Assembly: GCA_021810505.1 (NCBI GenBank)
Contig: JAJZIR010000006.1
Coordinates: 1-64,000, forward strand
DNA: 64,000 nt
Direction: 5' to 3'
DNA from: a bacterium
Lineage (GTDB): Bacteria > Deinococcota > Deinococci > Deinococcales > Deinococcaceae
Numbering within the stretch: the first letter of the stretch is position 1; each line of letters opens with the position of its first letter. The notes beneath the pieces are model-generated. The model made no database searches. It was not told where the DNA came from and saw nothing but the letters and a program-made list of their open reading frames with translations. Shown here piece by piece: positions 1 to 64,000 of the stretch. The position numbers were made by a program, and so were the translations under genes.

Positions 1-178
1 GGTAGGTAGCGGTGACGTGGATGGCGCTTTGGCTGGCGTTGAACTTGGCCACGATGGCTTGCAGGGTCTGGCCCAGGTTACCCCCCAGGCCGTACCAGAA
101 GCTGAGCTGGACCGGGGAGGCGGAAGCCAAACCGGTGGCCAGAATACCTAGGGCGAGCGGAACTCTCCATGTACGCAC
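1..178 (-). CDS. ABC transporter substrate-binding protein, N-terminal fragment (UgpB-like)
   Basis: Partial gene cut by the left window edge; only the first 59 codons are present. It starts at GTG 178, which sits 4-5 nt behind a strong GAGGAGGT ribosome site (about 182-189). The first ~18 residues form a short basic n-region and hydrophobic core ending in ASAS, a Sec-type signal peptide. The mature part begins with VQLSFWYGLGG followed by an amphipathic helix reading AIVAKFNASQ. That pattern is typical of extracellular binding proteins of the UgpB/MalE class that serve glycerol-3-phosphate or sugar ABC importers. It is divergent from the 2-oxo acid dehydrogenase operon. Substrate and permeases lie outside the window, so the exact ligand is unknown. 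Confidence 0.7.
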   Translation of the reverse strand, partial: MRTWRVPLALGILATGLASASPVQLSFWYGLGGNLGQTLQAIVAKFNASQSAIHVTATY

Positions 179-467
179 GTAGACCTCCTCGGCACCGCGG
201 TGCCAGGTTGAGGGAGAGGGTCTGCAGGGGCGCAGCGAGCGCCCGCCGGAGAGGCGGCGGGCTGGGAGCGGAAGCCGCAGCCGAACAGCTGCTTTCCGGA
301 GATCCCACCGGCCTTCCAGCTTGGAATTCCTGCAGCCACCGGACCAGTGAAGCGCCGAGAAGTCAGCGCAGTGTCATGAGCGAACCCGGCAGCGCGCAGC
401 AGAAAACGTGTCAGAATCGGTCTGGCAAGAGTGGACCGGCAGGGCGTCCTGCCGAGGGAGGCGCGAG
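179..467. promoter_or_regulatory. Divergent intergenic region with clustered hairpins
   Basis: This 289-base gap separates the minus-strand binding protein from the bkd operon. It holds a perfect 14-bp palindrome GGCACCGCGGTGCC (191-204) immediately upstream of the minus-strand ribosome site. A 6-bp stem with a 5-nt loop lies at 228-244 (GGGCGC/GCGCCC). A second GC stem follows it (CCCGCC ... GGCGGG, about 242-262). These could be attenuator structures in the leader of the minus-strand gene. I see no convincing -35/-10 pair on either strand. A GTG at 408 is in frame with E1alpha but lacks a ribosome site, so I treat 408-467 as leader. Confidence 0.4.
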
Positions 468-1556
468 TTGTTCAAGACATTCACAGAACGTCCCATCGCT
501 CTGATCGGGGACGACGGAAAGAAGGTGGCCAGGCAGCTCTACCCCTGGCCACCCGAGACCTTGCTGCAGCTGCTCTGGGATATGCTCCGGGCCCGCTTGG
601 TGGATGAACGGCTGGTGACGCTGCTGCGCCAGGGGAAGACCAGTTTCTACGCCCAGAGCAGCGGGATGGAGGCGACCCAGGTAGCCCTGGCCCACGCCAT
701 CCGTATCGGCCACGACTGGGTCTGGCCCTACTACCGAGACCAGGGCCTGGTGCTGACCATGGGCCTGTCGCTGCCCAGGTTCCTAGCCCAGCTGCTGGGG
801 ACCAAGCTGGACTACAGCAAGGGGAGGCAGATGCCCCACCACTTCTCGGCGCCTGAGCTGCGGCTGGTCTCCATCTCCTCCTCCATCGCCAGCGAAGTCC
901 CGCCGGCGACCGGGACGGCCATGGCCCAGAAGTACCTGGGCACCGACGAGATCACCGTCTGCACTTTCGGGGACGGAGCCACCTCCGAGGGGGACTGGCA
1001 CGCCGGCCTCAACATGGCGGCGGTCCAGCAGGCGCCGGTGCTGTTCGTCTGCGAGAACAACCAGTGGGCGGTCAGCGCCGGCCTGCGCACCCAGACCGCC
1101 GCACCCAACCTGGCCATCAAGGCGCAGGGGTACGGGATGCCCGGCTACTACGTCGACGGTCAAGACGTTCTGGCCTGCCTGGCGGTGCTGAGCGAGGCCG
1201 CCGAGCAGGTGCGCAGGGAAGGAAATCCGGTGTTGGTGGAGTGCCTCAGCTACCGCTACGGCACCCACTCCTCGGCCGACGACGACAGCAGCTACCGCAG
1301 CCCGGCCGAAGTGGCCAGCTGGAAGGCCAGGGATCCGATCCAGCGCTTCCAGCGCTTCCTGGAGCGCCAGGGGCTTTTACCCAGCGAGGAAGAGCGCCGG
1401 GCTTTCGCAGCCCAGGTGCAGTCTGAACTGGAAGCCGCCGCCAAGGAGGCGGAGGCCGGCGGCAGCCCAGCGCCGGAGGAGCTGTTCGATGACGTCTACT
1501 CCGACCTGCCCGACCACCTAGCAGTCCAGCGGGCGCTGCTGCTCTCCGAGCGATGA
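468..1556 (+). CDS. bkdAA: Branched-chain 2-oxo acid dehydrogenase E1 component, alpha subunit
   Basis: Thiamine-diphosphate-dependent decarboxylase subunit that, with E1beta, decarboxylates branched 2-oxo acids from Val/Leu/Ile and hands the acyl group to E2 lipoate. I start it at TTG 468 because GAGGGAGG (454-461) lies 6 nt upstream and the product then opens FKTFTERPI, close to the start of Thermus homologues (362 aa). The in-frame GTG at 408 has no ribosome site. The TPP motif runs from GDG (residues 168-170) to NN (197-198). The heterotetramer-type phosphorylation-loop region [14 protein letters not shown] is present. First gene of a four-gene operon; its stop overlaps the E1beta start by 4 bp. 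A pyruvate-type substrate cannot be excluded. Confidence 0.9.
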
Positions 1557-2524
1557 AACTCAACCTATGCCAGGCGCTGGGCCGGGCCATGCGCGAGGAG
1601 CTGGCCCGCGACGGCCAGGTGGTGGTGCTCGGCGAGGACGTCGGTCGGCGTGGCGGGGTCTTCCTGATCACCGAGGGGTTGCAGGAAGAGTTCGGGGCGC
1701 GGCGAGTGATCGATACCCCGCTCTCCGAAGCCAGCATCGTGGGGGCCGCGGTCGGCATGGCGGTGCGCGGACTCCGGCCGATCGCCGAGATCCAGTTCGC
1801 CGACTACATCTATCCGGGAATCGACCAAATCTTCAGCCAAGTGGCCAAGATCCGCTATCGCTCGGGCGGCCAGTTCTGCGCGCCGCTGGTCATCCGGGCC
1901 CCCTCGGGGGGAGGCGTGCGCGGCGGCCACCACCACTCCCAGAGCCCCGAAGCCATCTTCGCCCACACCCCCGGCCTCAAGGTGGTGATGCCCTCCACCC
2001 CAGCCGACGGGCTGGGCTTGCTCAAGGCCGCGGTGCGTTGCGACGACCCGGTGGTATTCTTCGAGCCCAAGCGGCTCTACCGCGCCTCCAAGGAAGAGGT
2101 CCCGGACGGGGAGCACCTCGTGGAGCTGGGACGCGCAGCGCTGCGCAGGGAGGGCAGCGATCTCAGCCTGATCGGCTACGGCGGGATGATGCCCGAGCTG
2201 ATCAAGGCCGCTGAGGCCCTGGGCGGCCAGGGGGTCTCGGCCGAAGTCTTGGACCTGCGCTCCCTAGTCCCCTGGGACCGGGAGGCGGTCCTGGCCAGCG
2301 CGGCCAAGACCGGCCGCGTCCTGCTGGCCTCGGAGGCGCCCAGGATCGCCAACTTCATGGGCGAGGTGGCCTACGTCGTCCAGGAGGAGCTCTTCGACCA
2401 GCTGCTGGCCCCGGTGCTGCAGGTAGCCGGCTTCGACACCCCCTACCCCTACGCCCAGGAGAAGGAGTACTTTCCCGGGGCCAACCGCGTCCTGAAGGCA
2501 GCCGCTCGGCTGCTCGCCTACTAA
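1553..2524 (+). CDS. bkdAB: Branched-chain 2-oxo acid dehydrogenase E1 component, beta subunit
   Basis: Beta subunit (323 aa) completing the alpha2-beta2 E1 decarboxylase. The N-terminal pyrimidine-binding half carries [20 protein letters not shown], in which the conserved Glu activates ThDP. The segment [26 protein letters not shown] is typical of 2-oxo acid dehydrogenase beta chains, given here in shortened form as HHHSQSPEA. The C-terminal transketolase-type domain includes [12 protein letters not shown]. The start ATG overlaps the alpha-subunit stop as ATGA, so the two subunits are probably made in equal amounts by translational coupling. Length matches the family. Only 3 bp separate its stop from the E2 start. 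Confidence 0.93.
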
Positions 2525-2527
2525 GCC

Positions 2528-3847
<1,320 letters not shown>

Positions 3848-3851
3848 GGGT

Positions 3852-3888
3852 TAGAATCGCTGGGGCTGCTCGCGCAGCCAGGAGGAAC
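3852..3888 (+). promoter_or_regulatory. E2-E3 spacer with TAGAAT element and strong RBS
   Basis: The 42-bp gap between E2 and E3 contains TAGAAT (3852-3857), which resembles the -10 elements seen elsewhere in this window, and an AGGAGG ribosome site 4-5 nt before the E3 ATG. A CTGCTCGCGCAG hairpin lies between them. An internal promoter for E3 is possible, since E3 also serves other complexes. No good -35 is visible. Confidence 0.35.
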
Positions 3889-3889
3889 C

Positions 3890-5284
3890 ATGCCGGAGTA
3901 CGACCTGCTGGTGATCGGAGCGGGACCGGGGGGCTACCACGCCGCCATCCGGGCCGCTCAGCTCGGACTCAAAACAGCCGTCGCCGAGATGGGAGAGGTC
4001 GGCGGCGTCTGCCTGAACATCGGGTGCATCCCCACCAAGGCCCTGCTGCACGCTGGAGACCAGCTGCACGACGCCCGGGCGGCAGCCAGCTTCGGCCTGC
4101 ACTACCCGGAGCCCAAAGTGGAGATCTCCGAACTGAACCGCTGGAAGGACGGGGTGGTGAAAAAGCTGACCGGCGGGGTGGGCACCTTGCTCAAGGCCAA
4201 CCGGATCGACCTCTACCGAGGCGCCGCCCACTTCCTGGACCCCCACACCGTCGCGGTCGGGGAAACCAAGGTCAGCGCCCAGCACATCATCGTGGCGGTG
4301 GGTTCCGAGCCGGCCACCCTCGCCGGCTTCGAGGTCGACGGCCAGCAGGTGGTCGACTCGACCGGGGCTCTGCAGCTGCCAGACCCCCTACCCAAGCGGC
4401 TGCTGGCCATCGGCGGCGGCGCCATCGGGCTGGAGTTCGCCCACATCTACAACAACTTGGGCTGCGAGGTGACGGTGATCGAATACACCGATCAGATCGT
4501 CCCCGGCGCGGATCAGGACGCCAGCAAGGCGCTGGCCAAGGCGCTCTCCCAGCGCGGCATCACCATCTCGACCGGCACTAAGGCGACGGGGCTCAGCCGC
4601 TCGGGAGGGGCGCTCACGGTCACCCTGGAAGCAGCGGCGGGCGGCCAGGCCAGGCAGCAGAGCTTCGACCGGGTCTTGGTGGCGGTAGGGCGCAAGCCGC
4701 GCAGCCATACCCTCAATCTGGCCGAGGTGGGCGTCACGGTGGACGCCCGCGGCTTCATCCCGACCGACGACCGGATGCGGACCAACGTCCCGCACATCTA
4801 CGCCATCGGCGACGTCGCCGGAGCCCCGCTGCTGGCCCACAAGGCCATGAAAGAAGGGCTGGTCGCCGCCGAGGTGATCGCCGGCAAGGCCAGCTCTATG
4901 GATGCGGTGGCGATCCCGAACGTGGTCTACACCACCCCGGAGCTGGCCACGGTGGGGCTCAGCGAGGCGGAGGCGAAGGCGCGGGGCTATTCGGTCAAGA
5001 TCGGCAGCTTCCCGCTCTCGGCCTCCGGGCGGGCTATGACCCTGAACGACACCGAAGGGATGGTCAAGATGGTCTCTGACGCCGAGACCGACCTGCTGCT
5101 CGGCGTCCACATCGTGGCGCCGCACGGCAGCGACCTGCTGGGAGAAGCCAGCTTGGCCCTGGAGATGGCCGCGACCGTACGCGACATAGCTCTGACCATC
5201 CACGCGCACCCCACCTTGTCGGAGACCCTGCTGGAAGCGGCAGAGAACGTCCACCGCCAGGCCATCCACATCGTCAACCGCTGA
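3890..5284 (+). CDS. lpdA: Dihydrolipoyl dehydrogenase (E3)
   Basis: FAD-dependent disulfide oxidoreductase, 464 aa, that reoxidises dihydrolipoamide of E2 with NAD+. The N-terminal FAD motif is GAGPGG (residues 10-15). The redox disulfide is Cys41/Cys46 in [13 protein letters not shown]. The NAD-binding motif is [11 protein letters not shown] near residue 168. The second FAD motif is YAIGDVAG. The C-terminal interface domain supplies the catalytic dyad His440/Glu445 in HAHPTLSE. All key residues are present and the length is standard. It is the last gene of the bkd operon, separated by a 42-bp spacer with its own ribosome site. The convergent pilT gene begins 10 bp downstream on the other strand. 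Confidence 0.95.
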
Positions 5285-5293
5285 GCCGTTCGC

Positions 5294-6463
5294 TCACTTG
5301 CGGCCGAAGTTTCCGCCAGAACCGGGCGCAGAGGTCTGGGGGGGCTGGGTTCCCGGCCGGGGGGACTGGGGGAGCTGGGGCTGGTCCTGCGAGCTGAGCC
5401 TGGCAAATTCCTTGGGATCGACCGAGCGGGACAGGGCGGTGTCGTAGCTGATGAGCCGCCTGCGGTACAGCGATGCCAGGTGCGAGTCCATAGTGATCAT
5501 GCCGTACTGAGCCCCCATCTGGATCTGGCTGACGATCTGGAAAGACTTGTTCTCGCGGATCAGGGCGCGCACCGCCGGCGTGGCGACCATGATCTCGTGG
5601 GCCATAATCCGGCCACCACCCGCGGCCAAGGGGAGCAGCTGTTGGGTGAGCACCGCCACGATATTGTTGGCCAGCTGGACCCGGATCTGCTCCTGCTGCT
5701 CTTCGGGAAAGACGTCGACGATGCGGTCGATCGACTCGGCGGCGCTGTTGGTGTGCAGCGTGCCCATCACCAAGTGGCCGGTCTCGGCTGCGGTGACCGC
5801 GGCCTTGATGGTGTCGAAATCGCGCATCTCGCCGACCAGGATCACGTCCGGAGCCTGGCGCAGCACCGCCCGAAGCGCCCGCTGGAAGTCCAGCGTGTCC
5901 GCGCCGACCTCCCGCTGGTTGACGATGCTCTGCTTGTGCTCGTGCATGAACTCGATCGGATCCTCGATGGTCACGATATGGCGGCGCTTGTTCACGTTGA
6001 TGTAGTCGATCATCGCTGCCAGGGTGGTCGACTTACCCGACCCGGTGGGGCCGGTGAGCAGCACCAAACCCCTGGGGTTGTCAGCAATCTCTTTGACCAC
6101 TGGTGGCAGGCCCAGATCGTCCAAGGTCTTCACCGCCATCGGGATGGTGCGCATGACCCCAGCCACCGCCCCGCGCTGCATGAAGACATTGACCCGAAAG
6201 CGCAGCTGGCCCGGTAGGGAGAAGGAGAAGTCGAGCTCGCGCACCTCCTCGAAAGTCCGCTGCTGGCGTTCGTTCATCATGCTGTACATCAGCTGGCGGG
6301 TGTGGACCGGGGTCAGCACCGGGAAGTCCGAAGTGACGAAGTCGCCGTTGACCTTGAACTGCGGCGGGAGATCGGTGGTCAGGATAATGTCCGAAGCGCC
6401 CCTATCGAAGGAGAACCTGAGGATGTCGCTGATGTCGATCTGCTTGCTTCCCATGGGCTGCAT
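5294..6463 (-). CDS. pilT: Type IV pilus retraction ATPase PilT
   Basis: Hexameric cytoplasmic ATPase that powers pilus retraction for twitching motility and DNA uptake. The 389-aa product has the N-terminal PAS-like domain with GASDIILTTDLPP, Walker A GPTGSGKS (138-145), a Walker B region DVILVGEMRD and the His box GTLHTNSAAESIDR. The PilT-specific helix TPAVRALIREN near the end separates it from PilB. The C-terminal ~30 residues are Pro/Gln/Ser-rich and probably disordered. ATG 6463 follows GGAGG at short spacing; ATG 6454 is the alternative. pilT lies 28 bp downstream of pilF on the same strand and may be cotranscribed. Confidence 0.94.
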   Translation of the reverse strand: MQPMGSKQIDISDILRFSFDRGASDIILTTDLPPQFKVNGDFVTSDFPVLTPVHTRQLMYSMMNERQQRTFEEVRELDFSFSLPGQLRFRVNVFMQRGAVAGVMRTIPMAVKTLDDLGLPPVVKEIADNPRGLVLLTGPTGSGKSTTLAAMIDYINVNKRRHIVTIEDPIEFMHEHKQSIVNQREVGADTLDFQRALRAVLRQAPDVILVGEMRDFDTIKAAVTAAETGHLVMGTLHTNSAAESIDRIVDVFPEEQQEQIRVQLANNIVAVLTQQLLPLAAGGGRIMAHEIMVATPAVRALIRENKSFQIVSQIQMGAQYGMITMDSHLASLYRRRLISYDTALSRSVDPKEFARLSSQDQPQLPQSPRPGTQPPQTSAPGSGGNFGRK

Positions 6464-6491
6464 GTCGCCTCCACGCTGATCAAGCCAGCGC

Positions 6492-9152
6492 TCAGTTGGC
6501 CGTCGATCCGAGGATCTCCTCTAAGGTGGTCAGGCCGGCCATGGCCTTCATCAGGCCGTCCTGCCTCAGGCTGCGCAGGCCGCTCTGGCTGGTAGCCAGG
6601 TCGCGGATGGCCTCGGTTCCTTGACCCAGGGCCACCGCCTTGCGCAGCTCGTCGTCGATGACCAACAGCTCGTGGATAGCCATGCGCCCCCGGTAACCAG
6701 TCCCGTTGCAGCGCTCGCAGCCGTGGCCGCGGTATAGCTTGGCCCCGACCAAGTCGGAGGGCTGGATGCCCAGGCGCCGCATCACCTCCGGGTCGGCCTT
6801 GGCCTCGACCCGGCAGTTCAGGCAGACCCGGCGCACCAACCGCTGCGCCAACACGCCGATCAGGGCGGCCGAGATGTTGAAGAATTCCACGCCCATCTCG
6901 GCTAAGCGGGTGATCGCGCCCACCGAGTCGTTGGTGTGCAGCGTGGCGATGACCAGGTGGCCGGTCAGAGCGGCCTCGGCGGCGATCTTGGCGGTCTCGG
7001 TGTCGCGCACCTCGCCGACCATGATGATGTCCGGATCTTGGCGCAGGAAGGCCCTGAGCGCCCGGGCGAAAGTCAGGCCAGCCTGCGGGTTGACCTGGGT
7101 CTGGTTGATCCCCGAGATCTCGTACTCGACCGGGTCCTCGATGGTGGTGGTGTTCTTCTCCGGCCTGGCGATGCGCTTGAGGAGGCTGAAGGTGGTGAAG
7201 GACTTACCCGAACCGGTAGGGCCGGTGATCAGGAAGATCCCGTAGGGCTTCTCGATCAGGTCCTTGAAGCGGGAGAAGTTGTAGCTGCTGAAACCCAGGT
7301 CCTCGATCTCGGGGATGTTCGCGGCCTTCTGCAGCAGGCGCATGACCACCTTCTCGCCGTAGACGGTCGGAAGGGTGGAGAGGCGCAGGTCGATGTCGAT
7401 ATTCCCCTTCTTGAAGCGGACCCTGCCGTCCTGAGGGAGGCGCCGCTCGGCGATGTCCAGGTTCCCTAAGATCTTGATCCGGGCGACCACGCTGGGGGCA
7501 GACACCTTGGGGAGGTCTAGGTAATCCCGCAGGGCGCCGTCGACCCGCAGGCGAACCCGCAGGCGGTCCTCGGTGGGCTCGATGTGGATGTCGCTGGCCT
7601 CGGCCAACACCGCCTCGCGGATGACGTTGTCGACCACCCGGACCACGGCGTTGTCGTCGAGGTTGTCCAGCGGCACCGCCTCGGCTTCCCGGCGAGACTG
7701 CGCCAGCTCGCGGTTGAGGGCCTGGACGTCGCTGCCCCCGTAGACCCGCTCAATTGCCTTCTGAATCTCGCGCTCGGAGCCGACCGCCGGGATGATCTCG
7801 CGGCCAGTTACCAGCTTGAGGTCGTCGAGGGCGAAGACGTTGCGGGGATCCTTCATCACCACCACCAGGGCCTGACCCTCCAAGTGGTGGGGGACGACCT
7901 GGTAGCGCCGAGCAGCCGCCTCGGGGATGAGCAGGGCGATGCGGGACTCCGCCGGCCGGTCAGCCAGGCTGATGTGCTCGTAGCCGAGCTGGACGGCCAG
8001 CGACTGCGCCAACATCTCCGGCTTGATCTGGCCGGACTGGACCAGGGTGTCCTCTAAGCGGCCGCCACCGGCGCGCTGCTTGGCCATGGCCCGCTCGACG
8101 TCCTCGCGGCTCACGAAGCCCAGTTCCACCAGCACCTCGCCGAGCGGCTTAGATTTCAGCTCCCTGCGCTGCTCCTGCAAAGCATCGCGCAGCTGCTCCT
8201 TGGCCAGCGCGCCCTCGGAGATGAGCACCTCGCCGATCCGCTCCCGTTCGGGGTAACAGCGCTCGATCAGCCCGCTCACCTCGGCGGGGAGCGAGAGCGC
8301 CAAACGGACCGGGCGGGCAGCGCTGGCCTGGATATCGGACCGGTTCCTCGGCTCGCTGGTCACCACCAGCAGGCTGTCCCCCTCGTCCTCGATCGGGACC
8401 GCCTGCAACCGCAGGACATCGGACCTCAGCAGGGAGGCCAAAGCTGAATCGGGAGGGCGGAAAGTCTCCAGGCTGCGCAGGAAAGGAACCCCTAGCTGTT
8501 CGGCCAGCGCTTCGAAGAGCTGCTCCTCGCTGAGAGCGCCCAGGCCGACTAAGATCTTGCCCAGGGGGTCGCCGCTCTGCAGCTGCAGGTTGATGGCGGT
8601 ATCCAGCTGGGCCTGGGTGATGATGGAGCGCCGCAGCAGCCGCTGACCGATCGGCTCGAGCTGCTCGTCCACCCACTGCTCCAGGTGGGGGACGAGCAGC
8701 TCGAGCTCCGGATAGTTGCGGGCTAGAGCCCAATCGAACTGGTTGCGCAGGACCTGGTAAGGCTCCACCCGCAAACCGCTGAGGTCCTCGATCAGCTCGG
8801 CGGCCACGCTGTTCATAGGATCGACGAAGGCGACCCTGAGCAGCTGCTGGGCAGCATCGATACCGAAAGGGATGGCCTGGTATTCCTGGGCGGTCTGGGC
8901 CGGAACTTGGGCCAGGGCCTCGGCCGGGATATCAACCACCGCCAAGTTCACCAGAGGGATTCCGATAGCCTCCTCGATCACCTGGGTGATCCGGCGCTCG
9001 GTAACCAAGCCCTCCTCGATCAGGACGTCGCGCAGGCGCCCCCCGCGCTCCTGGTAGAGAGCCAAGGCGCGCTGCAGGTCGTCGTCGCGCAGGTAACCCC
9101 GCTCCAACAGGATGGCGCCCAGGCGGCGGTCCCCTAAGGCCAGAGCGATCAA
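6492..9152 (-). CDS. pilF: Type IV pilus assembly / DNA uptake ATPase PilF (PilB family)
   Basis: Assembly ATPase that drives pilus extension and, in Thermus, natural transformation. I place the start at TTG 9152: AGGAGG precedes it by 5 nt, TTGA overlaps the stop of the upstream HAD gene, and the product is 886 aa, close to Thermus PilF (889 aa). An upstream extension to 9320 only reads antisense into the HAD gene. Three GSPII/MshEN-type repeats fill the N-terminal ~520 residues; repeats of this class can bind cyclic di-GMP. The C-terminal ATPase has Walker A GPTGSGKSF, Asp/His boxes and a tetracysteine zinc site (CLNC ... CERC). Three repeats instead of one is a Deinococcota trait. Confidence 0.93.
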   Translation of the reverse strand: MIALALGDRRLGAILLERGYLRDDDLQRALALYQERGGRLRDVLIEEGLVTERRITQVIEEAIGIPLVNLAVVDIPAEALAQVPAQTAQEYQAIPFGIDAAQQLLRVAFVDPMNSVAAELIEDLSGLRVEPYQVLRNQFDWALARNYPELELLVPHLEQWVDEQLEPIGQRLLRRSIITQAQLDTAINLQLQSGDPLGKILVGLGALSEEQLFEALAEQLGVPFLRSLETFRPPDSALASLLRSDVLRLQAVPIEDEGDSLLVVTSEPRNRSDIQASAARPVRLALSLPAEVSGLIERCYPERERIGEVLISEGALAKEQLRDALQEQRRELKSKPLGEVLVELGFVSREDVERAMAKQRAGGGRLEDTLVQSGQIKPEMLAQSLAVQLGYEHISLADRPAESRIALLIPEAAARRYQVVPHHLEGQALVVVMKDPRNVFALDDLKLVTGREIIPAVGSEREIQKAIERVYGGSDVQALNRELAQSRREAEAVPLDNLDDNAVVRVVDNVIREAVLAEASDIHIEPTEDRLRVRLRVDGALRDYLDLPKVSAPSVVARIKILGNLDIAERRLPQDGRVRFKKGNIDIDLRLSTLPTVYGEKVVMRLLQKAANIPEIEDLGFSSYNFSRFKDLIEKPYGIFLITGPTGSGKSFTTFSLLKRIARPEKNTTTIEDPVEYEISGINQTQVNPQAGLTFARALRAFLRQDPDIIMVGEVRDTETAKIAAEAALTGHLVIATLHTNDSVGAITRLAEMGVEFFNISAALIGVLAQRLVRRVCLNCRVEAKADPEVMRRLGIQPSDLVGAKLYRGHGCERCNGTGYRGRMAIHELLVIDDELRKAVALGQGTEAIRDLATSQSGLRSLRQDGLMKAMAGLTTLEEILGSTAN

Positions 9153-9670
9153 CTGGGCCTCCTGGGCCAGAGGTCGCCCAGGATACGCCGCTCCAAGGAG
9201 CGGGCCAACCGGGTGTGCGCGGGGGCCCGCTCCGAGATAGCCTTGACCAGGAAGGTGTGGCAACCGATCATATTGCCCCCTAGGATATCGGTGAACAGCT
9301 GGTCGCCGGCGATCCCGCACTGGCGGGCAGGCAGCCGCAAGCGCTTCAGGCTGAGCAGGAAGGCGAAAGGGAGCGGCTTGCCTGCCAGAGCCACTCCCTC
9401 ACATTGTAGGCGCTCAGACCAGATCCTGACCCGCAGCGGCTTGGCGTTGCTCAGCAGGAACAGCGCGACGCCCGCCCGCTGCAGGTCGGCTCCCCAGAGG
9501 GGGAGTTTGGGATCGTGCTCCAGCGAGCCGTGGGCGACCAGGGTGTTGTCCAAGTCGAGAAGCAGTCCTCTCAAGCCCAGCCGCAGGAGCAGAGGGGGTG
9601 TCAGGTCGGTGACCTGTTCCACGACGGTGTCCGGCCGGAGCAGGCCGCGCAGGCGGCCCCCGATGCTCAC
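9149..9670 (-). CDS. YqeG-type HAD superfamily phosphatase
   Basis: A 173-aa HAD hydrolase with motif I DLDNTLVAHG, motif II LFLLSNAK and a motif III/IV region GKPLPFAF ... GDQLFTDILGGN. This order and length match the YqeG/HAD-IIIA family, whose physiological substrate is not settled; phosphatidylglycerophosphate phosphatase activity is known for relatives. The start is GTG 9670, overlapping the pgeF stop as GTGA. Longer frames upstream only read antisense pgeF. Its own stop overlaps the pilF TTG start by 4 bp, so pgeF, this gene and pilF should be translated as a coupled unit. A functional link to pili is not evident. Confidence 0.85.
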   Translation of the reverse strand: MSIGGRLRGLLRPDTVVEQVTDLTPPLLLRLGLRGLLLDLDNTLVAHGSLEHDPKLPLWGADLQRAGVALFLLSNAKPLRVRIWSERLQCEGVALAGKPLPFAFLLSLKRLRLPARQCGIAGDQLFTDILGGNMIGCHTFLVKAISERAPAHTRLARSLERRILGDLWPRRPS

Positions 9671-10371
9671 TGCGCGATCACCGCCCACATCCGGCCGGTC
9701 TTCCCGTGGTCGCGGCGGTAGGAGTAGAACAGCTCCGAGGTGGTGCAGCGGCGCAGGTGCAAGACCCGGTCCCGCCGGACACCCCCAGCTAAAAGTTGCT
9801 CGGAAATAGCGCCGCGCAAGTCGAGGTGCACCCCACCCCCGCAGCGCAGGAGGTAGCGGCCGAGGCCGGCCCCCGAGAAGGCCGAGGCGACCTCGGGTCC
9901 CACCGGATAGCGCTCGGCGCTGATCCCCGGCCCGACCAAGGCGGAGATACTGTCGGGCGCAGCTCCCAATCGCCCCATGGCGGCCAGGGCAGCCGGCACC
10001 ACCCCGGCCAGGGTCCCGCGCCAGCCAGCGTGGACGGCCGCGATCACGCCGGCTCGGCAGTCCTCGAGCAGGACGGGATAGCAATCGGCCGTGGCGATCA
10101 CCAAGCCCAGACCGCGCTCGGCGCTGACCAGCGCGTCCCCTCGCTGCAGGCCCGGTCGGGCTAGGCAGACGGCGGCGGAGTGAAGCTGGTGCAACCGGGC
10201 CAGCGGGCCCTGAAAACCTAGCTGGCTCAGCGCCGAGCGGCGGTTCTCCGCCACGATCTCTGGATCGTCCTCGCGGTCATCTAGGTTCAGGCCGGTGAAG
10301 GGGCCCAACGAACGGCCGCCCGAGCGGGTGCTGAAACCGTGGAGCGCGCGCAAGTCCCCCTGGAGCCACAC
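9667..10371 (-). CDS. pgeF: Purine nucleoside phosphorylase / laccase-domain protein (YfiH/PgeF family)
   Basis: A 234-aa member of the multicopper-laccase-domain family now known for zinc-dependent purine nucleoside phosphorylase/adenosine deaminase activity and for removing misincorporated amino acids from UDP-MurNAc. The conserved metal-site motifs are present: HQLHSAAV, TADCYPVLL and VHAGWRGTLAG, plus GPGISAERYPVGPEV. The start is GTG 10371, only 5 nt downstream of a TACACT element (10377-10382, minus), so the message is probably leaderless. It is first in the pgeF-HAD-pilF operon and divergent from fabI. Confidence 0.88.
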   Translation of the reverse strand: MWLQGDLRALHGFSTRSGGRSLGPFTGLNLDDREDDPEIVAENRRSALSQLGFQGPLARLHQLHSAAVCLARPGLQRGDALVSAERGLGLVIATADCYPVLLEDCRAGVIAAVHAGWRGTLAGVVPAALAAMGRLGAAPDSISALVGPGISAERYPVGPEVASAFSGAGLGRYLLRCGGGVHLDLRGAISEQLLAGGVRRDRVLHLRRCTTSELFYSYRRDHGKTGRMWAVIAQ

Positions 10372-10417
10372 CGGCTAGTGTACCGCGGCCGCGGGGGCAA
10401 GCGTGGTAGCGTGAGGC
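10372..10417. promoter_or_regulatory. Divergent leaderless promoters for pgeF and fabI
   Basis: Only 46 bp separate the two divergent starts. On the minus strand TACACT (10377-10382) lies 5 nt before the pgeF GTG; on the plus strand TAGCGT (10407-10412) lies 5 nt before the fabI ATG. Neither gene has a convincing Shine-Dalgarno sequence. Both fit the TANNNT-start arrangement of leaderless Deinococcus transcripts. Confidence 0.6.
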
Positions 10418-11224
10418 ATGATCCAAGTCGATCTCAGCGGCAAGCAAGCCCTGATCATGGGCGTGACCAATGCCCGCAGTCTGGGGTGGGCCATCGCTGA
10501 ACAGCTGCTCCAGGCCGGAGCTCGCTGCGCCTTCAGCTACCAAGACGAGCGGCAGCGCCCAGAGCTGGAGCGCCTCACCGCCCCCTACGCCGGCTCGCTG
10601 CTCCGGCGCTGCGACGTGGGGGTGGAGGGTGAGTTGGAAGCGCTGTTCTCCGGGCTGACCCAGGATTTCGGCCGCCTAGACGGATTGGTGCACGCCATCG
10701 GCTTCGCCCCTAAGGCGGCGATGGAGGGCCGCTTCCTGGACACCGCGCGCAGCGACTGGACCCTGACCCTAGAGGTCTCGGCCTACAGCTTCCTGGCCGC
10801 CGCGAGGGGGGCCGAGCCGCTGCTGAACCGGGGAGCTGGCCTGCTGACGCTGACCTACCACGCCAGCCAGCAAGTCTATCCCCGCTATAACGTGATGGCG
10901 GTGGCCAAGGCGGCCCTGGAGACCACCACCCGCTACCTGGCCTACGAGCTGGGGCCGGCGGGGGTCCGGGTCAACGCGATCAGCGCTGGAGCCATGCGCA
11001 CGGTGGCCGCCCGCTCCATCCCGGGCTTCAGCTCCATGTACGACCACGCCGCACGGACAGCGGCGCTGCAGCGCAACGCCACCCAGGAGGAGGTGGGGCG
11101 CTTGGGCCTGTTTCTGGTCTCGCCGTTGGCCAGCGGCATCACCGGTGAGGTGATCTACGTCGACGGGGGGCAGCACATCATGGCCATGCCCGCCGATCCG
11201 AGCGGCGTAGCCAAGCCCAGCTGA
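10418..11224 (+). CDS. fabI: Enoyl-[acyl-carrier-protein] reductase, FabI type
   Basis: NADH-dependent short-chain dehydrogenase that carries out the last reduction of each type II fatty acid synthesis cycle. The 268-aa protein has the atypical FabI nucleotide-binding start SGKQALIMGVTNARSLGWAIA. The catalytic pair is Tyr157/Lys164 in YNVMAVAK (Y-x6-K), with a second active-site Tyr147. The substrate-binding region GAMRTVAARSIPGF and the C-terminal SGITGEVIYVDGG are also typical. It is a single gene with an apparently leaderless start and a GC hairpin downstream. The Y-x6-K spacing separates it from FabG. Confidence 0.94.
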   Translation: MIQVDLSGKQALIMGVTNARSLGWAIAEQLLQAGARCAFSYQDERQRPELERLTAPYAGSLLRRCDVGVEGELEALFSGLTQDFGRLDGLVHAIGFAPKAAMEGRFLDTARSDWTLTLEVSAYSFLAAARGAEPLLNRGAGLLTLTYHASQQVYPRYNVMAVAKAALETTTRYLAYELGPAGVRVNAISAGAMRTVAARSIPGFSSMYDHAARTAALQRNATQEEVGRLGLFLVSPLASGITGEVIYVDGGQHIMAMPADPSGVAKPS

Positions 11225-11254
11225 GCGCGCCTCCTAACCCGCTCCACAGCGCCC

Positions 11255-11276
11255 CCGGCCGGGACTGGGCGGCCGG
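11255..11276 (+). terminator. GC-rich hairpin after fabI
   Basis: CCGGCCG (11255-11261) and CGGCCGG (11270-11276) form a perfect 7-bp stem with an 8-nt loop 30 bp after the fabI stop. There is no U-tract, so termination strength is uncertain. Confidence 0.4.
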
Positions 11277-11318
11277 CGCACTGTCGAACAGGTCGCAGAC
11301 CAGCGACCAGGAGGGGGA

Positions 11319-11324
11319 TAGAGT
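11319..11324 (+). promoter_or_regulatory. TAGAGT -10 element, leaderless layout
   Basis: TAGAGT is followed by exactly 6 nt and then the GTG start at 11331. The G-rich run just upstream (AGGAGGGGG) lies too far (13 nt or more) from the start to be a good ribosome site. Confidence 0.5.
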
Positions 11325-11330
11325 GAGCGG

Positions 11331-11591
11331 GTGAAGCCGGAAGTGATCTTGGAGCTGCGCCTAGCGCACCTGAAAGCTCAGAGAGCCAGGGAGGCGGGCC
11401 GCTGGCACGTGGCCGTCCAGCAGTACCGCTGCTGCCTGGAGCAGGCCGAGCGCTGCTGCGACCCGCGCTGCACCAGTTTCTTCGCCAGGCAGCTCAGCGA
11501 GTGCTACCGGCAGCTCGGCCTGCTCGAGAAGGCCGCGCACTTCCACGCCCTCAGCGAGCTGCCGGCGCCGTTCGGCGACCCCCTGGAGTAA
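11331..11591 (+). CDS. Small Cys-rich helical protein of unknown function
   Basis: An 86-aa soluble protein, predicted almost wholly helical, with residues 15-70 resembling a pair of TPR-like helical hairpins (AREAGRWHVAVQQYRCCLEQAE, cited in part as AGRWHVAVQQYRC, then FARQLSECYRQLGLLEKAAHF). It has six cysteines, including CC at two sites, which could bind metal, although no standard zinc motif is formed. No signal peptide or membrane segment is present. It stands alone between fabI and the convergent MerR-family gene, and starts at GTG 11331 with a leaderless -10. I do not recognise a family; a protein-protein adaptor role would be a guess. Confidence 0.6.
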   Translation: MKPEVILELRLAHLKAQRAREAGRWHVAVQQYRCCLEQAERCCDPRCTSFFARQLSECYRQLGLLEKAAHFHALSELPAPFGDPLE

Positions 11592-11602
11592 GGGGGGACC
11601 TT

Positions 11603-12391
11603 TCAGCCCTGGCGGCCAGCCCAGCTGCGCATGGCCTGGGCCAGGTAACTCGCCAATCCGGGTTGGAGCGCTTCGAAGCGGGCCACGAAGTCGGGGTGCT
11701 GGGTGTAGAGGTCGGCTAGAGCGGCGTAGGCTTTCGGGCTGCACTCCTGAGCCCAGCCTTTTTGTACCCAGGCCCGGTGGCGCTGGATCAGGGAATCTAG
11801 CTCGGGCGAATCGGCCGAGATCCCCCGGCGCAGCGCGCCGGCCAGACCTTCCTCGACGGAGCGGATCTCGGCCAGCGCCCAGGTCCGCTCCGCATCTCCC
11901 ATCGCCGCAATCCTCTGGCTCCCAGCGGCGACCTGCTCGCCGACTTCGGGGCCGTAGCGTTCGGCGAGCCAAGCCTCGTACTCGGCCTGCTTGGCCGGTG
12001 AGACCACACCGGAATAGAGCTCTTCGTCCTTCACGTCCTCTCCTCTCAGCCTGGCCAGGGTGCGGTCGGTGGCCAGGACCAGCGCCAGGTAGCGGTCCAG
12101 TTGTCCGAGCAGCTGGGCGCGCTGCCGTTCCAAAGCTGCCTGCAGGTCGCCGCCCTCCGCGTCCAGCAAGGAGGCGATCTGGCCCAAGGGGAAGCCGAGC
12201 TCCCGGTAGATCAGAATCCGCTGCAACCTGAGCAGCTCGGCCTCGGCGTAGTAGCGGTAACCGTTCTCGCCGGTGAAAGACGGCGCGAGCAGGCCGATCT
12301 GGTGGTAGTGGTGCAGGGTGCGCACCGATATCCCGGCCAAGGCCGCCAGTCGGGCCACGGTGTAGACCTGCTCGGGCGACTCCTTCCGCAC
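11603..12391 (-). CDS. MerR-family transcriptional regulator with TipAS-like ligand domain
   Basis: A 262-aa activator-type regulator. The N-terminal winged helix reads YTVARLAALAGISVRTLHHYHQIGLL (cited here as RTLHHYHQIGLL) with the MerR wing NGYRYY, followed by a long coiled-coil dimer helix (about 75-120). The C-terminal ~140 residues (SPAKQAEYEAWLAERYG onward) resemble the TipAS antibiotic-recognition domain of TipAL/Mta, which binds thiopeptides and other amphipathic compounds. The GTG 12391 start sits 6 nt from a TACCCT -10. The promoter has the 19-bp spacer and dyad that define MerR-type autoregulation. Divergent from the K+ channel gene. Confidence 0.87.
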   Translation of the reverse strand: MRKESPEQVYTVARLAALAGISVRTLHHYHQIGLLAPSFTGENGYRYYAEAELLRLQRILIYRELGFPLGQIASLLDAEGGDLQAALERQRAQLLGQLDRYLALVLATDRTLARLRGEDVKDEELYSGVVSPAKQAEYEAWLAERYGPEVGEQVAAGSQRIAAMGDAERTWALAEIRSVEEGLAGALRRGISADSPELDSLIQRHRAWVQKGWAQECSPKAYAALADLYTQHPDFVARFEALQPGLASYLAQAMRSWAGRQG

Positions 12392-12397
12392 CTACCG

Positions 12398-12428
12398 AGG
12401 GTAATCCCTGACGCAGCTTCAGGGTCAA
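12398..12428 (-). promoter_or_regulatory. MerR-type promoter with 19-bp spacer and dyad operator
   Basis: On the minus strand TTGACC (12423-12428) and TACCCT (12398-12403) are separated by 19 bp. The dyad CCCTGA-N7-TCAGGG lies across the spacer. Over-long spacers with a central dyad are the hallmark of promoters that MerR-family proteins activate by DNA distortion. The site sits directly upstream of the TipA-like gene, so autoregulation is likely. Confidence 0.75.
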
Positions 12429-12443
12429 GGGGCGCTCTTCTGC

Positions 12444-12449
12444 GATAAT
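12444..12449 (+). promoter_or_regulatory. GATAAT -10 element, leaderless layout
   Basis: GATAAT is followed by 6 nt and the GTG start of the K+ channel gene at 12456. The divergent MerR operator ends only 15 bp upstream, so the regulator could also affect this promoter. Confidence 0.5.
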
Positions 12450-12455
12450 GCCCCT

Positions 12456-13613
12456 GTGCCCAAGGCCACCACACCGCCCAGGAGCCTGCTGCGGCGTAGC
12501 CTCCCACAAGCTCCGGTCGCGCTGGCCATGCTGCTCACCGGGCTGGCTAATCTTTACACCGGGATCTCCCTGCCGCAGCTGAGCTTGGGGGGGCTGACCG
12601 TCCACGGGCTGCAATCCTTCTCGCACCAGCAGTCGGTGGCCATCTTGGGCCACGGCGCCCAGGTGCTCTTCGCCGTGGCCAGCATCCTGGTCGGCTTCGC
12701 CCTGCTGTGGCGCTTCCAGGTCGCCTGGACCTACGCCGTCCTGTTGCTGGTGATCACCATCGGCATCCACCTGTTCCGGGGGGAATACGGCTTGTCGCTG
12801 CTGATCACCGTGGCCAGCCTGGCCGCTCTGCTGGTCTGGCGCTCGACCTTCTCGCGCAAGACCCTGATCGGGGGCTATCTGATCTCGCTGGCGGGAGTGG
12901 TCAGCGTACTGGTCTACGGGACCCTGGGCACCCTGCTGCTCGGTCGGGACTTCCACCCCAAGGTCTCCAGCTTGGGCACCGCACTCTACTTCACCATCGT
13001 GACGCTCTCGACCGTAGGGTACGGCGACATCACGCCGGCCAATCAGACCAGCAGGATCTTCGTCATCACCCTGATCGTCCTGGGAATCTCCATCTTCACC
13101 ACCGTCTTGCTCAGCAGCCTGGGACCCTCCATCACCCTGGAGATGGCCAAGCTGTTCAGCCCCCAGAGGAGGCGGATTATGCTCAATCAGCACGTCATCC
13201 TGGTCGGTTCCGGTGCCCTGGCTGCCAGCACCGCCTTGGAGCTCAAAGCCCGCCAGCTGGAGTTGGTCCAGGTCATCGCTCCCGAGAAGGCGCCGCCCCT
13301 CCCCGAGGAACCCTACGTGCAGGGAGACCCCAGCACCGAGGAGACCCTGCGCAAGGCCGGTGCCCAGAGAGCCCGGCTGCTGATCGCTGCCCGGGAGGAC
13401 GACAACGAGAACGCCTTCATCACCCTGGCAGCCAAAAACCTGGCGCCGGGACTCAAAGTTTTGGCCATCGCCAGCTCAGCGCGCTCCATGCGCATCCTGA
13501 AGTTGGCCGGGGCCGACCTGGTCTTCTCGCCGGTGGCCTTGGGCAGCCGCCTGCTGGCCAATTTAGTGCAGGGAGAGGAGCTCCCGGCCGATTTTCAGGA
13601 CCTGCTGACCTGA
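12456..13613 (+). CDS. Potassium channel with C-terminal RCK/TrkA-N domain
   Basis: A 385-aa membrane protein with about six to eight hydrophobic segments in residues 20-215. The pore loop carries the K+ selectivity filter TVGYGD (near residue 187), followed by the inner helix. The cytoplasmic C-terminal half begins NQHVILVGSGALAASTALEL, a Rossmann-type RCK domain like that of E. coli Kch. The extra N-terminal membrane helices before the pore also resemble Kch/voltage-sensor-like channels. It lacks a DxD-type NAD motif at the expected place, so ligand gating is uncertain. Starts at GTG 12456 with a leaderless -10; divergent from the TipA-like regulator. Confidence 0.86.
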   Translation: MPKATTPPRSLLRRSLPQAPVALAMLLTGLANLYTGISLPQLSLGGLTVHGLQSFSHQQSVAILGHGAQVLFAVASILVGFALLWRFQVAWTYAVLLLVITIGIHLFRGEYGLSLLITVASLAALLVWRSTFSRKTLIGGYLISLAGVVSVLVYGTLGTLLLGRDFHPKVSSLGTALYFTIVTLSTVGYGDITPANQTSRIFVITLIVLGISIFTTVLLSSLGPSITLEMAKLFSPQRRRIMLNQHVILVGSGALAASTALELKARQLELVQVIAPEKAPPLPEEPYVQGDPSTEETLRKAGAQRARLLIAAREDDNENAFITLAAKNLAPGLKVLAIASSARSMRILKLAGADLVFSPVALGSRLLANLVQGEELPADFQDLLT

Positions 13614-13636
13614 TCCGGACCGGGCCGCCCCGAGCG

Positions 13637-13664
13637 CTACCGCCCCGGGATCCGGGCGAGGTAG
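13637..13664. terminator. Hairpin between convergent genes
   Basis: An imperfect stem (CTACC-GCCC-GG against CCGGGC-GA-GGTAG) lies in the 106-bp gap between the K+ channel gene and the convergent regulator gene. No U-tract is seen on either strand. It may act as a weak bidirectional terminator. Confidence 0.35.
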
Positions 13665-13719
13665 GTCGCACTGCCCCAAGGGACGCGCGGGCCAGGGCGG
13701 CCGGAGGCCGAGCGAGCCT

Positions 13720-14292
13720 TCACACCCTCCTGGGCGGCGAGCTGATGGTGAGCAGCAGGGCGGGGGCCGCTCCCAGGTTGGAGACGCGGTGGGCCAGGGC
13801 GGCCGGATACACCGCAGCGTCCCCCGGAGCCAGGGCGATCTCGAGCTGACCCTCCACAGCCAGCTCGACCTGACCCTCTAGGAGGTAGAGGAAGTCCTCG
13901 CCGGCGTGTCCGACCGGGTTGGATTGGGACGCTCCGGGGGCGATGGTGAGCAGGACCGGCTGGATCCTAGCTGAGAGGTCCGGATCCAATAGCCTGGCCG
14001 TCACCCCTTCGGCCAGCGGCGAGACAGCCGCCTGCGACGCCCGCAGCAGCCGCACCAGCTGCCCGCCCCGGCTGCTGGGGAGGAGGTCGGCAGCGTCCAG
14101 TCCGACCGCCCGGGCGATCTTGCCGAGCATGGTGGCCGACACGTCGGTCCCGCCGCGCTCCAGGGTGCTCAGAAACGAGGCCGAACAGGGAACCCTGGCG
14201 GCCAAGTCGCGCAGAGATAGGCCGCGGGCCTGGCGCAGGGCTCTCAGGCGCAGCCCCAGCCGGGGATCCAAGGACCCTGGCACCTCAGGCAC
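13720..14292 (-). CDS. XRE-family regulator with C-terminal cupin domain
   Basis: A 190-aa transcription factor with an N-terminal helix-turn-helix (about 12-66; LRALRQARGLSLRDLAARV ... SASFLSTLERG) and a C-terminal cupin barrel (about 105-185; GHAGEDFLYLLEGQVELAVEG). This class (PuuR/SutR-like) often senses a small catabolic substrate through the cupin and represses a neighbouring operon. It follows the M24 hydrolase gene with an 8-bp overlap (GTG 14292), so the two are cotranscribed. The divergent operon across 15461-15554 is its most likely additional target. The ligand is unknown. Confidence 0.88.
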   Translation of the reverse strand: MPEVPGSLDPRLGLRLRALRQARGLSLRDLAARVPCSASFLSTLERGGTDVSATMLGKIARAVGLDAADLLPSSRGGQLVRLLRASQAAVSPLAEGVTARLLDPDLSARIQPVLLTIAPGASQSNPVGHAGEDFLYLLEGQVELAVEGQLEIALAPGDAAVYPAALAHRVSNLGAAPALLLTISSPPRRV

Positions 14293-15460
14293 CGCCCACT
14301 CGGGGGATCGGCCAGAGCTCTTCCTGCAGCGGGCTGAGGTAGCGCGTCTGCTCCTCTCCGACCAAGACGCTCTCTTCGACGATCATGCTGGGGCCGGGAG
14401 AGAGCAGCACGGTAGGCTCTAGGGCGTAGATCTCTCCGGCCAGAACCGTTCCCTCGACCAGGGGGCTACGCCCCGGGGGGCCCAAGATGGTCCCGCCATC
14501 GTGGACGCGGCGGCCGATTTGGTGGCCGGTACTGTGGCGGATCTCCGGCCAGCCGTCTGCGATCAAAGACTGCCTGGCCGCCGCGTCCACCACCCAGCCG
14601 GGAACCCCGGGGCGCAGCGCCGACCTAGCGGCTTCAGTCGCCCGGCGGATAGAGCTGAACATCCGCTGCAGCTCGGCCGGGGGCTGCTCGGCACCCTCCG
14701 GCAGGGCGTAGAAGGTCCTGGCCAGGTCCGAGCGAAACCCGTGCACCACCAAGGAGGTATCCAGGATCAGCAGGTCACCAGCTTCCAGCTGCGTCTCGCC
14801 GGGAGCGCGGTGGCTCATGCCGGCCCGGCTGATCAGCACCAGCGGTCCCCCGAAATCGCCGGCATCGATCTGGTAGCCGAGTTGGGAAGCGAGGCGGTTC
14901 ACCAAGTCCTGGATCTCCCGCTCGCGCATCCCCTGGCGCAGCTGGGGCAAGAGAGCCGCATAGAGCTGAGCGGTCTGCGCGGTCGCCGCTTGGATCCTAG
15001 CCAGCTCGGCAGCGACTTTGACCGAGCGGAGCCGGCGCAGGATGTTTTCGCTGGAAGCCAGCAGCGGAGCTGGCCGCAGATCCATCGCCAGAGCCTCCAG
15101 CCGGTCGCGCAGCCCGGCGGTGAGGCCATCGCAGAGGGCATCCGCCGGGCTGACGTCGAGCAGGATGCGCTGGGGCGCGAGCCGGCCGAGGAGCGCCTGG
15201 AGGTCGGCATAGAGGTTGAAGCGGTAGGTCTGAATGGATAAACCGCAGAGCCCCTCCAGGTGACCTGCGTCGATCCCAGACACCAAGGCGCCCGCCTCCC
15301 CCACAGTCAACCAGAGGGCCAGCTCGCCGACCAGCTGCCGGCCGAGCAGCAGAGAGACCGCCGGGTCAGATCCTTCCCTGGAGAGGATCAGCCACAGATC
15401 CCCAGGGGTGAGCGAGCTTCTAGCCTGTGCGAGTTTTTCTGCAGGTAGCGTGTCGTCCAC
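14285..15460 (-). CDS. M24-family metallohydrolase (Xaa-Pro dipeptidase / ectoine hydrolase-like)
   Basis: A pita-bread-fold hydrolase of 391 aa. The N-terminal ~150 residues form the creatinase-like domain; the rest is the catalytic domain. All five dinuclear-metal ligands of the metallopeptidase branch can be seen: Asp/Asp in LDTSLVVHGFRSDLARTF, His in STGHQIGRRVH, Glu in YALEPTV and Glu in IVEESVLV. This argues against true creatinase, which lacks the Asp ligands. GTG 15460 has AAAGGA 7 nt upstream; an in-frame ATG at 15502 overlaps the promoter. It is cotranscribed with the XRE-cupin regulator and divergent from aminotransferase/oxidase genes, suggesting hydrolysis of an imported N-acyl or dipeptide-like compound. 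Confidence 0.83.
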   Translation of the reverse strand: MDDTLPAEKLAQARSSLTPGDLWLILSREGSDPAVSLLLGRQLVGELALWLTVGEAGALVSGIDAGHLEGLCGLSIQTYRFNLYADLQALLGRLAPQRILLDVSPADALCDGLTAGLRDRLEALAMDLRPAPLLASSENILRRLRSVKVAAELARIQAATAQTAQLYAALLPQLRQGMREREIQDLVNRLASQLGYQIDAGDFGGPLVLISRAGMSHRAPGETQLEAGDLLILDTSLVVHGFRSDLARTFYALPEGAEQPPAELQRMFSSIRRATEAARSALRPGVPGWVVDAAARQSLIADGWPEIRHSTGHQIGRRVHDGGTILGPPGRSPLVEGTVLAGEIYALEPTVLLSPGPSMIVEESVLVGEEQTRYLSPLQEELWPIPRVGGA

Positions 15461-15554
15461 TAGGAGGTCCTTTCGCGGGAATTTGTTCTTTATATCGTAC
15501 ATTGTTCAGTATATTGACAATGCCTCCTAGCACAGCTTAGACTGCCTCATCCTT
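15461..15554. promoter_or_regulatory. Divergent promoter region with overlapping -35 boxes and AT-rich dyad
   Basis: This is an AT-rich island in GC-rich surroundings. On the plus strand TTGACA (15514-15519), an 18-bp spacer and TAGACT (15538-15543) lead to the aminotransferase ATG. On the minus strand TTGTCA (15515-15520) uses nearly the same bases as its -35, with GATATA (15491-15496) 18 bp on. Around 15492-15518 the sequence ATATCGTAC ... GTATATTGAC is an imperfect dyad, a plausible operator for the XRE-cupin regulator. Sharing the -35 means the two operons should compete or be controlled together. Confidence 0.65.
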
Positions 15555-16691
15555 ATGGACGACCTGAGCCTGCTGGAATTCCGAAGGCATTTTCCAGAAG
15601 CGGAAGGGCGGGTACACCTGGCCAGCTGCTCCAAGGGTCCGCTCTCCGACGTGGTAGAGGCGGCCGCGCTGCAGTACCTGCGCAGCTGGAGAGAGCTCGG
15701 TGCACCCTGGGAGCTCTGGAGCGCCGCTTGGGAGGAGAGCCGGGCGCGGATGGCCGGGCGCCTGGGGGTGCTCTCCAGCCAGGTCGCCCTAGCTCCCAGC
15801 GCCAGCAGCGCTCTGGGCTGGATCCTGGCCAGCCGCCCAGCCGGCAGCAAGATGGTGATCGACGCGCGCAGCTTTCCCAGCGCCCTGCACCTGGGCGACG
15901 CCCAACGGGCCCGCTGCCAGGTGATCTACAGCGAGGACCTACCCGGGGACGATGATGACCAGCGGCTGGCCGAGGCGGTCGCCCGCACCGGGCCAGGGGA
16001 CCTGCTCACTCTCCCAGAAGTCTGCTTCCGGACCGGTGCGCTGCTGGACTTAGCCGGCGCGGTCGCGGAGGTCCACGCCCGGGGCGGCGCGGTCCTATTA
16101 GACGGCTACCAGGCCTGCGGGGTAGTGCCCAGCCAGGTGGCCGAGCTGGGCGTCGACGGCTACGTAACCGGCAGCCACAAGTACTTGTTGGGCAGCGAGG
16201 GGCTGGCCTTCCTGTACTGGAAGGACAGGGATTTGGCCCCATCCAGCCCGGGTTGGATGGCCGCCGCCGACCCGCAGGCGATGGCTAAGCCGCGCCGGCT
16301 GGCTGAGGGGGCCAGGCGCTTCGAGCAGGGGACCCCGACGGTCAGCGCCTGCTACGCTTTCAACGCTGCCGACCAGCTGCTCAGCGCCCTGGATCCGCAG
16401 CTGCTCTCGGCGCATTGCCGGGAATTGGTGCGCGGTCTTCGGGAGGCGTGCAGCGAGCTGGGCCTGCTCACGCTGACGCCGCCGGGCCGGGAGGCGGCAA
16501 TGTTGGCGGTGGCCTCTCCGGACCCGCAGAGAGCCTGCCAGGAACTGGCCGGCGCCGGCCTGATCGCCAGCCCCCGGGGGGGCGCCGTCCGCTTTGCCTT
16601 TCACGGCTTACACACCGCGGGTGACCTGGACCGGCTGCGCAGCTGGCTGTCCGCGCACCCGTCGCTCTTCGAGGTGCGGCGTGCCGCCTGA
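15555..16691 (+). CDS. Class V aminotransferase-fold PLP enzyme
   Basis: A 378-aa fold-type I PLP enzyme of the class V group (cysteine desulfurase, kynureninase, isopenicillin epimerase-like). The Schiff-base lysine is Lys209 in TGSHKYLLG and the PLP-nitrogen Asp is Asp183 in LLDGYQACG. The substrate terminal region contains RFEQGTPTVSACYAF, which is common in kynureninase/epimerase-like members. No catalytic Cys loop typical of desulfurases is obvious. It heads the divergent operon and its end overlaps the FAD oxidase gene by 11 bp. The reaction (transamination, beta-elimination or epimerisation) cannot be fixed from sequence. Confidence 0.82.
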   Translation: MDDLSLLEFRRHFPEAEGRVHLASCSKGPLSDVVEAAALQYLRSWRELGAPWELWSAAWEESRARMAGRLGVLSSQVALAPSASSALGWILASRPAGSKMVIDARSFPSALHLGDAQRARCQVIYSEDLPGDDDDQRLAEAVARTGPGDLLTLPEVCFRTGALLDLAGAVAEVHARGGAVLLDGYQACGVVPSQVAELGVDGYVTGSHKYLLGSEGLAFLYWKDRDLAPSSPGWMAAADPQAMAKPRRLAEGARRFEQGTPTVSACYAFNAADQLLSALDPQLLSAHCRELVRGLREACSELGLLTLTPPGREAAMLAVASPDPQRACQELAGAGLIASPRGGAVRFAFHGLHTAGDLDRLRSWLSAHPSLFEVRRAA

Positions 16692-17784
16692 GCGGATCAC
16701 CGTCGTCGGGGCCGGCATCGTCGGGGCCGCGGTGGCCGACCGGCTGAGCGCGCTCGGCGCCGACGTCACCGTGATCGACCCGGCGATCGGCCAGGGCATC
16801 ACCGCGCTCTGCCCGGGCGGGGTGCGACACCAGTGGAGCAACCGCGAGACCGCCGAGCTGGTAGCGCGCAGCCTGCCCTTCTTCGAGGGCGTCTCCGAAC
16901 TGGACCCCGGGCTGCACTTCGACCGCTGCGGCTACCTGTTCGTCACCCACCGGGCAGAGGGCGTCCAAGCGCTGTCCGAGCTGGTGGAGCAGCAGCGCGC
17001 TCTGGGTATTCCGGCCGAGCTGCTGGACGGCCCGCAGGCCAAGAAGCTGGTCCCCAGGCTGCGGAGCAGCGTGGTGGCGGCCAGCTACGGGCCCAGCGAC
17101 GGGTTCGTCAGCGATCCTATCCGGCTCAGCCAAGCCCTGATCCAGCGCGCCCGCTCTAGGGGAACCCGCTGGCTGCCCCAGCAGGTCACCTCCATCCAGC
17201 TGCGCGGCGAGGCGGTCTGCGGAGTCGAGTTGGCAGGGGGGGCGCAGCTGCCCTGCGACCAGCTGGTGGTGGCGGCCGGCCACAGCAATCAGGAGCTGCT
17301 GGGCCAGGTCGGCGTGCAGCTGCCGTTGCGCCGCGAGGAGCGCAGGCTGCACTACCTCAAGAGGACGCCGCCGGGCTTCTGCCGCCCGCTGGTCGCCTCC
17401 TTAGAACAGCGTTGGGCTGGGAAGCAGTTGGGGGGCGCCTTCTACCACAGCTACCTGGGGACCCCTGTGGGGAGCGAGGACTTTCTGGAGCTGAGCCGCC
17501 AGAGGGGAGCAGCGGTCCTGGACGGGCTGGAAGATCTGGAGCACGACCGGGTGGTGCAGGGACAGTACAGCTCGACCCCTGACCACCAGGCCATCGTGGA
17601 CCGGGTCGGTCCCAGCGGGCTGACCGTCTGCGCCGGCCTGAGCGGCCACGGCCTGATGATCGCCCCAGCCGTCGCTGAGCTGGTCAGCCAGCTGCTCTCC
17701 GGGGGAGCGTCCCCCCTGCTGCAGGCCCTGAGCCTGCAGCGCTTCGCAGCGCCCGCGGCCAGGGACGAGCGGGCGGTGATCTGA
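16681..17784 (+). CDS. FAD-dependent amine/amino-acid oxidoreductase (DadA/glycine oxidase family)
   Basis: A 367-aa D-amino acid/sarcosine/glycine oxidase-type flavoenzyme. The N-terminal Rossmann motif is VVGAGIVGAAVADRL with the acidic end VIDP. The motif GVRHQWSN and the C-terminal GLSGHGLMIAPAVAELV are typical of the DAO family, where the C-terminal glycine-rich segment contacts the flavin. The start GTG 16681 overlaps the aminotransferase gene by 11 bp; the following gene overlaps its stop by 1 bp. It probably oxidises a secondary or primary amine freed from the substrate of this locus. No transmembrane segment is visible. Confidence 0.85.
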   Translation: MPPERITVVGAGIVGAAVADRLSALGADVTVIDPAIGQGITALCPGGVRHQWSNRETAELVARSLPFFEGVSELDPGLHFDRCGYLFVTHRAEGVQALSELVEQQRALGIPAELLDGPQAKKLVPRLRSSVVAASYGPSDGFVSDPIRLSQALIQRARSRGTRWLPQQVTSIQLRGEAVCGVELAGGAQLPCDQLVVAAGHSNQELLGQVGVQLPLRREERRLHYLKRTPPGFCRPLVASLEQRWAGKQLGGAFYHSYLGTPVGSEDFLELSRQRGAAVLDGLEDLEHDRVVQGQYSSTPDHQAIVDRVGPSGLTVCAGLSGHGLMIAPAVAELVSQLLSGGASPLLQALSLQRFAAPAARDERAVI

Positions 17785-18245
17785 TGCTGCAGCTGAATTT
17801 CCCTGGGGTCGAGCTGCGCGCCGAGCTGACTCAGGCGCTAGCCCCCGAGAGCTGCGCGCTGCTGGCTAGAGCTCTGGAAAGGCCACTCTCCTGCACCGCC
17901 CGCCACGCCATCTGGACTGGACCGGAGATCTCCATGCCGCTGCCCACCTGCCAGCAAACTGAGCCCCTAGCCCAGCACCCCGCCGAAGCCTTGAGCGTCT
18001 TCCCCCAGCCGGGCGACCTGCTGCTCACGGCGCTCCCTCCCCACGCCTGGCCGGGGCAGGCCGGGGCGCTGATCGACCTGGGCCTGTTCTACGGACCCCA
18101 GGGGCGCTGTTTCTTCCCGCTAGGCTGGCTGGCTGGAACTTTAGTGGCCAGGCTTCTCCCAGAGGACCTGGCGGCGGCGGCCGAGCTGGGGTCCGACCTT
18201 CTGCGCCGCGGGGAGCAGCTGGCCGAACTGCGCTGGTTCCCCTGA
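17784..18245 (+). CDS. Probable DUF3830-type cyclophilin-like protein
   Basis: A 153-aa soluble protein of beta-rich character. The motif order is an early APESCALLARAL helix, then RHAIWTGPEISMPLP, FPQPGDLLLTA and FYGPQGRCFFPLGWLAGTLVARL. I recall this order from DUF3830, a family with a cyclophilin-like barrel found beside amino-acid and hydantoin-type catabolic genes; I could not confirm it by search. It overlaps the FAD oxidase stop by 1 bp, so it belongs to the same operon. It has no signal peptide. An enzymatic role, perhaps isomerase or lyase, is possible but not shown. Confidence 0.6.
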   Translation: MLQLNFPGVELRAELTQALAPESCALLARALERPLSCTARHAIWTGPEISMPLPTCQQTEPLAQHPAEALSVFPQPGDLLLTALPPHAWPGQAGALIDLGLFYGPQGRCFFPLGWLAGTLVARLLPEDLAAAAELGSDLLRRGEQLAELRWFP

Positions 18246-18262
18246 ACCCCTAAGGAGAGACG

Positions 18263-19900
18263 ATGAGGCGTACCTGGATGCTTGTAGCCGGCCTGATCGG
18301 CCTGAGCCCCTTCGCTCTGGCCAGCAAGACGCTGGTGGTCGCCCTGCCGCCAGCCACCAAGATCACCTACCTGCAGCCCTTAGCCCCCGGGGACGTCTAC
18401 ACCTTTTACGACAGCCAGGCTTCGCTGCTGCTCTACCGCCCGCTCCTGTGGATAGACCGCAACATTCAGATCGACTACGCCCGCTCCATCGCCAGCTCGG
18501 TGCGCAGCCAAGACGGGAAGCACTACCTGGTCACGCTGCACCGCAGGTGGCGCTGGTCAGACGGGAAACCGGTCACTGCCCAAGACGTAGCTTTTGCGCT
18601 GGATCTGCTGCGGAGCGTCCCCGCGTCCAACGTGGCTGCGGATGCCAATTGGGGGATCGGCGGCATGCCCCAAGACATCCGCTCGGTCAAGGTGCTCGGG
18701 GAGTGGAAACTGGAGATCACCCTGAACGGCCGCTATAACACCAAGTGGTTCCTGTACAACGGCCTGGCCCAGATCGTCCCGCTACCTCAGCAGGCTTGGG
18801 ACCGTTACCCTGGCCAGCCGGCCAAGACGCTGGCTTACCTGCAGCGCGAGGGGGACAATCTCAACTTCTTCCGCGGCAGCCCGGTGGATGGGCCCTTCCG
18901 AGTGGGGCGCTTTCGGGCGGGGCAGAGCTACCGCTTTCTGGCCAACCCGGAGTACGCCGGCAGGAAGCCGGATTACCAGCAGCTGGAGCTGGCCTACTTC
19001 ACCAATTCGGACGCCGAATTCAATGCGCTCAGAGCCGGGGAGGTCCAGGTAGGGTACCTGCCCGCCCACCTCTACGGCCAGCAGGGCAGCTTGCCCAGCT
19101 ACCGCCTGATCGCCGCGCCGCAATGGTCGGTCAACTACCTCTATCTCAACTTCAAAGCCTCCGGCCCCGGTAAGGCTCTGCGGCTGGCAGCGGTACGCCA
19201 GGCCCTGCAGATGGCGGTCGACCAGCCGGCCATCCTCAGGGTCATCCTGCACGGTCAGGGCAATCTGGCCTACGGTCCAGTCCCCTACCGGCCCTCTACC
19301 TATCTGTCCCCCTACCTGCTGACCCACGTCCCTTACCCTTATGACCCCGCGGCCGGCCGGCGGCTGCTGGAAAAGGCCGGCTTCCGCGGGCGAGGCGGGG
19401 TGATGCAGAGAGGCCGGCTAAGCCTGCGCTTCACCCTGCAGTACGCCAGTGGGATCCAGAGTATTCAGCTCCAGGACGAGCTGATCGCTGCGGCCGCGGC
19501 GCGCGAGGGGATCCGGATCCAGCTCAAGCCGGTCCCCTTCGACACGCTGCTGGGCGAGCTGGGTTCGCCCAAGGGCTGGAGCATGGTCGATTACGGGGGC
19601 TGGTCCTACCAGCCCGACTTCTACCCCACCAGCTACGGCCTGTTCGGTTCCAAGGGCGGGTCCAACCTCTCCGGTTACGCCGACCCAGCGGTGGATCGCT
19701 TGGCCGAGGCGACCCACCGCTTCGGCAGCCCTGCCCAGGAGCAGGGAGCGCTCAACCGCTACCAGAACGCCTTGGCTGAGAAATTACCGGTAATCTGGCT
19801 CCCGGCTAGCGCGCAGTTGAACGAGGTGAGCGAGGCGGTCTCGGGATTCCACTACAACCCCACGGGGAACTGGTCACCGGAGCGCTGGCAGCTGCGCTGA
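18263..19900 (+). CDS. ABC transporter substrate-binding protein, family 5 (peptide/opine type)
   Basis: A 545-aa periplasmic binding protein of the DppA/OppA/NikA class with a Sec signal peptide of about 20 residues (basic start, hydrophobic core, cleavage near ALAS) and no lipobox. Typical segments are the early LYRPLLWIDRN, the RRWRWSDGKPVTAQDVAFALDLL region (cited as WSDGKPVTAQDVAFAL), and AVRQALQMAVDQPAIL. The RBS AAGGAG precedes ATG 18263. It ends the operon, and no permease or ATPase genes follow, so it must borrow components encoded elsewhere. Its place beside an M24 hydrolase and an amine oxidase suggests capture of a small peptide or conjugated amino acid. Confidence 0.9.
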   Translation: MRRTWMLVAGLIGLSPFALASKTLVVALPPATKITYLQPLAPGDVYTFYDSQASLLLYRPLLWIDRNIQIDYARSIASSVRSQDGKHYLVTLHRRWRWSDGKPVTAQDVAFALDLLRSVPASNVAADANWGIGGMPQDIRSVKVLGEWKLEITLNGRYNTKWFLYNGLAQIVPLPQQAWDRYPGQPAKTLAYLQREGDNLNFFRGSPVDGPFRVGRFRAGQSYRFLANPEYAGRKPDYQQLELAYFTNSDAEFNALRAGEVQVGYLPAHLYGQQGSLPSYRLIAAPQWSVNYLYLNFKASGPGKALRLAAVRQALQMAVDQPAILRVILHGQGNLAYGPVPYRPSTYLSPYLLTHVPYPYDPAAGRRLLEKAGFRGRGGVMQRGRLSLRFTLQYASGIQSIQLQDELIAAAAAREGIRIQLKPVPFDTLLGELGSPKGWSMVDYGGWSYQPDFYPTSYGLFGSKGGSNLSGYADPAVDRLAEATHRFGSPAQEQGALNRYQNALAEKLPVIWLPASAQLNEVSEAVSGFHYNPTGNWSPERWQLR

Positions 19901-19925
19901 ACCGCCGCCCGGGGACCGGCCAGTG

Positions 19926-19931
19926 TATGAT
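19926..19931 (+). promoter_or_regulatory. TATGAT -10 element, leaderless layout
   Basis: TATGAT lies 6 nt before the GTG at 19938. This decides the purE start, because the upstream in-frame ATG at 19927 overlaps the -10 itself. Confidence 0.6.
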
Positions 19932-19937
19932 GGCCGG

Positions 19938-20465
19938 GTGAAACTCGATCCCCCCGCGCAAGTCGGCGTCGTGGTGGGCAGCCGCAGCGATTTCGAGACA
20001 GTGGAGGCGGGCTTGGAACTTCTCTCCGAGCTCGCCGTCTCCTATGAGCTGCGGGTCCTCTCCGCCCACCGCACCCCGGACCTGCTCAGCAGCTACGCCG
20101 GCTCGGCCAGAGCCCGCGGCCTCAAGGCGATCTTAGCCGCCGCCGGGGGCGCCGCTCATCTTCCCGGCATGCTGGCCGCCCACACCACCCTGCCGGTCTT
20201 AGGGATTCCCGTGCGCAGCCAGGCGCTCTCCGGTTTGGATTCGCTGCTCTCCATCGTACAGATGCCCGCGGGGGTTCCGGTCGCCACCTTCGCGATCGGC
20301 AGCTCCGGGGCAGCCAACGCCGCGCTGTTCGCGGCGGCGATCTTAGCCACCGCTGACCCCCAGCTGGCGGAGCGCTTGCAGCGCTGGCGGGCGCAGCAGA
20401 CCGCCTCGGTGCTGGCCAATCCGCACTTCGCCGGTCACCCGGCCGCCCCAGAGGGCCGGCCGTGA
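19938..20465 (+). CDS. purE: N5-carboxyaminoimidazole ribonucleotide mutase PurE
   Basis: Class I PurE, 175 aa, moving the carboxyl group of N5-CAIR to C4 in de novo purine synthesis. It shows the family's phosphate-binding start VGVVVGSRSDFETV, the catalytic His segment VLSAHRTPDLL, the loop AAAGGAAHLPGMLAAHTTLPVLGIPV (cited as GGAAHLPGMLAAHT) and MPAGVPVATFAIG. Pairing with purK supports the bacterial class I reaction instead of the class II direct carboxylation. The start at GTG 19938 follows the leaderless -10. The stop overlaps purK as GTGA. Confidence 0.94.
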   Translation: MKLDPPAQVGVVVGSRSDFETVEAGLELLSELAVSYELRVLSAHRTPDLLSSYAGSARARGLKAILAAAGGAAHLPGMLAAHTTLPVLGIPVRSQALSGLDSLLSIVQMPAGVPVATFAIGSSGAANAALFAAAILATADPQLAERLQRWRAQQTASVLANPHFAGHPAAPEGRP

Positions 20466-21568
20466 GCCTAGCGGTGGGCAGCACCATCGGGATCCTAGGT
20501 GGCGGGCAGCTGGGCCAGATGCTGGCGGTAGCCGCGGGGCGGCTGGGATACCGCACGGCTTTCTTAGAACCCGACCCCCTGGCTCCAGCCGCCTCCTTCT
20601 CCAGGCAGATCCAGGCCGCTTTCGACGATGAGGACGCCATCTTCCAGTTGGAGAGCCTGGCCCAGGTGATCACCTTGGAGTTCGAAAACGTCCCCGCCCC
20701 CACCCTAGAGGGGCTGGAGCGGCCGCTGCGGCCAGCTGCAGCCATCTGCCGGCTGGCCTCGGACCGACGCCTGGAGAAGAAGGCCCTGGAACAGGCCGGC
20801 CTGCCGGTAGCCCCCTACCGGGTTCTGGACCCCCAAGATGACGATCTGGTCCTGCAGCGCGCCCTCTCCGAGCTAGGAAGTGGCCTGCTCAAGACCGCCA
20901 CGCTGGGCTATGACGGGCACGGCCAGGCCAGGGTATCCGACCTAGCCGAGCTCCGGGAAGCTCTAGGGCGCCAAGGCCCCTCGGTGCTGGAACAGGAGGT
21001 CCCTTTCACCCGCGAGCTGAGCGTCCAAGTGGCCCGCAACCCTTCGGGCCAGGTCGCCCTCTCCGGAGTGATCGAGAACCTGCACGAGGGGGGAATTCTC
21101 AGGAGATCGCACTACCCCCCTCAGGCCAGCCCTCAGGTCCAAGAGCGGGCGCGCGAACTGGCCAGGCGGCTGGCCAACGCCTGGAGCCTGGAGGGGTTGC
21201 TCACCTTAGAGCTCTTCGAGCTACCCGACGGCAGCCTCCTGGTCAACGAGCTGGCCCCCCGGGTCCACAACAGCGGCCACCTCAGCCTGGACGGCGGTGG
21301 CTTCAGCCAGTTCGAGATCCAGATCCGCGCGGTCTGCGACCTCCCGCTGCTCGACTTCGCCCCGGAACGCGAGGTATTCATGATCAACCTCTTGGGCTGG
21401 CCGAGCCCAGAGCAGGAACCAGACCTCGCCGCGCTGCTCAGGCTCCCCGGGACCCACCTGCACCTCTATGGCAAGCGCTGGCGGCCCTTGCGCAAACTGG
21501 GCCACGTCAACGTGACTGGTCCACAGGCAGCCGAGATCGCCGCAGAGGTCAGTGCCCTGCTGCGGTGA
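20462..21568 (+). CDS. purK: 5-(carboxyamino)imidazole ribonucleotide synthase PurK
   Basis: ATP-grasp ligase, 368 aa, that makes N5-CAIR from AIR, bicarbonate and ATP. The N-terminal Rossmann-like motif is IGILGGGQLGQMLA. The ATP-grasp core includes LLKTATLGYDGHGQ and LEQEVPFTRELSVQVAR, and the metal-binding region is LLVNELAPRVHNSGH. Length and order match the family. GTG 20462 overlaps the purE stop and its own stop overlaps the mltG start, both by 4 bp, so the operon is translationally coupled. PurE and PurK act in sequence. Confidence 0.94.
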   Translation: MSLAVGSTIGILGGGQLGQMLAVAAGRLGYRTAFLEPDPLAPAASFSRQIQAAFDDEDAIFQLESLAQVITLEFENVPAPTLEGLERPLRPAAAICRLASDRRLEKKALEQAGLPVAPYRVLDPQDDDLVLQRALSELGSGLLKTATLGYDGHGQARVSDLAELREALGRQGPSVLEQEVPFTRELSVQVARNPSGQVALSGVIENLHEGGILRRSHYPPQASPQVQERARELARRLANAWSLEGLLTLELFELPDGSLLVNELAPRVHNSGHLSLDGGGFSQFEIQIRAVCDLPLLDFAPEREVFMINLLGWPSPEQEPDLAALLRLPGTHLHLYGKRWRPLRKLGHVNVTGPQAAEIAAEVSALLR

Positions 21569-22548
21569 GCTGGACCCGGGCGCTGACCCTCTTCGCCGGA
21601 GCGCTGCTGCTCGCCTCTGCCGTTCTGGCCACGCTGGGCGCTCCTACCGGGGCACCAGCGCAGCGGGTGGTGATCACCCCCGGGATGGGTGCCGGTCAGG
21701 TGGCCGAGCTGCTGCGCCGGCGTGGCCTGATCCGCTCAGGCGTCCTGCTAAGGACGCTGCTGCGCCTGCAAGGCGCCGCCGGCGCCATCGAAGCCGGGGC
21801 CTACCGCTTCAGCGGAGCCCAGAATCTGTGGGAAGTCGCCCACACCCTGGAAGGCGGCGGCGCCCCGGTGACGGTCAAAGTGGTGATCCCGGAAGGCTAC
21901 ACGCTGCGCCAGGTGGAGAGACGGCTGCGAGCTGCCGGCTTGGGGAGCGTCCAGACCTACCACCGGCTGTTCGCCCAGGCTGCGCTCAGCCGCTACGCCC
22001 GCGGCAGCTTGGAGGGCTTCTTGTTCCCGGCTACCTACGCCTTCACGCCGGGGGAAGCGCCCGAGCAGGTGGTTTTAGCCATGGTCCGCAGGATGGAGCG
22101 GGAGTTCCTCCCCTCCAGGTTGGCCGAAGCCCGCGCGCTGGGGCTGAGCCCCTTCGCCTGGGTCACCCTGGCCAGCATGGTGCAAGCCGAAGCCGGGTCG
22201 AACGCCCAGATGCCCAGGGTCGCCGGCGTCTTCCTGAACCGGCTGCGCGCGCACATGCCGCTGCAATCGGATCCCACTGTGGCCTATGGGCTGCACATCC
22301 CGGCCAACCAGCTGGACTACGCGCGGGGTGATTTTGCGAAGCCCACCCCCTACAACACCTACTTGCTCCCGGGCCTCCCGGCCGGTCCGATCGACAACCC
22401 CGGACAGGCGGCGCTGCTAGCGGTGCTGCACCCCTCGCTGACCGTCCACGGGAAGAAGGCGCTCTACTTCCTGGTGGGGCGCCACGGCCACCTGCACGTG
22501 ACCGCCAGCTACGCAGGGCACCTGCGCGACCTCAGGCTCTACCGCTGA
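21565..22548 (+). CDS. mltG: Endolytic murein transglycosylase MltG (YceG family)
   Basis: A 327-aa membrane-anchored lytic transglycosylase with one N-terminal transmembrane helix (about 5-25) and a periplasmic body. A LysM-like region (GMGAGQVAELLRRRGLI) precedes the YceG catalytic domain. The catalytic Glu lies in LASMVQAEAGS, matching the E. coli ASIVEKE site. Conserved LQSDPTVAYGL and PYNTYLLPGLPAGPIDNPG follow. It cleaves nascent glycan strands and is thought to end glycan elongation. GTG 21565 overlaps purK by 4 bp; grouping with purine and folate genes is unusual but the coupling looks tight. Confidence 0.93.
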   Translation: MSWTRALTLFAGALLLASAVLATLGAPTGAPAQRVVITPGMGAGQVAELLRRRGLIRSGVLLRTLLRLQGAAGAIEAGAYRFSGAQNLWEVAHTLEGGGAPVTVKVVIPEGYTLRQVERRLRAAGLGSVQTYHRLFAQAALSRYARGSLEGFLFPATYAFTPGEAPEQVVLAMVRRMEREFLPSRLAEARALGLSPFAWVTLASMVQAEAGSNAQMPRVAGVFLNRLRAHMPLQSDPTVAYGLHIPANQLDYARGDFAKPTPYNTYLLPGLPAGPIDNPGQAALLAVLHPSLTVHGKKALYFLVGRHGHLHVTASYAGHLRDLRLYR

Positions 22549-23114
22549 TGGAGCTCCCCGGACTTGCAGCCGGCAAGGAGGCCTGGCGCGCCTGGGCCCA
22601 GCGCACCAGGCGCGGTCTCCCCGAGGTCAGCCAGGAGATCTGCGCCCAGCTGGTCAGCTGGATGGAGGGGATCGGCATCCGCTCAGCCCTGAGCTACCGA
22701 GCCTTCGGGAGCGAGGTGAATCTGGAAGCCTTGCCGCAGCTGCTTCCTCAAGTAGCTTTCTACCAGCCTAGAACCGAACCGGGACGAAACCTGAGCGTCC
22801 ACCGCTGGGAGGCGCCGCTGGCGCGCAGCCCCTTGGGGATGCTGGAGCCGGTGCAGGGCGACCCTCCCTGCCAAGTCAGCCTCGATCTGGTCCTGGTCCC
22901 AGGGCTCGCTTTCGACCGCAGCGGCAGGCGGCTGGGTTGGGGTGGGGGCTACTACGACCGCTTCCTGCGCCGCCTGGGCGAGGGCCCGCTGCGCGTGGGG
23001 GTGACGCCCGCGGCGCTGCTGGTACCCGAGCTACCTGGGGAGGCCCACGACCAGTTGGTCCAGATCATCGCAACCGAGCGGGGGATATGGAAAGCGGGCT
23101 CGGCAGTTTCTTGA
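22548..23114 (+). CDS. 5-formyltetrahydrofolate cyclo-ligase
   Basis: A 188-aa enzyme that converts 5-formyl-THF to 5,10-methenyl-THF with ATP, returning a folate storage/by-product form to the one-carbon pool used by purine synthesis. The signature is RRLGWGGGYYDRFL near residue 130, with the substrate segment LVLVPGLAFDRSG before it and the early basic AQRTRRGL. The N-terminal helix lacks a clear KxxLR motif but has KEAWRAWAQRTR at its place. ATG overlaps the mltG stop by 1 bp. It is the last gene of the purEK-mltG unit; its stop codon lies inside the -35 of the next promoter. Confidence 0.88.
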   Translation: MELPGLAAGKEAWRAWAQRTRRGLPEVSQEICAQLVSWMEGIGIRSALSYRAFGSEVNLEALPQLLPQVAFYQPRTEPGRNLSVHRWEAPLARSPLGMLEPVQGDPPCQVSLDLVLVPGLAFDRSGRRLGWGGGYYDRFLRRLGEGPLRVGVTPAALLVPELPGEAHDQLVQIIATERGIWKAGSAVS

Positions 23115-23140
23115 CAGAAGGTTGAGAGGATCCTTAGTAT
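23111..23140 (+). promoter_or_regulatory. Sigma70-type promoter
   Basis: TTGACA (23111-23116), an 18-bp spacer and TAGTAT (23135-23140). The -35 contains the TGA stop of the upstream cyclo-ligase gene. It drives the lipoprotein pair through a leader of roughly 145 nt. Confidence 0.75.
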
Positions 23141-23293
23141 AGAGGCTGGCTAAGATTTTTCATCTTGACGCCGACGACCGGTCTCGGGCCGGATCCAGGG
23201 GGGAGGTGAAGCGAGAGCCGCCCCGAGGCGGCTAAGGGGAGTTCGGGTGAACGGCAGCTTTCTCCACTCTGGGCCAATTCGGGAGCGTTTCTG
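23141..23293 (+). promoter_or_regulatory. Long structured 5' leader
   Basis: The leader contains three candidate hairpins: AAGAT-TTTTC-ATCTT (about 23152-23166), CCGG-N7-CCGG (about 23178-23192) and a strong AGCCGCC-CCGA-GGCGGCT (23216-23233). A purine-rich GGGGGGAGGTG run at about 23198-23208 could be sequestered. I could not match it to a known riboswitch class by eye. It may control the stability or translation of the secreted lipoprotein mRNA. Confidence 0.4.
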
Positions 23294-25351
23294 ATGATGC
23301 TATCCATACGCAGGACTTGGTTGCTTCTCGCCGCCCCAGCTCTGCTCGCGGGCTGCGGCCTCCTGGCACCCGCCCCCTCGCAGGGGAGCGCGCCGGGCAA
23401 CTTCGCGCTGTCAGTGACCCCGCCCAGCGCGACGCAGTTCGTGGGCAAGGCCAGTACCTACCAGCTCGCAGTCCAGGGCGCCTCCGGCTTCCAAAACACC
23501 GTCAGCGTCAGCGCTCAGGTCACCTCCGGCACCGCCAGCGACGTGACCATCAGCCCCAACCCGGTCCAGATCAGCGGCAACGCCAGCGCCCCGGTCCAGA
23601 TCACCATCGACCAGGCCGGAGCCTACAAAATCGTCTTCACCGCGACCTCGGGGAATTTCACCTCCCAGGCCACGCTCAACTTAGAGGCTAGCAGCACCGC
23701 CGGGGTCGCCGGCGTGCTCACCGACGGCTCCAGCGGCGCTGCCCTGGCGGGTGCCGAGATCGACCTGCTGTCCAGCAGCGACAGCTTGGTCGCCCAAACC
23801 AGCACCGACAGCAACGGCTTCTACAGCTTCAACGCCCCTCCGGGGGACTACACCGTGCTGTCCCCCGGGCAGCAGATCGACGCGCCGCTGAATCAGGGCG
23901 GCAGCGGGCCGATCTTCTTCGCCTCCAGCCAGGTGGTCGGCGTGCAGATCCAGGCCGGCAGCATCGCCCAGCAGAACCTGATCCAGGTCCACGCTGCCAG
24001 CCAGAGCCTCTCGGCTACCCCCCCGCAGATCGCTCTGAGCGGCTTTAACGGGACCGCCTCCAACAGCAGCGACCTCAGCGTGTCGGGCAGCGTGACCGAC
24101 ACGGCGCTGCCCAGCGGCCTGAATGGGCCGCAGAGTGGCTTCGTGATGATGGCCGCGGTCAACCACGATCCCTTCCTGTTCGGCCCCGGAAGCTGGCTGG
24201 ACGGCAACCCCACCGTGACGGTCTTCAACGGTCAGGCGATCCAGAATGGGGTCTCCGACTTCAGCGCCAGCTTACCGCTGGGCAAGATGGCCGCCGGGGT
24301 CACCGGGAACGCCACCTTGGAGATCGCCACGGTGGACGCCAACTTCAACCGCACCCTGCTGCTGGTCCCGCTGCAGCTGAGCGGCGGCAGCGGCGCCAGC
24401 CTGTCCGCTGCGGTGAGCGGGCTGCAGGCGGTAGCCCTGACGGTCAACGACACCCGAGCCCAGCTCTTCTCGGTCAGCCCGCAGAGCGCGCCCAGCGGGA
24501 CTAACCTGTTCGTTGCCCTGAACTGGCTGCCCTACAGCTTCCCAGTGGCCGCGACCGCCCAGAACCCCTACCCGGGCGAGGGCTACGACGTCTACCGCAG
24601 CGTGAACGGCGGCCCCTCCACCCTGGTGGCCAGCCTGCCGTACTACTACAGCTTCTCCAACGCAGCGACCGAGAACCCCTTCAGCTGGAACGACCCCAGC
24701 AGCAGCTTGGCGCCGAACGTCCCGGTCAGTTACCAGGTGGTGGCCTTCGACGGAAGCCAGATGGCTCCCGGCAGCAGCTCGGCGCAGACCACCCCGCTGC
24801 CGGCTTTCAGCGTCACCTTGACCGGCCCGGCCGACAACGCCACCGGCGTCTCCACCACGCCGGCCTTCAGCTGGCAAACCAACGGTATCGGCCAGGGCGA
24901 GCTGTTTGTCCCGGTCTACGGCGACACCATCCAAGGGGGATCTACCTTCAATTCCTGCGGCGTAGCCACCAACCCGGTTTCGGCCAGCCAGGCGGGCTTC
25001 ACGCCCAGCGCGCTGTGGGACGAGCTGCAGAACGCGACGCTGTTCTACGCCCGCGGCTTCGCGGTGGGCGCGCCCTGCGGCGTGGTGGGGGGCACGGCGG
25101 CGACCAGCTACGGATTTACCTACACGCCTGGCTCGGTGAGCGGAACCACCCCGCCCCTGGAGTTCGACCACCCCTACCAGTGGCAGCTGTTCGAGGCGGT
25201 CGCCTACAACCAAAGCACGTCGGGGCAGATCAACGCCCTCTCGGTCTACTCTGACGCCGGGCAGCTGTTCTGGACCTACGGCACCGGCCTGTTCCTGTCG
25301 CAGACGCTGGAAGGCGATCAGGTCTACACCTTCACCACGGGGAGCAACTGA
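23294..25351 (+). CDS. Large secreted lipoprotein with beta-sandwich domains
   Basis: A 685-aa protein with a lipoprotein signal peptide; lipobox LLAGC with the lipidated Cys21. The rest is Ser/Gly/Thr/Asn-rich and beta-strand-like. Residues about 137-180 (GVLTDGSSGAALAGAEI ... SFNAPPGDY) are a carboxypeptidase-regulatory-like/SdrD-type beta-sandwich. Two fibronectin-III-like modules follow near 425-500 (GYDVYRSVNGG) and 510-560 (TGPADNATGVSTTPAFSW). No enzymatic motif is seen. It ends 1 bp into the next lipoprotein gene, so the two are coexpressed. A cell-envelope or adhesion role is inferred only from the domains. Start may be ATG 23294 or 23297. Confidence 0.78.
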   Translation: MMLSIRRTWLLLAAPALLAGCGLLAPAPSQGSAPGNFALSVTPPSATQFVGKASTYQLAVQGASGFQNTVSVSAQVTSGTASDVTISPNPVQISGNASAPVQITIDQAGAYKIVFTATSGNFTSQATLNLEASSTAGVAGVLTDGSSGAALAGAEIDLLSSSDSLVAQTSTDSNGFYSFNAPPGDYTVLSPGQQIDAPLNQGGSGPIFFASSQVVGVQIQAGSIAQQNLIQVHAASQSLSATPPQIALSGFNGTASNSSDLSVSGSVTDTALPSGLNGPQSGFVMMAAVNHDPFLFGPGSWLDGNPTVTVFNGQAIQNGVSDFSASLPLGKMAAGVTGNATLEIATVDANFNRTLLLVPLQLSGGSGASLSAAVSGLQAVALTVNDTRAQLFSVSPQSAPSGTNLFVALNWLPYSFPVAATAQNPYPGEGYDVYRSVNGGPSTLVASLPYYYSFSNAATENPFSWNDPSSSLAPNVPVSYQVVAFDGSQMAPGSSSAQTTPLPAFSVTLTGPADNATGVSTTPAFSWQTNGIGQGELFVPVYGDTIQGGSTFNSCGVATNPVSASQAGFTPSALWDELQNATLFYARGFAVGAPCGVVGGTAATSYGFTYTPGSVSGTTPPLEFDHPYQWQLFEAVAYNQSTSGQINALSVYSDAGQLFWTYGTGLFLSQTLEGDQVYTFTTGSN

Positions 25352-27726
25352 TGAAGCAGGTCAAGCAGATCCTCCTGGGCGGCCTCGGCCTGGCCCTGCT
25401 GGCCGGCTGCGGCCTGCAGGCCGCTCGGCCGGCACCGGCCAGCAGCCCTAGTACCGCTCCTTCCCTAGCGGGGCTTCCCCCCCACGCCGCCCACCAGGTC
25501 ATCGTGGGCTACCAGAGCCTGAGCGCGCTCAGCGCGGCGGCGCAGGCGGTGGGTGGGCGGGTGCTCTCCACCATCCCCAAGCTGCGGGCGGCCCTGATCG
25601 AGCTGAACAGCCTCAGCACCGGCCAGGCGCTGTTCGCGCTGCAGGGAGTGAAGGGTATCTCCTTCACCCAGCCCAACTGGCAGCGCAAACTCTTCCCGCT
25701 GGAGACCAGGCCGCTGCCGGCCGGCAGCGGGCAGCCGGTCACCGCTTCCGACAAGACCAGCGCCGGCCTGGTCTCCAGCCTGAACGGCGACCCCACCAAG
25801 GCGCCCTACTTCGGGTTGCAGGGCGCGCTGCAGGGCCCGCCGGGAGGGCTCAACGTGGTGCAGGCCTGGCAGGACCTGGCTCAGGCCGGGGAGGGTGCCG
25901 GCTCGGTGGTGGGAACGAACGGCAGCCAGCCGGTCACGGTGGCCTACTTCGCCGAGCCGCTGGCCCCGGTCCCGGACTTCGCCGGGCAGGTGGTCCCCGG
26001 CTTCGACTTCAACGCCTGGGCCTGCGGGACCTACCCCAACAGCTATCTCCCAGATCCCAGCTCGCCCAACTACTCGGTCAGCCAGAATCCCCAGACCGCC
26101 TGCAGCGCCAGCAATCCGGCGCAGGTCCTTAACAACAGCACCTCCTTCGGATCCTCTGCCCCGGCTAATGTCCTGCCGGGCGTCAACTACAACACGCCCA
26201 ACAACCCCGGAGGCGAGTCGCAGCTCGATGTCTCCAACATGGTGGCCAACGGAACCGGCATCACCGGGGTGGCCTACGACGCCCAGGTGATGCCGCTGGT
26301 GGTCTTCAGCAACAACAACCCCTACGGTGGGGCGGGTAACTTCGAGGGGGACTTCGCCTACGCCGCCGAGATCCTCTGGGCGGCCGGCCACGGCGCCCAG
26401 ATCCTCAACAATTCGCTGGGCGGGCAGGGCTACTCGCCCTTAGACGCCCTAGCCTTCAACGAGGCGCTGCTCGGCGGCGTGACCGCTGTGGCGGCCTCCG
26501 GGGACAACGGCGACGCGCTGGTCTCCAACCCAGCCGACATCCCCGGCGTGATCGCGGTCACGGCCACCACGGTGGGCGGCAACCTCTCCTGGTTGGGGCA
26601 GATCGCCCCTTACGTGCAGTTCGGCGCCCCCGGCAACTGGATCCTCACCGCCGGGGCAGCCGGCTTCCAGAGCTGCAGCGCCGCCAACCCCGACTGCCCG
26701 CTGGGGGTCTTCCCGGTCCCCGGCTACGGCTACGAGGCCGGCACCTCCTCGGCGTCCCCCTACCTGGTGGGCGTCGCCGCCCTAGTCGACGGGGCCTACG
26801 CCCAGAAGTTCAGGAGGTTCATGACCCCCGGCGAGATCGACCAGGTCTTGGCCCAGACCGCCACCCAGGTCAGCGGCTCCCAGACAGCCTACGGGATCCC
26901 CAACGCCGCCGCCGCGGTGCAGCACGTGAACAACCTGAGCGCCCCGCTGACCAACCCCACCGGCTACGCCGCCGTCTACGTGACCGACTCGCAAGGTCAA
27001 CCGGTTCAGAACGCCAACGTAGTCCTCACCAGCACCAGCGGCGGGCCCACTTACTACTCCCAGACCCTAATCGGGTTGACTGAGACCACTGCCACCTCAC
27101 CGGCCTATTTCTTCAACATCCAGCCCGGAACTTACAGCGTCCAGGTGACTGCCGGCTTGCCCTTCGGGAACTTGGACTTCGCGGGGACCGGCAATCCCAG
27201 CGACGAGGTTGCCGTCTCGGGCACCCTCACCGTCGCGCCTACCTCGCTGAGCGGCCTACAGAGCGCTCTCAATAATGAGACCCTGCAGACCGCCCTGGGC
27301 AGTAACGTGCTCAGCTTGTCGCTGCCCGCGACCACCGCGACGGTGACGCTGACTACCCCGCACGTCCATTTGGCTCTGGCCATCGGCGAGCCGGGCAACA
27401 CCACCAGCTGCCCCCACGTCAGCGGCTACGTGTTGGATAGAGGGAACGGCGTGACCTGCGGGACAGCGGAGGACGGCAGCTTCAGCGTCAGCCAGTCCGG
27501 ATCAGACTACACGGTCAGCTACACGCTGGGCAGCTCTTACGCCCTCGGAACCTACGCGATCGGCCTGAGCGCCCGGCATGTCACTACCCCAGTCGCAGGG
27601 AATAATACCCACCTCCAGATCACCGAGAACGGCGTCACCACGAGCTACCCGGTACCCGCCATCACGCCGGGTACGACCCTAGTCAGCGTCGGAGTCCCCG
27701 TCACCGCCCTCAGCGTCAAGCCTTAA
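25351..27726 (+). CDS. Subtilase-fold lipoprotein lacking catalytic Asp and His (probable pseudoprotease)
   Basis: A 791-aa lipoprotein (LLAGC, Cys20). Residues about 48-110 look like an I9-type propeptide. The S8 fold is readable: VTVAYFAEPL stands where VTVAVIDTG would be (Asp replaced by Ala201). GGESQLDVSNMV replaces the HGTHVAG segment (His position Ser290). LNNSLGG matches the SLGG motif, the oxyanion Asn site reads GDNG, and GTSSASP keeps the Ser at 466. Two of three triad residues are therefore missing, as in non-catalytic subtilases. Residues about 530-600 form a carboxypeptidase-regulatory-like domain and the C-terminus is a further beta-rich module. ATG overlaps the preceding lipoprotein stop. 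A binding or structural role is inferred. Confidence 0.8.
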   Translation: MKQVKQILLGGLGLALLAGCGLQAARPAPASSPSTAPSLAGLPPHAAHQVIVGYQSLSALSAAAQAVGGRVLSTIPKLRAALIELNSLSTGQALFALQGVKGISFTQPNWQRKLFPLETRPLPAGSGQPVTASDKTSAGLVSSLNGDPTKAPYFGLQGALQGPPGGLNVVQAWQDLAQAGEGAGSVVGTNGSQPVTVAYFAEPLAPVPDFAGQVVPGFDFNAWACGTYPNSYLPDPSSPNYSVSQNPQTACSASNPAQVLNNSTSFGSSAPANVLPGVNYNTPNNPGGESQLDVSNMVANGTGITGVAYDAQVMPLVVFSNNNPYGGAGNFEGDFAYAAEILWAAGHGAQILNNSLGGQGYSPLDALAFNEALLGGVTAVAASGDNGDALVSNPADIPGVIAVTATTVGGNLSWLGQIAPYVQFGAPGNWILTAGAAGFQSCSAANPDCPLGVFPVPGYGYEAGTSSASPYLVGVAALVDGAYAQKFRRFMTPGEIDQVLAQTATQVSGSQTAYGIPNAAAAVQHVNNLSAPLTNPTGYAAVYVTDSQGQPVQNANVVLTSTSGGPTYYSQTLIGLTETTATSPAYFFNIQPGTYSVQVTAGLPFGNLDFAGTGNPSDEVAVSGTLTVAPTSLSGLQSALNNETLQTALGSNVLSLSLPATTATVTLTTPHVHLALAIGEPGNTTSCPHVSGYVLDRGNGVTCGTAEDGSFSVSQSGSDYTVSYTLGSSYALGTYAIGLSARHVTTPVAGNNTHLQITENGVTTSYPVPAITPGTTLVSVGVPVTALSVKP

Positions 27727-27743
27727 AGCTTTAGCCTCGAACC

Positions 27744-27774
27744 GAGCTGGCGCTGGGAATCCCAGCGCCAGCTC
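27744..27774. terminator. Bidirectional hairpin terminator
   Basis: A perfect 14-bp stem (GAGCTGGCGCTGGG / CCCAGCGCCAGCTC) with a 3-nt AAT loop lies 17 bp after the subtilase-like gene and 4 bp after the convergent pncB stop. U-tracts are lacking on the plus strand; on the minus strand pncB would end just before the stem. It serves both operons. Confidence 0.75.
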
Positions 27775-27778
27775 CCCG

Positions 27779-29098
27779 TTACAGCCAGGCGAGGTCGACC
27801 GGGCGCAGCCGCGAGCTGGACACCGCCCGGCGTCCAGCCTTGGCCACCTCTCTCCAGCCGCCCGGCAGCCGCACCCGGACCACGTCGGCGGTGAAGTCGT
27901 TGGTAGTACCTTCCTTCTGGCTGTTGCTGAGCAGGCTGCTCCCCACCCCATAGACGTCCGCCGGAACCCCTAGGCGCTCGAAGGCCCGGATCCGCTCGGC
28001 GCTGAAGCCGCCGGTGACCACGATGCGGATCCGGGCGCAGAACGCCCTGGCCAGCTCCTGCTCCCCGGGGAGCAGTTCCCAGGCCAAGTAGGCCGAGCGC
28101 AGGGCGGAGTGCAGCTGGAAGACCAGCCGGGGATTCACGCCCAAGTCCAGGCGGGGATCGCCCAGGGGTTCCACGCTGCGGTCGCGCAGCGTGGCCGCGG
28201 TGTCCGGGCGGACGCCGTCTAGACGAAAGCGGTCCGCCTCGGGGTCGCCCGAGCGGCGGCGGCGGATGTGCTCCTCCCAAAGCACCCTAGCTACCTGGAG
28301 GCTCTCCCCTAGGCAATCGTTGTTGAAATCGACCAGGGCGATCCGGGGGACCTCCGAGGGCACGTACCTGGCGAAGTCCAACATGGCCCCGGCGGTGTCC
28401 CCCAAGTAGCAGGCGATCAGGGAGTGCGCTACCGTGCCGCCGCCAGCTCCTCCCCACCAGTCCCCCTGGGCGTCGGTGCTGATCTGGGGGTCCGGGCCGG
28501 GACGTCCGGCGTCCAGACGGTAGCGCTGCACGGCGATCTGGTAGGCGTAGCCGTCCGCGGCCTGGATCTCGTGGGCGTCGAAGCGGGCCGGAAAAAACAG
28601 GACCGGCTTGCCGCGAGCGGCCTCCAGGACTTCATAAACGTTGGTGGCGATCCTGGTTCCCCTGGTCAGGACACCCAACAGCGGCGTCTCCAGCAGCGCG
28701 AAGTCGCGGTAGCGGCCCCGAATCCTCAGAGCCGGCTCGACCTCCAGGGGGTCTCCACCATAGGCCAGCCACTCGCCGTCCTGCAGGGCCTCCACCTCCA
28801 GCTCGGACCAGGTCGGAACGAAGCGGCCTCCCTCGAAATAGCCGCAACCCTCCTTGAGGATGGCCAGCGCTTTGTCCATACCGACCAGCAGGCTGCGCGG
28901 CTGCCTGCGGGTGAACACCTGCAGCTCCACCCAGGCCTCTCCGGGAAGGTAGCCAGCTCCCGGTCCGGCGGCAGCGTTGCCCTGCAGGGTCCTCAGGATG
29001 TTAGAGAAGTACTTGTCGCTGTACCAGCCCGAGCGCAGCCGCTCGCTGTCCAGCTTGAAGGTGGAGGCGGGTAGCCGCTCACCGTCAAAGGTGCTCAA
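27779..29098 (-). CDS. pncB: Nicotinate phosphoribosyltransferase
   Basis: A 439-aa NAPRT-family enzyme making nicotinate mononucleotide from nicotinate and PRPP in NAD salvage. The characteristic YSDKYFSNILRTL lies near the start, and the core contains FFPARFDAHEIQAADGYAYQ. The PRPP/phosphate-binding segment IVVTGGFSAERIRAFE and the downstream VYGVGSSLL ... TNDFTADVVRV are typical of the family. I start it at TTG 29098, where TTGA overlaps the upstream nicotinamidase stop; the longer frame to 29287 only reads antisense of that gene. No good ribosome site is seen, which fits translational coupling. Nicotinamide phosphoribosyltransferase is the alternative, but the pncA partner argues for nicotinate. 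Confidence 0.85.
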   Translation of the reverse strand: MSTFDGERLPASTFKLDSERLRSGWYSDKYFSNILRTLQGNAAAGPGAGYLPGEAWVELQVFTRRQPRSLLVGMDKALAILKEGCGYFEGGRFVPTWSELEVEALQDGEWLAYGGDPLEVEPALRIRGRYRDFALLETPLLGVLTRGTRIATNVYEVLEAARGKPVLFFPARFDAHEIQAADGYAYQIAVQRYRLDAGRPGPDPQISTDAQGDWWGGAGGGTVAHSLIACYLGDTAGAMLDFARYVPSEVPRIALVDFNNDCLGESLQVARVLWEEHIRRRRSGDPEADRFRLDGVRPDTAATLRDRSVEPLGDPRLDLGVNPRLVFQLHSALRSAYLAWELLPGEQELARAFCARIRIVVTGGFSAERIRAFERLGVPADVYGVGSSLLSNSQKEGTTNDFTADVVRVRLPGGWREVAKAGRRAVSSSRLRPVDLAWL

Positions 29099-29769
29099 AG
29101 GAGGACCCGGCTCACCACTTGGACCCCTAAGCGAGCCAGTTGGTGAAGGAACAGCAGGTGGTAGAGGTCGCCGGGGTGGTCGGGAGCGTCCCAGGTCTGC
29201 GCCGCGTTCTCCGGGACGATGATCCGCTGGCCCAGGGAGCGGGCCTGGCTGCGGGTGATCAGGTGGAGAGCCAAGGCGTACAGGCACAGATCGGTCACGT
29301 CACCCACTGCCACGATCTGGCGGGCCGGGCAGCGCTCCAGCCAAGTATCCAGCGCTGGATTGCTGTGGCTGGCCACGCTGTTCTTGGGAAGCCGGGTGAA
29401 CTCGGGCCAGGCTGCCAGCGCGCGCAGCTCGGCGGCCGGCTCAGCCTCCTGGGTGGCCGAGATGCAGTGGGGCGGAAAGGCCGCAAACTCTTCCGCGGAC
29501 TGCGGGTGGTGGTCCTCCAAGAACAGCACCTGGCTGCTGGGCATCCCGCGTTCCAGCAGGCCGCCCACCAGCTGAGCCGCCGGAGGCAAGATGGCAGCCA
29601 CCCTGGGGCTAGATAGCGGTCCTACCCTCGAGAACCCCTCCAGTAGGTCCACGCCGATCAGTGCCCACTGGTGGGAATCTCCCTCCAGGGAGAGCGGGGC
29701 CAAACTGCGCTGCCAGTCCGCCAACAGGCTGGCATGCCTGAGAGCCTGAGTTCTGAGCGTCTCGTCCAC
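29095..29769 (-). CDS. pncA: Nicotinamidase-like cysteine hydrolase (isochorismatase superfamily)
   Basis: A 224-aa amidohydrolase with the Asp-Lys-Cys triad in the expected order: Asp41 in VDLLEGF, Lys129 in RLPKNS and Cys162 in GDVTDLCLY. DHHPQSAEEFAAFPPHC corresponds to the metal/substrate region of PncA-type enzymes. It should deamidate nicotinamide to nicotinate, the substrate of the next gene, which its stop overlaps by 4 bp. The start at GTG 29769 lies 6 nt after a TAAACT element, giving a leaderless message. Other isochorismatase-fold amidases are possible by fold alone; the operon context supports the NAD salvage call. Confidence 0.83.
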   Translation of the reverse strand: MDETLRTQALRHASLLADWQRSLAPLSLEGDSHQWALIGVDLLEGFSRVGPLSSPRVAAILPPAAQLVGGLLERGMPSSQVLFLEDHHPQSAEEFAAFPPHCISATQEAEPAAELRALAAWPEFTRLPKNSVASHSNPALDTWLERCPARQIVAVGDVTDLCLYALALHLITRSQARSLGQRIIVPENAAQTWDAPDHPGDLYHLLFLHQLARLGVQVVSRVLL

Positions 29770-29775
29770 CAGTTC

Positions 29776-29781
29776 AGTTTA
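29776..29781 (-). promoter_or_regulatory. TAAACT -10 element, leaderless layout
   Basis: TAAACT on the minus strand lies 6 nt before the nicotinamidase GTG start and overlaps the stop codon of the preceding gene. It allows pncA-pncB to be transcribed separately from the upstream unknown gene. Confidence 0.5.
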
Positions 29782-30525
29782 GGGCTGCCAGGAGCTCTCT
29801 AGGTCCTCTAGGGCCTCCAGCGTCCGCTCAGCCCCGGAAGGGGAGCTGGGTGGCGGGCGGTCCCACCAGCCGGCCAGAGGCGAGCCGCCCGCCACCTGGG
29901 GCCAGGGGCCCGGGCTGCTGCGCTGCAGCGCCCGCAGCAGCAGCAAGGTGGATCTCTGGCCCAGGGGGCCGCCCTCCGCGCTCACAGCCAGAACCCGGCC
30001 AGCGCAGTGGAGGTCTGCCTGGGCCACCGACCGGCGAAATAGAGCGTCCAGGCCCTGGCTGGTGAGAGCGCCACCCCGAGCGGCTAGCCGCCGCTCGGTC
30101 CGGCTGCGCAGGACCAAAAGGTCGGGCAGGATCCGAGCGAACAGCGCTGGCAGAGCGGTATCCGCCGCGGCCAGCAGGGCTTGGTCCCCTCCTTGCGCCA
30201 CCACCTGCAGCCAGCCCGGCCCCGAGCTCCATCGCGCCTGGGATCCCAAGTCCAAGGCGAAGCGGTATCCGGAAGCTAGCCGGGGCGCTTTCTGGTCTCC
30301 TAGGTCGATCAGCAGAGGCCGCTGAGCCCAGCGGCCTAGATCCGGCAGGGCGGCGGATCCCAGATCTAGGGCCAGAGCGGCGCCCAGGCGGCCGGAAGCC
30401 AACTCCCGCAGAGCGGCCTCCAGGTCAGGAGCGGCTAGGGAAGCCCCGGCAGCCTGCAGCAGGGCCAAAGTCGCCTGGAGCTGGTGATCCCCGGCCCCTG
30501 CCAGCAGGGCGGCGACCCGGGTCAC
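29779..30525 (-). CDS. Hypothetical protein, Ala/Leu-rich
   Basis: A 248-aa protein I do not recognise. It is very rich in Ala, Leu and Gly with alternating helix/strand character. Segments such as AALALDLGSAALPDLG and PLLIDLGDQKAP suggest an alpha/beta fold, but no nucleotide-binding or catalytic motif is clear. The C-terminal ~35 residues are Pro/Ser-rich. There is no signal peptide. The GTG 30525 start overlaps, as GTGA, the stop of a possible 21-codon leader ORF. It lies upstream of pncA-pncB, but those have their own -10 element, so a shared function is unproven. Confidence 0.5.
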   Translation of the reverse strand: MTRVAALLAGAGDHQLQATLALLQAAGASLAAPDLEAALRELASGRLGAALALDLGSAALPDLGRWAQRPLLIDLGDQKAPRLASGYRFALDLGSQARWSSGPGWLQVVAQGGDQALLAAADTALPALFARILPDLLVLRSRTERRLAARGGALTSQGLDALFRRSVAQADLHCAGRVLAVSAEGGPLGQRSTLLLLRALQRSSPGPWPQVAGGSPLAGWWDRPPPSSPSGAERTLEALEDLESSWQP

Positions 30526-30587
30526 CCAGACCCACTGGAGGGTAGGCGGCCAGGTCCGCTGGAGCTAGGCTGCGCGGTCAGCCACAT
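30522..30587 (-). CDS. Putative 21-residue leader peptide
   Basis: A small ORF starting at ATG 30587 and reading MWLTAQPSSSGPGRLPSSGS-G. It lies 9 nt downstream of a consensus TATAAT (30597-30602, minus strand). Its TGA overlaps the GTG of the following 248-aa gene in the GTGA pattern used for coupled genes in this window. It is Ser/Pro/Gly-rich with no repeated regulatory codons. It may be a translational leader that feeds ribosomes to the next gene, or an artefact if that gene starts elsewhere. Confidence 0.4.
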   Translation of the reverse strand: MWLTAQPSSSGPGRLPSSGSG

Positions 30588-30667
30588 GGCCCTCTCATTA
30601 TAGCGCCCGAGCGGCACGGGGCTGAGCCGGTGTAACTCCTCATGCTGCGCCCCTATACTCGACAGCG
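30588..30667. promoter_or_regulatory. Divergent promoters (unknown gene / lptF)
   Basis: TATAAT (30597-30602) faces the minus strand. On the plus strand TATACT (30654-30659) lies 8 nt before the lptF ATG at 30668, with a weak -35 (TGTAAC, 30631-30636) 17 bp upstream. lptF has no clear Shine-Dalgarno sequence. Confidence 0.55.
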
Positions 30668-31705
30668 ATGGCCATGCTGAACCGCTACCTCTGGCGCGAG
30701 GTCAGCCCGCTCTACCTGGTCGGCTTCTTGGTGTTCATGATCCTGCTCACCACCGACCTGATCAGCTCCGTCGCCGGCGTCGTCCTGCGCAACCACACCC
30801 CCTTCCACTTAGCCTTCTTGCTGTACTGGACCAAGATCCCGGAGATGCTGGAGCGGGCCCTGCCGCTAGCTGTACCCTTCGCGGTGCTGATCGGTCTAGG
30901 CCGGCTGGCCCGAGACAGCGAGCTCAAAGCCGTCTGGGCCTCGGGAGTACGGCCCAGCAGCCTGCTCTGGCCGCTGCTGGGCTTGGGGCTTTTGGTCAGC
31001 GCGGTGACTTTCCTCAACGACAACCTCTGGCTGCCGAGCGCGAACGCCAGCTGGGAGAAGGTAGCTTACCGGGTGTGGTACAACAGCCCTCCCCCGCACG
31101 ACCGGGTGCTCTATACCAGCGTCGTCGGCGGCAACCTGTACTACGCCGGCAGCGTGCAGCAGACCGGTCCAGACACCGCCAGCCTAGAGGGAGTTCTGGT
31201 CCGCACCCCGACCGCCGTCTACACCGCGAGCAGCGGAGTGTGGAACTCGCTGGCCCGCAGCTGGCGGCTGTTCGGGGTATGGGTGGATCGTACCGGCCAG
31301 AAGCCGGTCTTCCAGCCGCAGCTCACCGTGCCTCAGGGAGCTCCCTTCGCGCCGTACACCCCGCAGCTGAGCCAGCAGAGCCTGGGGCAGCTCATGCGCG
31401 CGGAGCTGCAGCCCGGCCTCTCGGCCCACCGCCGGCAGGCGCTGCGCTTCGAGCTGCAGCGGCGGCTGGCTGACCCCCTGGCGGCGCTGGCGCTGGCGGT
31501 AGCGGCAGGCTGCCTGGGGCTGCTGCTCAGAAACCGCTCCTGGAGCTTCATCGGCGTCATCGTGATGATCTTTCTCTACTACGTGGCCTGGACCTACGCG
31601 CCGCAGTTCGCCCAGAGCGGGGCGCTGCCGAGCTGGTTAGCCGCCTGGTCCCCCAACCTGCTGATGGTCGCCTTCGGCCTGCTGCTGGCCGGCCAGCTGC
31701 GGTGA
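30668..31705 (+). CDS. lptF: LptF/LptG-family permease (first of pair)
   Basis: A 345-aa inner-membrane protein of the YjgP/YjgQ family. The layout is three N-terminal transmembrane helices (about 10-35, 50-75, 95-115), a ~150-residue beta-jellyroll periplasmic domain, and three C-terminal helices (about 265-345). In diderm bacteria LptF and LptG form the channel of the LptB2FG ABC exporter that extracts LPS for transport to the outer membrane. Here the substrate is uncertain, as typical LPS is not established in Deinococcota. Start ATG 30668 (or 30674), 8 nt from a TATACT -10. It overlaps lptG by 4 bp. Assignment of F versus G is arbitrary. Confidence 0.83.
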   Translation: MAMLNRYLWREVSPLYLVGFLVFMILLTTDLISSVAGVVLRNHTPFHLAFLLYWTKIPEMLERALPLAVPFAVLIGLGRLARDSELKAVWASGVRPSSLLWPLLGLGLLVSAVTFLNDNLWLPSANASWEKVAYRVWYNSPPPHDRVLYTSVVGGNLYYAGSVQQTGPDTASLEGVLVRTPTAVYTASSGVWNSLARSWRLFGVWVDRTGQKPVFQPQLTVPQGAPFAPYTPQLSQQSLGQLMRAELQPGLSAHRRQALRFELQRRLADPLAALALAVAAGCLGLLLRNRSWSFIGVIVMIFLYYVAWTYAPQFAQSGALPSWLAAWSPNLLMVAFGLLLAGQLR

Positions 31706-32814
31706 ACCACAGCTGGCGCTGGCCCGGCCTGGGGAGGCTGGACCTCTACCTGATCGAGGAGCTGGTCCCGTTGATCCTGGCCGGTCTCCTGGTCTTGATC
31801 TTGCTGTTCCTGCTGGCGGCGCTGATCCAGGTACTGGCCCCCATCTTGGCCAAGGGAGCCAGCGCCTACCTGATCGCCCGGCTGCTGGCCTTCAGCATCC
31901 CGCCGGCGATCGGGCAGGGTCTACCCATCGCGCTGCTCTTCGCCGTGTTGCTGGTGCTGTCCAGGATGGCCAGCGAAGCGGAGATCAAGGCGCTGCTGGC
32001 CGGCGGGATCGCCCCGGTCCGCCTGCTGCTCCCAGTGCTGATCCTCTCCCTAGCTGTCGCGCTGCTCAGCTTCTTCAACAACCAGCTGCTGGTCCCCCGA
32101 GCCTCCCTGGACATCCTGCGCACCCAGCGCCAGATCATCTTGGAAGACCCCAGAGTGCTGATCCGGCCAGGCACCGTCTTCAAGGACGCCGCGGGGCGGG
32201 CAATCTACGTGCGCAGGATCGGGCGCGGTGGTCAGCTCGGCGGCATCACCATCGTGCAGATGGCCGCCGCCGCCCCGCCCAGCGAGGTGATCACCGCGAG
32301 GAACGGCACCCTCTCACCCAGCCAGGGAACGCTCGCGCTGGGAAGCGGGCAGCGCATCAGCTACCAGAACGGGCGGCCGGTCGCGATCACCAGCTTCCAG
32401 CAGGGCCAAGTCCCGGTCAGCGACCTGCAGGGACAGCTGGGTGGCTTGCAGGGTCAGATCAAGCCGGTCGACCTCCCCTTAGGGCAGCTGCGCGCAGAGA
32501 TCGCCGGTTACCAGGCCCACGGCGTCCCCACCTTCACCCTGGAGACCGCCCTGCAGCGTAAGTTCGCCGAGCCCCTCGCCAGCGTGGCTTTCGGCTTTTT
32601 CGCGGTCGCTCTAGCCCTCTTCGGGCTGCGCTCCGGCAGCGGCCTGGGGCTGGCCTGGGTGCTGATCCTGACCTTCGCCTATTACGCCACCTGGAGCGTC
32701 TTCAAGGTGATGGGGGCTCAGGGGGCCATCCCGCCCCTGGTGGCCGCCTGGGCCCCAGACCTGCTCTACAGCCTAGCCGGCGGGATACTGCTCTCGTTCT
32801 CTTTCCGGAACTGA
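31702..32814 (+). CDS. lptG: LptF/LptG-family permease (second of pair)
   Basis: A 370-aa partner with the same design: three N-terminal helices (LDLYLIEELVPLILAGLLVL cited as EELVPLILAGLLVL, next about 50-75 and 100-120), a periplasmic jellyroll (about 130-285) and three C-terminal helices. The coupling-type segment SRMASEAEIKALLAGGI before helix 3 resembles the site that contacts the LptB ATPase. GTG 31702 overlaps the stop of the first permease (GTGA), as expected for equimolar subunits. No lptB, lptC or lptA gene is nearby. With its partner it should export an amphipathic envelope lipid, by analogy with LPS. Confidence 0.83.
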   Translation: MNHSWRWPGLGRLDLYLIEELVPLILAGLLVLILLFLLAALIQVLAPILAKGASAYLIARLLAFSIPPAIGQGLPIALLFAVLLVLSRMASEAEIKALLAGGIAPVRLLLPVLILSLAVALLSFFNNQLLVPRASLDILRTQRQIILEDPRVLIRPGTVFKDAAGRAIYVRRIGRGGQLGGITIVQMAAAAPPSEVITARNGTLSPSQGTLALGSGQRISYQNGRPVAITSFQQGQVPVSDLQGQLGGLQGQIKPVDLPLGQLRAEIAGYQAHGVPTFTLETALQRKFAEPLASVAFGFFAVALALFGLRSGSGLGLAWVLILTFAYYATWSVFKVMGAQGAIPPLVAAWAPDLLYSLAGGILLSFSFRN

Positions 32815-32848
32815 GCCAGCGGAAGCTATGATGGGCGCAGGAGGCAGT

Positions 32849-33133
32849 ATGGGTAGAGTCCAAGGAGAGGCGCTGCGCGCAGCCGCAGAGCGCTTGGGGT
32901 GGTCGGGGGACGAGAGCGGCATCGCGCGCGAGTTCCGCTTTCCCAGCTACGAGGCCGGGGTCGGCTTTGCGCTGGCCGTCGCGCTGCTAGCCCAGCGCCA
33001 GAACCACCACCCCGACGCGCTGAGCATCGGCTGGTGCACCGTCCAGGTCCGCTACGTCACCCACTCCCAGGGCGGCGTGACCGATCTGGACCTACAAGCC
33101 GCGGAGGCGGTCAACCAGCTAGCCACGGCATGA
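32849..33133 (+). CDS. phhB: 4a-hydroxytetrahydrobiopterin dehydratase (pterin carbinolamine dehydratase)
   Basis: A 94-aa PCD/DCoH-family protein. The family signature is complete: QNHHPDALSIGWCTVQVRYVTH (catalytic HHP then TH) and SQGGVTDLDLQAA. In phenylalanine hydroxylation it recycles the pterin cofactor; in many bacteria it also assists molybdopterin-related or other pterin steps. I start it at ATG 32849, 4 nt after CAGGAGG; an earlier ATG at 32828 overlaps a TATGAT -10-like element. No phenylalanine hydroxylase gene is in the window. The stop overlaps the next gene's ATG (ATGA). Confidence 0.88.
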   Translation: MGRVQGEALRAAAERLGWSGDESGIAREFRFPSYEAGVGFALAVALLAQRQNHHPDALSIGWCTVQVRYVTHSQGGVTDLDLQAAEAVNQLATA

Positions 33134-33927
33134 AGTTGCGGTCGCTGGGCTACCGGACCGACTTGATGGTTCGGGGGCAGGAAACCGCTGTCGAGGACCG
33201 CGGAGACCTCCTGCTGGTGCGAACCCCTAGCAACCCCGACTTTCGCTGGGGCAATTTCTTGCTCTTCGGTGGGCCTCCTGCCGCCGGGGACCTGCCGCGC
33301 TGGACTGCGCTGTTCCGCCAAAACCTCCCGGGCTGCCGGCACTACGCTTTCGGCTGGGAAGGGGGAGCCGGCCAGGTCGGGGAGTTTCTGGCCAACGGTT
33401 TCCGCCTGATCCTGAGCGACGTCCTGGTCCGGGCGGCCGGACCGGCCCCGGCCCGGGAGCTACCGGTCGGCCTCCGCTTGAAGCCCTTCCGCCGAAGAGA
33501 CTGGCGGGCGTGGGCGGAAGTGGAGCTCCTGGAAGAGCGCGAGCGGCCGGAAGGCGAGCGAGAAGAGCTGACCAGCTTCGCCCGCTACACCGAGCAGCGC
33601 TGTGCAGAGAGGCAGGAGCTGATCCGCTCGGGGCGGGCGCAGTGGTGGGGAGCCTTCCTGGGGGAGCAGCTGGTCTCCTCCGCGGGCTTGGTCTGGGAGG
33701 GCAAGCTAGGGCGCTTCCAGCACGTAGCTACCCATCCGGATTACCGCCGTCGGGGCTTCTGCCGGGCTCTGCTCTCCGGGGTGTTGGGCAGCGAGGAGGC
33801 GCTGGCCCTAGAGCAGCTGGTCATCGTCGCCGACCCCCACTACCACGCCGCGGCTCTCTACCTGCAGCTGGGCTTCGTGCCAGCGGAGCAGCAGTACGGC
33901 CTGGAGCGGACGAAACAGCTGCCCTAG
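33130..33927 (+). CDS. GNAT-family N-acetyltransferase
   Basis: A 265-aa protein whose C-terminal half is a GNAT fold. The acetyl-CoA-binding motif A is readable as FQHVATHPDYRRRGFCRALL, and the last part has YHAAALYLQLGFVPAEQQYG, the usual motif B. The N-terminal ~130 residues form a second, divergent GNAT-like domain without a clear CoA motif. ATG 33130 overlaps the pterin dehydratase stop by 4 bp, so the pair is cotranscribed. Substrate unknown. A strong promoter for the xylose operon starts 24 bp beyond its stop. Confidence 0.8.
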   Translation: MKLRSLGYRTDLMVRGQETAVEDRGDLLLVRTPSNPDFRWGNFLLFGGPPAAGDLPRWTALFRQNLPGCRHYAFGWEGGAGQVGEFLANGFRLILSDVLVRAAGPAPARELPVGLRLKPFRRRDWRAWAEVELLEERERPEGEREELTSFARYTEQRCAERQELIRSGRAQWWGAFLGEQLVSSAGLVWEGKLGRFQHVATHPDYRRRGFCRALLSGVLGSEEALALEQLVIVADPHYHAAALYLQLGFVPAEQQYGLERTKQLP

Positions 33928-33951
33928 CACAAGAACCGACCCCAACATCCC

Positions 33952-34001
33952 TTGACAATCCACGGAGTTGTTTCTACAATTCGTTCGTACAGTGGACGAA
34001 T
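33952..34001 (+). promoter_or_regulatory. Consensus promoter with dyad operator for the xylose operon
   Basis: TTGACA (33952-33957), a 17-bp spacer and TACAAT (33975-33980) form the best sigma70 promoter in the window. A dyad ATTCGTTC-N7-GGACGAAT (33979-34001, 7 of 8 positions matching) overlaps the -10 and the start of transcription, a repressor-type position. The ROK regulator encoded in the operon is the obvious candidate binder; relief by xylose is inferred from the XylR family. Confidence 0.75.
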
Positions 34002-34029
34002 CAATTATAGGAGAGCAGGAGGAGTGGGC

Positions 34030-35487
34030 ATGCAGCAGCTCAAGAGGGTTGGCCAGGGCTTGGTGGGCGCAGACGGGCGGGAGGTGATCCTGCGCGGCGT
34101 AGCGATCGGCGGCTGGCTGAACATGGAGAACTTCATCACCGGCTTCGCGGGGAACGAGAGCGCGCACCGCCAGGCGATGCGCCGGGAGCTAGGAGCCGAG
34201 CGGGCCCAAGCCTTCTTCTCGGCGCTCTTAGGCAGCTTCTTCACGGAAGCGGACGTGCACTACTTAGCTGGACTCGGCTGCAACACCCTGCGGGTCCCCT
34301 TTGCGAGCCACCACTTCCTCGACCAGGAAGGAGAGGTGGACCCTGCCGGCCTAGCGCGGCTGGACGCGGTGATCTCCTGGGCCAAGGCACAGGGGTTATA
34401 CATAATCTTGGACCTGCACGCCGCACCCGGATGGCAGAACCGCGGCTGGCACTGCGACAATCCCTACGGGATCTCGCTGTTTTGGGGGGACCGGCACTTC
34501 CAGGAGTGGGCTCTGGCTATCTGGCGGCTGGTCGCCGACCACTACCGGGATGAGGAAGCGGTGGCCGGCTACGATCTGCTCAATGAGCCGGATGCCCCAG
34601 AAGACAGCCAGGTGGCCGAGCTCTACCGGCGCTGGATCCCGGAGATCCGCCGCTGCGACCCCCACCACCTGCTGTTCCTGGAAGGCAACCGTTACGCCAG
34701 GGATTTCGGCGGGATGGAGAGCCTGCGCGTGCTGGACCAGCAGACCGTCTTCAGCTCGCACAACTACATGCTGCCCACGCACCAGGCCAGCAGCTACCCC
34801 GGATCCATCGGCATGGAGCCAGGGCAGAACCCCAGGGGCGGCCAGGCCGCGGGACCAGTCTGGGTGGACCGCAGCTGGGTAGAGGAAGAGTACCGGGGCG
34901 CGGGGGCCTGGTTCACCCAACAGGGGGAACCCTGCTGGGTGGGTGAATTCGGAGCGCTCTATGACGGAGGGGTAGGGACTCCCAGCGGCGCCGACCGGGC
35001 CAGGCTGGCTGCTCTGGCTGACCAGATCCGGATCTTCAACGCCCACCAAGTGCACTGGACGCTCTGGACCTACAAGGACGTGGACATCCAGGGCCTGCAG
35101 GTGGTCCGCAAGGACTCTGAGTTCGGCCGGCGGATCGCCCCCTTCTTGGCCCTCAAATCCCATCTGGGGGTCGACCAGTGGACTGCCCGAGGGAGGGGAC
35201 CCCTGGTATCCCAGGTGGAGCGATTGGTCAACCAGGTGGACCAGGCGGTGACCGAACTAACCCACGACTTCGCCCTGTCCCGAAGCGACCTGAGAGACAT
35301 CTTGACCCACCGCGCCATCTACGGCGACGTCGCCAACCACCTGAATGCGGTCTACGCCAGATCCTTTGCTGACCTAAGCGTTCAGGGAATCGCGGAAGTG
35401 GTGCGCAGCGGCTTCGACCTGCAGAGCTGCAGTGAACGCCGGCCGCTGGCTGAAGTCATCGCCGCCGGCTGCCATGGGGAGCTCTGA
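34030..35487 (+). CDS. Glycoside hydrolase family 5 enzyme, cytoplasmic
   Basis: A 485-aa GH5-type (cellulase/exo-glucanase superfamily) protein. The TIM-barrel residues are clear: Arg88 in NTLRVP, His130 in LDLHAAPG, acid/base Glu186 in YDLLNEP and nucleophile Glu306 in CWVGEFG. There is no signal peptide, so it acts inside the cell, presumably on imported oligosaccharides. The final ~100 residues (from about 385) form a separate helical domain of unknown type. Start ATG 34030 follows AGGAGG by 7 nt and lies downstream of the promoter. It heads the operon with xylA, an aldose epimerase, a ROK repressor and xylB, so a xylose-containing beta-glycoside is a possible substrate. Confidence 0.85.
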
Positions 35488-35576
35488 GCAGGGATGACGC
35501 CCCCGGACCTATGCCTCAGCCAGACGCGAGCTGCTCCGAGCCCTGCAGGGCGGCTTCGCCTGATCTGAAAGGAGCT

Positions 35577-36704
35577 ATGGACTACCAACCCAAGCCCGAG
35601 CACCGCTTCACCTTCGGACTGTGGACGGTCAGCAATCCCGGCGCTGACCCCTTCGGAGCCCCCGTGCGGGAGCGCATCCCCCCGTCCAGGGTGGTCGAGA
35701 ATCTAGCCAGGTTAGGGGCCTTCGGGGTCAACCTGCACGACGACGACCTGATCCCACCGGACAGCAGCCCGAGTGAGCGCCGGCGGCTGATCTCTGAGTT
35801 CCAGCGCTGCCTGAAGGACCACGGACTGGTCGTCCCTATGGCCACCACCAACCTCTTCAGCGATCCGGTCTTCCGAGCCGGCGCCTTCACCGCTCAGAAC
35901 CCCAAGGTCCGGGCCTACGCGCTGCAAAAGACCATGATCGCGATGGACCTAGGGGCCGAGCTGGGAGCAGAGATCTACGTCTTCTGGGGCGGGAGGGAAG
36001 GGTCGGAAGTCGACGCGGCGGGCTACCTGCCGGACGCCCTGGCCCGCTACCGCGAGGCCATCAACTTGCTCTGCGCCTACTCCAGAGAACAGGGCTACCC
36101 TTTCCGCTTCGCGCTGGAGCCCAAGCCCAACGAGCCTAGGGGGGACCTGTTTCTCCCCACCGTCGGGTCGATGCTCGGCTTCATCGCGACCTTGGACCAC
36201 CCGGAGATGGTCGGGGTGAACCCAGAGTTCGCCCACGCCGCCATGGCCGGGCTCAACTTCGCCCACGAGGTCGCCCAGGCTATCGACAGCCGCAAACTCT
36301 TCCACGTCGACCTCAACGATCAGCGCATGGGCCGCTTCGATCAGGACCTCCGCTTCGCCTCGGAGAATCTCAAGACCGCCTTCTTCACCGTTTTGCTCTT
36401 GGAGGAGAGCGGCTACCAGGGCCCCCGCCACTTCGACGCTCACCCGCTGCGCACCGAGGACGAGCGAGGGGTGTGGGAATTCGCCAAGGGCTGCATGCGC
36501 AGCTACTTGATCCTCAAGGAGAAAGCGTGGCGCTTCGCGGAAGACCCAGAAATCCAAGAGGCGCGGCGTACCCCGGCACAGCCGCTGCCTGACCTGCGCG
36601 AACTCAGATCCATGCCCTTCGACTTGGACACCCTGCGCGGCGAGGGTGCCGGCCAGGAGCGGTTAGACCAGCTGCTCTTCGACCTGTTGACCGGCGTCCG
36701 CTGA
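35577..36704 (+). CDS. xylA: Xylose isomerase (class I, actinobacterial type)
   Basis: A 375-aa isomerase converting xylose to xylulose (and glucose to fructose). Active-site residues fall at the classical Streptomyces/Actinoplanes numbers: Trp16, His54, Asp57, Trp137, Glu181, Lys183, Glu217, His220, Asp245, Asp255, Asp257 and Asp287. This gives both metal sites and the base intact. I start it at ATG 35577 after AAAGGAG; the longer frame to 35511 adds 22 unrelated residues. Its stop overlaps the epimerase ATG by 1 bp. Short class I enzymes of this kind are favoured in thermophilic and high-GC bacteria. Confidence 0.96.
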
Positions 36705-37621
36705 TGGGAAATGGTGCCGTCTGGCTGCGCAGCCCGGGCGGTGCAGCGGCGCTGCTGCTCCCAGAAGAAGGGGGCCGCCTGGAGCAGCTCCGGTTGCTGG
36801 GGGGCGCCGGGCAGCCCCGGGACCTGCTGGCCCCTACACCGCCAGGCCAGAGGGGCTGGGGAAAAGTTCGGGGGATGCCGGTACTGTTCCCCTTTCCTGG
36901 CCGGGTAGCGCAGGGGTGCTACCGCTGGGAAGGGCGCAGCTATCAGCTCCCCCGGAACGATCCGGACTCGAGCTCGCTTCACCACCTGCACGGCTTGGCG
37001 GCCGATGTGGCCTGGAAAGCCGAGGCGGTCACTGCCCAGCGGGCCAGGCTCAGCCAGCGCTGGGAGCAGCTCCCCGCGGAGCTGCGGGAGGGCTATCCCT
37101 GGAGGTACCAGCTCGAGGCCGACTACCGGCTCGGTGACCGCCGGCTAGCGATCGCCTTCACGCTGCGCAATGCCGGAGAACAAGCCCTACCCTTCGGATT
37201 GGGCCTACACCCTTACTGGCAGCTTCCGGGCGGAAGGCTCTCCCTCCCCTCGACCAGCCACTGGCCCCAAAGGGAGTTCATCCCGACCGGAGAGCGCCAA
37301 AAGCTCCCCACCGAGCTAGACCTGCGGCAGCCCAGGGAGATTGCAGAGCTCAGGGGTGATCCTTTCAACGCCACCTACTGGGGCAGGCGGGGGCCCATCG
37401 CCGACCTGGAGCAGCCGGGGAGCTGGCGCCTGCGGATCCGAGCGCGGCCCAGGAGGGATTGGCCGGCCGTGGTGGTCTACCGCCCACCAGAGGCGGGAAT
37501 CATCTGCACCGAGCCGCAGACCTGCACGCCGGACGCCGTGCACCTAGGGGAGCGGGCTGGCCTGCGCGCGCTCCTGCCCGGGCAGCGCTGGCGGGGCGTG
37601 GTAGAGTTCGAGCTACGTTGA
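36704..37621 (+). CDS. galM: Aldose 1-epimerase (GalM family)
   Basis: A 305-aa beta-sandwich mutarotase that interconverts alpha and beta anomers of aldoses. The catalytic His pair is visible in SLHHLHGLA (near residue 90) and LGLHPYWQL (near 170). The general-base Glu lies in ICTEPQTCTPDAVH close to the end, and RVAQGCYRWEGRSYQL is the usual sugar-binding strand region. Between xylA and the xylose repressor it should supply the anomer the isomerase takes. It starts 1 bp inside the xylA stop and ends with TTGA overlapping the ROK gene. Confidence 0.87.
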   Translation: MGNGAVWLRSPGGAAALLLPEEGGRLEQLRLLGGAGQPRDLLAPTPPGQRGWGKVRGMPVLFPFPGRVAQGCYRWEGRSYQLPRNDPDSSSLHHLHGLAADVAWKAEAVTAQRARLSQRWEQLPAELREGYPWRYQLEADYRLGDRRLAIAFTLRNAGEQALPFGLGLHPYWQLPGGRLSLPSTSHWPQREFIPTGERQKLPTELDLRQPREIAELRGDPFNATYWGRRGPIADLEQPGSWRLRIRARPRRDWPAVVVYRPPEAGIICTEPQTCTPDAVHLGERAGLRALLPGQRWRGVVEFELR

Positions 37622-38835
37622 ACGGCCCGTCGGTCCCCGCCCTCCCCGCTCAGCGCCCGGTGCGCGGGACCTCGGAGTACCTCAGGAACCTCAACCGCTC
37701 AGCAGTTCTGGCGGCCATCTGGAAGCAGCCAGGGCTCTCTCGAACCGAGATCGCCGAGCACTTGGGACTCTCCAAGTCGACGGTCAGTACGGCGGTGAGC
37801 GAGCTGGTCGGCAGGCAGCTGGTCAAGGACGCTCAAGGGCGAACCGGGCACAAGGTCGGACGGCCCAGCCGGCCGCTGGAGCTGGACCTGGAGAGAAACG
37901 CGGTGCTGGGCTGGGAGCTGGGGGTCGGCCTGGTCCAGCTACGGGTGATGAACCTAGCCGGCCAGGTGATGGCCAGCCGCCAGACCGACGCAGCGGGTCT
38001 GGGCCCTGCTGAGACCCTGGAGTTGCTGGGGGAGCTGAGCGAGGAGGCCCTGGCCGAGACCGGCTGGCCAGTCCTGCGCGGCCTGGGGCTAGCGGTCCCG
38101 GGGCTGGTCAGCCCGAGCGACGGTCAGCTACAGCTGGCGCCGAATCTGGACTGGAGCGGCGTCCCCCTAGGTGTTCTGCTGCTGGCCGAGGCCAAGCGCT
38201 TCTTGCCGCGCAGCGGGGACGAAGGATTTCCGGCCGTTCTGGACAACGAAGCCAACGCCGGGGCGGCCGCTCTATTGGACTGGCCACAAGCCAGGGCCCG
38301 TAACCTGGCCTACCTCAGCCTGGACATCGGGCTGGGTGCTGGGCTGATCCTGAACCACCGCCTATTCACCGGGGGGAGGGGCTACGCCGGCGAAGCCGGC
38401 CACCTCTGTATCGAACCGACAGGGCAGCCCTGCCACTGCGGCAAGCGGGGCTGCGCCGAGACCCGGATCAACCTGCGGCGCTGGCGCCAGGCCAGCGGGG
38501 ACCGCAATCGGTTGGCCGAGGAGATGGGCGGCGATCTCGGCCTGCTGCTCAGCCACCTGGCCAACCTGCTCGACCTGGACAGCATCGTGCTGGGCGGACG
38601 GCTGCTGGAGGAAGCTGGGGGGGCGTTCTTGGAAGCCAGCCGGGAGAGCCTAGCCACCCACACCTTAAGGGGCGTCCAGGCCCACCTGCAGCTGCTGGTC
38701 TCGCCGTACGGCCAGGCCACCTCGGTGATCGGGGCCGGCGCCCTAGCCGCCCAGGTCTTCTTCTCCCAGCCCAGGCCAGAAGGCAGCCTGGAGGAATGGA
38801 CCTCCTTCACCGCCTGGCTGCGCCCGGCCGGCTGA
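37618..38835 (+). CDS. xylR: ROK-family transcriptional repressor (XylR-like)
   Basis: A 405-aa ROK regulator. A winged helix-turn-helix comes first (about 25-80; GLSRTEIAEHLGLSKSTVSTAV). The sugar-kinase-like domain follows, with the Asp-containing loop LSLDIGLGAGLIL, the ExGH-type motif GEAGHLCIEP and the ROK zinc cluster CHCGKRGCAET. The TTG 37618 start overlaps the epimerase stop (TTGA); a GTG at 37660 is an alternative. Gene order with xylA and xylB makes xylose the likely effector. The dyad over the operon promoter would then be its operator, giving autoregulation. Confidence 0.85.
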   Translation: MNGPSVPALPAQRPVRGTSEYLRNLNRSAVLAAIWKQPGLSRTEIAEHLGLSKSTVSTAVSELVGRQLVKDAQGRTGHKVGRPSRPLELDLERNAVLGWELGVGLVQLRVMNLAGQVMASRQTDAAGLGPAETLELLGELSEEALAETGWPVLRGLGLAVPGLVSPSDGQLQLAPNLDWSGVPLGVLLLAEAKRFLPRSGDEGFPAVLDNEANAGAAALLDWPQARARNLAYLSLDIGLGAGLILNHRLFTGGRGYAGEAGHLCIEPTGQPCHCGKRGCAETRINLRRWRQASGDRNRLAEEMGGDLGLLLSHLANLLDLDSIVLGGRLLEEAGGAFLEASRESLATHTLRGVQAHLQLLVSPYGQATSVIGAGALAAQVFFSQPRPEGSLEEWTSFTAWLRPAG

Positions 38836-38857
38836 GGCCCAGGAGAAGGTCAGAAGC

Positions 38858-40339
38858 GTGCGCGGAGCCCTGATCGGGATCGATTTGGGAACCAGCGGCC
38901 TCAAGGGCTTGCTGGTCACACCTGGGGGAGAAGTGCTGGCTCAGGCTCAGGCGAGCTATCCCCTACTCACCGAGCGGCCCGGTTGGTCCGAGCAGCGCCC
39001 AGAAGACTGGTGGGTAGCCGCCCAGGAGGTCCTCGGGGGGCTGGCAGCCCAGGCCAGGCGGTTGGGCAGAGAGCCGCTCGGCTTGGGCCTGAGCGGGCAG
39101 ATGCACGGAGCAGTGGTGTTGGACCGGAAGCTCAGCCCGCTGCGCCCGGCGATGCTCTGGAACGACAGCCGCAGCGAGCAGCAGTGCCGCTGGATCGAGC
39201 AGCGGGTAGGAAAGGAGCGCCTGAGAGAGATCTGCGGGAACCCTGCGCTGGTCGGCTTTCAGGCGCCCAAGCTGCTGTGGCTGCGCGACCGAGAACCAAC
39301 CACCTACGCAGCGATCCGCAAGGTGGTGCTCCCCAAAGACTACTTGCGCTTGCAGCTCAGCGGAGAGCTGGCTACCGATGTCTCCGATGCTTCCGGAACA
39401 CTGCTGCTGGACTTGGCAGCCAGAACTTGGTCAGCTGAGCTGCTGGAACTCCTGGAATTGCCGGTAGACTGGCTCCCTGCGGTGCTGGAAAGCCCAGAAG
39501 TCGCCGGGTACCTGAGCGCGGAGGCAGCCGGAGCCACCGGCCTGCCCGCGGGCCTGCCCATCGTCGCCGGAGCCGGCGACAACGCCGCTGCAGCCTTGGG
39601 TTGCGGCGTCGTCGAGGAAGGTCAGGGCTTGCTGTCCCTAGGGACTTCCGGGGTTCTCTTCACCCCGACCCCCCAGCTGCGCACCGACCCTTCCGGCGCC
39701 ATCCACGCCATGTGCCACGCCGTACCCGGAAGCTACCACCTGATGGGCGTGACCCTATCGGCCGGGGGTAGCCTGCGCTGGTTCCGGGAGCGCTGGGCTG
39801 GGGAGTCGAGTTACGCCGAGCTCGACCAGCTGGCGGCCGGGGTGGAGCCCGGCGCGGCCGGGGTGCGCTTTCTGCCTTACTTAACCGGAGAGCGCAGCCC
39901 ACACCGCGACCCCCGGATCCGGGGGGCCTTCTTAGGTCTCAGCCTGGCCCACGGCCGAGCCGAGCTGACCCGAGCGGTCTTGGAGGGAGTGGCCTTCTCG
40001 CTCTGGGAAGTCGCTCTAGCCATGGAAGCCCTGGGGGGGAAGCCCCAGTCCCTGCGCGGCAGCGGCGGTGGGCTGGACAGCGCGCTGTGGAGGCAGATCC
40101 TGGCTGCGGTCCTGGAAACTCCCATCGAGCGCTCGGGCAGCGAAGGGCCCGCCCTGGGGGCCGCCGTCCTAGCCAGCGTGGGCGCTGCGGTCCATCCGGA
40201 TGTCCGAGCCGCAGCGGCCGCTATGGCCAGCTCCGCGGGGACCGAGATGCCTTCCCCGGACTTGGCCTCTCGCTACCAACCCCTGCGCGAGGAGTACCGC
40301 CGGCTCTACCCGGCGCTCAAGGCCAGCGGGCTGTGGTGA
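38858..40339 (+). CDS. xylB: Xylulokinase (FGGY family)
   Basis: A 493-aa carbohydrate kinase phosphorylating D-xylulose to xylulose-5-phosphate for the pentose phosphate pathway. The N-terminal phosphate-binding loop is IGIDLGTSGLKGLL. The XylB-type substrate loop is GLGLSGQMHGAVVLD and the catalytic Asp lies in VAGAGDNAAAALGCG. The C-terminal FGGY signature and adenosine loop (LRGSGGGLDSALWRQILA) are present. The GTG start follows an AGGAGAAGGT ribosome site. It closes the operon: GH5 hydrolysis, mutarotation, isomerisation and phosphorylation give a complete route. No xylose transporter gene is adjacent. Confidence 0.95.
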   Translation: MRGALIGIDLGTSGLKGLLVTPGGEVLAQAQASYPLLTERPGWSEQRPEDWWVAAQEVLGGLAAQARRLGREPLGLGLSGQMHGAVVLDRKLSPLRPAMLWNDSRSEQQCRWIEQRVGKERLREICGNPALVGFQAPKLLWLRDREPTTYAAIRKVVLPKDYLRLQLSGELATDVSDASGTLLLDLAARTWSAELLELLELPVDWLPAVLESPEVAGYLSAEAAGATGLPAGLPIVAGAGDNAAAALGCGVVEEGQGLLSLGTSGVLFTPTPQLRTDPSGAIHAMCHAVPGSYHLMGVTLSAGGSLRWFRERWAGESSYAELDQLAAGVEPGAAGVRFLPYLTGERSPHRDPRIRGAFLGLSLAHGRAELTRAVLEGVAFSLWEVALAMEALGGKPQSLRGSGGGLDSALWRQILAAVLETPIERSGSEGPALGAAVLASVGAAVHPDVRAAAAAMASSAGTEMPSPDLASRYQPLREEYRRLYPALKASGLW

Positions 40340-40346
40340 AGGCTGC

Positions 40347-41513
40347 TCAGATCTGGCCAGGAAGCTCGTCGGGGAGAAAGGGGCGGCCGGAGCGGATCAG
40401 GCCCCTGGCCTGCTCCACCTTCTCCCAGACGCCGAACAACAGGACGCCGCTCAAGCGTTCCCCTTGCAGGTAGTAGACCACGCCCTCGCGGTAAGGCTCC
40501 TTCCAGTCCTCGACCACCCGGAGCCCGGCGTTCAGCTCGCCGACCGCCTCATAACCCAGCTCGAAGAGGTCGGAGTAGAAGAAGGGAATCTCCAAGTAGG
40601 GCTCGCCGGCGCCAGCCAAGTTGCGGCCTACCAGCTCGCCGTGCAGATCGGCGTGGTTCTCGTGCTCGACCCGGACGCGCTTGCTCAGGAAGGGGGAGAA
40701 AAAGTTAGCCACGTCGCCGGCGGCGTAGACCGGCTGCTCGCCGACCTGGCCGAAGGGATCGACCAAGATCCCGTCGCCGACCGGCAGGCCAGCCGAAGCG
40801 GCCAGCTCGGAGTTAGGCTGGATACCGACGGCGCAGACCACCAAGTCGACGTTGAGGCGCTGGCCGTCGGTCAAGAGCAGCTGCTGGCCGGAACTAGAGT
40901 GCTCTTGGGCCTTCACCGAGGTCTCGGCATGCAGCCGTACCCCCTGCTCAGCATAGAAGCGGCCCAGAGCCTCCACGAGCCCAGGGGGGAAGATCCTGTC
41001 CCCGATCCCCTGGCCGGCCGTGATCAGGTCGACCTGCTTGCCCGCCCTGGTCAGGGCTGCCGCCAGCTCGCTGCCGACGAATCCGGCGCCTACGATCGCC
41101 ACGCTCTGCACGCCGGCCTCCAAAGCACGGCGCAGCGCCCGGTAATCGGCTAGATCGCGGTACAGCAAAGCTCCCTCGAGTTCAGGCAGCCGCCTGGGGC
41201 GACCCCCGGTAGCCAGCAGGAGCTTGCGGAAACCGTGGCGCTCGCCGCGGTCATCCTCGACTTCTCTGGAGGCCAGGTCGATCCGCAAGGCCCTGCGGGA
41301 GAGCAGCAGCTCCGCCCCGTCCACCGGTAGGGGCAGATCTGCCTCCTTTTCCCCCGACCACAAGCCCTTCGAGAGCGGCGGCCGGCGGTACGGGGGGTCG
41401 CCCTCGGCCGAGAGCAAGCCGATACCGGCGGAATGGTCGAGGCTGCGAATGCCGCGGACAGCGGCTGCAGCCGCCATCCCCCCTCCAACGATCAGATAAT
41501 CGTAGCTGGACAT
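40347..41513 (-). CDS. FAD-dependent pyridine nucleotide-disulfide-type reductase (ferredoxin reductase/AIF-like)
   Basis: A 388-aa flavoprotein with the FAD motif YLIVGGGMAAAAAVRGIR at the start and the ferredoxin-reductase signature PPYRRPPLSKGLW. The NAD(P)-binding motif is VAIVGAGFVGSELAAAL in the middle, with the second FAD motif PVYAAGDVANF. The ~90-residue C-terminal domain (from IPFFYSDLFELGYEAVG) resembles the reductase_C domain of rubredoxin/ferredoxin reductases and AIF. There is no redox-active disulfide. ATG 41513 is chosen because GGGGGAAAC precedes it; the longer frame reads into the terminator area. The electron acceptor is unknown and no ferredoxin or rubredoxin gene is nearby. 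Confidence 0.85.
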   Translation of the reverse strand: MSSYDYLIVGGGMAAAAAVRGIRSLDHSAGIGLLSAEGDPPYRRPPLSKGLWSGEKEADLPLPVDGAELLLSRRALRIDLASREVEDDRGERHGFRKLLLATGGRPRRLPELEGALLYRDLADYRALRRALEAGVQSVAIVGAGFVGSELAAALTRAGKQVDLITAGQGIGDRIFPPGLVEALGRFYAEQGVRLHAETSVKAQEHSSSGQQLLLTDGQRLNVDLVVCAVGIQPNSELAASAGLPVGDGILVDPFGQVGEQPVYAAGDVANFFSPFLSKRVRVEHENHADLHGELVGRNLAGAGEPYLEIPFFYSDLFELGYEAVGELNAGLRVVEDWKEPYREGVVYYLQGERLSGVLLFGVWEKVEQARGLIRSGRPFLPDELPGQI

Positions 41514-41605
41514 GTTTCCCCCTCTTCGCGGCAGCGCCCCCGCTCCGGAGAAACCAGGGAGGGGTCGCACGCCCCGAGCGCCCACACGGCGTCTTGACCA
41601 AAGCA

Positions 41606-41635
41606 TACCCCCGGCGGGAGCTCCCGCCGGGGGTA
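41606..41635 (-). terminator. 30-bp perfect palindrome after lon
   Basis: A perfect palindrome from TACCCCCGG to CCGGGGGTA centred on AGCT lies 16 bp after the lon stop on the minus strand. It can fold into a 13-bp GC stem with a 4-nt loop. A short ATGCTTTGG follows in place of a U-tract. It probably ends lon transcription and separates it from the downstream reductase. Confidence 0.65.
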
Positions 41636-41650
41636 CTGGATACAGATCGT

Positions 41651-44074
<2,424 letters not shown>

Positions 44075-44235
44075 ATTCTCCTCCTTCTCCCTAGAGGCCC
44101 TCCAGGCCTCGTCCCTACGCGCTCACATCCGACTCGCGGGGGTCAGCTCGCGGGGCCGGGAAGGACGGGTAGAACCACTCAACCCAGGTAGAGCGTAGCG
44201 CAGAGCTGCCTGGCAAGCTGTGACAAGGCTTGCTT
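44075..44235 (-). promoter_or_regulatory. clpX-lon intergenic region
   Basis: Contains a GCAAGC-N9-GCTTGC dyad near the clpX stop (about 44213-44235) and a GAGGCC-TGGAG-GGCCTC hairpin close to the lon start (about 44092-44109). The strong lon ribosome site AAGGAGGAG follows. TTGAGT (about 44178-44184, minus) could be a -35 but no matching -10 is clear. No CIRCE (HrcA) element is seen. Confidence 0.35.
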
Positions 44236-45435
44236 TTACGCAGACTTCTTGAGTCCATTAGACTCAAGAAGTCTCAAAGGATCATCAAGGTGGTGGGCTT
44301 CCAGGGTGAGCGCGCAGGGCTTCTCCAGCGGCAGCTCAAACAGCAGATCGGTCATCGCCCGCTCCAGAACAGCCCGCAAGCCCCGGGCCCCGGTGCGCCG
44401 CTCCAGGGCCCGGCGGGCCACCTCGCGCAGGAGGTCTTCGGCGAAGTGGAGGTCGACCCCCTGCAGGGCGAATAGGGCTTGGTACTGCCGGACGATCGCC
44501 CGCTTGGGTTCGGTCAAGATCCGCACCAGGGCCGCCTCATCCAGCTCCTCGAGCTGCACCAGCAGAGGAAGGCGGCCGACGAACTCCGGGATCAGGCCGA
44601 AGTGGATCAAGTCCTCTGGGATATAGCGAAGGTCCTGGTTCTCCGGACCTTCGCCGCGGCCAAAGCCGACCGAGCGGCGATCCGCCCGGGCCCGAGCGAT
44701 GGCCGACAGGCCCTCGAAAGCTCCGCCGACGATGAACAAGATGTTCCCAGTATCGACCGAGACCAGCTCCTGCTGGGGGTGCTTGCGCCCTCCCTGGGGG
44801 GGGACCTGGGCGACCGTCCCCTCGATGATCTTGAGCAGGGCCTGCTGCACCCCCTCACCGGATACGTCTCGGGTGATGGAGGTCCCCTCCGACTTGCGGG
44901 CGATCTTGTCGATCTCGTCGATAAAGATGATCCCGCGCTGCGCCGCTGCGACGTCATAGTCGGCTGCCTGCAGCAGGCGAACGATCACATTCTCGACGTC
45001 ATCCCCGACGTAGCCGGCCTCAGTCAGAGTGGTGGCGTCGGCGATGGCGAAAGGGACCTGGAGCATCTCGGCTAGCGATTGGGCCAGCAGGGTCTTACCC
45101 GTCCCGGTCGGACCGATCAGCATCAGGTTGGACTTGGCCAGATCCACTTCGGGGTGGGCCAGGCGCTGGTAGTGGCTCACCACCGCCACGCTGAGGGCTC
45201 GTTTGGCCTCTTCCTGCCCGATGACAAAGTCGTCCAGGTAGCGCTTGATCTGCTTGGGAGCTGGAAAGTTCTCGAGCGAAAAGGGGGTGGGGGAAGATTG
45301 GCTATGCAACATCTCCCTGGCGCGCTCGACGCACTCGTTGCAGATGAACGCGGAGCGGCTGGGGGCTTCGATCAGGTGGGCGATCTGCGGGTGGCTGCGC
45401 CCGCAGAAGCTGCAGCGATCAGCCATGGCTGGCAT
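44236..45435 (-). CDS. clpX: ATP-dependent Clp protease ATP-binding subunit ClpX
   Basis: A 399-aa AAA+ unfoldase that delivers substrates to ClpP. The N-terminal zinc-binding domain has Cys8, Cys11, Cys32 and Cys35. Walker A is [12 protein letters not shown], Walker B is [10 protein letters not shown], and sensor regions such as [11 protein letters not shown] follow. The IGF-type ClpP-contact loop is hard to define by eye. ATG 45435 lies inside the clpP 3' end (17-bp overlap), 4 nt after GAGGAG. Its last codons form a perfect 14-bp stem-loop (44242-44274), so coding sequence and a possible transcription signal coincide. Confidence 0.95.
44242..44274 (-). repeat. 14-bp perfect inverted repeat within the 3' end of clpX
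   Basis: AGACTTCTTGAGTC and its exact complement are separated by 5 nt. The stem-loop is made entirely of clpX codons for [12 protein letters not shown] and ends 4-6 nt before the TAA stop. No U-tract follows. It may mark a 3' mRNA end or stabilise the clpP-clpX message. Confidence 0.7.
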
Positions 45436-46045
45436 CGAACTCCTCTTGCTGGCGCAGCTGTTTGGGCAAGCTGCTGACCACCTCGTCGATCAGGCCATAC
45501 CCCCTAGCCGCCTCCGGATCCATGAAAAAATCACGCTGCATGTCAGCCAGCAGCCGTTCTCTGGTCTGGCCAGTGTGTAGGACGTACAGGTCGATCATAT
45601 TGTCGCGGAGAGCGAGGACCTCCTTGGCCTGAACTTCCAGGTCGGGGGTGTTGCCCCGAAAACCAGCTGAACCCTGGTGGATCATGATCCGGCTGTGCGG
45701 GAGAGCCTTGCGTCGGCCAGCGTCACCCGCCATCAGGATGACCGAACCCATCGACATGGCGATCCCCACGCAGATCGTGGAGATCGGGGCGCTGACGTAG
45801 CGCATGGTGTCGTAGATGGCCAAGCCAGCATAGACCTCTCCGCCGGGGCAGTTGACGTAGATCTGGATCTCGCGCTCGGGGTTCTGGCTATCCAGCAGCA
45901 GCAGCTGCGCGACCACCGTGTTGGCGACCGAACTGTCGATCGGGGTCCCCAAGAAGATGATCCGATCCTTCAGCAGCCTGGAGTAGATGTCGTACATCCG
46001 CTCTCCCCGCCCAGTCTGCTCGATGACATAAGGAATCACGCTCAT
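45419..46045 (-). CDS. clpP: ATP-dependent Clp protease proteolytic subunit ClpP
   Basis: A 208-aa serine peptidase forming the tetradecameric chamber of ClpXP. The catalytic triad is Ser98 (GIAMSMGSV), His123 ([10 protein letters not shown]) and Asp172 ([11 protein letters not shown]). The N-terminal gating segment [22 protein letters not shown] is the usual ClpP start (cited as [15 protein letters not shown]). Its message seems leaderless: CATAAT lies 6 nt before the ATG. clpX follows with a 17-bp overlap, so the two subunits form one operon. The SRP RNA gene lies just upstream on the same strand. Confidence 0.96.
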
Positions 46046-46051
46046 CCCTGC

Positions 46052-46057
46052 ATTATG
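46052..46057 (-). promoter_or_regulatory. CATAAT -10 element, leaderless layout (clpP)
   Basis: CATAAT is followed by 6 nt and the clpP ATG. No Shine-Dalgarno sequence can fit. The 3' end of the SRP RNA is about 40 bp upstream. Confidence 0.5.
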
Positions 46058-46096
46058 TCAGAACTTCCGAGGTCCCGGAGAGATGCCCGCAACAAA

Positions 46097-46203
46097 GAGC
46101 ACCGCCGGTGGGTGGCGGCACCCGGCGGTCCTCCCTTAAGGCTGCTGTCTTCCGACCCTGACCTGGTTCGGGTGCCGCCGCTGCGCCACGCCGGCGATGC
46201 CCA
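46097..46203 (-). ncRNA. ffs: Signal recognition particle RNA (4.5S-type)
   Basis: The minus strand carries the conserved SRP apical domain: ACCAGGTCAGG, a GGAA tetraloop in GTCGGAAGAC, and AGCAGCC on the far side. The flanks pair as one long hairpin: GCATCGCCGG near 46200 with CCGGCGGTGC near 46100, and CGGCGGCACCC with GGGTGCCGCC. The total is about 107 nt, the small bacterial form without an Alu domain. CTCTTTGTTG after the stem can aid termination. TACTTT (about 46207-46212) is a plausible -10. It binds Ffh for co-translational targeting of membrane proteins. Ends are approximate. Confidence 0.9.
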
Positions 46204-46262
46204 TCTAAAGTAGCACGGCGGAACTGGCTAGGCCAGCCGACCGGAAGCGCTTGGGTCGGCCC

Positions 46263-46292
46263 TTTACAACCAATCCTAAATCTGTGTAGTAT
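46263..46292 (+). promoter_or_regulatory. Promoter of the pilin gene
   Basis: TTTACA (46263-46268), an 18-bp spacer and TAGTAT (46287-46292), in a locally AT-rich stretch that is divergent from the SRP RNA gene. It leaves a leader of about 85 nt before the pilin GTG. Confidence 0.6.
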
Positions 46293-46382
46293 ATCTAAAG
46301 AGCTTCTCTCCGACCCAACCGACGGTGATGTTCTCAGTAATTGCAGTCTTGGAGCCAAGTGATCTTAGTAGAAAGGATTTTT

Positions 46383-46859
46383 GTGGAAAGCCGATCTACC
46401 ACGCATAGCTCAGGTTTTTCATTGGTCGAGCTCCTGATCGTGATCGCCATCATCGGTATCCTCGCGGCGATCCTGATCCCTTACACCCTCCATGCCCGGG
46501 TAGTTGCAGCCGACCGGGCGGCCCAAGCCTACGATTCCAACGTGGCCACCGCCTTGATCTCGGCGATCGGCAGCAGTGGGCAGCTCAAACCCAGCGACTT
46601 TTCTAACAGCAATCTCGGCTTTCAGGCGGGGCAATGCTACCCAGCCAGCGCTGGGCCGAGCGCCCAGATCGCCCAGCTCACTTTCCGCAAAGTAGCGGGC
46701 AAGCCGGCTACCCCCAGCTTCACCCTGCACTACGGCTGGGGACCCCAGCCCAGCTCGGTCAGCAGCTGCGTGATCTCGGGCACCGACGCGACCGGAGACA
46801 TCTCGGTCAGCGTCACCACCACCACCGGCCGGAGCTACGTGAACGGATTTCATCGCTGA
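46383..46859 (+). CDS. Type IV pilin / pseudopilin
   Basis: A 158-aa prepilin. The type III signal is textbook: a short hydrophilic leader ending in Gly11, cleavage before Phe12, and the helix FSLVELLIVIAIIGILAAIL with Glu at mature position 5. The globular part has only two Cys (QCYPAS and SSCVIS), which can form the C-terminal disulfide loop. I start it at GTG 46383 after AAAGGA; an upstream frame to 46341 lacks a ribosome site. PilF and PilT, 37-40 kb away, could assemble and retract it. A membrane O-antigen-ligase-like gene follows. It may be a major pilin or a minor/DNA-uptake pseudopilin. Confidence 0.92.
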   Translation: MESRSTTHSSGFSLVELLIVIAIIGILAAILIPYTLHARVVAADRAAQAYDSNVATALISAIGSSGQLKPSDFSNSNLGFQAGQCYPASAGPSAQIAQLTFRKVAGKPATPSFTLHYGWGPQPSSVSSCVISGTDATGDISVSVTTTTGRSYVNGFHR

Positions 46860-46990
46860 GCTCCTGACCTCGGGCCCAGCAGCTCCGAAGCCAGCCTCGC
46901 TGTCTGCTAGAATCACCCGGAACTCGGGGATCTGGATAGGAAACCCGTCCGGGTTGGCTTCGCGGCCCAGATCCGAGAACAGGAGGGATG
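46860..46990 (+). promoter_or_regulatory. Pilin-ligase spacer with TAGAAT element
   Basis: The 131-bp gap has TAGAAT (46908-46913) as a possible -10, a near-palindrome AACCCGTCCGGGTT (about 46947-46960) and an AGGAGGG ribosome site directly before the ATGATG start. No clear -35 is seen. Confidence 0.35.
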
Positions 46991-48466
46991 ATGGACCGAG
47001 GCAAGCCAAGGACTACGCGCACCAGCTATGGGGTCGGGACCGGACAGCGAGTCGCCAGCGGGATCTTCTGGGCCGCGCTGTTCTTGGTCTATCCGTTGGT
47101 GCTCAACTATCCCCTGTTAGTCACCACCCGAGCTGCTCCCAACGGCGCCTTGGCGACCGTCGCTGCCAAGGCGGTAGCCCTGGTCGCGCTGACCATCTTG
47201 GGGATCCTGCTGTGGCTGATCACCACCCCGGACCTGAACCTCCGCGACCTGGGGCGCAGGTGGGCGGCACAACCCAACCACTGGAAGTGGCTGACGATCT
47301 TCCTGATCGTCCTGGTCGCCAGCGGCCTGTTCGCGATCAAGGGTTTCTTCTACGCCCTCCAGGGGGACAGCGTCCGCTACGACGGCTTGCTGTTCGAGCT
47401 GTGTTGGTACCTCATGGCCGCGCTGGCCGCGGCCATGGTCCGGCGCAGCGGGGATCCGGTCCCGGCCCTACGCTGGGCCGCCGCCGGGGGATTAGTCATT
47501 GCAGCCTGGGCCACGCTGCAGGCCTACGGGATCGAACCCTTCTACTTCCTGAACCACATCTTCGTGCTCTACACCTACGGTATGCCAGCTGCCAGCCTAG
47601 GCCATCAGGCAATTGTGGCCGGGTATCTGGCCACGCTGACGGTGATCTGGTCGGCCTGGCTAGTCCTGGAGGGAGGCCGCCAACCCAAGCGGCTGCTGGG
47701 AAGCTGGCTGATCCCGCCCGCCCTGACAGTCGGGTTGGTCGCCAGCGGAGGACGGGCTGGCTTAGTCGCCGCGGCGGTCCTCTGGATCGTTTTCTTGGTC
47801 GCCTGGGGGCGCCAGAAACCCTACCGGATGGTGGCCCTGTGGGTGAGCCTATCCCTGCTGATCGCCGGGATGGCCGTAGCGCTCACCAACCACCACGGTG
47901 GGCACCGGATCGACAGCCTGGCCGTCGCCGCTAGGGGGCAAAATCCCAGCCTCAACCACCGCTTTATCACCTGGGAAGCCGGGCTCAAGGCCATCCTGCA
48001 CCGACCGATCACCGGCTACGGACCCGACGCCTTCGCGATCGAGGTCTGGAAGTACACCTCGCCGGCGCAGGCCAGGCGGCTGTTCACCGAGTTCATCCCC
48101 AAAGCCGAGGCCGCCCATGCTGTGCGCAAGGGCACCGCGCTGGTCTACGTCAACCCCAAAATCCACCGGGTCGGCGTGCTGAACATGAACTACGACAAGG
48201 CCCACAACTATTTCATCGACCTCGGTGTCGCCAGCGGGGTGGTCGCGCTGGCGCTGTTCATCGGTTACCTGCTGAGCAGCTGGAGGTTCCTGCTGCGCTA
48301 CGGCGGAGCTTTCGGGATAGCGACCACCCTGGCCATCTTGACCTTCCTGCTCTTCGCTGAGGCCTGGTTTTACACCATCGACATCGATCCGATGATCTGG
48401 GGGCTGCTCGGCTTAGGCCTAGGCGTCGCCCAAGCCCGCAAGGCCGGCCAGGCTGCGCGTCCTTGA
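46991..48466 (+). CDS. O-antigen ligase / Wzy-like polytopic membrane protein
   Basis: A 491-aa integral membrane protein with about 11-12 hydrophobic segments and one large extracytoplasmic loop (about 310-410). The loop carries [27 protein letters not shown] and ends with [17 protein letters not shown], the Wzy_C/WaaL hallmark with its conserved His (cited as [12 protein letters not shown]). Such proteins move lipid-linked glycans onto lipid A, pilins or other acceptors. Its position just after a pilin gene suggests pilin O-glycosylation, as for PilO/TfpO-type ligases, but this is inference. I prefer the second ATG (46991), 4 nt after AGGAGG. Confidence 0.8.
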
Positions 48467-48491
48467 CCGCCTGGGCCGGCAATGCTACAGT
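48463..48491 (+). promoter_or_regulatory. Promoter of tRNA-Pro
   Basis: TTGACC (48463-48468), a 17-bp spacer and TACAGT (48486-48491). The -35 includes the stop codon of the upstream ligase gene. Transcription would begin a few bases before the tRNA at 48503. Confidence 0.75.
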
Positions 48492-48502
48492 GATGCCCGC
48501 GT

Positions 48503-48579
<77 letters not shown>

Positions 48580-48583
48580 GATG

Positions 48584-48607
48584 GCCGCTGACAGCGATGT
48601 CAGCGGC
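48584..48607 (+). terminator. Hairpin terminator of tRNA-Pro
   Basis: GCCGCTGACA (48584-48593), loop GCGA, and TGTCAGCGGC (48598-48607) form a perfect 10-bp stem 4 bp after the tRNA. The U-tract is poor (TGATCTGTG). Confidence 0.7.
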
Positions 48608-48650
48608 TGATCTGTGACGCCCACCCGCCCGCGCGGAGGCCGCAATCCTC

Positions 48651-48656
48651 TATGCT
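48651..48656 (+). promoter_or_regulatory. TATGCT -10 element, leaderless layout
   Basis: TATGCT lies exactly 6 nt before the GTG start at 48663. No upstream Shine-Dalgarno sequence exists. Confidence 0.55.
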
Positions 48657-48662
48657 CGCAGG

Positions 48663-49271
48663 GTGAGACGATCCCAGCTCAGCGCTGTCGCTTTCGACTG
48701 GGGGGGCGTGTTCACCGAGGGGACCTTCGACGGCAGGATCACTGCCAATCTGGCCTCAGCCCTCTCCCGGCCAGTCGAAGAGGTCAGGAAAGCGTACTTT
48801 GCCAAGGTGGAGGAGCTGGAGCTGGGGCGCTGGGGGCTGGACACCTTCTGGGAATGGATCCAGCAGCAGCTCCCCGGGGCCGGTCTGGCCAGTTCTGAGT
48901 TCCGCCGCATCTTTCTCTCCTCGGTCCAGGAGAACGCCGCCATGTACGACCTCCTACCCCGCCTGCCCGACTCGGTGGAGCTGGGGCTGCTCAGCAACAA
49001 CTACCCCGAGCTCAGCACCCTGCTCAGAGCCGACCCCCGCTGGTCCCGGTTCCGTGCACTGATCTTCAGCAACGAGCTAGGGCACAAGAAACCAGCGGAG
49101 CAGGCTTTCCTCGCTCTACTGAGGGGACTAGGCTGCCCGGCCGAACACTGCCTGTTCGTCGATGATGTCCTAGAAAACCTGGAGGCCGCTGCAGCTCTCG
49201 GCTTCCAGGTCCTGCAGTACCGAGAGCACCAGACCTTCACCGCCGGCCTAACCGAGCTGGGACTGCTGTGA
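48663..49271 (+). CDS. HAD superfamily hydrolase, subfamily IA
   Basis: A 202-aa HAD phosphatase-like protein. Motif I reads [11 protein letters not shown]: the nucleophile Asp is present, but the usual second Asp (DxD) is Gly, as in the epoxide hydrolase N-terminal phosphatase/YihX-type group (DxGGV). Motif II is [10 protein letters not shown], motif III the Lys in [12 protein letters not shown] and motif [15 protein letters not shown] helical cap lies at about 20-95. It probably hydrolyses a small phosphate ester; the substrate cannot be told. It begins a four-gene run with tight overlaps, at GTG 48663 behind a leaderless -10. Confidence 0.85.
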
Positions 49272-49600
49272 GCGGGCGGGCGATCAAGCTCCTCCAGGGT
49301 TACCTGTGGTACCCGGCCCAGCTCCCCCTGACCCTGTCCGACTGGCTCCCCCAGGAACTATCCGGAGCTCAGCTGACCTGGGACCGCGTCGAGCCCCCCT
49401 TCGCCTTTTTCGAAGACGGAACTCCCAGCCGGAGCCAGGCGGTGCTGCAGTTCACTGCCCTGCGGGTCTATCCGCTGCCCACCTCCCAGCAGGAGCTACA
49501 CCGCGACGCAGCAGCCCTCAGTGCCGCGCTCGAGCCGCTCCTGGAGAGGCTTCCCCAAGGTGTCGGCTGGCAGCTGGCCGAGGACCTGCGCCAGGTCTGA
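49268..49600 (+). CDS. Hypothetical protein (110 aa)
   Basis: An unrecognised soluble protein whose GTG overlaps the HAD gene stop as GTGA, so it is translated with it. The first part reads GYLWYPAQLPLTLSDWLP. The central part (PPFAFFEDGTPSRSQAVLQF) is rich in aromatic and Pro residues. The C-terminal 40 residues form an amphipathic helix. No Cys, no signal peptide and no membrane segment are present. A partner role with the HAD hydrolase is only suggested by coupling. Confidence 0.55.
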   Translation: MSGRAIKLLQGYLWYPAQLPLTLSDWLPQELSGAQLTWDRVEPPFAFFEDGTPSRSQAVLQFTALRVYPLPTSQQELHRDAAALSAALEPLLERLPQGVGWQLAEDLRQV

Positions 49601-49625
49601 CCGGGCCTGCAGGGAACCGGCATGT

Positions 49626-49631
49626 CAGACT
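49626..49631 (+). promoter_or_regulatory. CAGACT, possible weak -10 in leaderless position
   Basis: CAGACT is placed 6 nt before the GTG at 49638, the same geometry as the stronger TANNNT elements here. It deviates from consensus at the first base and so is doubtful. Confidence 0.3.
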
Positions 49632-49637
49632 GATGGG

Positions 49638-49832
49638 GTGCGCTGGATAGCTCTCTATCTCGACAATGATCCGCACCCCCGGCTCTTCGATCGCGCCGAC
49701 AGCGCTCTGCACTACCTGGAATTCTGGGGGGTCAGCGAGAGCGCCCTGGAGCAGCTCGCCCAAAAACTCCGGGAAGAGGGTGCGGCGGAGGCGATCAGCG
49801 GCAGCCTGCGCTGCCGCCTGGAGGTCACCTAA
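49638..49832 (+). CDS. Hypothetical small protein (64 aa)
   Basis: A short protein starting at GTG 49638, beginning RWIALYLDNDPHPRLFDRAD and containing ALHYLEFWGVSESALEQLAQKL. It is predicted as a beta strand followed by two helices. It overlaps the next ATG by 1 bp (TAATG), which supports it as a true gene. The frame continues open upstream to 49521, but only the part after 49638 has coding character that does not shadow the preceding gene. Function unknown. Confidence 0.5.
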   Translation: MRWIALYLDNDPHPRLFDRADSALHYLEFWGVSESALEQLAQKLREEGAAEAISGSLRCRLEVT

Positions 49833-50428
49833 TGGACAGCCAGGTCGGGATCTTGATCTATTCCGGTGTCAGCGAGTTGGAGCTGGGGTTATTGCTGGGG
49901 ATCCTCAAGCTAGCTGGAGACAGCGCGCCACCGACCACCCTAGCCAGGAGCAGAGCCTCCATCCAGGGGCAGGCTGGGATGGTGATCACCCCGCACGCAC
50001 CGCTCACCTCTACCACCAAGCTCCGCGCCCTCCTGATCCCCGGGGGAAGCGGGGCGGCCAAGGCGGCCCGCGACCTCTTGATCCGCGATTATCTGCGCCG
50101 CGAACCGGCCGAACTTCTGGGCGTCAGCGGGAGTGGAGCCTTGCTGGCCGGGGAGGCCGGCCTCTTGACCGGCCAGCGGGTCGCAGCCAGCCCCAGCCTG
50201 GAACCGCAGCTATGGATCCACGGACCCAGCGAGGTAGTGGTAGCCGGGTTATGCAGGAACCCGCGGCTGCTCTCGGCCAGCGCTGGGCTGGGAGCCGGCG
50301 AGCTGGCTTTGGCCCTGGTCGCCGACCTCTACGGCGAAGAGCGCGCCGGGAGCATCCGGGAGCGCCTAGGGCCCGGCCCAGCCGACGCGCTCAGCGGTGC
50401 AGGGCCAACTGCACCACCAGCTGGCTGA
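49832..50428 (+). CDS. DJ-1/PfpI-fold protein lacking the nucleophilic Cys
   Basis: A 198-aa class I glutamine amidotransferase-like (DJ-1/PfpI) fold. It opens QVGILIYSGVSELELGLLLGIL and has the loop LLIPGGSGAAKAA. The nucleophile elbow that normally reads AxCxG is LGVSGSGALLAGEAGLLTG, with Ser/Gly where Cys is expected. The protein has one other Cys (AGLCRNP), away from the elbow, so classical DJ-1 chemistry is unlikely. The C-terminal ~40 residues are Gly/Pro-rich. It overlaps convergent holA by 38 bp at its 3' end. A binding or regulatory role is possible. Confidence 0.7.
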   Translation: MDSQVGILIYSGVSELELGLLLGILKLAGDSAPPTTLARSRASIQGQAGMVITPHAPLTSTTKLRALLIPGGSGAAKAARDLLIRDYLRREPAELLGVSGSGALLAGEAGLLTGQRVAASPSLEPQLWIHGPSEVVVAGLCRNPRLLSASAGLGAGELALALVADLYGEERAGSIRERLGPGPADALSGAGPTAPPAG

Positions 50429-51290
50429 GTTGGCTGCGCGGGTCACAGCCCGACTTGATCCTGAGTTCGCAGCGCAGGGTGGCGCACATATCCCGGTACA
50501 TCCGGTCCTCCGTGCGCCCCCGCACCGCCTGCAAGGCCCGTTTAGCCGGGAACTCCTTTACCCCCAAGCGCCGGGCGACGTCCGCCGGACGCACCGCCCG
50601 GTCGGGCGGGGTATCCTCCACCACCGCCAGAGTCCGCACCATCAGCTGGAGCTGCCAGCTCAGCGCCCCCAGAACCTTGAGGGGGTCCTCGCCGGACCCC
50701 AGCAGCAGCTCCAGCTCACCCAGCGCCTGCTGCGGCTGACCGGCCAGGACCTGCTCGATCACCGAGAAGGCGTCTCCGGAATAGTCGGCGGCGACCCATC
50801 TCTGGACCTCGTTCCGGTCGTAGGTTCCCCTGCCCAACAGGGCTAACTTGCTGATCTCCGAGTTCAGGACTGCCAGCTGGTCAACCCGCTCAGCTAGCCA
50901 GACTGCGGCCTCTTGGCTCAACTGGACGCCGAGCTGCCGCGCCCTGGAGCGCACCCAAGCGACCCGCGCGCCGCGCTTAGGCTCTGGGCAGTCGCGGTAC
51001 TCCCCTAGTTCGCGGTAGAGGTGGGCGCGGGCTGGCGTGGCCTGGGCGTCGAGGATCAGGAACCGAACCGGGCTAGCCGCCAAGCGCGCCAGCAGGGGTT
51101 TGCCGATAGCCTCACCGTCCAGGTCGAGCAGGACAGCGCTGGGACCGAATAGGCCGGGTTGGAGGTAGGGCTCCAGCTCCTCTCCCACCGCACCCTGGTA
51201 GGGGACCAGCTCGGCCGCCCGCTCCGGCCCGAGGTCATCCAGCATCGCCTCGCGCATCAGCAGCGGGTCCCCGCTGTAGGCTGTCAGCAT
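50391..51290 (-). CDS. holA: DNA polymerase III subunit delta
   Basis: A 299-aa clamp-loader delta subunit, which opens the beta sliding clamp. The family's low sequence conservation leaves mainly length and pattern. The opening MLTAYSGDPLLMREAMLD (lacking a Walker A) is typical, as is PGLFGPSAVLLDLDGEA, followed by RARQLGVQLSQEAAVWLAERV and the LNSEISKLALLG helix. DAFSVIEQVLAGQPQQALGELELLLGSGEDPLKVLGALSWQLQLM, cited as DPLKVLGALSWQLQLM, matches the domain III region. ATG 51290 overlaps the hemB ATG within CATG on the other strand, and TACGGT lies 7 nt upstream. The longer frame to 51701 is antisense hemB. Confidence 0.82.
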   Translation of the reverse strand: MLTAYSGDPLLMREAMLDDLGPERAAELVPYQGAVGEELEPYLQPGLFGPSAVLLDLDGEAIGKPLLARLAASPVRFLILDAQATPARAHLYRELGEYRDCPEPKRGARVAWVRSRARQLGVQLSQEAAVWLAERVDQLAVLNSEISKLALLGRGTYDRNEVQRWVAADYSGDAFSVIEQVLAGQPQQALGELELLLGSGEDPLKVLGALSWQLQLMVRTLAVVEDTPPDRAVRPADVARRLGVKEFPAKRALQAVRGRTEDRMYRDMCATLRCELRIKSGCDPRSQLSQLVVQLALHR

Positions 51291-51303
51291 GCGCAGAACC
51301 GTA
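51277..51303. promoter_or_regulatory. Back-to-back leaderless starts of holA and hemB
   Basis: Both start codons share the palindrome CATG (51288-51291). On the plus strand TAGGCT (51277-51282) is 6 nt before the hemB ATG; on the minus strand TACGGT (51298-51303) is 7 nt before the holA ATG. Each -10 lies inside the other gene's first codons. Confidence 0.55.
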
Positions 51304-52335
51304 CCGGAAATCCTCTCACCGGAGCATTCTAAGGCAGAAACGGGCTTCGAGCTGGCGTTGACCGAGCGCCCCCGCCGGCTACGCCGCAACGAACGGCTGC
51401 GCGGCTTGATCCGCGAGACCAGCTTGCAGGCCAGGCAGCTGATCCTCCCGGTCTTCATGCAGGAGAGAGAGGGCAGGGAGGCGATTCCTTCCCTGCCCGG
51501 GGTGACCCGGCAGGGTCCGCAGGCCCTATTGGCCACGGCCCGGGAAGCGCTCGGCTTGGGTCTAGCCGGCCTGGCGCTGTTCCCGGTCCTACCCGAGGGC
51601 CAAAAGGACCCGGAAGGCCTAGCCGGCCTGGACCCAGAGGGGCTGCTCCCCCAGAGCGTGCGGGCGCTCAAACGGACCTTCCCCGAGCTGCTCGTCATCA
51701 CCGATATCGCTCTAGACCCCTACTCCAGCACTGGGCACGACGGCCTGGTGGGACCAGGGGGCGAGGTCCTCAACGACGCCAGCGTGGCACGGCTGGCCGA
51801 GATGGCGGTCATGCACGCCCGAGCCGGAGCCGACGTGGTCGCTCCTTCGGACATGATGGACGGGCGGGTGGGGGCAATCCGGGCTGCGCTGGACCAGAGC
51901 GGGTACCAAGAGGTCGCGATCCTCTCCTATTCGACCAAATACGCCTCGAGCTACTACGGGCCTTTCCGGAGCGCGCTGGATTCGGCGCCCCGCCACGGGG
52001 ACAAGGCGAGCTATCAGATGGATCCAGCGGGGGGATACCGCGAGGCCATCCGCGAATCCAGGTTGGACAGCGAGCAGGGGGCCGATTTCCTGATGGTCAA
52101 GCCGGCGCTGGCCTACCTCGACGTCCTGCGCATCCTGCGCGAGCGCTTCGAGCTGCCGATCTTGGCCTACAACGTCTCCGGCGAGTACGCCATGGTCAAA
52201 GCCGCGGCCGAGCGAGGGATGCTCGACGAGCGCGCGGTGGTCCTAGAGAACCTGCTCAGCATCCGCAGAGCGGGAGCGGACGCGATCTTGAGCTACCACG
52301 CGCTCGATGCCGCGCGGTGGCTGCAACAGGTCTGA
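51289..52335 (+). CDS. hemB: Delta-aminolevulinic acid dehydratase (porphobilinogen synthase)
   Basis: A 348-aa TIM-barrel enzyme joining two ALA molecules into porphobilinogen for heme and siroheme. The active-site lysines lie in SYSTKYASSYYGPFR and FLMVKPALAYLD (Schiff base). The metal region reads DIALDPYSSTGHDGLV with no cysteines, the mark of Mg-dependent instead of Zn-dependent HemB. I keep ATG 51289 because of the leaderless TAGGCT; a TTG at 51358 would give a 325-aa protein closer to the usual length, so the first 23 residues are uncertain. The N-terminal RRLRRNERLRGLIRET is typical of the family. Confidence 0.93.
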   Translation: MRRTVPEILSPEHSKAETGFELALTERPRRLRRNERLRGLIRETSLQARQLILPVFMQEREGREAIPSLPGVTRQGPQALLATAREALGLGLAGLALFPVLPEGQKDPEGLAGLDPEGLLPQSVRALKRTFPELLVITDIALDPYSSTGHDGLVGPGGEVLNDASVARLAEMAVMHARAGADVVAPSDMMDGRVGAIRAALDQSGYQEVAILSYSTKYASSYYGPFRSALDSAPRHGDKASYQMDPAGGYREAIRESRLDSEQGADFLMVKPALAYLDVLRILRERFELPILAYNVSGEYAMVKAAAERGMLDERAVVLENLLSIRRAGADAILSYHALDAARWLQQV

Positions 52336-52645
52336 GCCAGAACTGCAGCCGATCCGGATCAGTGACCGGGCTGCTGGCCGATTCGACGGAGAAGAAGCCG
52401 AGGTCGAACCAGCAGCCCGGCCGTAGCCGCTCCCAGACCCGGGCTACCTCTGCCGCAGCTACCGCCCGCAGCAGGATCTGGCTCCCCGGCCTGCTCAGCT
52501 GCGGGCCACAGCGCCCCTGCCCCAGGTAGCAGAGCAGGTCGCCGTACCAGCCGTTGTGGTATCCGGAGAGCCCGTAGTCGAGCAACAAGCTGAGGCCGCC
52601 CGGAAGCCTGCGGATCCCTATCCGCCCGCCGTGCTGGCTGAGCAC
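52256..52645 (-). CDS. Hypothetical protein (about 129 aa)
   Basis: An unrecognised protein on the minus strand between the 625-aa unknown gene and hemB. GTG 52645 is the only ATG/GTG/TTG start; the frame stays open upstream to the end of the 625-aa gene with protein-like sequence (SWLRREGPYPWAAVLSQHGG), so a CTG near 52672 is possible. Coding character runs to about 52336 (WFDLGFFSVES ... RLQFWLRP). The last 27 codons are antisense to the hemB end and look non-coding. It may be cotranscribed with the 625-aa gene 58 bp upstream. Confidence 0.5.
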   Translation of the reverse strand: MLSQHGGRIGIRRLPGGLSLLLDYGLSGYHNGWYGDLLCYLGQGRCGPQLSRPGSQILLRAVAAAEVARVWERLRPGCWFDLGFFSVESASSPVTDPDRLQFWLRPVAATARHRARGSSRSRPLPLCGC

Positions 52646-52703
52646 TGCCGCCCAAGGATAGGGTCCCTCCCGCCGCAGCCAGCTGGGCCCTGGGAAGCCG
52701 GGC

Positions 52704-54581
52704 TCAGCCGAGGAAAGGCTGATAGCTCACCGCCAAGCGCAACCCCTGCCTGGCCAGCAGGGCATGTCCCTCGCTGAGCGGGATCACCGCGAGGTCCTCG
52801 ATCGGGAGCGCTGGAGAACCGGGCAGGACCACCGCTACCGCTCCGGTGTAGTCGGCCCGCAGAGTCAGCGCCCGCCCGCGTACCATCACGGTGATCGGAT
52901 CCCCCCGGTAGCCGAGCAGCGCGACGTCCATAGGGTCATCGACCCGCAAGGCGTTGTCTATCAGGCCGGGATTGGTGGGGGTAGCCGATCTGGACAGCTC
53001 CCCCAGCAAGCGGGTGGACCGCTCCGGGCCGGCACCCAGCGCGGCGCCCACCTCCCTCAGCCCAGCCTGCAGTTGGGCCAGGGGCAAGCGGTCGACCCTG
53101 CCCAGCAGCTGTTCGGCGCCCCGCCTAGCGAAGGCGGTCAGCTGATCGGGGGGAGTCCTCCCGTAGCGAGACCCATCGTCTTCGGACAGCTGCGCGGCTT
53201 TCAGCTGGCCCTCCCGGAGCAGGGAGAGCAGGCCGCGGACCAAGCGCAGGTTGAGGTAGTGCTGGCTGGGATCGAGCAGCAGCGCGGTCCCCCTGGCCAG
53301 CCTGAGCAGCTCGGCCAAGCTACCCTTGGTCCCCTCGACCAGCTGGAACAGCGCGTACTCGCCGGACCGGAAGATGCGCAGCTCGAAGGAATCCGAGGGG
53401 ATGATCAGGCGCTCGGCGATCAGATAGCGGGCCGGCCCCACATCGACCAACCAGTCCTCACCTGAACGCTGCCAGCGCAGCGTGACCTTGCCGATCTTGG
53501 CCTCACTCGGCTCCGCCAGGCGGACCACCATCCGGCTCTCCGCGACCGGCTCGCGCATGGCCCGGCGCGGCGAGGCCGCGAACAAAACCTGCTTGGCCGG
53601 GCTCAGGGCGACACTGCCGCCGAAGCGGTCGAGCAGCAGGTTTCTGGCGTTCTCGAAAAACTGGATCAGGCCGGTGCTGAGCTGATCCTGCTCCCTGCGC
53701 TGGACCGCCTGCAGCCTCTGCTCGCGCTGGACCGCCGCCTCGAATTGAGTCTGGAGCCGCGCCAGCATCTCCTGTCTGGCCTGAGCCCCCAGCGGCTCGC
53801 GGCGCACGCTCTCCATGTGGCGGGCCAGCTCCTTGGAGCTGGGACCGGGCTGAGCCGGTTCTGGGACCGAGAACGCGGACTCGGCGACCAGTTGGGCCAT
53901 CTTGCGCAAGTGCGCCAGGCGCTCTACCTCAGGTAAGGAGAGCTCGGGAAACCAGTTCGGGAAATCGAGGATGCGGTCGAAAACCGCGCGCACCGCCTTG
54001 AAGGCCGCCTCCTCGTCCTGAAGCGAGACCAGGGGATCGTTCTCGGCGGGCACCGCCTTGCGGACCTGGAAAGTCCGCAGAGCAGCGTCTTTTCGCCCTT
54101 CAGGAAATTGGGCGTGCAGGTCGAAGTTGGCGACCAGGGCGTACAAGCCGCGGAGCATGATCTTGCTGGCATCCTTGCGGTAGCCTTCCGAGAGCGTCCG
54201 GATCCCCTCGTCGAGCTGATAGGACCAGGCTAGCTCCTCCAGGCGCATGAGCGCTTGCCGCTCTGGATCGGCCTCGGCGAGGCTGCCGACAGAGAAGTCG
54301 ATCGAGAGCGCCGGGATCTGCAGATCCATCTGGGGCTCGGCGGTAGGCGGTGCCGCGGGGGAGGCCCCCTTATCCGCCCCCAGGAAGCGCTCGTCGATCT
54401 GGCGAAAGCGGCGGAGCAGGGCGGGATCGGCCAGCTGCTCCCGGAGCTGATCGCGCAGGGCGGCGACGCCGATGGCGCCGTGTTTGGCCGGTCGCCCCTG
54501 CCTCAGGTCCTCCACCTTGTACTCGTAGAGTTCCAGCAGAACCAACAGCGGATCGAGTTCTAACGAGAGATCCAAGGCCAC
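52704..54581 (-). CDS. Large hypothetical protein (about 625 aa), divergent from PP2C/kinase genes
   Basis: I do not recognise this family. The start is GTG 54581 (ALDLSLELDP; TTG 54575 is the alternative); the longer frame to 54719 reads antisense PP2C. Residues about 1-50 are helical. A Pro/Ala linker lies near 75-95, a helix-rich part follows (100-260), and a Gln/Arg/Glu-rich coiled coil at about 265-325 (RQEMLARLQTQFEAAVQREQ). A beta-rich part (345-430; VTLRWQRSGEDWLVDVG) and a mixed C-terminal domain complete it. No signal peptide, membrane helix or catalytic motif is seen. Its -10 overlaps that of the PP2C gene, so it may be a client or scaffold of the phosphatase/kinase pair. Confidence 0.65.
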   Translation of the reverse strand: MALDLSLELDPLLVLLELYEYKVEDLRQGRPAKHGAIGVAALRDQLREQLADPALLRRFRQIDERFLGADKGASPAAPPTAEPQMDLQIPALSIDFSVGSLAEADPERQALMRLEELAWSYQLDEGIRTLSEGYRKDASKIMLRGLYALVANFDLHAQFPEGRKDAALRTFQVRKAVPAENDPLVSLQDEEAAFKAVRAVFDRILDFPNWFPELSLPEVERLAHLRKMAQLVAESAFSVPEPAQPGPSSKELARHMESVRREPLGAQARQEMLARLQTQFEAAVQREQRLQAVQRREQDQLSTGLIQFFENARNLLLDRFGGSVALSPAKQVLFAASPRRAMREPVAESRMVVRLAEPSEAKIGKVTLRWQRSGEDWLVDVGPARYLIAERLIIPSDSFELRIFRSGEYALFQLVEGTKGSLAELLRLARGTALLLDPSQHYLNLRLVRGLLSLLREGQLKAAQLSEDDGSRYGRTPPDQLTAFARRGAEQLLGRVDRLPLAQLQAGLREVGAALGAGPERSTRLLGELSRSATPTNPGLIDNALRVDDPMDVALLGYRGDPITVMVRGRALTLRADYTGAVAVVLPGSPALPIEDLAVIPLSEGHALLARQGLRLAVSYQPFLG

Positions 54582-54660
54582 CCCCCAGGCTGCCGGGCTA
54601 CCTTCTAGACAGCATGCCCTTCCATGATACGATGAACACCACCGGCAATGGGGGGTCACG
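54582..54660. promoter_or_regulatory. Divergent promoter between the 625-aa gene and PP2C
   Basis: TATCAT on the minus strand (54624-54629) and TACGAT on the plus strand (54628-54633) overlap in ATGATACGAT. Both leaders are short (about 27-43 nt). The PP2C GTG has a GGGGGGT ribosome site; the minus-strand GTG follows a G-run (GGGGG). No convincing -35 on either side. Confidence 0.4.
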
Positions 54661-55425
54661 GTGCAGACGCTCTTCCAATCGGGATCCGGTTCGCATCCAG
54701 GGAAGGTACGGGAAACCAACGAGGACCATCACCGCATCAAGCTGTTTCCCACTCCCAAAGGAACGCTCCACCTCTTCGCCGTCGCCGACGGGATGGGCGG
54801 TGCGGCGGCCGGCGAGCAGGCCAGCAAGTTGGCTGTGGAGACGCTGACCGAAGCGCTGAGGGTCTACAGCGAAGCGCTGGCTCAAGGTCAAGCGGTGATC
54901 CCTCTGGACCGAGCGGTCGAGCGGGCCTTCAATGCCGCCAACCGAGCGATCTACCGGGCCTCGCTGGTCCACGAGGATATGGCCGGCATGGGCACCACCC
55001 TGACGGCCTGCACCATCTGGGACGGCCAGATGGTGCTCGGCCACGTCGGCGACTCCAGGGCCTACCGCTACCGCAAGGGACACCTAGAGCAGCTCTCCCA
55101 GGATCACTCCTGGGTGGCCGAGCAGGTTTCCCGCGGTTTGCTGAGCAAGGATGACATCCGCTCCTATGCCTACCGCAACGTCATCACCAGGGCATTGGGG
55201 ACCAAGTCGCAGGTCACACCGGATATCGAACGGGTCGAGACTTTCCCAGGAGACCTCTTCTTCCTAGCCACTGACGGGCTCTACGGCCTGATCGAAACCG
55301 TGGAGCTCGAGGACGAGTTGGCCCGGGGCGGGGACCTGCAAGCCTCAGTGGACTACTTCATCTCCCTGGCCAACGGGCGCGGTGGGCCCGATAACATCAC
55401 TGGTATCCTGTTCCGAATCCCGTGA
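54661..55425 (+). CDS. PP2C-family serine/threonine protein phosphatase
   Basis: A 254-aa soluble PPM phosphatase of bacterial PrpC/Stp type. Metal-binding motifs are in order: TNEDHH (Asp in motif 1), AVADGMGGAAAGEQAS, GMGTTLTAC, LGHVGDSRAYRYR, FFLATDGLYGL and GGPDNITGI. The aspartates needed for the two-metal centre are present. The GTG 54661 start has a GGGGGGT ribosome site. Its stop overlaps the kinase start (GTGA), so phosphatase and kinase are made together, the standard arrangement for a Hanks kinase and its counter-enzyme. Confidence 0.94.
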   Translation: MQTLFQSGSGSHPGKVRETNEDHHRIKLFPTPKGTLHLFAVADGMGGAAAGEQASKLAVETLTEALRVYSEALAQGQAVIPLDRAVERAFNAANRAIYRASLVHEDMAGMGTTLTACTIWDGQMVLGHVGDSRAYRYRKGHLEQLSQDHSWVAEQVSRGLLSKDDIRSYAYRNVITRALGTKSQVTPDIERVETFPGDLFFLATDGLYGLIETVELEDELARGGDLQASVDYFISLANGRGGPDNITGILFRIP

Positions 55426-57479
55426 TGATCCTCCTGGCGCTGTTCCTGGTCTCGATCGCCCTGCTGGTTCGGCTCTCGGAGCGCGTGCTGGTCTGGGCGG
55501 TTGGCCTAGCCGTCCTGGCTTTCGCCCTGTTCCAGGCCAGCCTGAGCAGCCTGGGCCGCGCCGAAGGGGCAGTCGCGATCGGCGCCCTGCTGCTGGGTGG
55601 AGCGGCCGCAGCGGGCCGCGAACGGCCGCTGCGGCTGAGGGGTATCCGGCTCAGGCTCCCGGCCAGAAAAGGGCCTGAGCCAGTATCCGGACCCCAGACC
55701 GGCTTCCCGGACCTCCCGGAGTACGAGATCGTCGAGAGGGTCGGTGTCGGCGGCATGGCCAACGTCTACCGGGCCAAGCGGCGCAGCGACGGCCTGCAGG
55801 TAGCGCTCAAGATCCCCCAGGAACGCTACGTGGCCGACGCCAAGTTCATCCGCCGCTTCCACCGCGAGGCCGAGGTCCTGCGCAGGCTGGAACACCCGAA
55901 CATCATCCGGGTCTACGACCACAACACGGTCAGCACCCACTACATCGCCATGGAGTACGTCCGGGGAGACAGCCTGGAGCTGCTGCTGGAGAACCGGACC
56001 ATCGACCTCTCCAGCGCCGTGGTGATCATGCGAGCCTTGACCAGGGCCCTGCTGTATATCCACGCCCACGGCATCGTCCACCGCGACATCAAGCCAGGGA
56101 ACGTGATGATCGCGCGCAGCGCACCAGGGCAGGCCCTGCAGGCGGAGCAGATCAAGTTGATGGACTTCGGCATCGCCGTGGGCCGCGTCCTGACCAGGCT
56201 GACCAGTACCGGAGCCAGGGTGGGTACTCCCATCTACATGAGCCCGGAACAAGCCAAGGGGGGCAAGGTCGACGCCAAGAGCGACATCTACAGCTTGGGC
56301 CTGGTGTTCTATGAGATGGTCACCCTGCGGAGCGCTTTCGGCGGGGAGTACGAGGCGGTAGTGCACCAGCAGATGTTCCACACGCCGCCGCCGCCCAAGC
56401 AGGTGCGCCTAGAAATTCCCGCCCGGATGAGCGAGCTGATCATGGCCATGATCGACAAGGATCCGGAGCGGCGACCCGATCTGACCCGGATCCTCGAGGC
56501 CATCGAAGGGGATATCTTGGAGCCAGACCAACCTCTTGGGGACTCCGAGTACCTGGTAGTGGCCGTGCAGGCCGACCAAGGACCTCTTCGGGTTCTGGAC
56601 CTAGACGGCCAGCTGCGCTCCAGTATCGAGCGGCCAAGGGAAGGGATCTGGAATACCCCACCGACGGCGCTCAGCTGCACGCCGAACGGCGAGCTGCTGG
56701 TCGCCTCGGAGCTCCCCGAGCAGGACACCCCGGCGGTCTTGATCCGGCGCATCCTGCTCGACGGGACTGAGGTAGGCGCTTTCGGAGACTACGGGCTGGG
56801 TGTTGGGAAGCTCCTGCAGGTACAGGCAATCGCTACAGCGCCTTCCGGGGACATCTACGTTCTAGATGGCGAGACTTGCTGGATTCAGCGCTTCTCGGCA
56901 GACGGGCTCGCGCTGGGGCGGTTCGGCGGCAGGGGTGACCGGCGCGGCGAATTCAGCGAGCCGCGCCAGCTGGCTTGCGGACCAGATGGCCGGATCTACA
57001 TCTTGGACAGGGCGCAGCGCCAGGTGCAGTGTTTTAGCCGTGACGGGATCTACCTCTCCAGGTTGGCTTTCCGGGTATCCAGAGAGAGCGACGAGCTGCG
57101 CGAGCTGGACGGGCTGGCGGTGGGATCAGAGGGGACGGTATGGATCGGCGACCGAACCGGTCACCGGATCCGACAAGTAGGTCCAGACGGCAAGCCCCAA
57201 GGGAGCTTCGCGCTCGACGGCCTGAGGAGTGGAGCCGGCGATATCCTGATCGCTCCCTGCAGCTCAGGGGACATCTACATCGCCCAGAAAGGCGGCCAGA
57301 CTCTACAGCGCTACCGGCCGAGCGGCCAGCTGGCCTCGGCGGAAGAGAGCTACGCGCCGGTCCTGGCCCTCGCCGTTTGGTACAAAGCAGGTACCGCGGC
57401 TCCCGAGAAAGGCAAGGATCCGATGGTCGGAGTCCTATCCTGGGACCTGGAAAGCCCGGATCAGTCCGAACCGCTATGA
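55422..57479 (+). CDS. Hanks-type serine/threonine kinase with C-terminal NHL-like beta-propeller
   Basis: A 685-aa membrane kinase. Two N-terminal helices (about 3-40 and 48-64) anchor it. The kinase domain (about 101-365) has a Gly loop VGVGGMANVY, Lys130 (VALK), Glu149, HRD at 220-222 with DIKPGNVMI, and the DFG Asp248, so it should be active. No PASTA repeats follow; instead residues about 375-670 read as NHL/six-bladed propeller repeats such as GRGDRRGEFSEPRQLACGPDGRIYILDR (cited as GEFSEPRQLACGPDG). With both helices close to the N-terminus, kinase and propeller are on the same side, probably cytoplasmic. The start is GTG 55422 or ATG 55425. Confidence 0.92.
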   Translation: MMILLALFLVSIALLVRLSERVLVWAVGLAVLAFALFQASLSSLGRAEGAVAIGALLLGGAAAAGRERPLRLRGIRLRLPARKGPEPVSGPQTGFPDLPEYEIVERVGVGGMANVYRAKRRSDGLQVALKIPQERYVADAKFIRRFHREAEVLRRLEHPNIIRVYDHNTVSTHYIAMEYVRGDSLELLLENRTIDLSSAVVIMRALTRALLYIHAHGIVHRDIKPGNVMIARSAPGQALQAEQIKLMDFGIAVGRVLTRLTSTGARVGTPIYMSPEQAKGGKVDAKSDIYSLGLVFYEMVTLRSAFGGEYEAVVHQQMFHTPPPPKQVRLEIPARMSELIMAMIDKDPERRPDLTRILEAIEGDILEPDQPLGDSEYLVVAVQADQGPLRVLDLDGQLRSSIERPREGIWNTPPTALSCTPNGELLVASELPEQDTPAVLIRRILLDGTEVGAFGDYGLGVGKLLQVQAIATAPSGDIYVLDGETCWIQRFSADGLALGRFGGRGDRRGEFSEPRQLACGPDGRIYILDRAQRQVQCFSRDGIYLSRLAFRVSRESDELRELDGLAVGSEGTVWIGDRTGHRIRQVGPDGKPQGSFALDGLRSGAGDILIAPCSSGDIYIAQKGGQTLQRYRPSGQLASAEESYAPVLALAVWYKAGTAAPEKGKDPMVGVLSWDLESPDQSEPL

Positions 57480-57480
57480 T
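57475..57480 (+). promoter_or_regulatory. TATGAT -10 element, leaderless layout
   Basis: TATGAT contains the kinase stop codon and lies 6 nt before the ATG at 57487. It would allow the phosphoesterase gene to be expressed independently of the kinase. Confidence 0.6.
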
Positions 57481-57486
57481 CTGGAC

Positions 57487-58494
57487 ATGCCCGATGCGGA
57501 CAACTACGGCAATCCCGACTACCCCGCCCAGCTCGCCGAGATGGCTAGGGTACTCCAGCTCCACCGAGGCCCTATCGCCATCGCCAGCCACGTCGACGCC
57601 GACGGAGACGCGGTGGGCTCGGTGCTCGGCCTACAGAGGGCTTTAAGGGCGCTGGGCAAGCCAGCTCAGGCCTTCCTGCGGGTGCCCAATTATCTGGCCT
57701 TTCTCCCCGAAGCGGGAGAGGTGTCCCCACCCCGCGCGCAGCTGGAGCCAGGAACACTCCTGGTCGTCTTGGATGTCGACAGCAGCGATCCCCTGCGCGT
57801 CGAAGGGGTGGCTATCCCCAGCGGGGCCGAGTTGGTACTCAACCTAGATCACCACGGCACTAACAGCAGGAGGGCCGACCTGTCTATCGTCGAGCCGGGT
57901 AAGGCGGCGACCTGCCAGCTGGTGAAAGAGCTGGTCGACAGCTTGGGAGTCCCCTGGACCGCGGATATCGCCACGCCGGTCCTGCTCGGCTTGGTCACCG
58001 ACACCGGCTCGTTTCGCTTCATGAACACCAACGGAGCGGTGCTGCGCTGCGCTGCGGAGTTGGTGGAGTGGGGCGCCTCTCTGAGTTGGATCAACAACCA
58101 TCTCAGCCAACAACCCAAGTCGCACTACGCGTTGCTGGTCAGCGTACTGAGCAGCATGGAGTTCCATTTCAGCGACCTGGTCGTCTCAGCCCAGATCAAC
58201 CAGGCCATGCTCGATTCCGCCGGAGCCGGCTGGGAGGAAGCCGAAGCCTTTGTCAACACCATCCGGTCTGCCCAGGGCACCGAGCTGGCAGTCCTGTTCA
58301 AGGATTACGGAGACAACGTCAAGATCTCGCTGCGCTCGCGGGGCCGCGTCAGCGCCCAGGCCATCGCCGTAGCCTGCGGCGGCGGCGGCCACCATGCCGC
58401 CGCCGGGGCAACCCTGAACTTGCCCTACCTAGAAGCCCGGGCAACCGTCCTGGGAAAGATCGAAGAGCAGCTGCAGATCGACGGGCTGCGCTGA
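57487..58494 (+). CDS. nrnA: DHH/DHHA1 phosphoesterase, NrnA-like (nanoRNase / pAp phosphatase)
   Basis: A 335-aa member of the DHH family. Metal-binding motifs: ASHVDADGDAVGSV, DVDSSD, the DHH-type NLDHHGTN and TDTGSFRF. The C-terminal DHHA1 domain carries CGGGGHHAAAGA for substrate binding. NrnA enzymes degrade 2-5-mers of RNA, dephosphorylate pAp and can cleave pGpG, the last step in cyclic di-GMP turnover. This is notable because a diguanylate cyclase lies 2.3 kb downstream. The ATG is 6 nt after a TATGAT, giving a leaderless message. Confidence 0.9.
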   Translation: MPDADNYGNPDYPAQLAEMARVLQLHRGPIAIASHVDADGDAVGSVLGLQRALRALGKPAQAFLRVPNYLAFLPEAGEVSPPRAQLEPGTLLVVLDVDSSDPLRVEGVAIPSGAELVLNLDHHGTNSRRADLSIVEPGKAATCQLVKELVDSLGVPWTADIATPVLLGLVTDTGSFRFMNTNGAVLRCAAELVEWGASLSWINNHLSQQPKSHYALLVSVLSSMEFHFSDLVVSAQINQAMLDSAGAGWEEAEAFVNTIRSAQGTELAVLFKDYGDNVKISLRSRGRVSAQAIAVACGGGGHHAAAGATLNLPYLEARATVLGKIEEQLQIDGLR

Positions 58495-58509
58495 GCGGGG
58501 CCTAGCCCG

Positions 58510-58896
58510 CTAGATCTTGGGCTGGATCAGGTCTTTCAGGGCGACTTCCAGCTCTGCGCTCTTAGCCGCCTCGCTGGCGATATCTCGGAAGAGCTCGCTA
58601 ACCCAGTCCGCCAGGGGCAACTCGTCGGAGTGGATCGCCACACCCCCGGAGCGGTGGGCGCGCTTGGCCTGGAGTTGCTGGTGGTTCAGCTCCAAGATGT
58701 ACTCCCGCTCCCCCAGAACCAGCTTGACTTCCTGGACTGCCCCGCGGCCGAACAGACCGCGCCGGACTTGCAGGTGGTGGGGGAACAGGATCGATAGGCG
58801 CTGCGCCAGAGATTCCAGCCAGGCGGAGGAGTTCTCCGCGGCACCGCTGAGCTCGAGGCCCAGCTGTTCGAGCTGAAGGTCCAAATCCTCGGCCAC
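58510..58896 (-). CDS. Hypothetical protein (128 aa)
   Basis: An unrecognised soluble protein. The N-terminal half (LDLQLEQLGLELSGAAE) is helical. The middle is beta-like (RRGLFGRGAVQEVKLVLGEREYILEL), cited as AVQEVKLVLGEREYILEL, and the end is a helix rich in Ala/Glu. The GTG 58896 start lies 6 nt after TAGACT (58903-58908), which also sits at the end of hemA. It lies downstream of hemA on the same strand and converges with nrnA. There is no clue to function, and no signal peptide or membrane segment. Confidence 0.6.
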   Translation of the reverse strand: MAEDLDLQLEQLGLELSGAAENSSAWLESLAQRLSILFPHHLQVRRGLFGRGAVQEVKLVLGEREYILELNHQQLQAKRAHRSGGVAIHSDELPLADWVSELFRDIASEAAKSAELEVALKDLIQPKI

Positions 58897-58902
58897 CGGC
58901 TA

Positions 58903-58908
58903 AGTCTA
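58903..58908 (-). promoter_or_regulatory. TAGACT -10 element, leaderless layout
   Basis: TAGACT on the minus strand, overlapping the hemA stop codon, is 6 nt before GTG 58896 of the 128-aa unknown gene. Confidence 0.5.
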
Positions 58909-60105
58909 CTCCAGCCGGGCTAGCTCAGCAGCAGCGAGGTCGGCCTGGCCCCCAGCGAGCATCTGCCGTACCATCCAGGAGAGCATCCTGGCGCTCAGGC
59001 GATGGGCTGCCGCCTGAGCGCGTCTGGAAGGGAGGGGCGCCGCAGCGAGGAGTTGAGGAGCCTCCTGCGCGGCCAGCTGCCGGGCCACCTCCTGGGCGGC
59101 GGCGATCTGAGGGCCGAGCCGGTGACCGAGGAGCCAGGCGCGATAGCGCTCCAGCGCCTGCTCGATCAAGGCCTCCGCTTCTGGGAGGTAGCGAGCCCGG
59201 TCGGCGAGGTGGTCGGCTACCAGCTGCCGGAGGTCGTCCAAGTTGTAGAGGTAGACCCCCTCCACCTCGGCGCAGGCCGGGTCGAGGATCCTGGGAACGC
59301 TGATGTCGATCAAGAACAGCGGGGCGCTGCGGCCGGCCATGACCTGCTCGACCCAGGTGCGCCTCAGGACGTAGTGCGGAGCGGCAGCCGAAGCGATCAC
59401 CAGGTCGGCGCGGGGCAGGATCTCGCGGAGGCGGTCGACCGGACAGGCCGCCGCACCCCAGCGCGCCGCCAGATCTCTGGCCCGTTCTTGGTTGCGGTTC
59501 AGCACCAGGGCTTCCGCAATCCCAGAAGCCCTGAGGTGGGTCAAGGTCAGCTCAGCGGTCTCCCCCGCCCCGATCAGGACGGCTGTCTTGCCCTGCAGCT
59601 CTCCGAGGATGGTCTGGGCCAACCGCACCGCCGCGTAGCTGACGCTGACCGCCTTGTCCGAGATTCCCGTCCGGCTGCGCACAGCCTTTCCGGTCTCGAT
59701 AGACAGCTGGACCGCGCGGTTGAGCCGGGGCCCGGTGGCCCCCAACGACCTGGCGGCGTCCCAGGCCCGGCGCACCTGGCCCTGGATCTGGGTCTCTCCC
59801 AGGACCAAACTATCCAGGCCAGAGGTCACGCGCATCAGGTGCCGCAGGGCCATCTCTCCCTGGTAGACGTAGAGGTAGGGGCGCAGGCTATGCCCCCAGG
59901 CCCCCTCGAAAGCGGCCAGGGCGTCGCCGCGCAACCCAGACAAGTACACCTCGCTGCGGTTGCAGGTGGAGAGGATCATCGCCTCCTCGGCGTGCAGGTT
60001 GAGGTGCGCCAGCGTGGGGGCGAGCTCCTCCGGCCGCAAGGCCGCGCGCTCGCGCACCGAAAGCGGTGCGCTGCGGTGGTTCATCCCGATGGCGAGCAGC
60101 GTCAC
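58906..60105 (-). CDS. hemA: Glutamyl-tRNA reductase
   Basis: A 399-aa NADPH-dependent enzyme reducing glutamyl-tRNA to glutamate-1-semialdehyde, the first committed step of the C5 tetrapyrrole pathway. The nucleophile is Cys48 in ILSTCNRSEVY. The N-terminal IGMNHRSAPLSVRER, the SLVLGETQIQGQVR signature, the NADPH-binding VLIGAGETAELT and the C-terminal dimerisation helix are present. GTG 60105 overlaps the upstream precorrin-2 dehydrogenase stop (GTGA); the longer frame to 60210 is antisense of it. hemB and hemD in this window continue the pathway from separate transcription units. Confidence 0.95.
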   Translation of the reverse strand: MTLLAIGMNHRSAPLSVRERAALRPEELAPTLAHLNLHAEEAMILSTCNRSEVYLSGLRGDALAAFEGAWGHSLRPYLYVYQGEMALRHLMRVTSGLDSLVLGETQIQGQVRRAWDAARSLGATGPRLNRAVQLSIETGKAVRSRTGISDKAVSVSYAAVRLAQTILGELQGKTAVLIGAGETAELTLTHLRASGIAEALVLNRNQERARDLAARWGAAACPVDRLREILPRADLVIASAAAPHYVLRRTWVEQVMAGRSAPLFLIDISVPRILDPACAEVEGVYLYNLDDLRQLVADHLADRARYLPEAEALIEQALERYRAWLLGHRLGPQIAAAQEVARQLAAQEAPQLLAAAPLPSRRAQAAAHRLSARMLSWMVRQMLAGGQADLAAAELARLE

Positions 60106-60668
60106 TGGACCGCCTCGGGCAGACCCAAGAAGGCCCGAATCTCCGAGCGCAGCGCGCTCAGGCCGTCCCGGTCCTCCAGCTCCAAAGAGCGCTCGCGGCG
60201 CGCGGTCCAACCGGGCAACCGCTCGCCCAGGCCGGCCGGCAGGGTAGCGGCAAAATGGTCGCGCAGGGCCTGAGCCAGGAAGGGGAGCTCGCGGCCACTG
60301 GAGAATTGCGCCAAAAGGCTCTGCTGCTGCCAGGTCGCTCCCAGGCGGAGGTCTCCCGATTCCGCTTGGCCAGTCTGGTTGCAGAACACGCCGGCCTCCC
60401 TGGCCCAGATAGCGACCTGATCGTTGACCGAGGCGCTGTCAGCGCAGGCGAAGGCTAGGCGGACCCCCGACAGATCCTCGCGGCAGACCGGGCGCCGGTG
60501 CACCTCAGCAGCAGCTGCCGACAGCTCGGGGCTCACTTCCGGGGCGACCACCCTGAGGACCGCCCCAGCTCGCAAGAGACCCCTAGCCCGGCGGCCGGCC
60601 ACCTCGCCCCCCCCTACGACCAGAATTCTCTGCCCCGCCAGCTCCAGCAATACCGGGAAGAGGCCCAT
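60102..60668 (-). CDS. Precorrin-2 dehydrogenase (CysG N-terminal / SirC-like)
   Basis: A 188-aa NAD-dependent enzyme of the CysG(N)/Met8 family that oxidises precorrin-2 to sirohydrochlorin for siroheme or cobalamin. The opening GLFPVLLELAGQRILVVGGGEVAGRRA is diagnostic (cited as RILVVGGGEVAGRRA). LAFACADSASVNDQVAIWAREAGVFCNQTG and LAQFSSGRELPFLAQALR follow the family pattern. ATG 60668 is 8 nt from TATACT; the longer frame to 60731 runs through the promoter. It is coupled by GTGA to hemA, a common pairing that links siroheme to ALA supply. Confidence 0.88.
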   Translation of the reverse strand: MGLFPVLLELAGQRILVVGGGEVAGRRARGLLRAGAVLRVVAPEVSPELSAAAAEVHRRPVCREDLSGVRLAFACADSASVNDQVAIWAREAGVFCNQTGQAESGDLRLGATWQQQSLLAQFSSGRELPFLAQALRDHFAATLPAGLGERLPGWTARRERSLELEDRDGLSALRSEIRAFLGLPEAVQ

Positions 60669-60745
60669 ACCCGCTGAGTATAGCCAGCGCTGCGCGCTAG
60701 GGCTCAGGCAAACGTCCCCTGAAACTTCCACTACAATGGAAAATC
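60669..60745. promoter_or_regulatory. Divergent promoters (precorrin-2 dehydrogenase-hemA / GGDEF gene)
   Basis: On the minus strand TATACT (60677-60682) lies 8 nt before ATG 60668. On the plus strand TACAAT (60732-60737) lies 8 nt before ATG 60746. Neither has a clear Shine-Dalgarno sequence, although GGA within the 8-nt plus spacer could contribute. Both transcripts would be leaderless or nearly so. Confidence 0.55.
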
Positions 60746-62929
60746 ATGCCCCTCAGAGCCACCGCATGGCTGTGGTCGGCTGGGTTTTGCGCAGCCCTAG
60801 TCGGCGTCTCAGGAATGCTCCTGGGTTCAGGGCTCTCCGCCTTCTTACCCCTGGCAGCCTCGGTCGCAGCGACCTCCAGCCCGCTATGGGCGGCGGCCGG
60901 AAGCGGGTTGGTCTTGCTGGCCGGCTGGCTCCTCCACCCTGACGCGGGCGCGCTACTCTGGCCCATCTCGGCGGCCTCGGTATTGGCTGTGCTAGCCGGT
61001 AGCGCGCTGCATGGGTTAGGAGGCAGCCCCGCTCTGCAGGAGCGCGAGCGGGGAGCGGACCGGTTGCTCGCCGAGGCGTTGGGAGCGCTTTCCCAGCTGC
61101 CAACCCGCGCAGAGATCTTAGAGCGCCTGCCCAAGCTGCTGGCCGAGCTGTCTCTGGGGCACGTCACCGTCTTGACCAGGTCGCCGGCCGGCGACGGCCT
61201 GCTGCTCCTGCACAGCAGCTTTCCCATGGAGTGGCCAGCTGAACGGGTTCTCCCCTGGACTTCGGTCTGCGGGCGCAGTTGGCGGAGCGGGCAACCGATC
61301 TACGTCGCCGACGTCCGCAGCGACCCAGGGTACCTCCCCTATCCGGGCCGTCCTACCCGCTGTGACCTCGCCCTGCCGTTGCGCCAGCAGGGCGAGGTCA
61401 CAGCGGTGCTGAATTTGGAAGACACCCTGCCGCTATCGCCCTGGAGGCAGAGCAACCTGACCCGCTTCGCCACCACGGTCGGGCACCTGCTCAGCACCCT
61501 GGCTGAGCGCGAGGAAGCCAGGTTATCGCAGGAGCTGGCCCGGTCGATGGCCGGCCAGAGCAGCCTGGAGCAGGCCGCCGAGCAGGTAGACCGGCAGCTC
61601 CGGGAGGCATTGGGATTATCCGGCACGCGGCTCCTGCTGATCCGCCGGGGCAGGCTTCAGCTGGTAGCCGGGGAGAACACAGGCTCTGAGCCGGGAGCCG
61701 AGCTCCCGGCCGGCGCGGTATCGGAACCCCGCTTCGATGACCGGGCTGGGACCGCACTGCTACCGATTCAGGTCGGACCACGGCCCAGAGCTCTGCTCGA
61801 GATCCACTACCTCCCGGGGAGCCTGAGCGCCGCCCAGCGCACCCAGGTCAGCGACCTGGCCAGCCTGATGGGCCCGATCCTCTCGCGGTTCCTCACCGAG
61901 GAGCGGACCGCCACCCTGCTGCGGCTGGAGCGCGAGCTGTTCGAGCTCCCGGAAGAGCAGCTACTCGGCCAGCTGCTGGAGTCGGCGGTGACGTTGGTGC
62001 CGGGGGCCGAGGCGGGGAGCTTGACCCTGCGGGGAGCGGACGACCGCTTCAGGCACTGCGCCTGGGTGGGGTATACGCTGGAAGGCTTAGCTGGTCCGGG
62101 TATGTCCGAAGAAGACGAGCGGCGCTGGTACCACGCCGGCGAAGCGGGCTGGGAGGCCGGCGAGCCGAGGGTCTTGCGCGGGGAGCAGGTGCGCGCGATT
62201 AGCCGGCTCGGGGAAAACCCAGGGGCAGGTCTCAGCGGCATCGCGGCCAACCTCTGCATTCCGGTGCGCTACGGCGGAAAGGTTCTGGCGATTCTGAACC
62301 TGGACGCCCGGCAAGATCCGCAGGCTTTCCAGGATGACTCGTGCCGCGCCGCCCGGCTCTTCGCCACGCAGCTGGCCGCCATTCTGCACGAGGCGGATTC
62401 CCGGCGCCGCCTGGCCGAGGCAGCTAGGCGCGACCCACTCACCAACCTAGCCAACCGCCGGGACTTCGACCTGCATATACGCGAATGGACCGCGCGCAGC
62501 CTGCGGCATCGCGAGCCGCTGGCGCTGATGATCCTGGACCTGCAGGGTTTCAAGGCCATCAACGACCGCCTGGGGCACGCCAGGGGCGACACCGCGCTGC
62601 TGGAGGTGAGCCAGGCGCTAGAGCAGAGCTGCCGCGCCGACGACCTGGTCTTTCGCTGGGGGGGAGATGAATTCGCCCTGCTGCTACCCAAGACCGGAGC
62701 AGAGGGCGCCTACCGGATCGCCCTGCGCCTGGCCGAGCGGATCGGCCAACTCCGAGTGGAGGGGATCCCTCTGGGCGCCAACATCGGCTTGGCCTGTACT
62801 GATCAGGATGGCCAAGACCAAGACCGCTTGTTGGCGCTGGCCGACCAGCGGATGTACTGGGCCAAACAGCAGGCGCTCGCCTGCCTACCGATCTCCCAGG
62901 CTTCCGGAGACGGGGCCGCGCTGGACTGA
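60746..62929 (+). CDS. Membrane GAF-GGDEF diguanylate cyclase
   Basis: A 727-aa signalling protein. Three or four hydrophobic helices fill residues about 5-95. Three GAF-like domains follow (about 115-255, 270-400 and 415-545). The GGDEF domain is C-terminal (about 555-705). The active-site motif RWGGDEF (GGDEF at 639-643) is intact and an RxxD inhibitory site (RADD, 630-633) lies five residues before it, so product feedback is expected. It should make cyclic di-GMP in response to GAF ligands or redox state. The MshEN repeats of PilF and the NrnA-type enzyme nearby are possible effector and turnover partners. Its last 45 bp overlap the convergent hydrolase gene. Confidence 0.92.
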   Translation: MPLRATAWLWSAGFCAALVGVSGMLLGSGLSAFLPLAASVAATSSPLWAAAGSGLVLLAGWLLHPDAGALLWPISAASVLAVLAGSALHGLGGSPALQERERGADRLLAEALGALSQLPTRAEILERLPKLLAELSLGHVTVLTRSPAGDGLLLLHSSFPMEWPAERVLPWTSVCGRSWRSGQPIYVADVRSDPGYLPYPGRPTRCDLALPLRQQGEVTAVLNLEDTLPLSPWRQSNLTRFATTVGHLLSTLAEREEARLSQELARSMAGQSSLEQAAEQVDRQLREALGLSGTRLLLIRRGRLQLVAGENTGSEPGAELPAGAVSEPRFDDRAGTALLPIQVGPRPRALLEIHYLPGSLSAAQRTQVSDLASLMGPILSRFLTEERTATLLRLERELFELPEEQLLGQLLESAVTLVPGAEAGSLTLRGADDRFRHCAWVGYTLEGLAGPGMSEEDERRWYHAGEAGWEAGEPRVLRGEQVRAISRLGENPGAGLSGIAANLCIPVRYGGKVLAILNLDARQDPQAFQDDSCRAARLFATQLAAILHEADSRRRLAEAARRDPLTNLANRRDFDLHIREWTARSLRHREPLALMILDLQGFKAINDRLGHARGDTALLEVSQALEQSCRADDLVFRWGGDEFALLLPKTGAEGAYRIALRLAERIGQLRVEGIPLGANIGLACTDQDGQDQDRLLALADQRMYWAKQQALACLPISQASGDGAALD

Positions 62930-63670
62930 GCGGCTGGCGTAGTGCAGAACCCGCTCGGCTAGCTCGGGCCGCTCCGAGATCAGGCCGTGACCGCCGTCGA
63001 GCAGGCGCAGGGCGGCTAGGGATGGAAATCTCTCGGCGAGCCTGAAGGTGTCCGCCGGCGACACCGCGAGGTCGCGCGATCCCTGCAGGATATAGACCGG
63101 GCAGCGCACCAGGTAGGCCCCAAGGTACGCGTCCAGCCCCAGGGAACGCAGTTCCCAGAGAGCTCGCAGCGGCATGGCCAGCTCACGGGTCAGCCGGGAG
63201 CGCAGCTGCGGGCTGTTCAGGTCCAGCTCCGGGGCGACTTCGCGGATACGCGAGATCAGGCCGGGGTCCTGTAGGCCCTGGCGCCCGAGGATCCGGACCC
63301 GGCCGCCTAGTAGGCCAGCCAGAGAGGCCAGGCGCACCGCTGGGTTGGCGTGGCGCCAGAAGGGGGCCACCAGGATCAAGGCGGCCGGCTGGAGACGGGG
63401 CGCGGCGGCGATCGCCAGCGAGGCCCCCATGGAGTAGCCCAGCAGCAGCTGCGGCTGGGCCAGCCCCCGCCAGGCCGCTCCGGCCGCCCGGCTCCAGTCC
63501 AAGCGCGTCCTCTGCGCCAGCTGCAGGAAGTCCGAGCCGAAGCCGGGTAGCTGGGGCACCGCGACCTCGAAACCGGCCGAGCGCAGTGCCGCTGCGATAG
63601 AGGAAAGCTCGCCCGGGGTACCGCCGAAGCCGTGGAGCAACAAAGCCCCTGGGGGAGGCGCGGCGATCAT
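62885..63670 (-). CDS. Alpha/beta hydrolase (carboxylesterase / monoacylglycerol lipase-like)
   Basis: A 261-aa alpha/beta-hydrolase fold protein of the bacterial Est30/MGL type. It opens GALLLHGFGGTPGEL, the oxyanion HGFGGTP motif. The nucleophile Ser is in LLGYSMGASLA, the acid Asp in LQGSRDLAVSP and the base His in LLDGGHGLI. There is no signal peptide, so it hydrolyses intracellular esters. ATG 63670 overlaps the hemD stop (ATGA), so the two are cotranscribed although functionally unrelated. The 3' end overlaps the GGDEF gene by 45 bp. Confidence 0.87.
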   Translation of the reverse strand: MIAAPPPGALLLHGFGGTPGELSSIAAALRSAGFEVAVPQLPGFGSDFLQLAQRTRLDWSRAAGAAWRGLAQPQLLLGYSMGASLAIAAAPRLQPAALILVAPFWRHANPAVRLASLAGLLGGRVRILGRQGLQDPGLISRIREVAPELDLNSPQLRSRLTRELAMPLRALWELRSLGLDAYLGAYLVRCPVYILQGSRDLAVSPADTFRLAERFPSLAALRLLDGGHGLISERPELAERVLHYASRSVQRGPVSGSLGDR

Positions 63671-64000
63671 ACCTCAGGCCGGGGGGTCAACAGCTCGAGG
63701 GCCGCAGCCACCAGAGCGTCCAGATCGGGGCGTTCCGCCAGGTGAATGCGCTGAAATCCGCCCTGGCGGGCTGCCTTAGCGGTCTGCGGCCCCATCCCCA
63801 CCACCGGACAAGAAGCTTTGCGGTCATCCGGGACCAGCGCGGCCAGCGCGCTGGCCGCGCTGGCCGAAGCGCATATCACCGCGTCGCAGGAGAGCAGCGC
63901 CTGGGCCTGCTGCGCGTTCGGGGTGACCGGCAAGGTCCTGTAAGCCTCCGCGCGCTGGACCCGCGCCCCACGCGCCAGCAGGCGCTCCTCCAGCTCCGCC
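63667..64000 (-). CDS. hemD: Uroporphyrinogen-III synthase, C-terminal part (cut by window edge)
   Basis: Partial gene; the last 110 codons are present and the frame runs off the right edge. The visible part starts AELEERLLARGARVQRAEAYRTLPV, a typical HemD hinge in which the Tyr and Arg are conserved (cited as GARVQRAEAYRTLPV). CDAVICASASAASAL and CPVVGMGPQTAKAARQGGF correspond to the substrate-binding second domain, where HemD has the pattern IGxxTAxAAxxxG. It closes hydroxymethylbilane with ring D inversion. With hemA, the precorrin-2 dehydrogenase and hemB it forms a dispersed tetrapyrrole set. Coupled to the downstream hydrolase by ATGA. Confidence 0.85.
   Translation of the reverse strand, partial: AELEERLLARGARVQRAEAYRTLPVTPNAQQAQALLSCDAVICASASAASALAALVPDDRKASCPVVGMGPQTAKAARQGGFQRIHLAERPDLDALVAAALELLTPRPEV

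Follow-up and report, generated by a model that had tools for sequence, protein, structure and literature searches.

A self-regulated divergent gene cluster of Deinococcota that pairs a DUF3830 protein with a DAO-family flavoenzyme

Gene content and control region of the locus

We analysed a 64,000-nucleotide stretch of a Deinococcaceae genome (contig JAJZIR010000006.1, positions 1 to 64,000; hereafter the window), in which six open reading frames form two divergent groups around one control region (Table 1). The genes and families proposed in an initial annotation were confirmed by an ORF check and by Pfam, where each protein exceeds the cut-off of its family (XRE-cupin, M24, Aminotran_5, DAO, DUF3830 and SBP_bac_5). 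Since no NCBIfam model attains its curated cut-off for any of the six proteins, none of the genes can be assigned a function automatically. The two tight operons described in that annotation, with overlaps of 1–11 bp, are found at XRE/M24 (8 bp, 14285–14292), PLP/DAO (11 bp, 16681–16691) and DAO/DUF3830 (1 bp, 17784), but DUF3830 and SBP5 do not overlap: they lie 17 bp apart, and SBP5 is preceded by the ribosome-binding site AAGGAG. The M24 gene lies on the minus strand as described, but its start probably moves from ATG 15502, from which the frame is also open (405 aa version), to GTG 15460, because the latter has AAGGA upstream and gives a product whose length and start are as in relatives. 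The divergent gap then spans ∼94 bp, versus 52 bp with ATG 15502. A K+ channel gene adjoins the locus, and its homologs in genomes of the same family are weak.

Table 1. Genes and control elements of the divergent locus, in window coordinates
Feature	Position	Strand	Remarks
XRE-cupin regulator, 190 aa, GTG start	13720..14292	-	HTH_31 + Cupin_2; 50% identity to Deinococcus-cluster XRE
M24 metallohydrolase, 391 aa	14285..15460	-	Probable start GTG 15460; Peptidase_M24; 49–51% to M24a of Deinococcus/G001
Putative operator and -35, GTTCAGTATATTGAC (motif GTTCARTANNTTGAC)	15504..15518	+	Single host copy; common to Deinococcus loci
Sigma-70-like promoter of plus operon	15514..15543	+	TTGACA 15514–15519, TAGACT 15538–15543; near-leaderless
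Class V fold-type I PLP enzyme, 378 aa	15555..16691	+	Aminotran_5; 43–48% to Deinococcota orthologs
DAO-family FAD oxidase/dehydrogenase, 367 aa, GTG start	16681..17784	+	DAO 155.8 bits
DUF3830 protein, 153 aa	17784..18245	+	PF12903, 91.8 bits vs cut-off 26
Family 5 oligopeptide-type binding protein (SBP5), 545 aa, signal-peptide-like N-terminus	18263..19900	+	SBP_bac_5

Within the gap, the plus operon has a single sigma-70-like promoter (TTGACA-18-TAGACT; 1 found versus 0.2 expected), which overlaps the window's copy of the motif, and the PLP gene behind it is nearly leaderless. In a pattern search the motif GTTCARTANNTTGAC, in which a half-site runs into a -35 box, had a single match in the host genome of 2.3 Mb, inside this gap, and two in the 3.8 Mb genome of G001, a member of the window's own family, both at the divergent promoters of its copy of the cluster; the reversed control pattern gave no match in either genome. 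The R in the motif was picked with the window in view, and a G at that position is independently present in G001. All five loci compared have the motif at their divergent gap; it stands at both promoters in the gaps of G001 and of the Deinococcus plasmids described below, with a degenerate plus-side site in D. psychrotolerans (L057), and the plus-operon copies of the Deinococcus plasmids extend into a TTGAACNNNGTTCAA palindrome. The shared divergent promoter proposed earlier is thus borne out by a locus-only motif and a promoter in the gap. The site itself is seen as sequence, and the XRE-cupin protein would be the regulator that binds it.

Conservation of the cluster in Deinococcota

A tblastn search of plasmid records led to clusters with the same genes on three Deinococcus plasmids, those of D. 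psychrotolerans (EHF33_RS19020-19070), Deinococcus sp. D7000 and Deinococcus sp. KNUC1210. One strand carries, in order, an M29 aminopeptidase, the XRE regulator, two permeases, an SBP5 and an M24 enzyme, and the opposite strand carries two M24 enzymes, the PLP enzyme, the FAD oxidase and DUF3830. G001 has the same gene order; its purK lies on a different contig from the cluster. Window proteins and their cluster relatives are 50% identical for XRE, 49–51% for M24, 43–44% for the PLP enzyme (47–48% for G001 and KNUC1210), 44–49% for DAO and 44–47% for DUF3830. Since the binding protein reaches 26% against ∼43–51% for the other five, the conserved core consists of five genes. On the strength of these relatives alone, the host would probably be placed in Deinococcota. 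Homologs of the PLP enzyme on Streptomyces, Bacillus and Priestia plasmids stand in unrelated gene contexts. The cluster is a genuine, self-regulated unit common to Deinococcus, and more than a product of chance, its core and divergent layout being conserved in three plasmids and G001. A limited literature search found neither a pathway assigned to the homologous loci nor a described pathway for the gene set, in line with what had been stated of its novelty.

The earlier view of the six genes needs qualifying, since the fuller Deinococcus version adds permeases, an M29 enzyme and two more M24 enzymes. The binding protein fits only in part: its gene sits in the plus operon, but the protein is not the ortholog of the Deinococcus-cluster SBP and belongs to a set of paralogs that numbers 12 in the host, where the others are 44–56% identical to it. 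It is a lineage-specific paralog outside the conserved core. Most host paralogs have no OppB-type permease within 20 kb, and two directly precede OppB/OppC on contig C25.

Active sites and closest relatives of the enzymes

The M24 protein keeps all five metal ligands (D248, D259, H327, E362 and E376, numbered from ATG 15502), as had been noted earlier, and would therefore be expected to work as a metallohydrolase. Among solved structures it is closest to proline dipeptidases. Creatinase has an M24 fold in which the metal ligands are lost, and this identity is ruled out by the intact set. The ectoine hydrolase pathway (DoeA/EutD) was also rejected, its deacetylase partner (DoeB/EutE) being missing: no M20/AstE-type gene occurs among the six window genes or in the Deinococcus clusters.

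In the PLP enzyme, K209, D183 and R346 are invariant across 11 relatives, and we take them to be the lysine, the ring aspartate and a carboxylate-type arginine, respectively. Kynureninase and desulfurases are the nearest solved structures, but neither assignment was retained. The protein consists of Aminotran_5 alone, with no KYNU_C domain, and scores 27.9 bits versus the kynureninase equivalog cut-off of 246.4; a distinct kynureninase is encoded together with a cyclase at C11 of the host. Against cysteine desulfurase SufS/CsdA it scores 49 bits versus 475, and the conserved active-site Cys is absent from the alignment.

The DAO enzyme has 1y56_B as its best solved relative (E 6e-36); we take this chain for PH1364, which provides the catalytic subunit in an L-proline dehydrogenase. 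PH1363/PH1364 have been named as L-proline dehydrogenase (PMC4364671). A canonical proline dehydrogenase is encoded elsewhere in the host genome, so proline is not an obvious DAO substrate and a simple L-proline pathway is weakened. ThiO (93.1 versus curated 250.8) and N-methyl-Trp oxidase (67.5 versus curated 257) were rejected. The window DAO is 15–21% identical to other DUF3830-paired DAO proteins; as the DAO partners of DUF3830 come from several subfamilies of such low mutual identity, the chemistry may differ between clusters.

Fold of DUF3830 and its linkage to DAO enzymes

No paper naming DUF3830 or PF12903 was found in the literature search. We modelled the window protein with 23 sequences (AF2, pLDDT 88.5) and compared the model with the PDB using Foldseek, in which the best match was 3kop, followed by McbB/KslB at E 1e-6 to 1e-3 and by true cyclophilins at about 6e-3 to 2e-2. 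A further model, built around a Cypionkella sequence, gave the same ranking, and a search of PDB sequences with the DUF3830 sequence profile placed McbB second (E 0.0054). The predicted structures indicate that DUF3830 has the fold of the bacterial Pictet-Spenglerases, which are ring-forming, imine-handling enzymes; that the models match McbB/KslB far better than cyclophilins is new in this analysis. Taking R72, H87 and E97 as the catalytic residues of McbB, a weak alignment, in which H41 and G46 are common, sets them opposite about position 69, D98 and R108 of DUF3830, the pairing of Glu97 with R108 coming from an extension by four residues. As these residues are apparently replaced, the mechanism probably differs, and we do not claim membership of the Pictet-Spenglerases.

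At 29 of 31 distinct loci, DUF3830 genes of the window clade have a DAO gene no more than 5 kb away, although related genomes are non-independent and the effective sample is therefore closer to four, as compared with two of 14 other loci of at least 8 kb chosen without reference to a DAO gene. This linkage is new in our analysis. No DAO gene neighbours three diverged DUF3830 genes that lack the HAIWTGPE motif, as far as the sequence around them was read. The loci fall into about four contexts: Deinococcota; Caballeronia, with a PLP enzyme and a branched-chain type transporter; rhizobia and rhodobacters, with GntR, TIGR04076 and an aldo/keto reductase; and sphingomonads, with a TonB-receptor-sized ORF, S9, DUF885 and SBF. 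RidA is present in two PLP-DAO clusters, one haloarchaeal and one in Marinibacterium, in which DUF3830 was not seen, and this alternation at two loci suggests a common imine-clearing role.

The locus had been read as acting on one small amino-acid conjugate, which stays one option, but the peptidases that recur in the neighbourhoods of other clusters (M29, M32, S9/DPP-IV and DUF885) point to peptides. The Caballeronia and rhizobial versions, with branched-chain amino-acid type transporters and without M24, show in turn that peptides are not the universal substrate.

A proposed catabolic module and its alternatives

We think it moderately probable that the locus encodes a module for peptide uptake, cleavage, flavin oxidation of an unusual amino acid, an imine step by DUF3830 and a PLP step, all under local control. 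The XRE-cupin protein would sense the substrate and control both operons via GTTCARTANNTTGAC at the -35 region. The binding protein would capture a peptide and pass it to permeases from another part of the genome, such as OppB/OppC on contig C25, and the M24 protein, as a dinuclear metallopeptidase, would cleave it in the cytoplasm. The flavoenzyme may then convert the released amino or imino acid into an imine, which DUF3830 could hydrolyse, isomerise or ring-open, as its predicted fold and its linkage would allow, while the PLP enzyme is proposed to process a primary amino acid from the same substrate. This proposal is supported by the conserved cluster order, the locus-only motif, the intact M24 ligands, the DAO linkage, the McbB/KslB fold, the recurrent peptidases and the presence of RidA beside PLP and DAO genes; against it stand the missing second McbB domain, the catalytic Glu that is apparently not kept, the non-universal peptides and the low DAO identity. 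The catabolic module of capture, hydrolysis, oxidation and PLP chemistry that was first suggested thus survives as a conserved unit with one divergent control region, but with its capture step outside the core.

One alternative centres on proline: the M24 enzyme would be a prolidase, the DAO would dehydrogenate L- or D-proline, and DUF3830 would be a prolyl isomerase-like helper. The 1y56_B match (PH1364), the proline dipeptidases nearest to M24, the DPP-IV/S9 and M24 peptidases in the neighbourhoods and the ornithine cyclodeaminase homologs adjoining haloarchaeal DAO relatives all lean this way. We nonetheless consider prolyl-peptide degradation unlikely, given the canonical proline dehydrogenase elsewhere, the secondary amine of proline, on which PLP enzymes do not act, and a DUF3830 fold nearer McbB/KslB than cyclophilins. 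A different division of labour, in which the PLP enzyme is an isopenicillin-N-epimerase-like racemase (L to D), the DAO oxidises the D form and DUF3830 (RidA elsewhere) clears the imine, would account for PLP and DAO-type genes standing together in Deinococcota, Caballeronia, haloarchaea and Marinibacterium, for RidA in the latter two and a DadA-annotated enzyme in Marinibacterium, and for the conserved K209 and carboxylate-binding-type R346. We judge it quite unlikely, because the best solved PLP relatives, in a comparison without a characterised racemase, include no epimerase, and because the PLP gene is missing from most DUF3830-DAO loci outside Deinococcota. No paper on epimerase/D-amino acid dehydrogenase gene combinations was found in the literature search.

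Breakdown of a cyclic amino acid-keto acid conjugate, with DUF3830 performing a reverse Pictet-Spengler-type cleavage or iminium hydrolysis and the DAO oxidising the ring amine, draws on the fold match to McbB and KslB, on the name cucumopine synthase in the McbB entry, on the frequent DUF3830-DAO pairing and on family 5 binding proteins that include the opine-type binder AgaA (6hlx). The catalytic residues apparently differ, however, no opine is known in these hosts and a simple opine would need no peptidases, which makes it very unlikely. That two unrelated short operons merely share a promoter region is scarcely credible: the non-orthologous SBP5 would fit, but XRE-M24-PLP-DAO-DUF3830 is conserved across genera, the motif is unique to the locus, and conservation of the cluster with a common motif was found in unrelated contexts.

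Returning to the peptide module, a possible but doubtful extension is that DUF3830 of this clade forms a new stand-alone imine/iminium enzyme class with a Pictet-Spenglerase fold, which accompanies flavin amine oxidases in several phyla and would here work in a Deinococcota pathway whose substrate is a cyclic or N-substituted amino acid derived from a peptide. Catabolic operons are common, and the interest of this one lies in its DUF3830 links: the locus connects a domain of unknown function with a precise relative in fold, with an enzyme class that often accompanies it and with a regulator that serves one locus and has a probable operator there. The function of DUF3830 and the substrate are directly testable in culturable Deinococcus.

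Comparison with known systems

The M24 pathways of creatinase and ectoine hydrolase (DoeA/EutD) share the M24 fold with the window enzyme, whose metal ligands are intact and which has no deacetylase or sarcosine-pathway partner. The DAO has its closest solved relative in 1y56_B (PH1364), but the partner subunit of that enzyme is absent from the window cluster. A haloarchaeal cluster on a Natronosalvus halobius plasmid (L067) contains relatives of M24 (31%), DAO (29%) and PLP (29%) together with an ABC substrate-binding protein, and differs in having RidA, with DUF3830 not seen, as well as M32, a prolyl oligopeptidase and extra M24 enzymes. The Deinococcus plasmid cluster, itself uncharacterised, has orthologs of all five core genes (∼43–51%), the divergent layout and the common motif; its extra genes are those for M29, for two permeases and for two further M24 enzymes, its SBP5 is a different one, and its regulator gene is placed beyond the SBP and permease genes. 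Among solved structures, the uncharacterised 3kop from Arthrobacter belongs to the same Pfam family and fold as the modelled DUF3830 (TM-score 0.83), but is without the TGPE motif of the window clade, the aligned residues being ARNE. McbB performs the Pictet-Spengler joining of tryptophan to an aldehyde, and KslB joins tryptophan to alpha-ketoglutarate (PMC7024544, PMC12513458). The full McbB/KslB proteins are two-domain proteins of about 300 aa, and the molecule name of 3x27 is cucumopine synthase. DUF3830, with 153 aa versus chains of 273–335 aa, is about half their length and lacks the second (C-terminal) domain, while its model has the core fold in common with them at a TM-score of about 0.7 over the query.

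Gene neighbourhoods of DUF3830 and the DAO oxidase

In rhodobacters and rhizobia, DUF3830 belongs to a conserved, uncharacterised cluster with a branched-chain type ABC transporter, a GntR gene, TIGR04076, an aldo/keto reductase and a binding protein, of which an FAD oxidase of the DAO family is a usual, not constant, member. The sphingomonad-type cluster, for which families were checked against Pfam on L030 and gene positions were observed in most other loci, combines an S9/DPP-IV peptidase, DUF885, DUF3830, an SBF symporter, a DAO oxidase and DUF885. A diverged clade of DUF3830 is without the HAIWTGPE motif of the window-type clade, and no DAO neighbour was found in the stretches read of its three loci, where an aldo/keto reductase-like gene adjoins DUF3830 instead. 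Haloarchaeal relatives of the DAO enzyme adjoin ornithine cyclodeaminase-family genes (L072, L073), with an S9 peptidase also present in L072.

A K+ channel with a TrkA-N domain, which has only weak homologs in same-family genomes, adjoins the catabolic locus. Also near this locus lies a MerR regulator that carries a drug-recognition domain of the TipAS type.

Features by position or locus
Feature	Location
Rhodobacter and rhizobial cluster	L022, L024, L026, L027, L036, L061, L062
Sphingomonad-type cluster	L028-L035, L037-L044
Diverged DUF3830	L052 9536-10018; L053 1391-1828; L054 854-1282
Family 5 binding proteins	window 18263-19900; host contigs C3, C7, C8, C11, C18, C21, C22, C25, C26
K+ channel	window 12456-13613
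MerR regulator	window 11603-12391

Family 5 binding proteins of the host

The 2.3 Mb host genome carries 12 dispersed family 5 paralogs, the others sharing 44-56% identity with the window copy. Most have no permease nearby; two precede OppB/OppC on C25 (L102). This arrangement suggests that common permeases serve many of these binding proteins.
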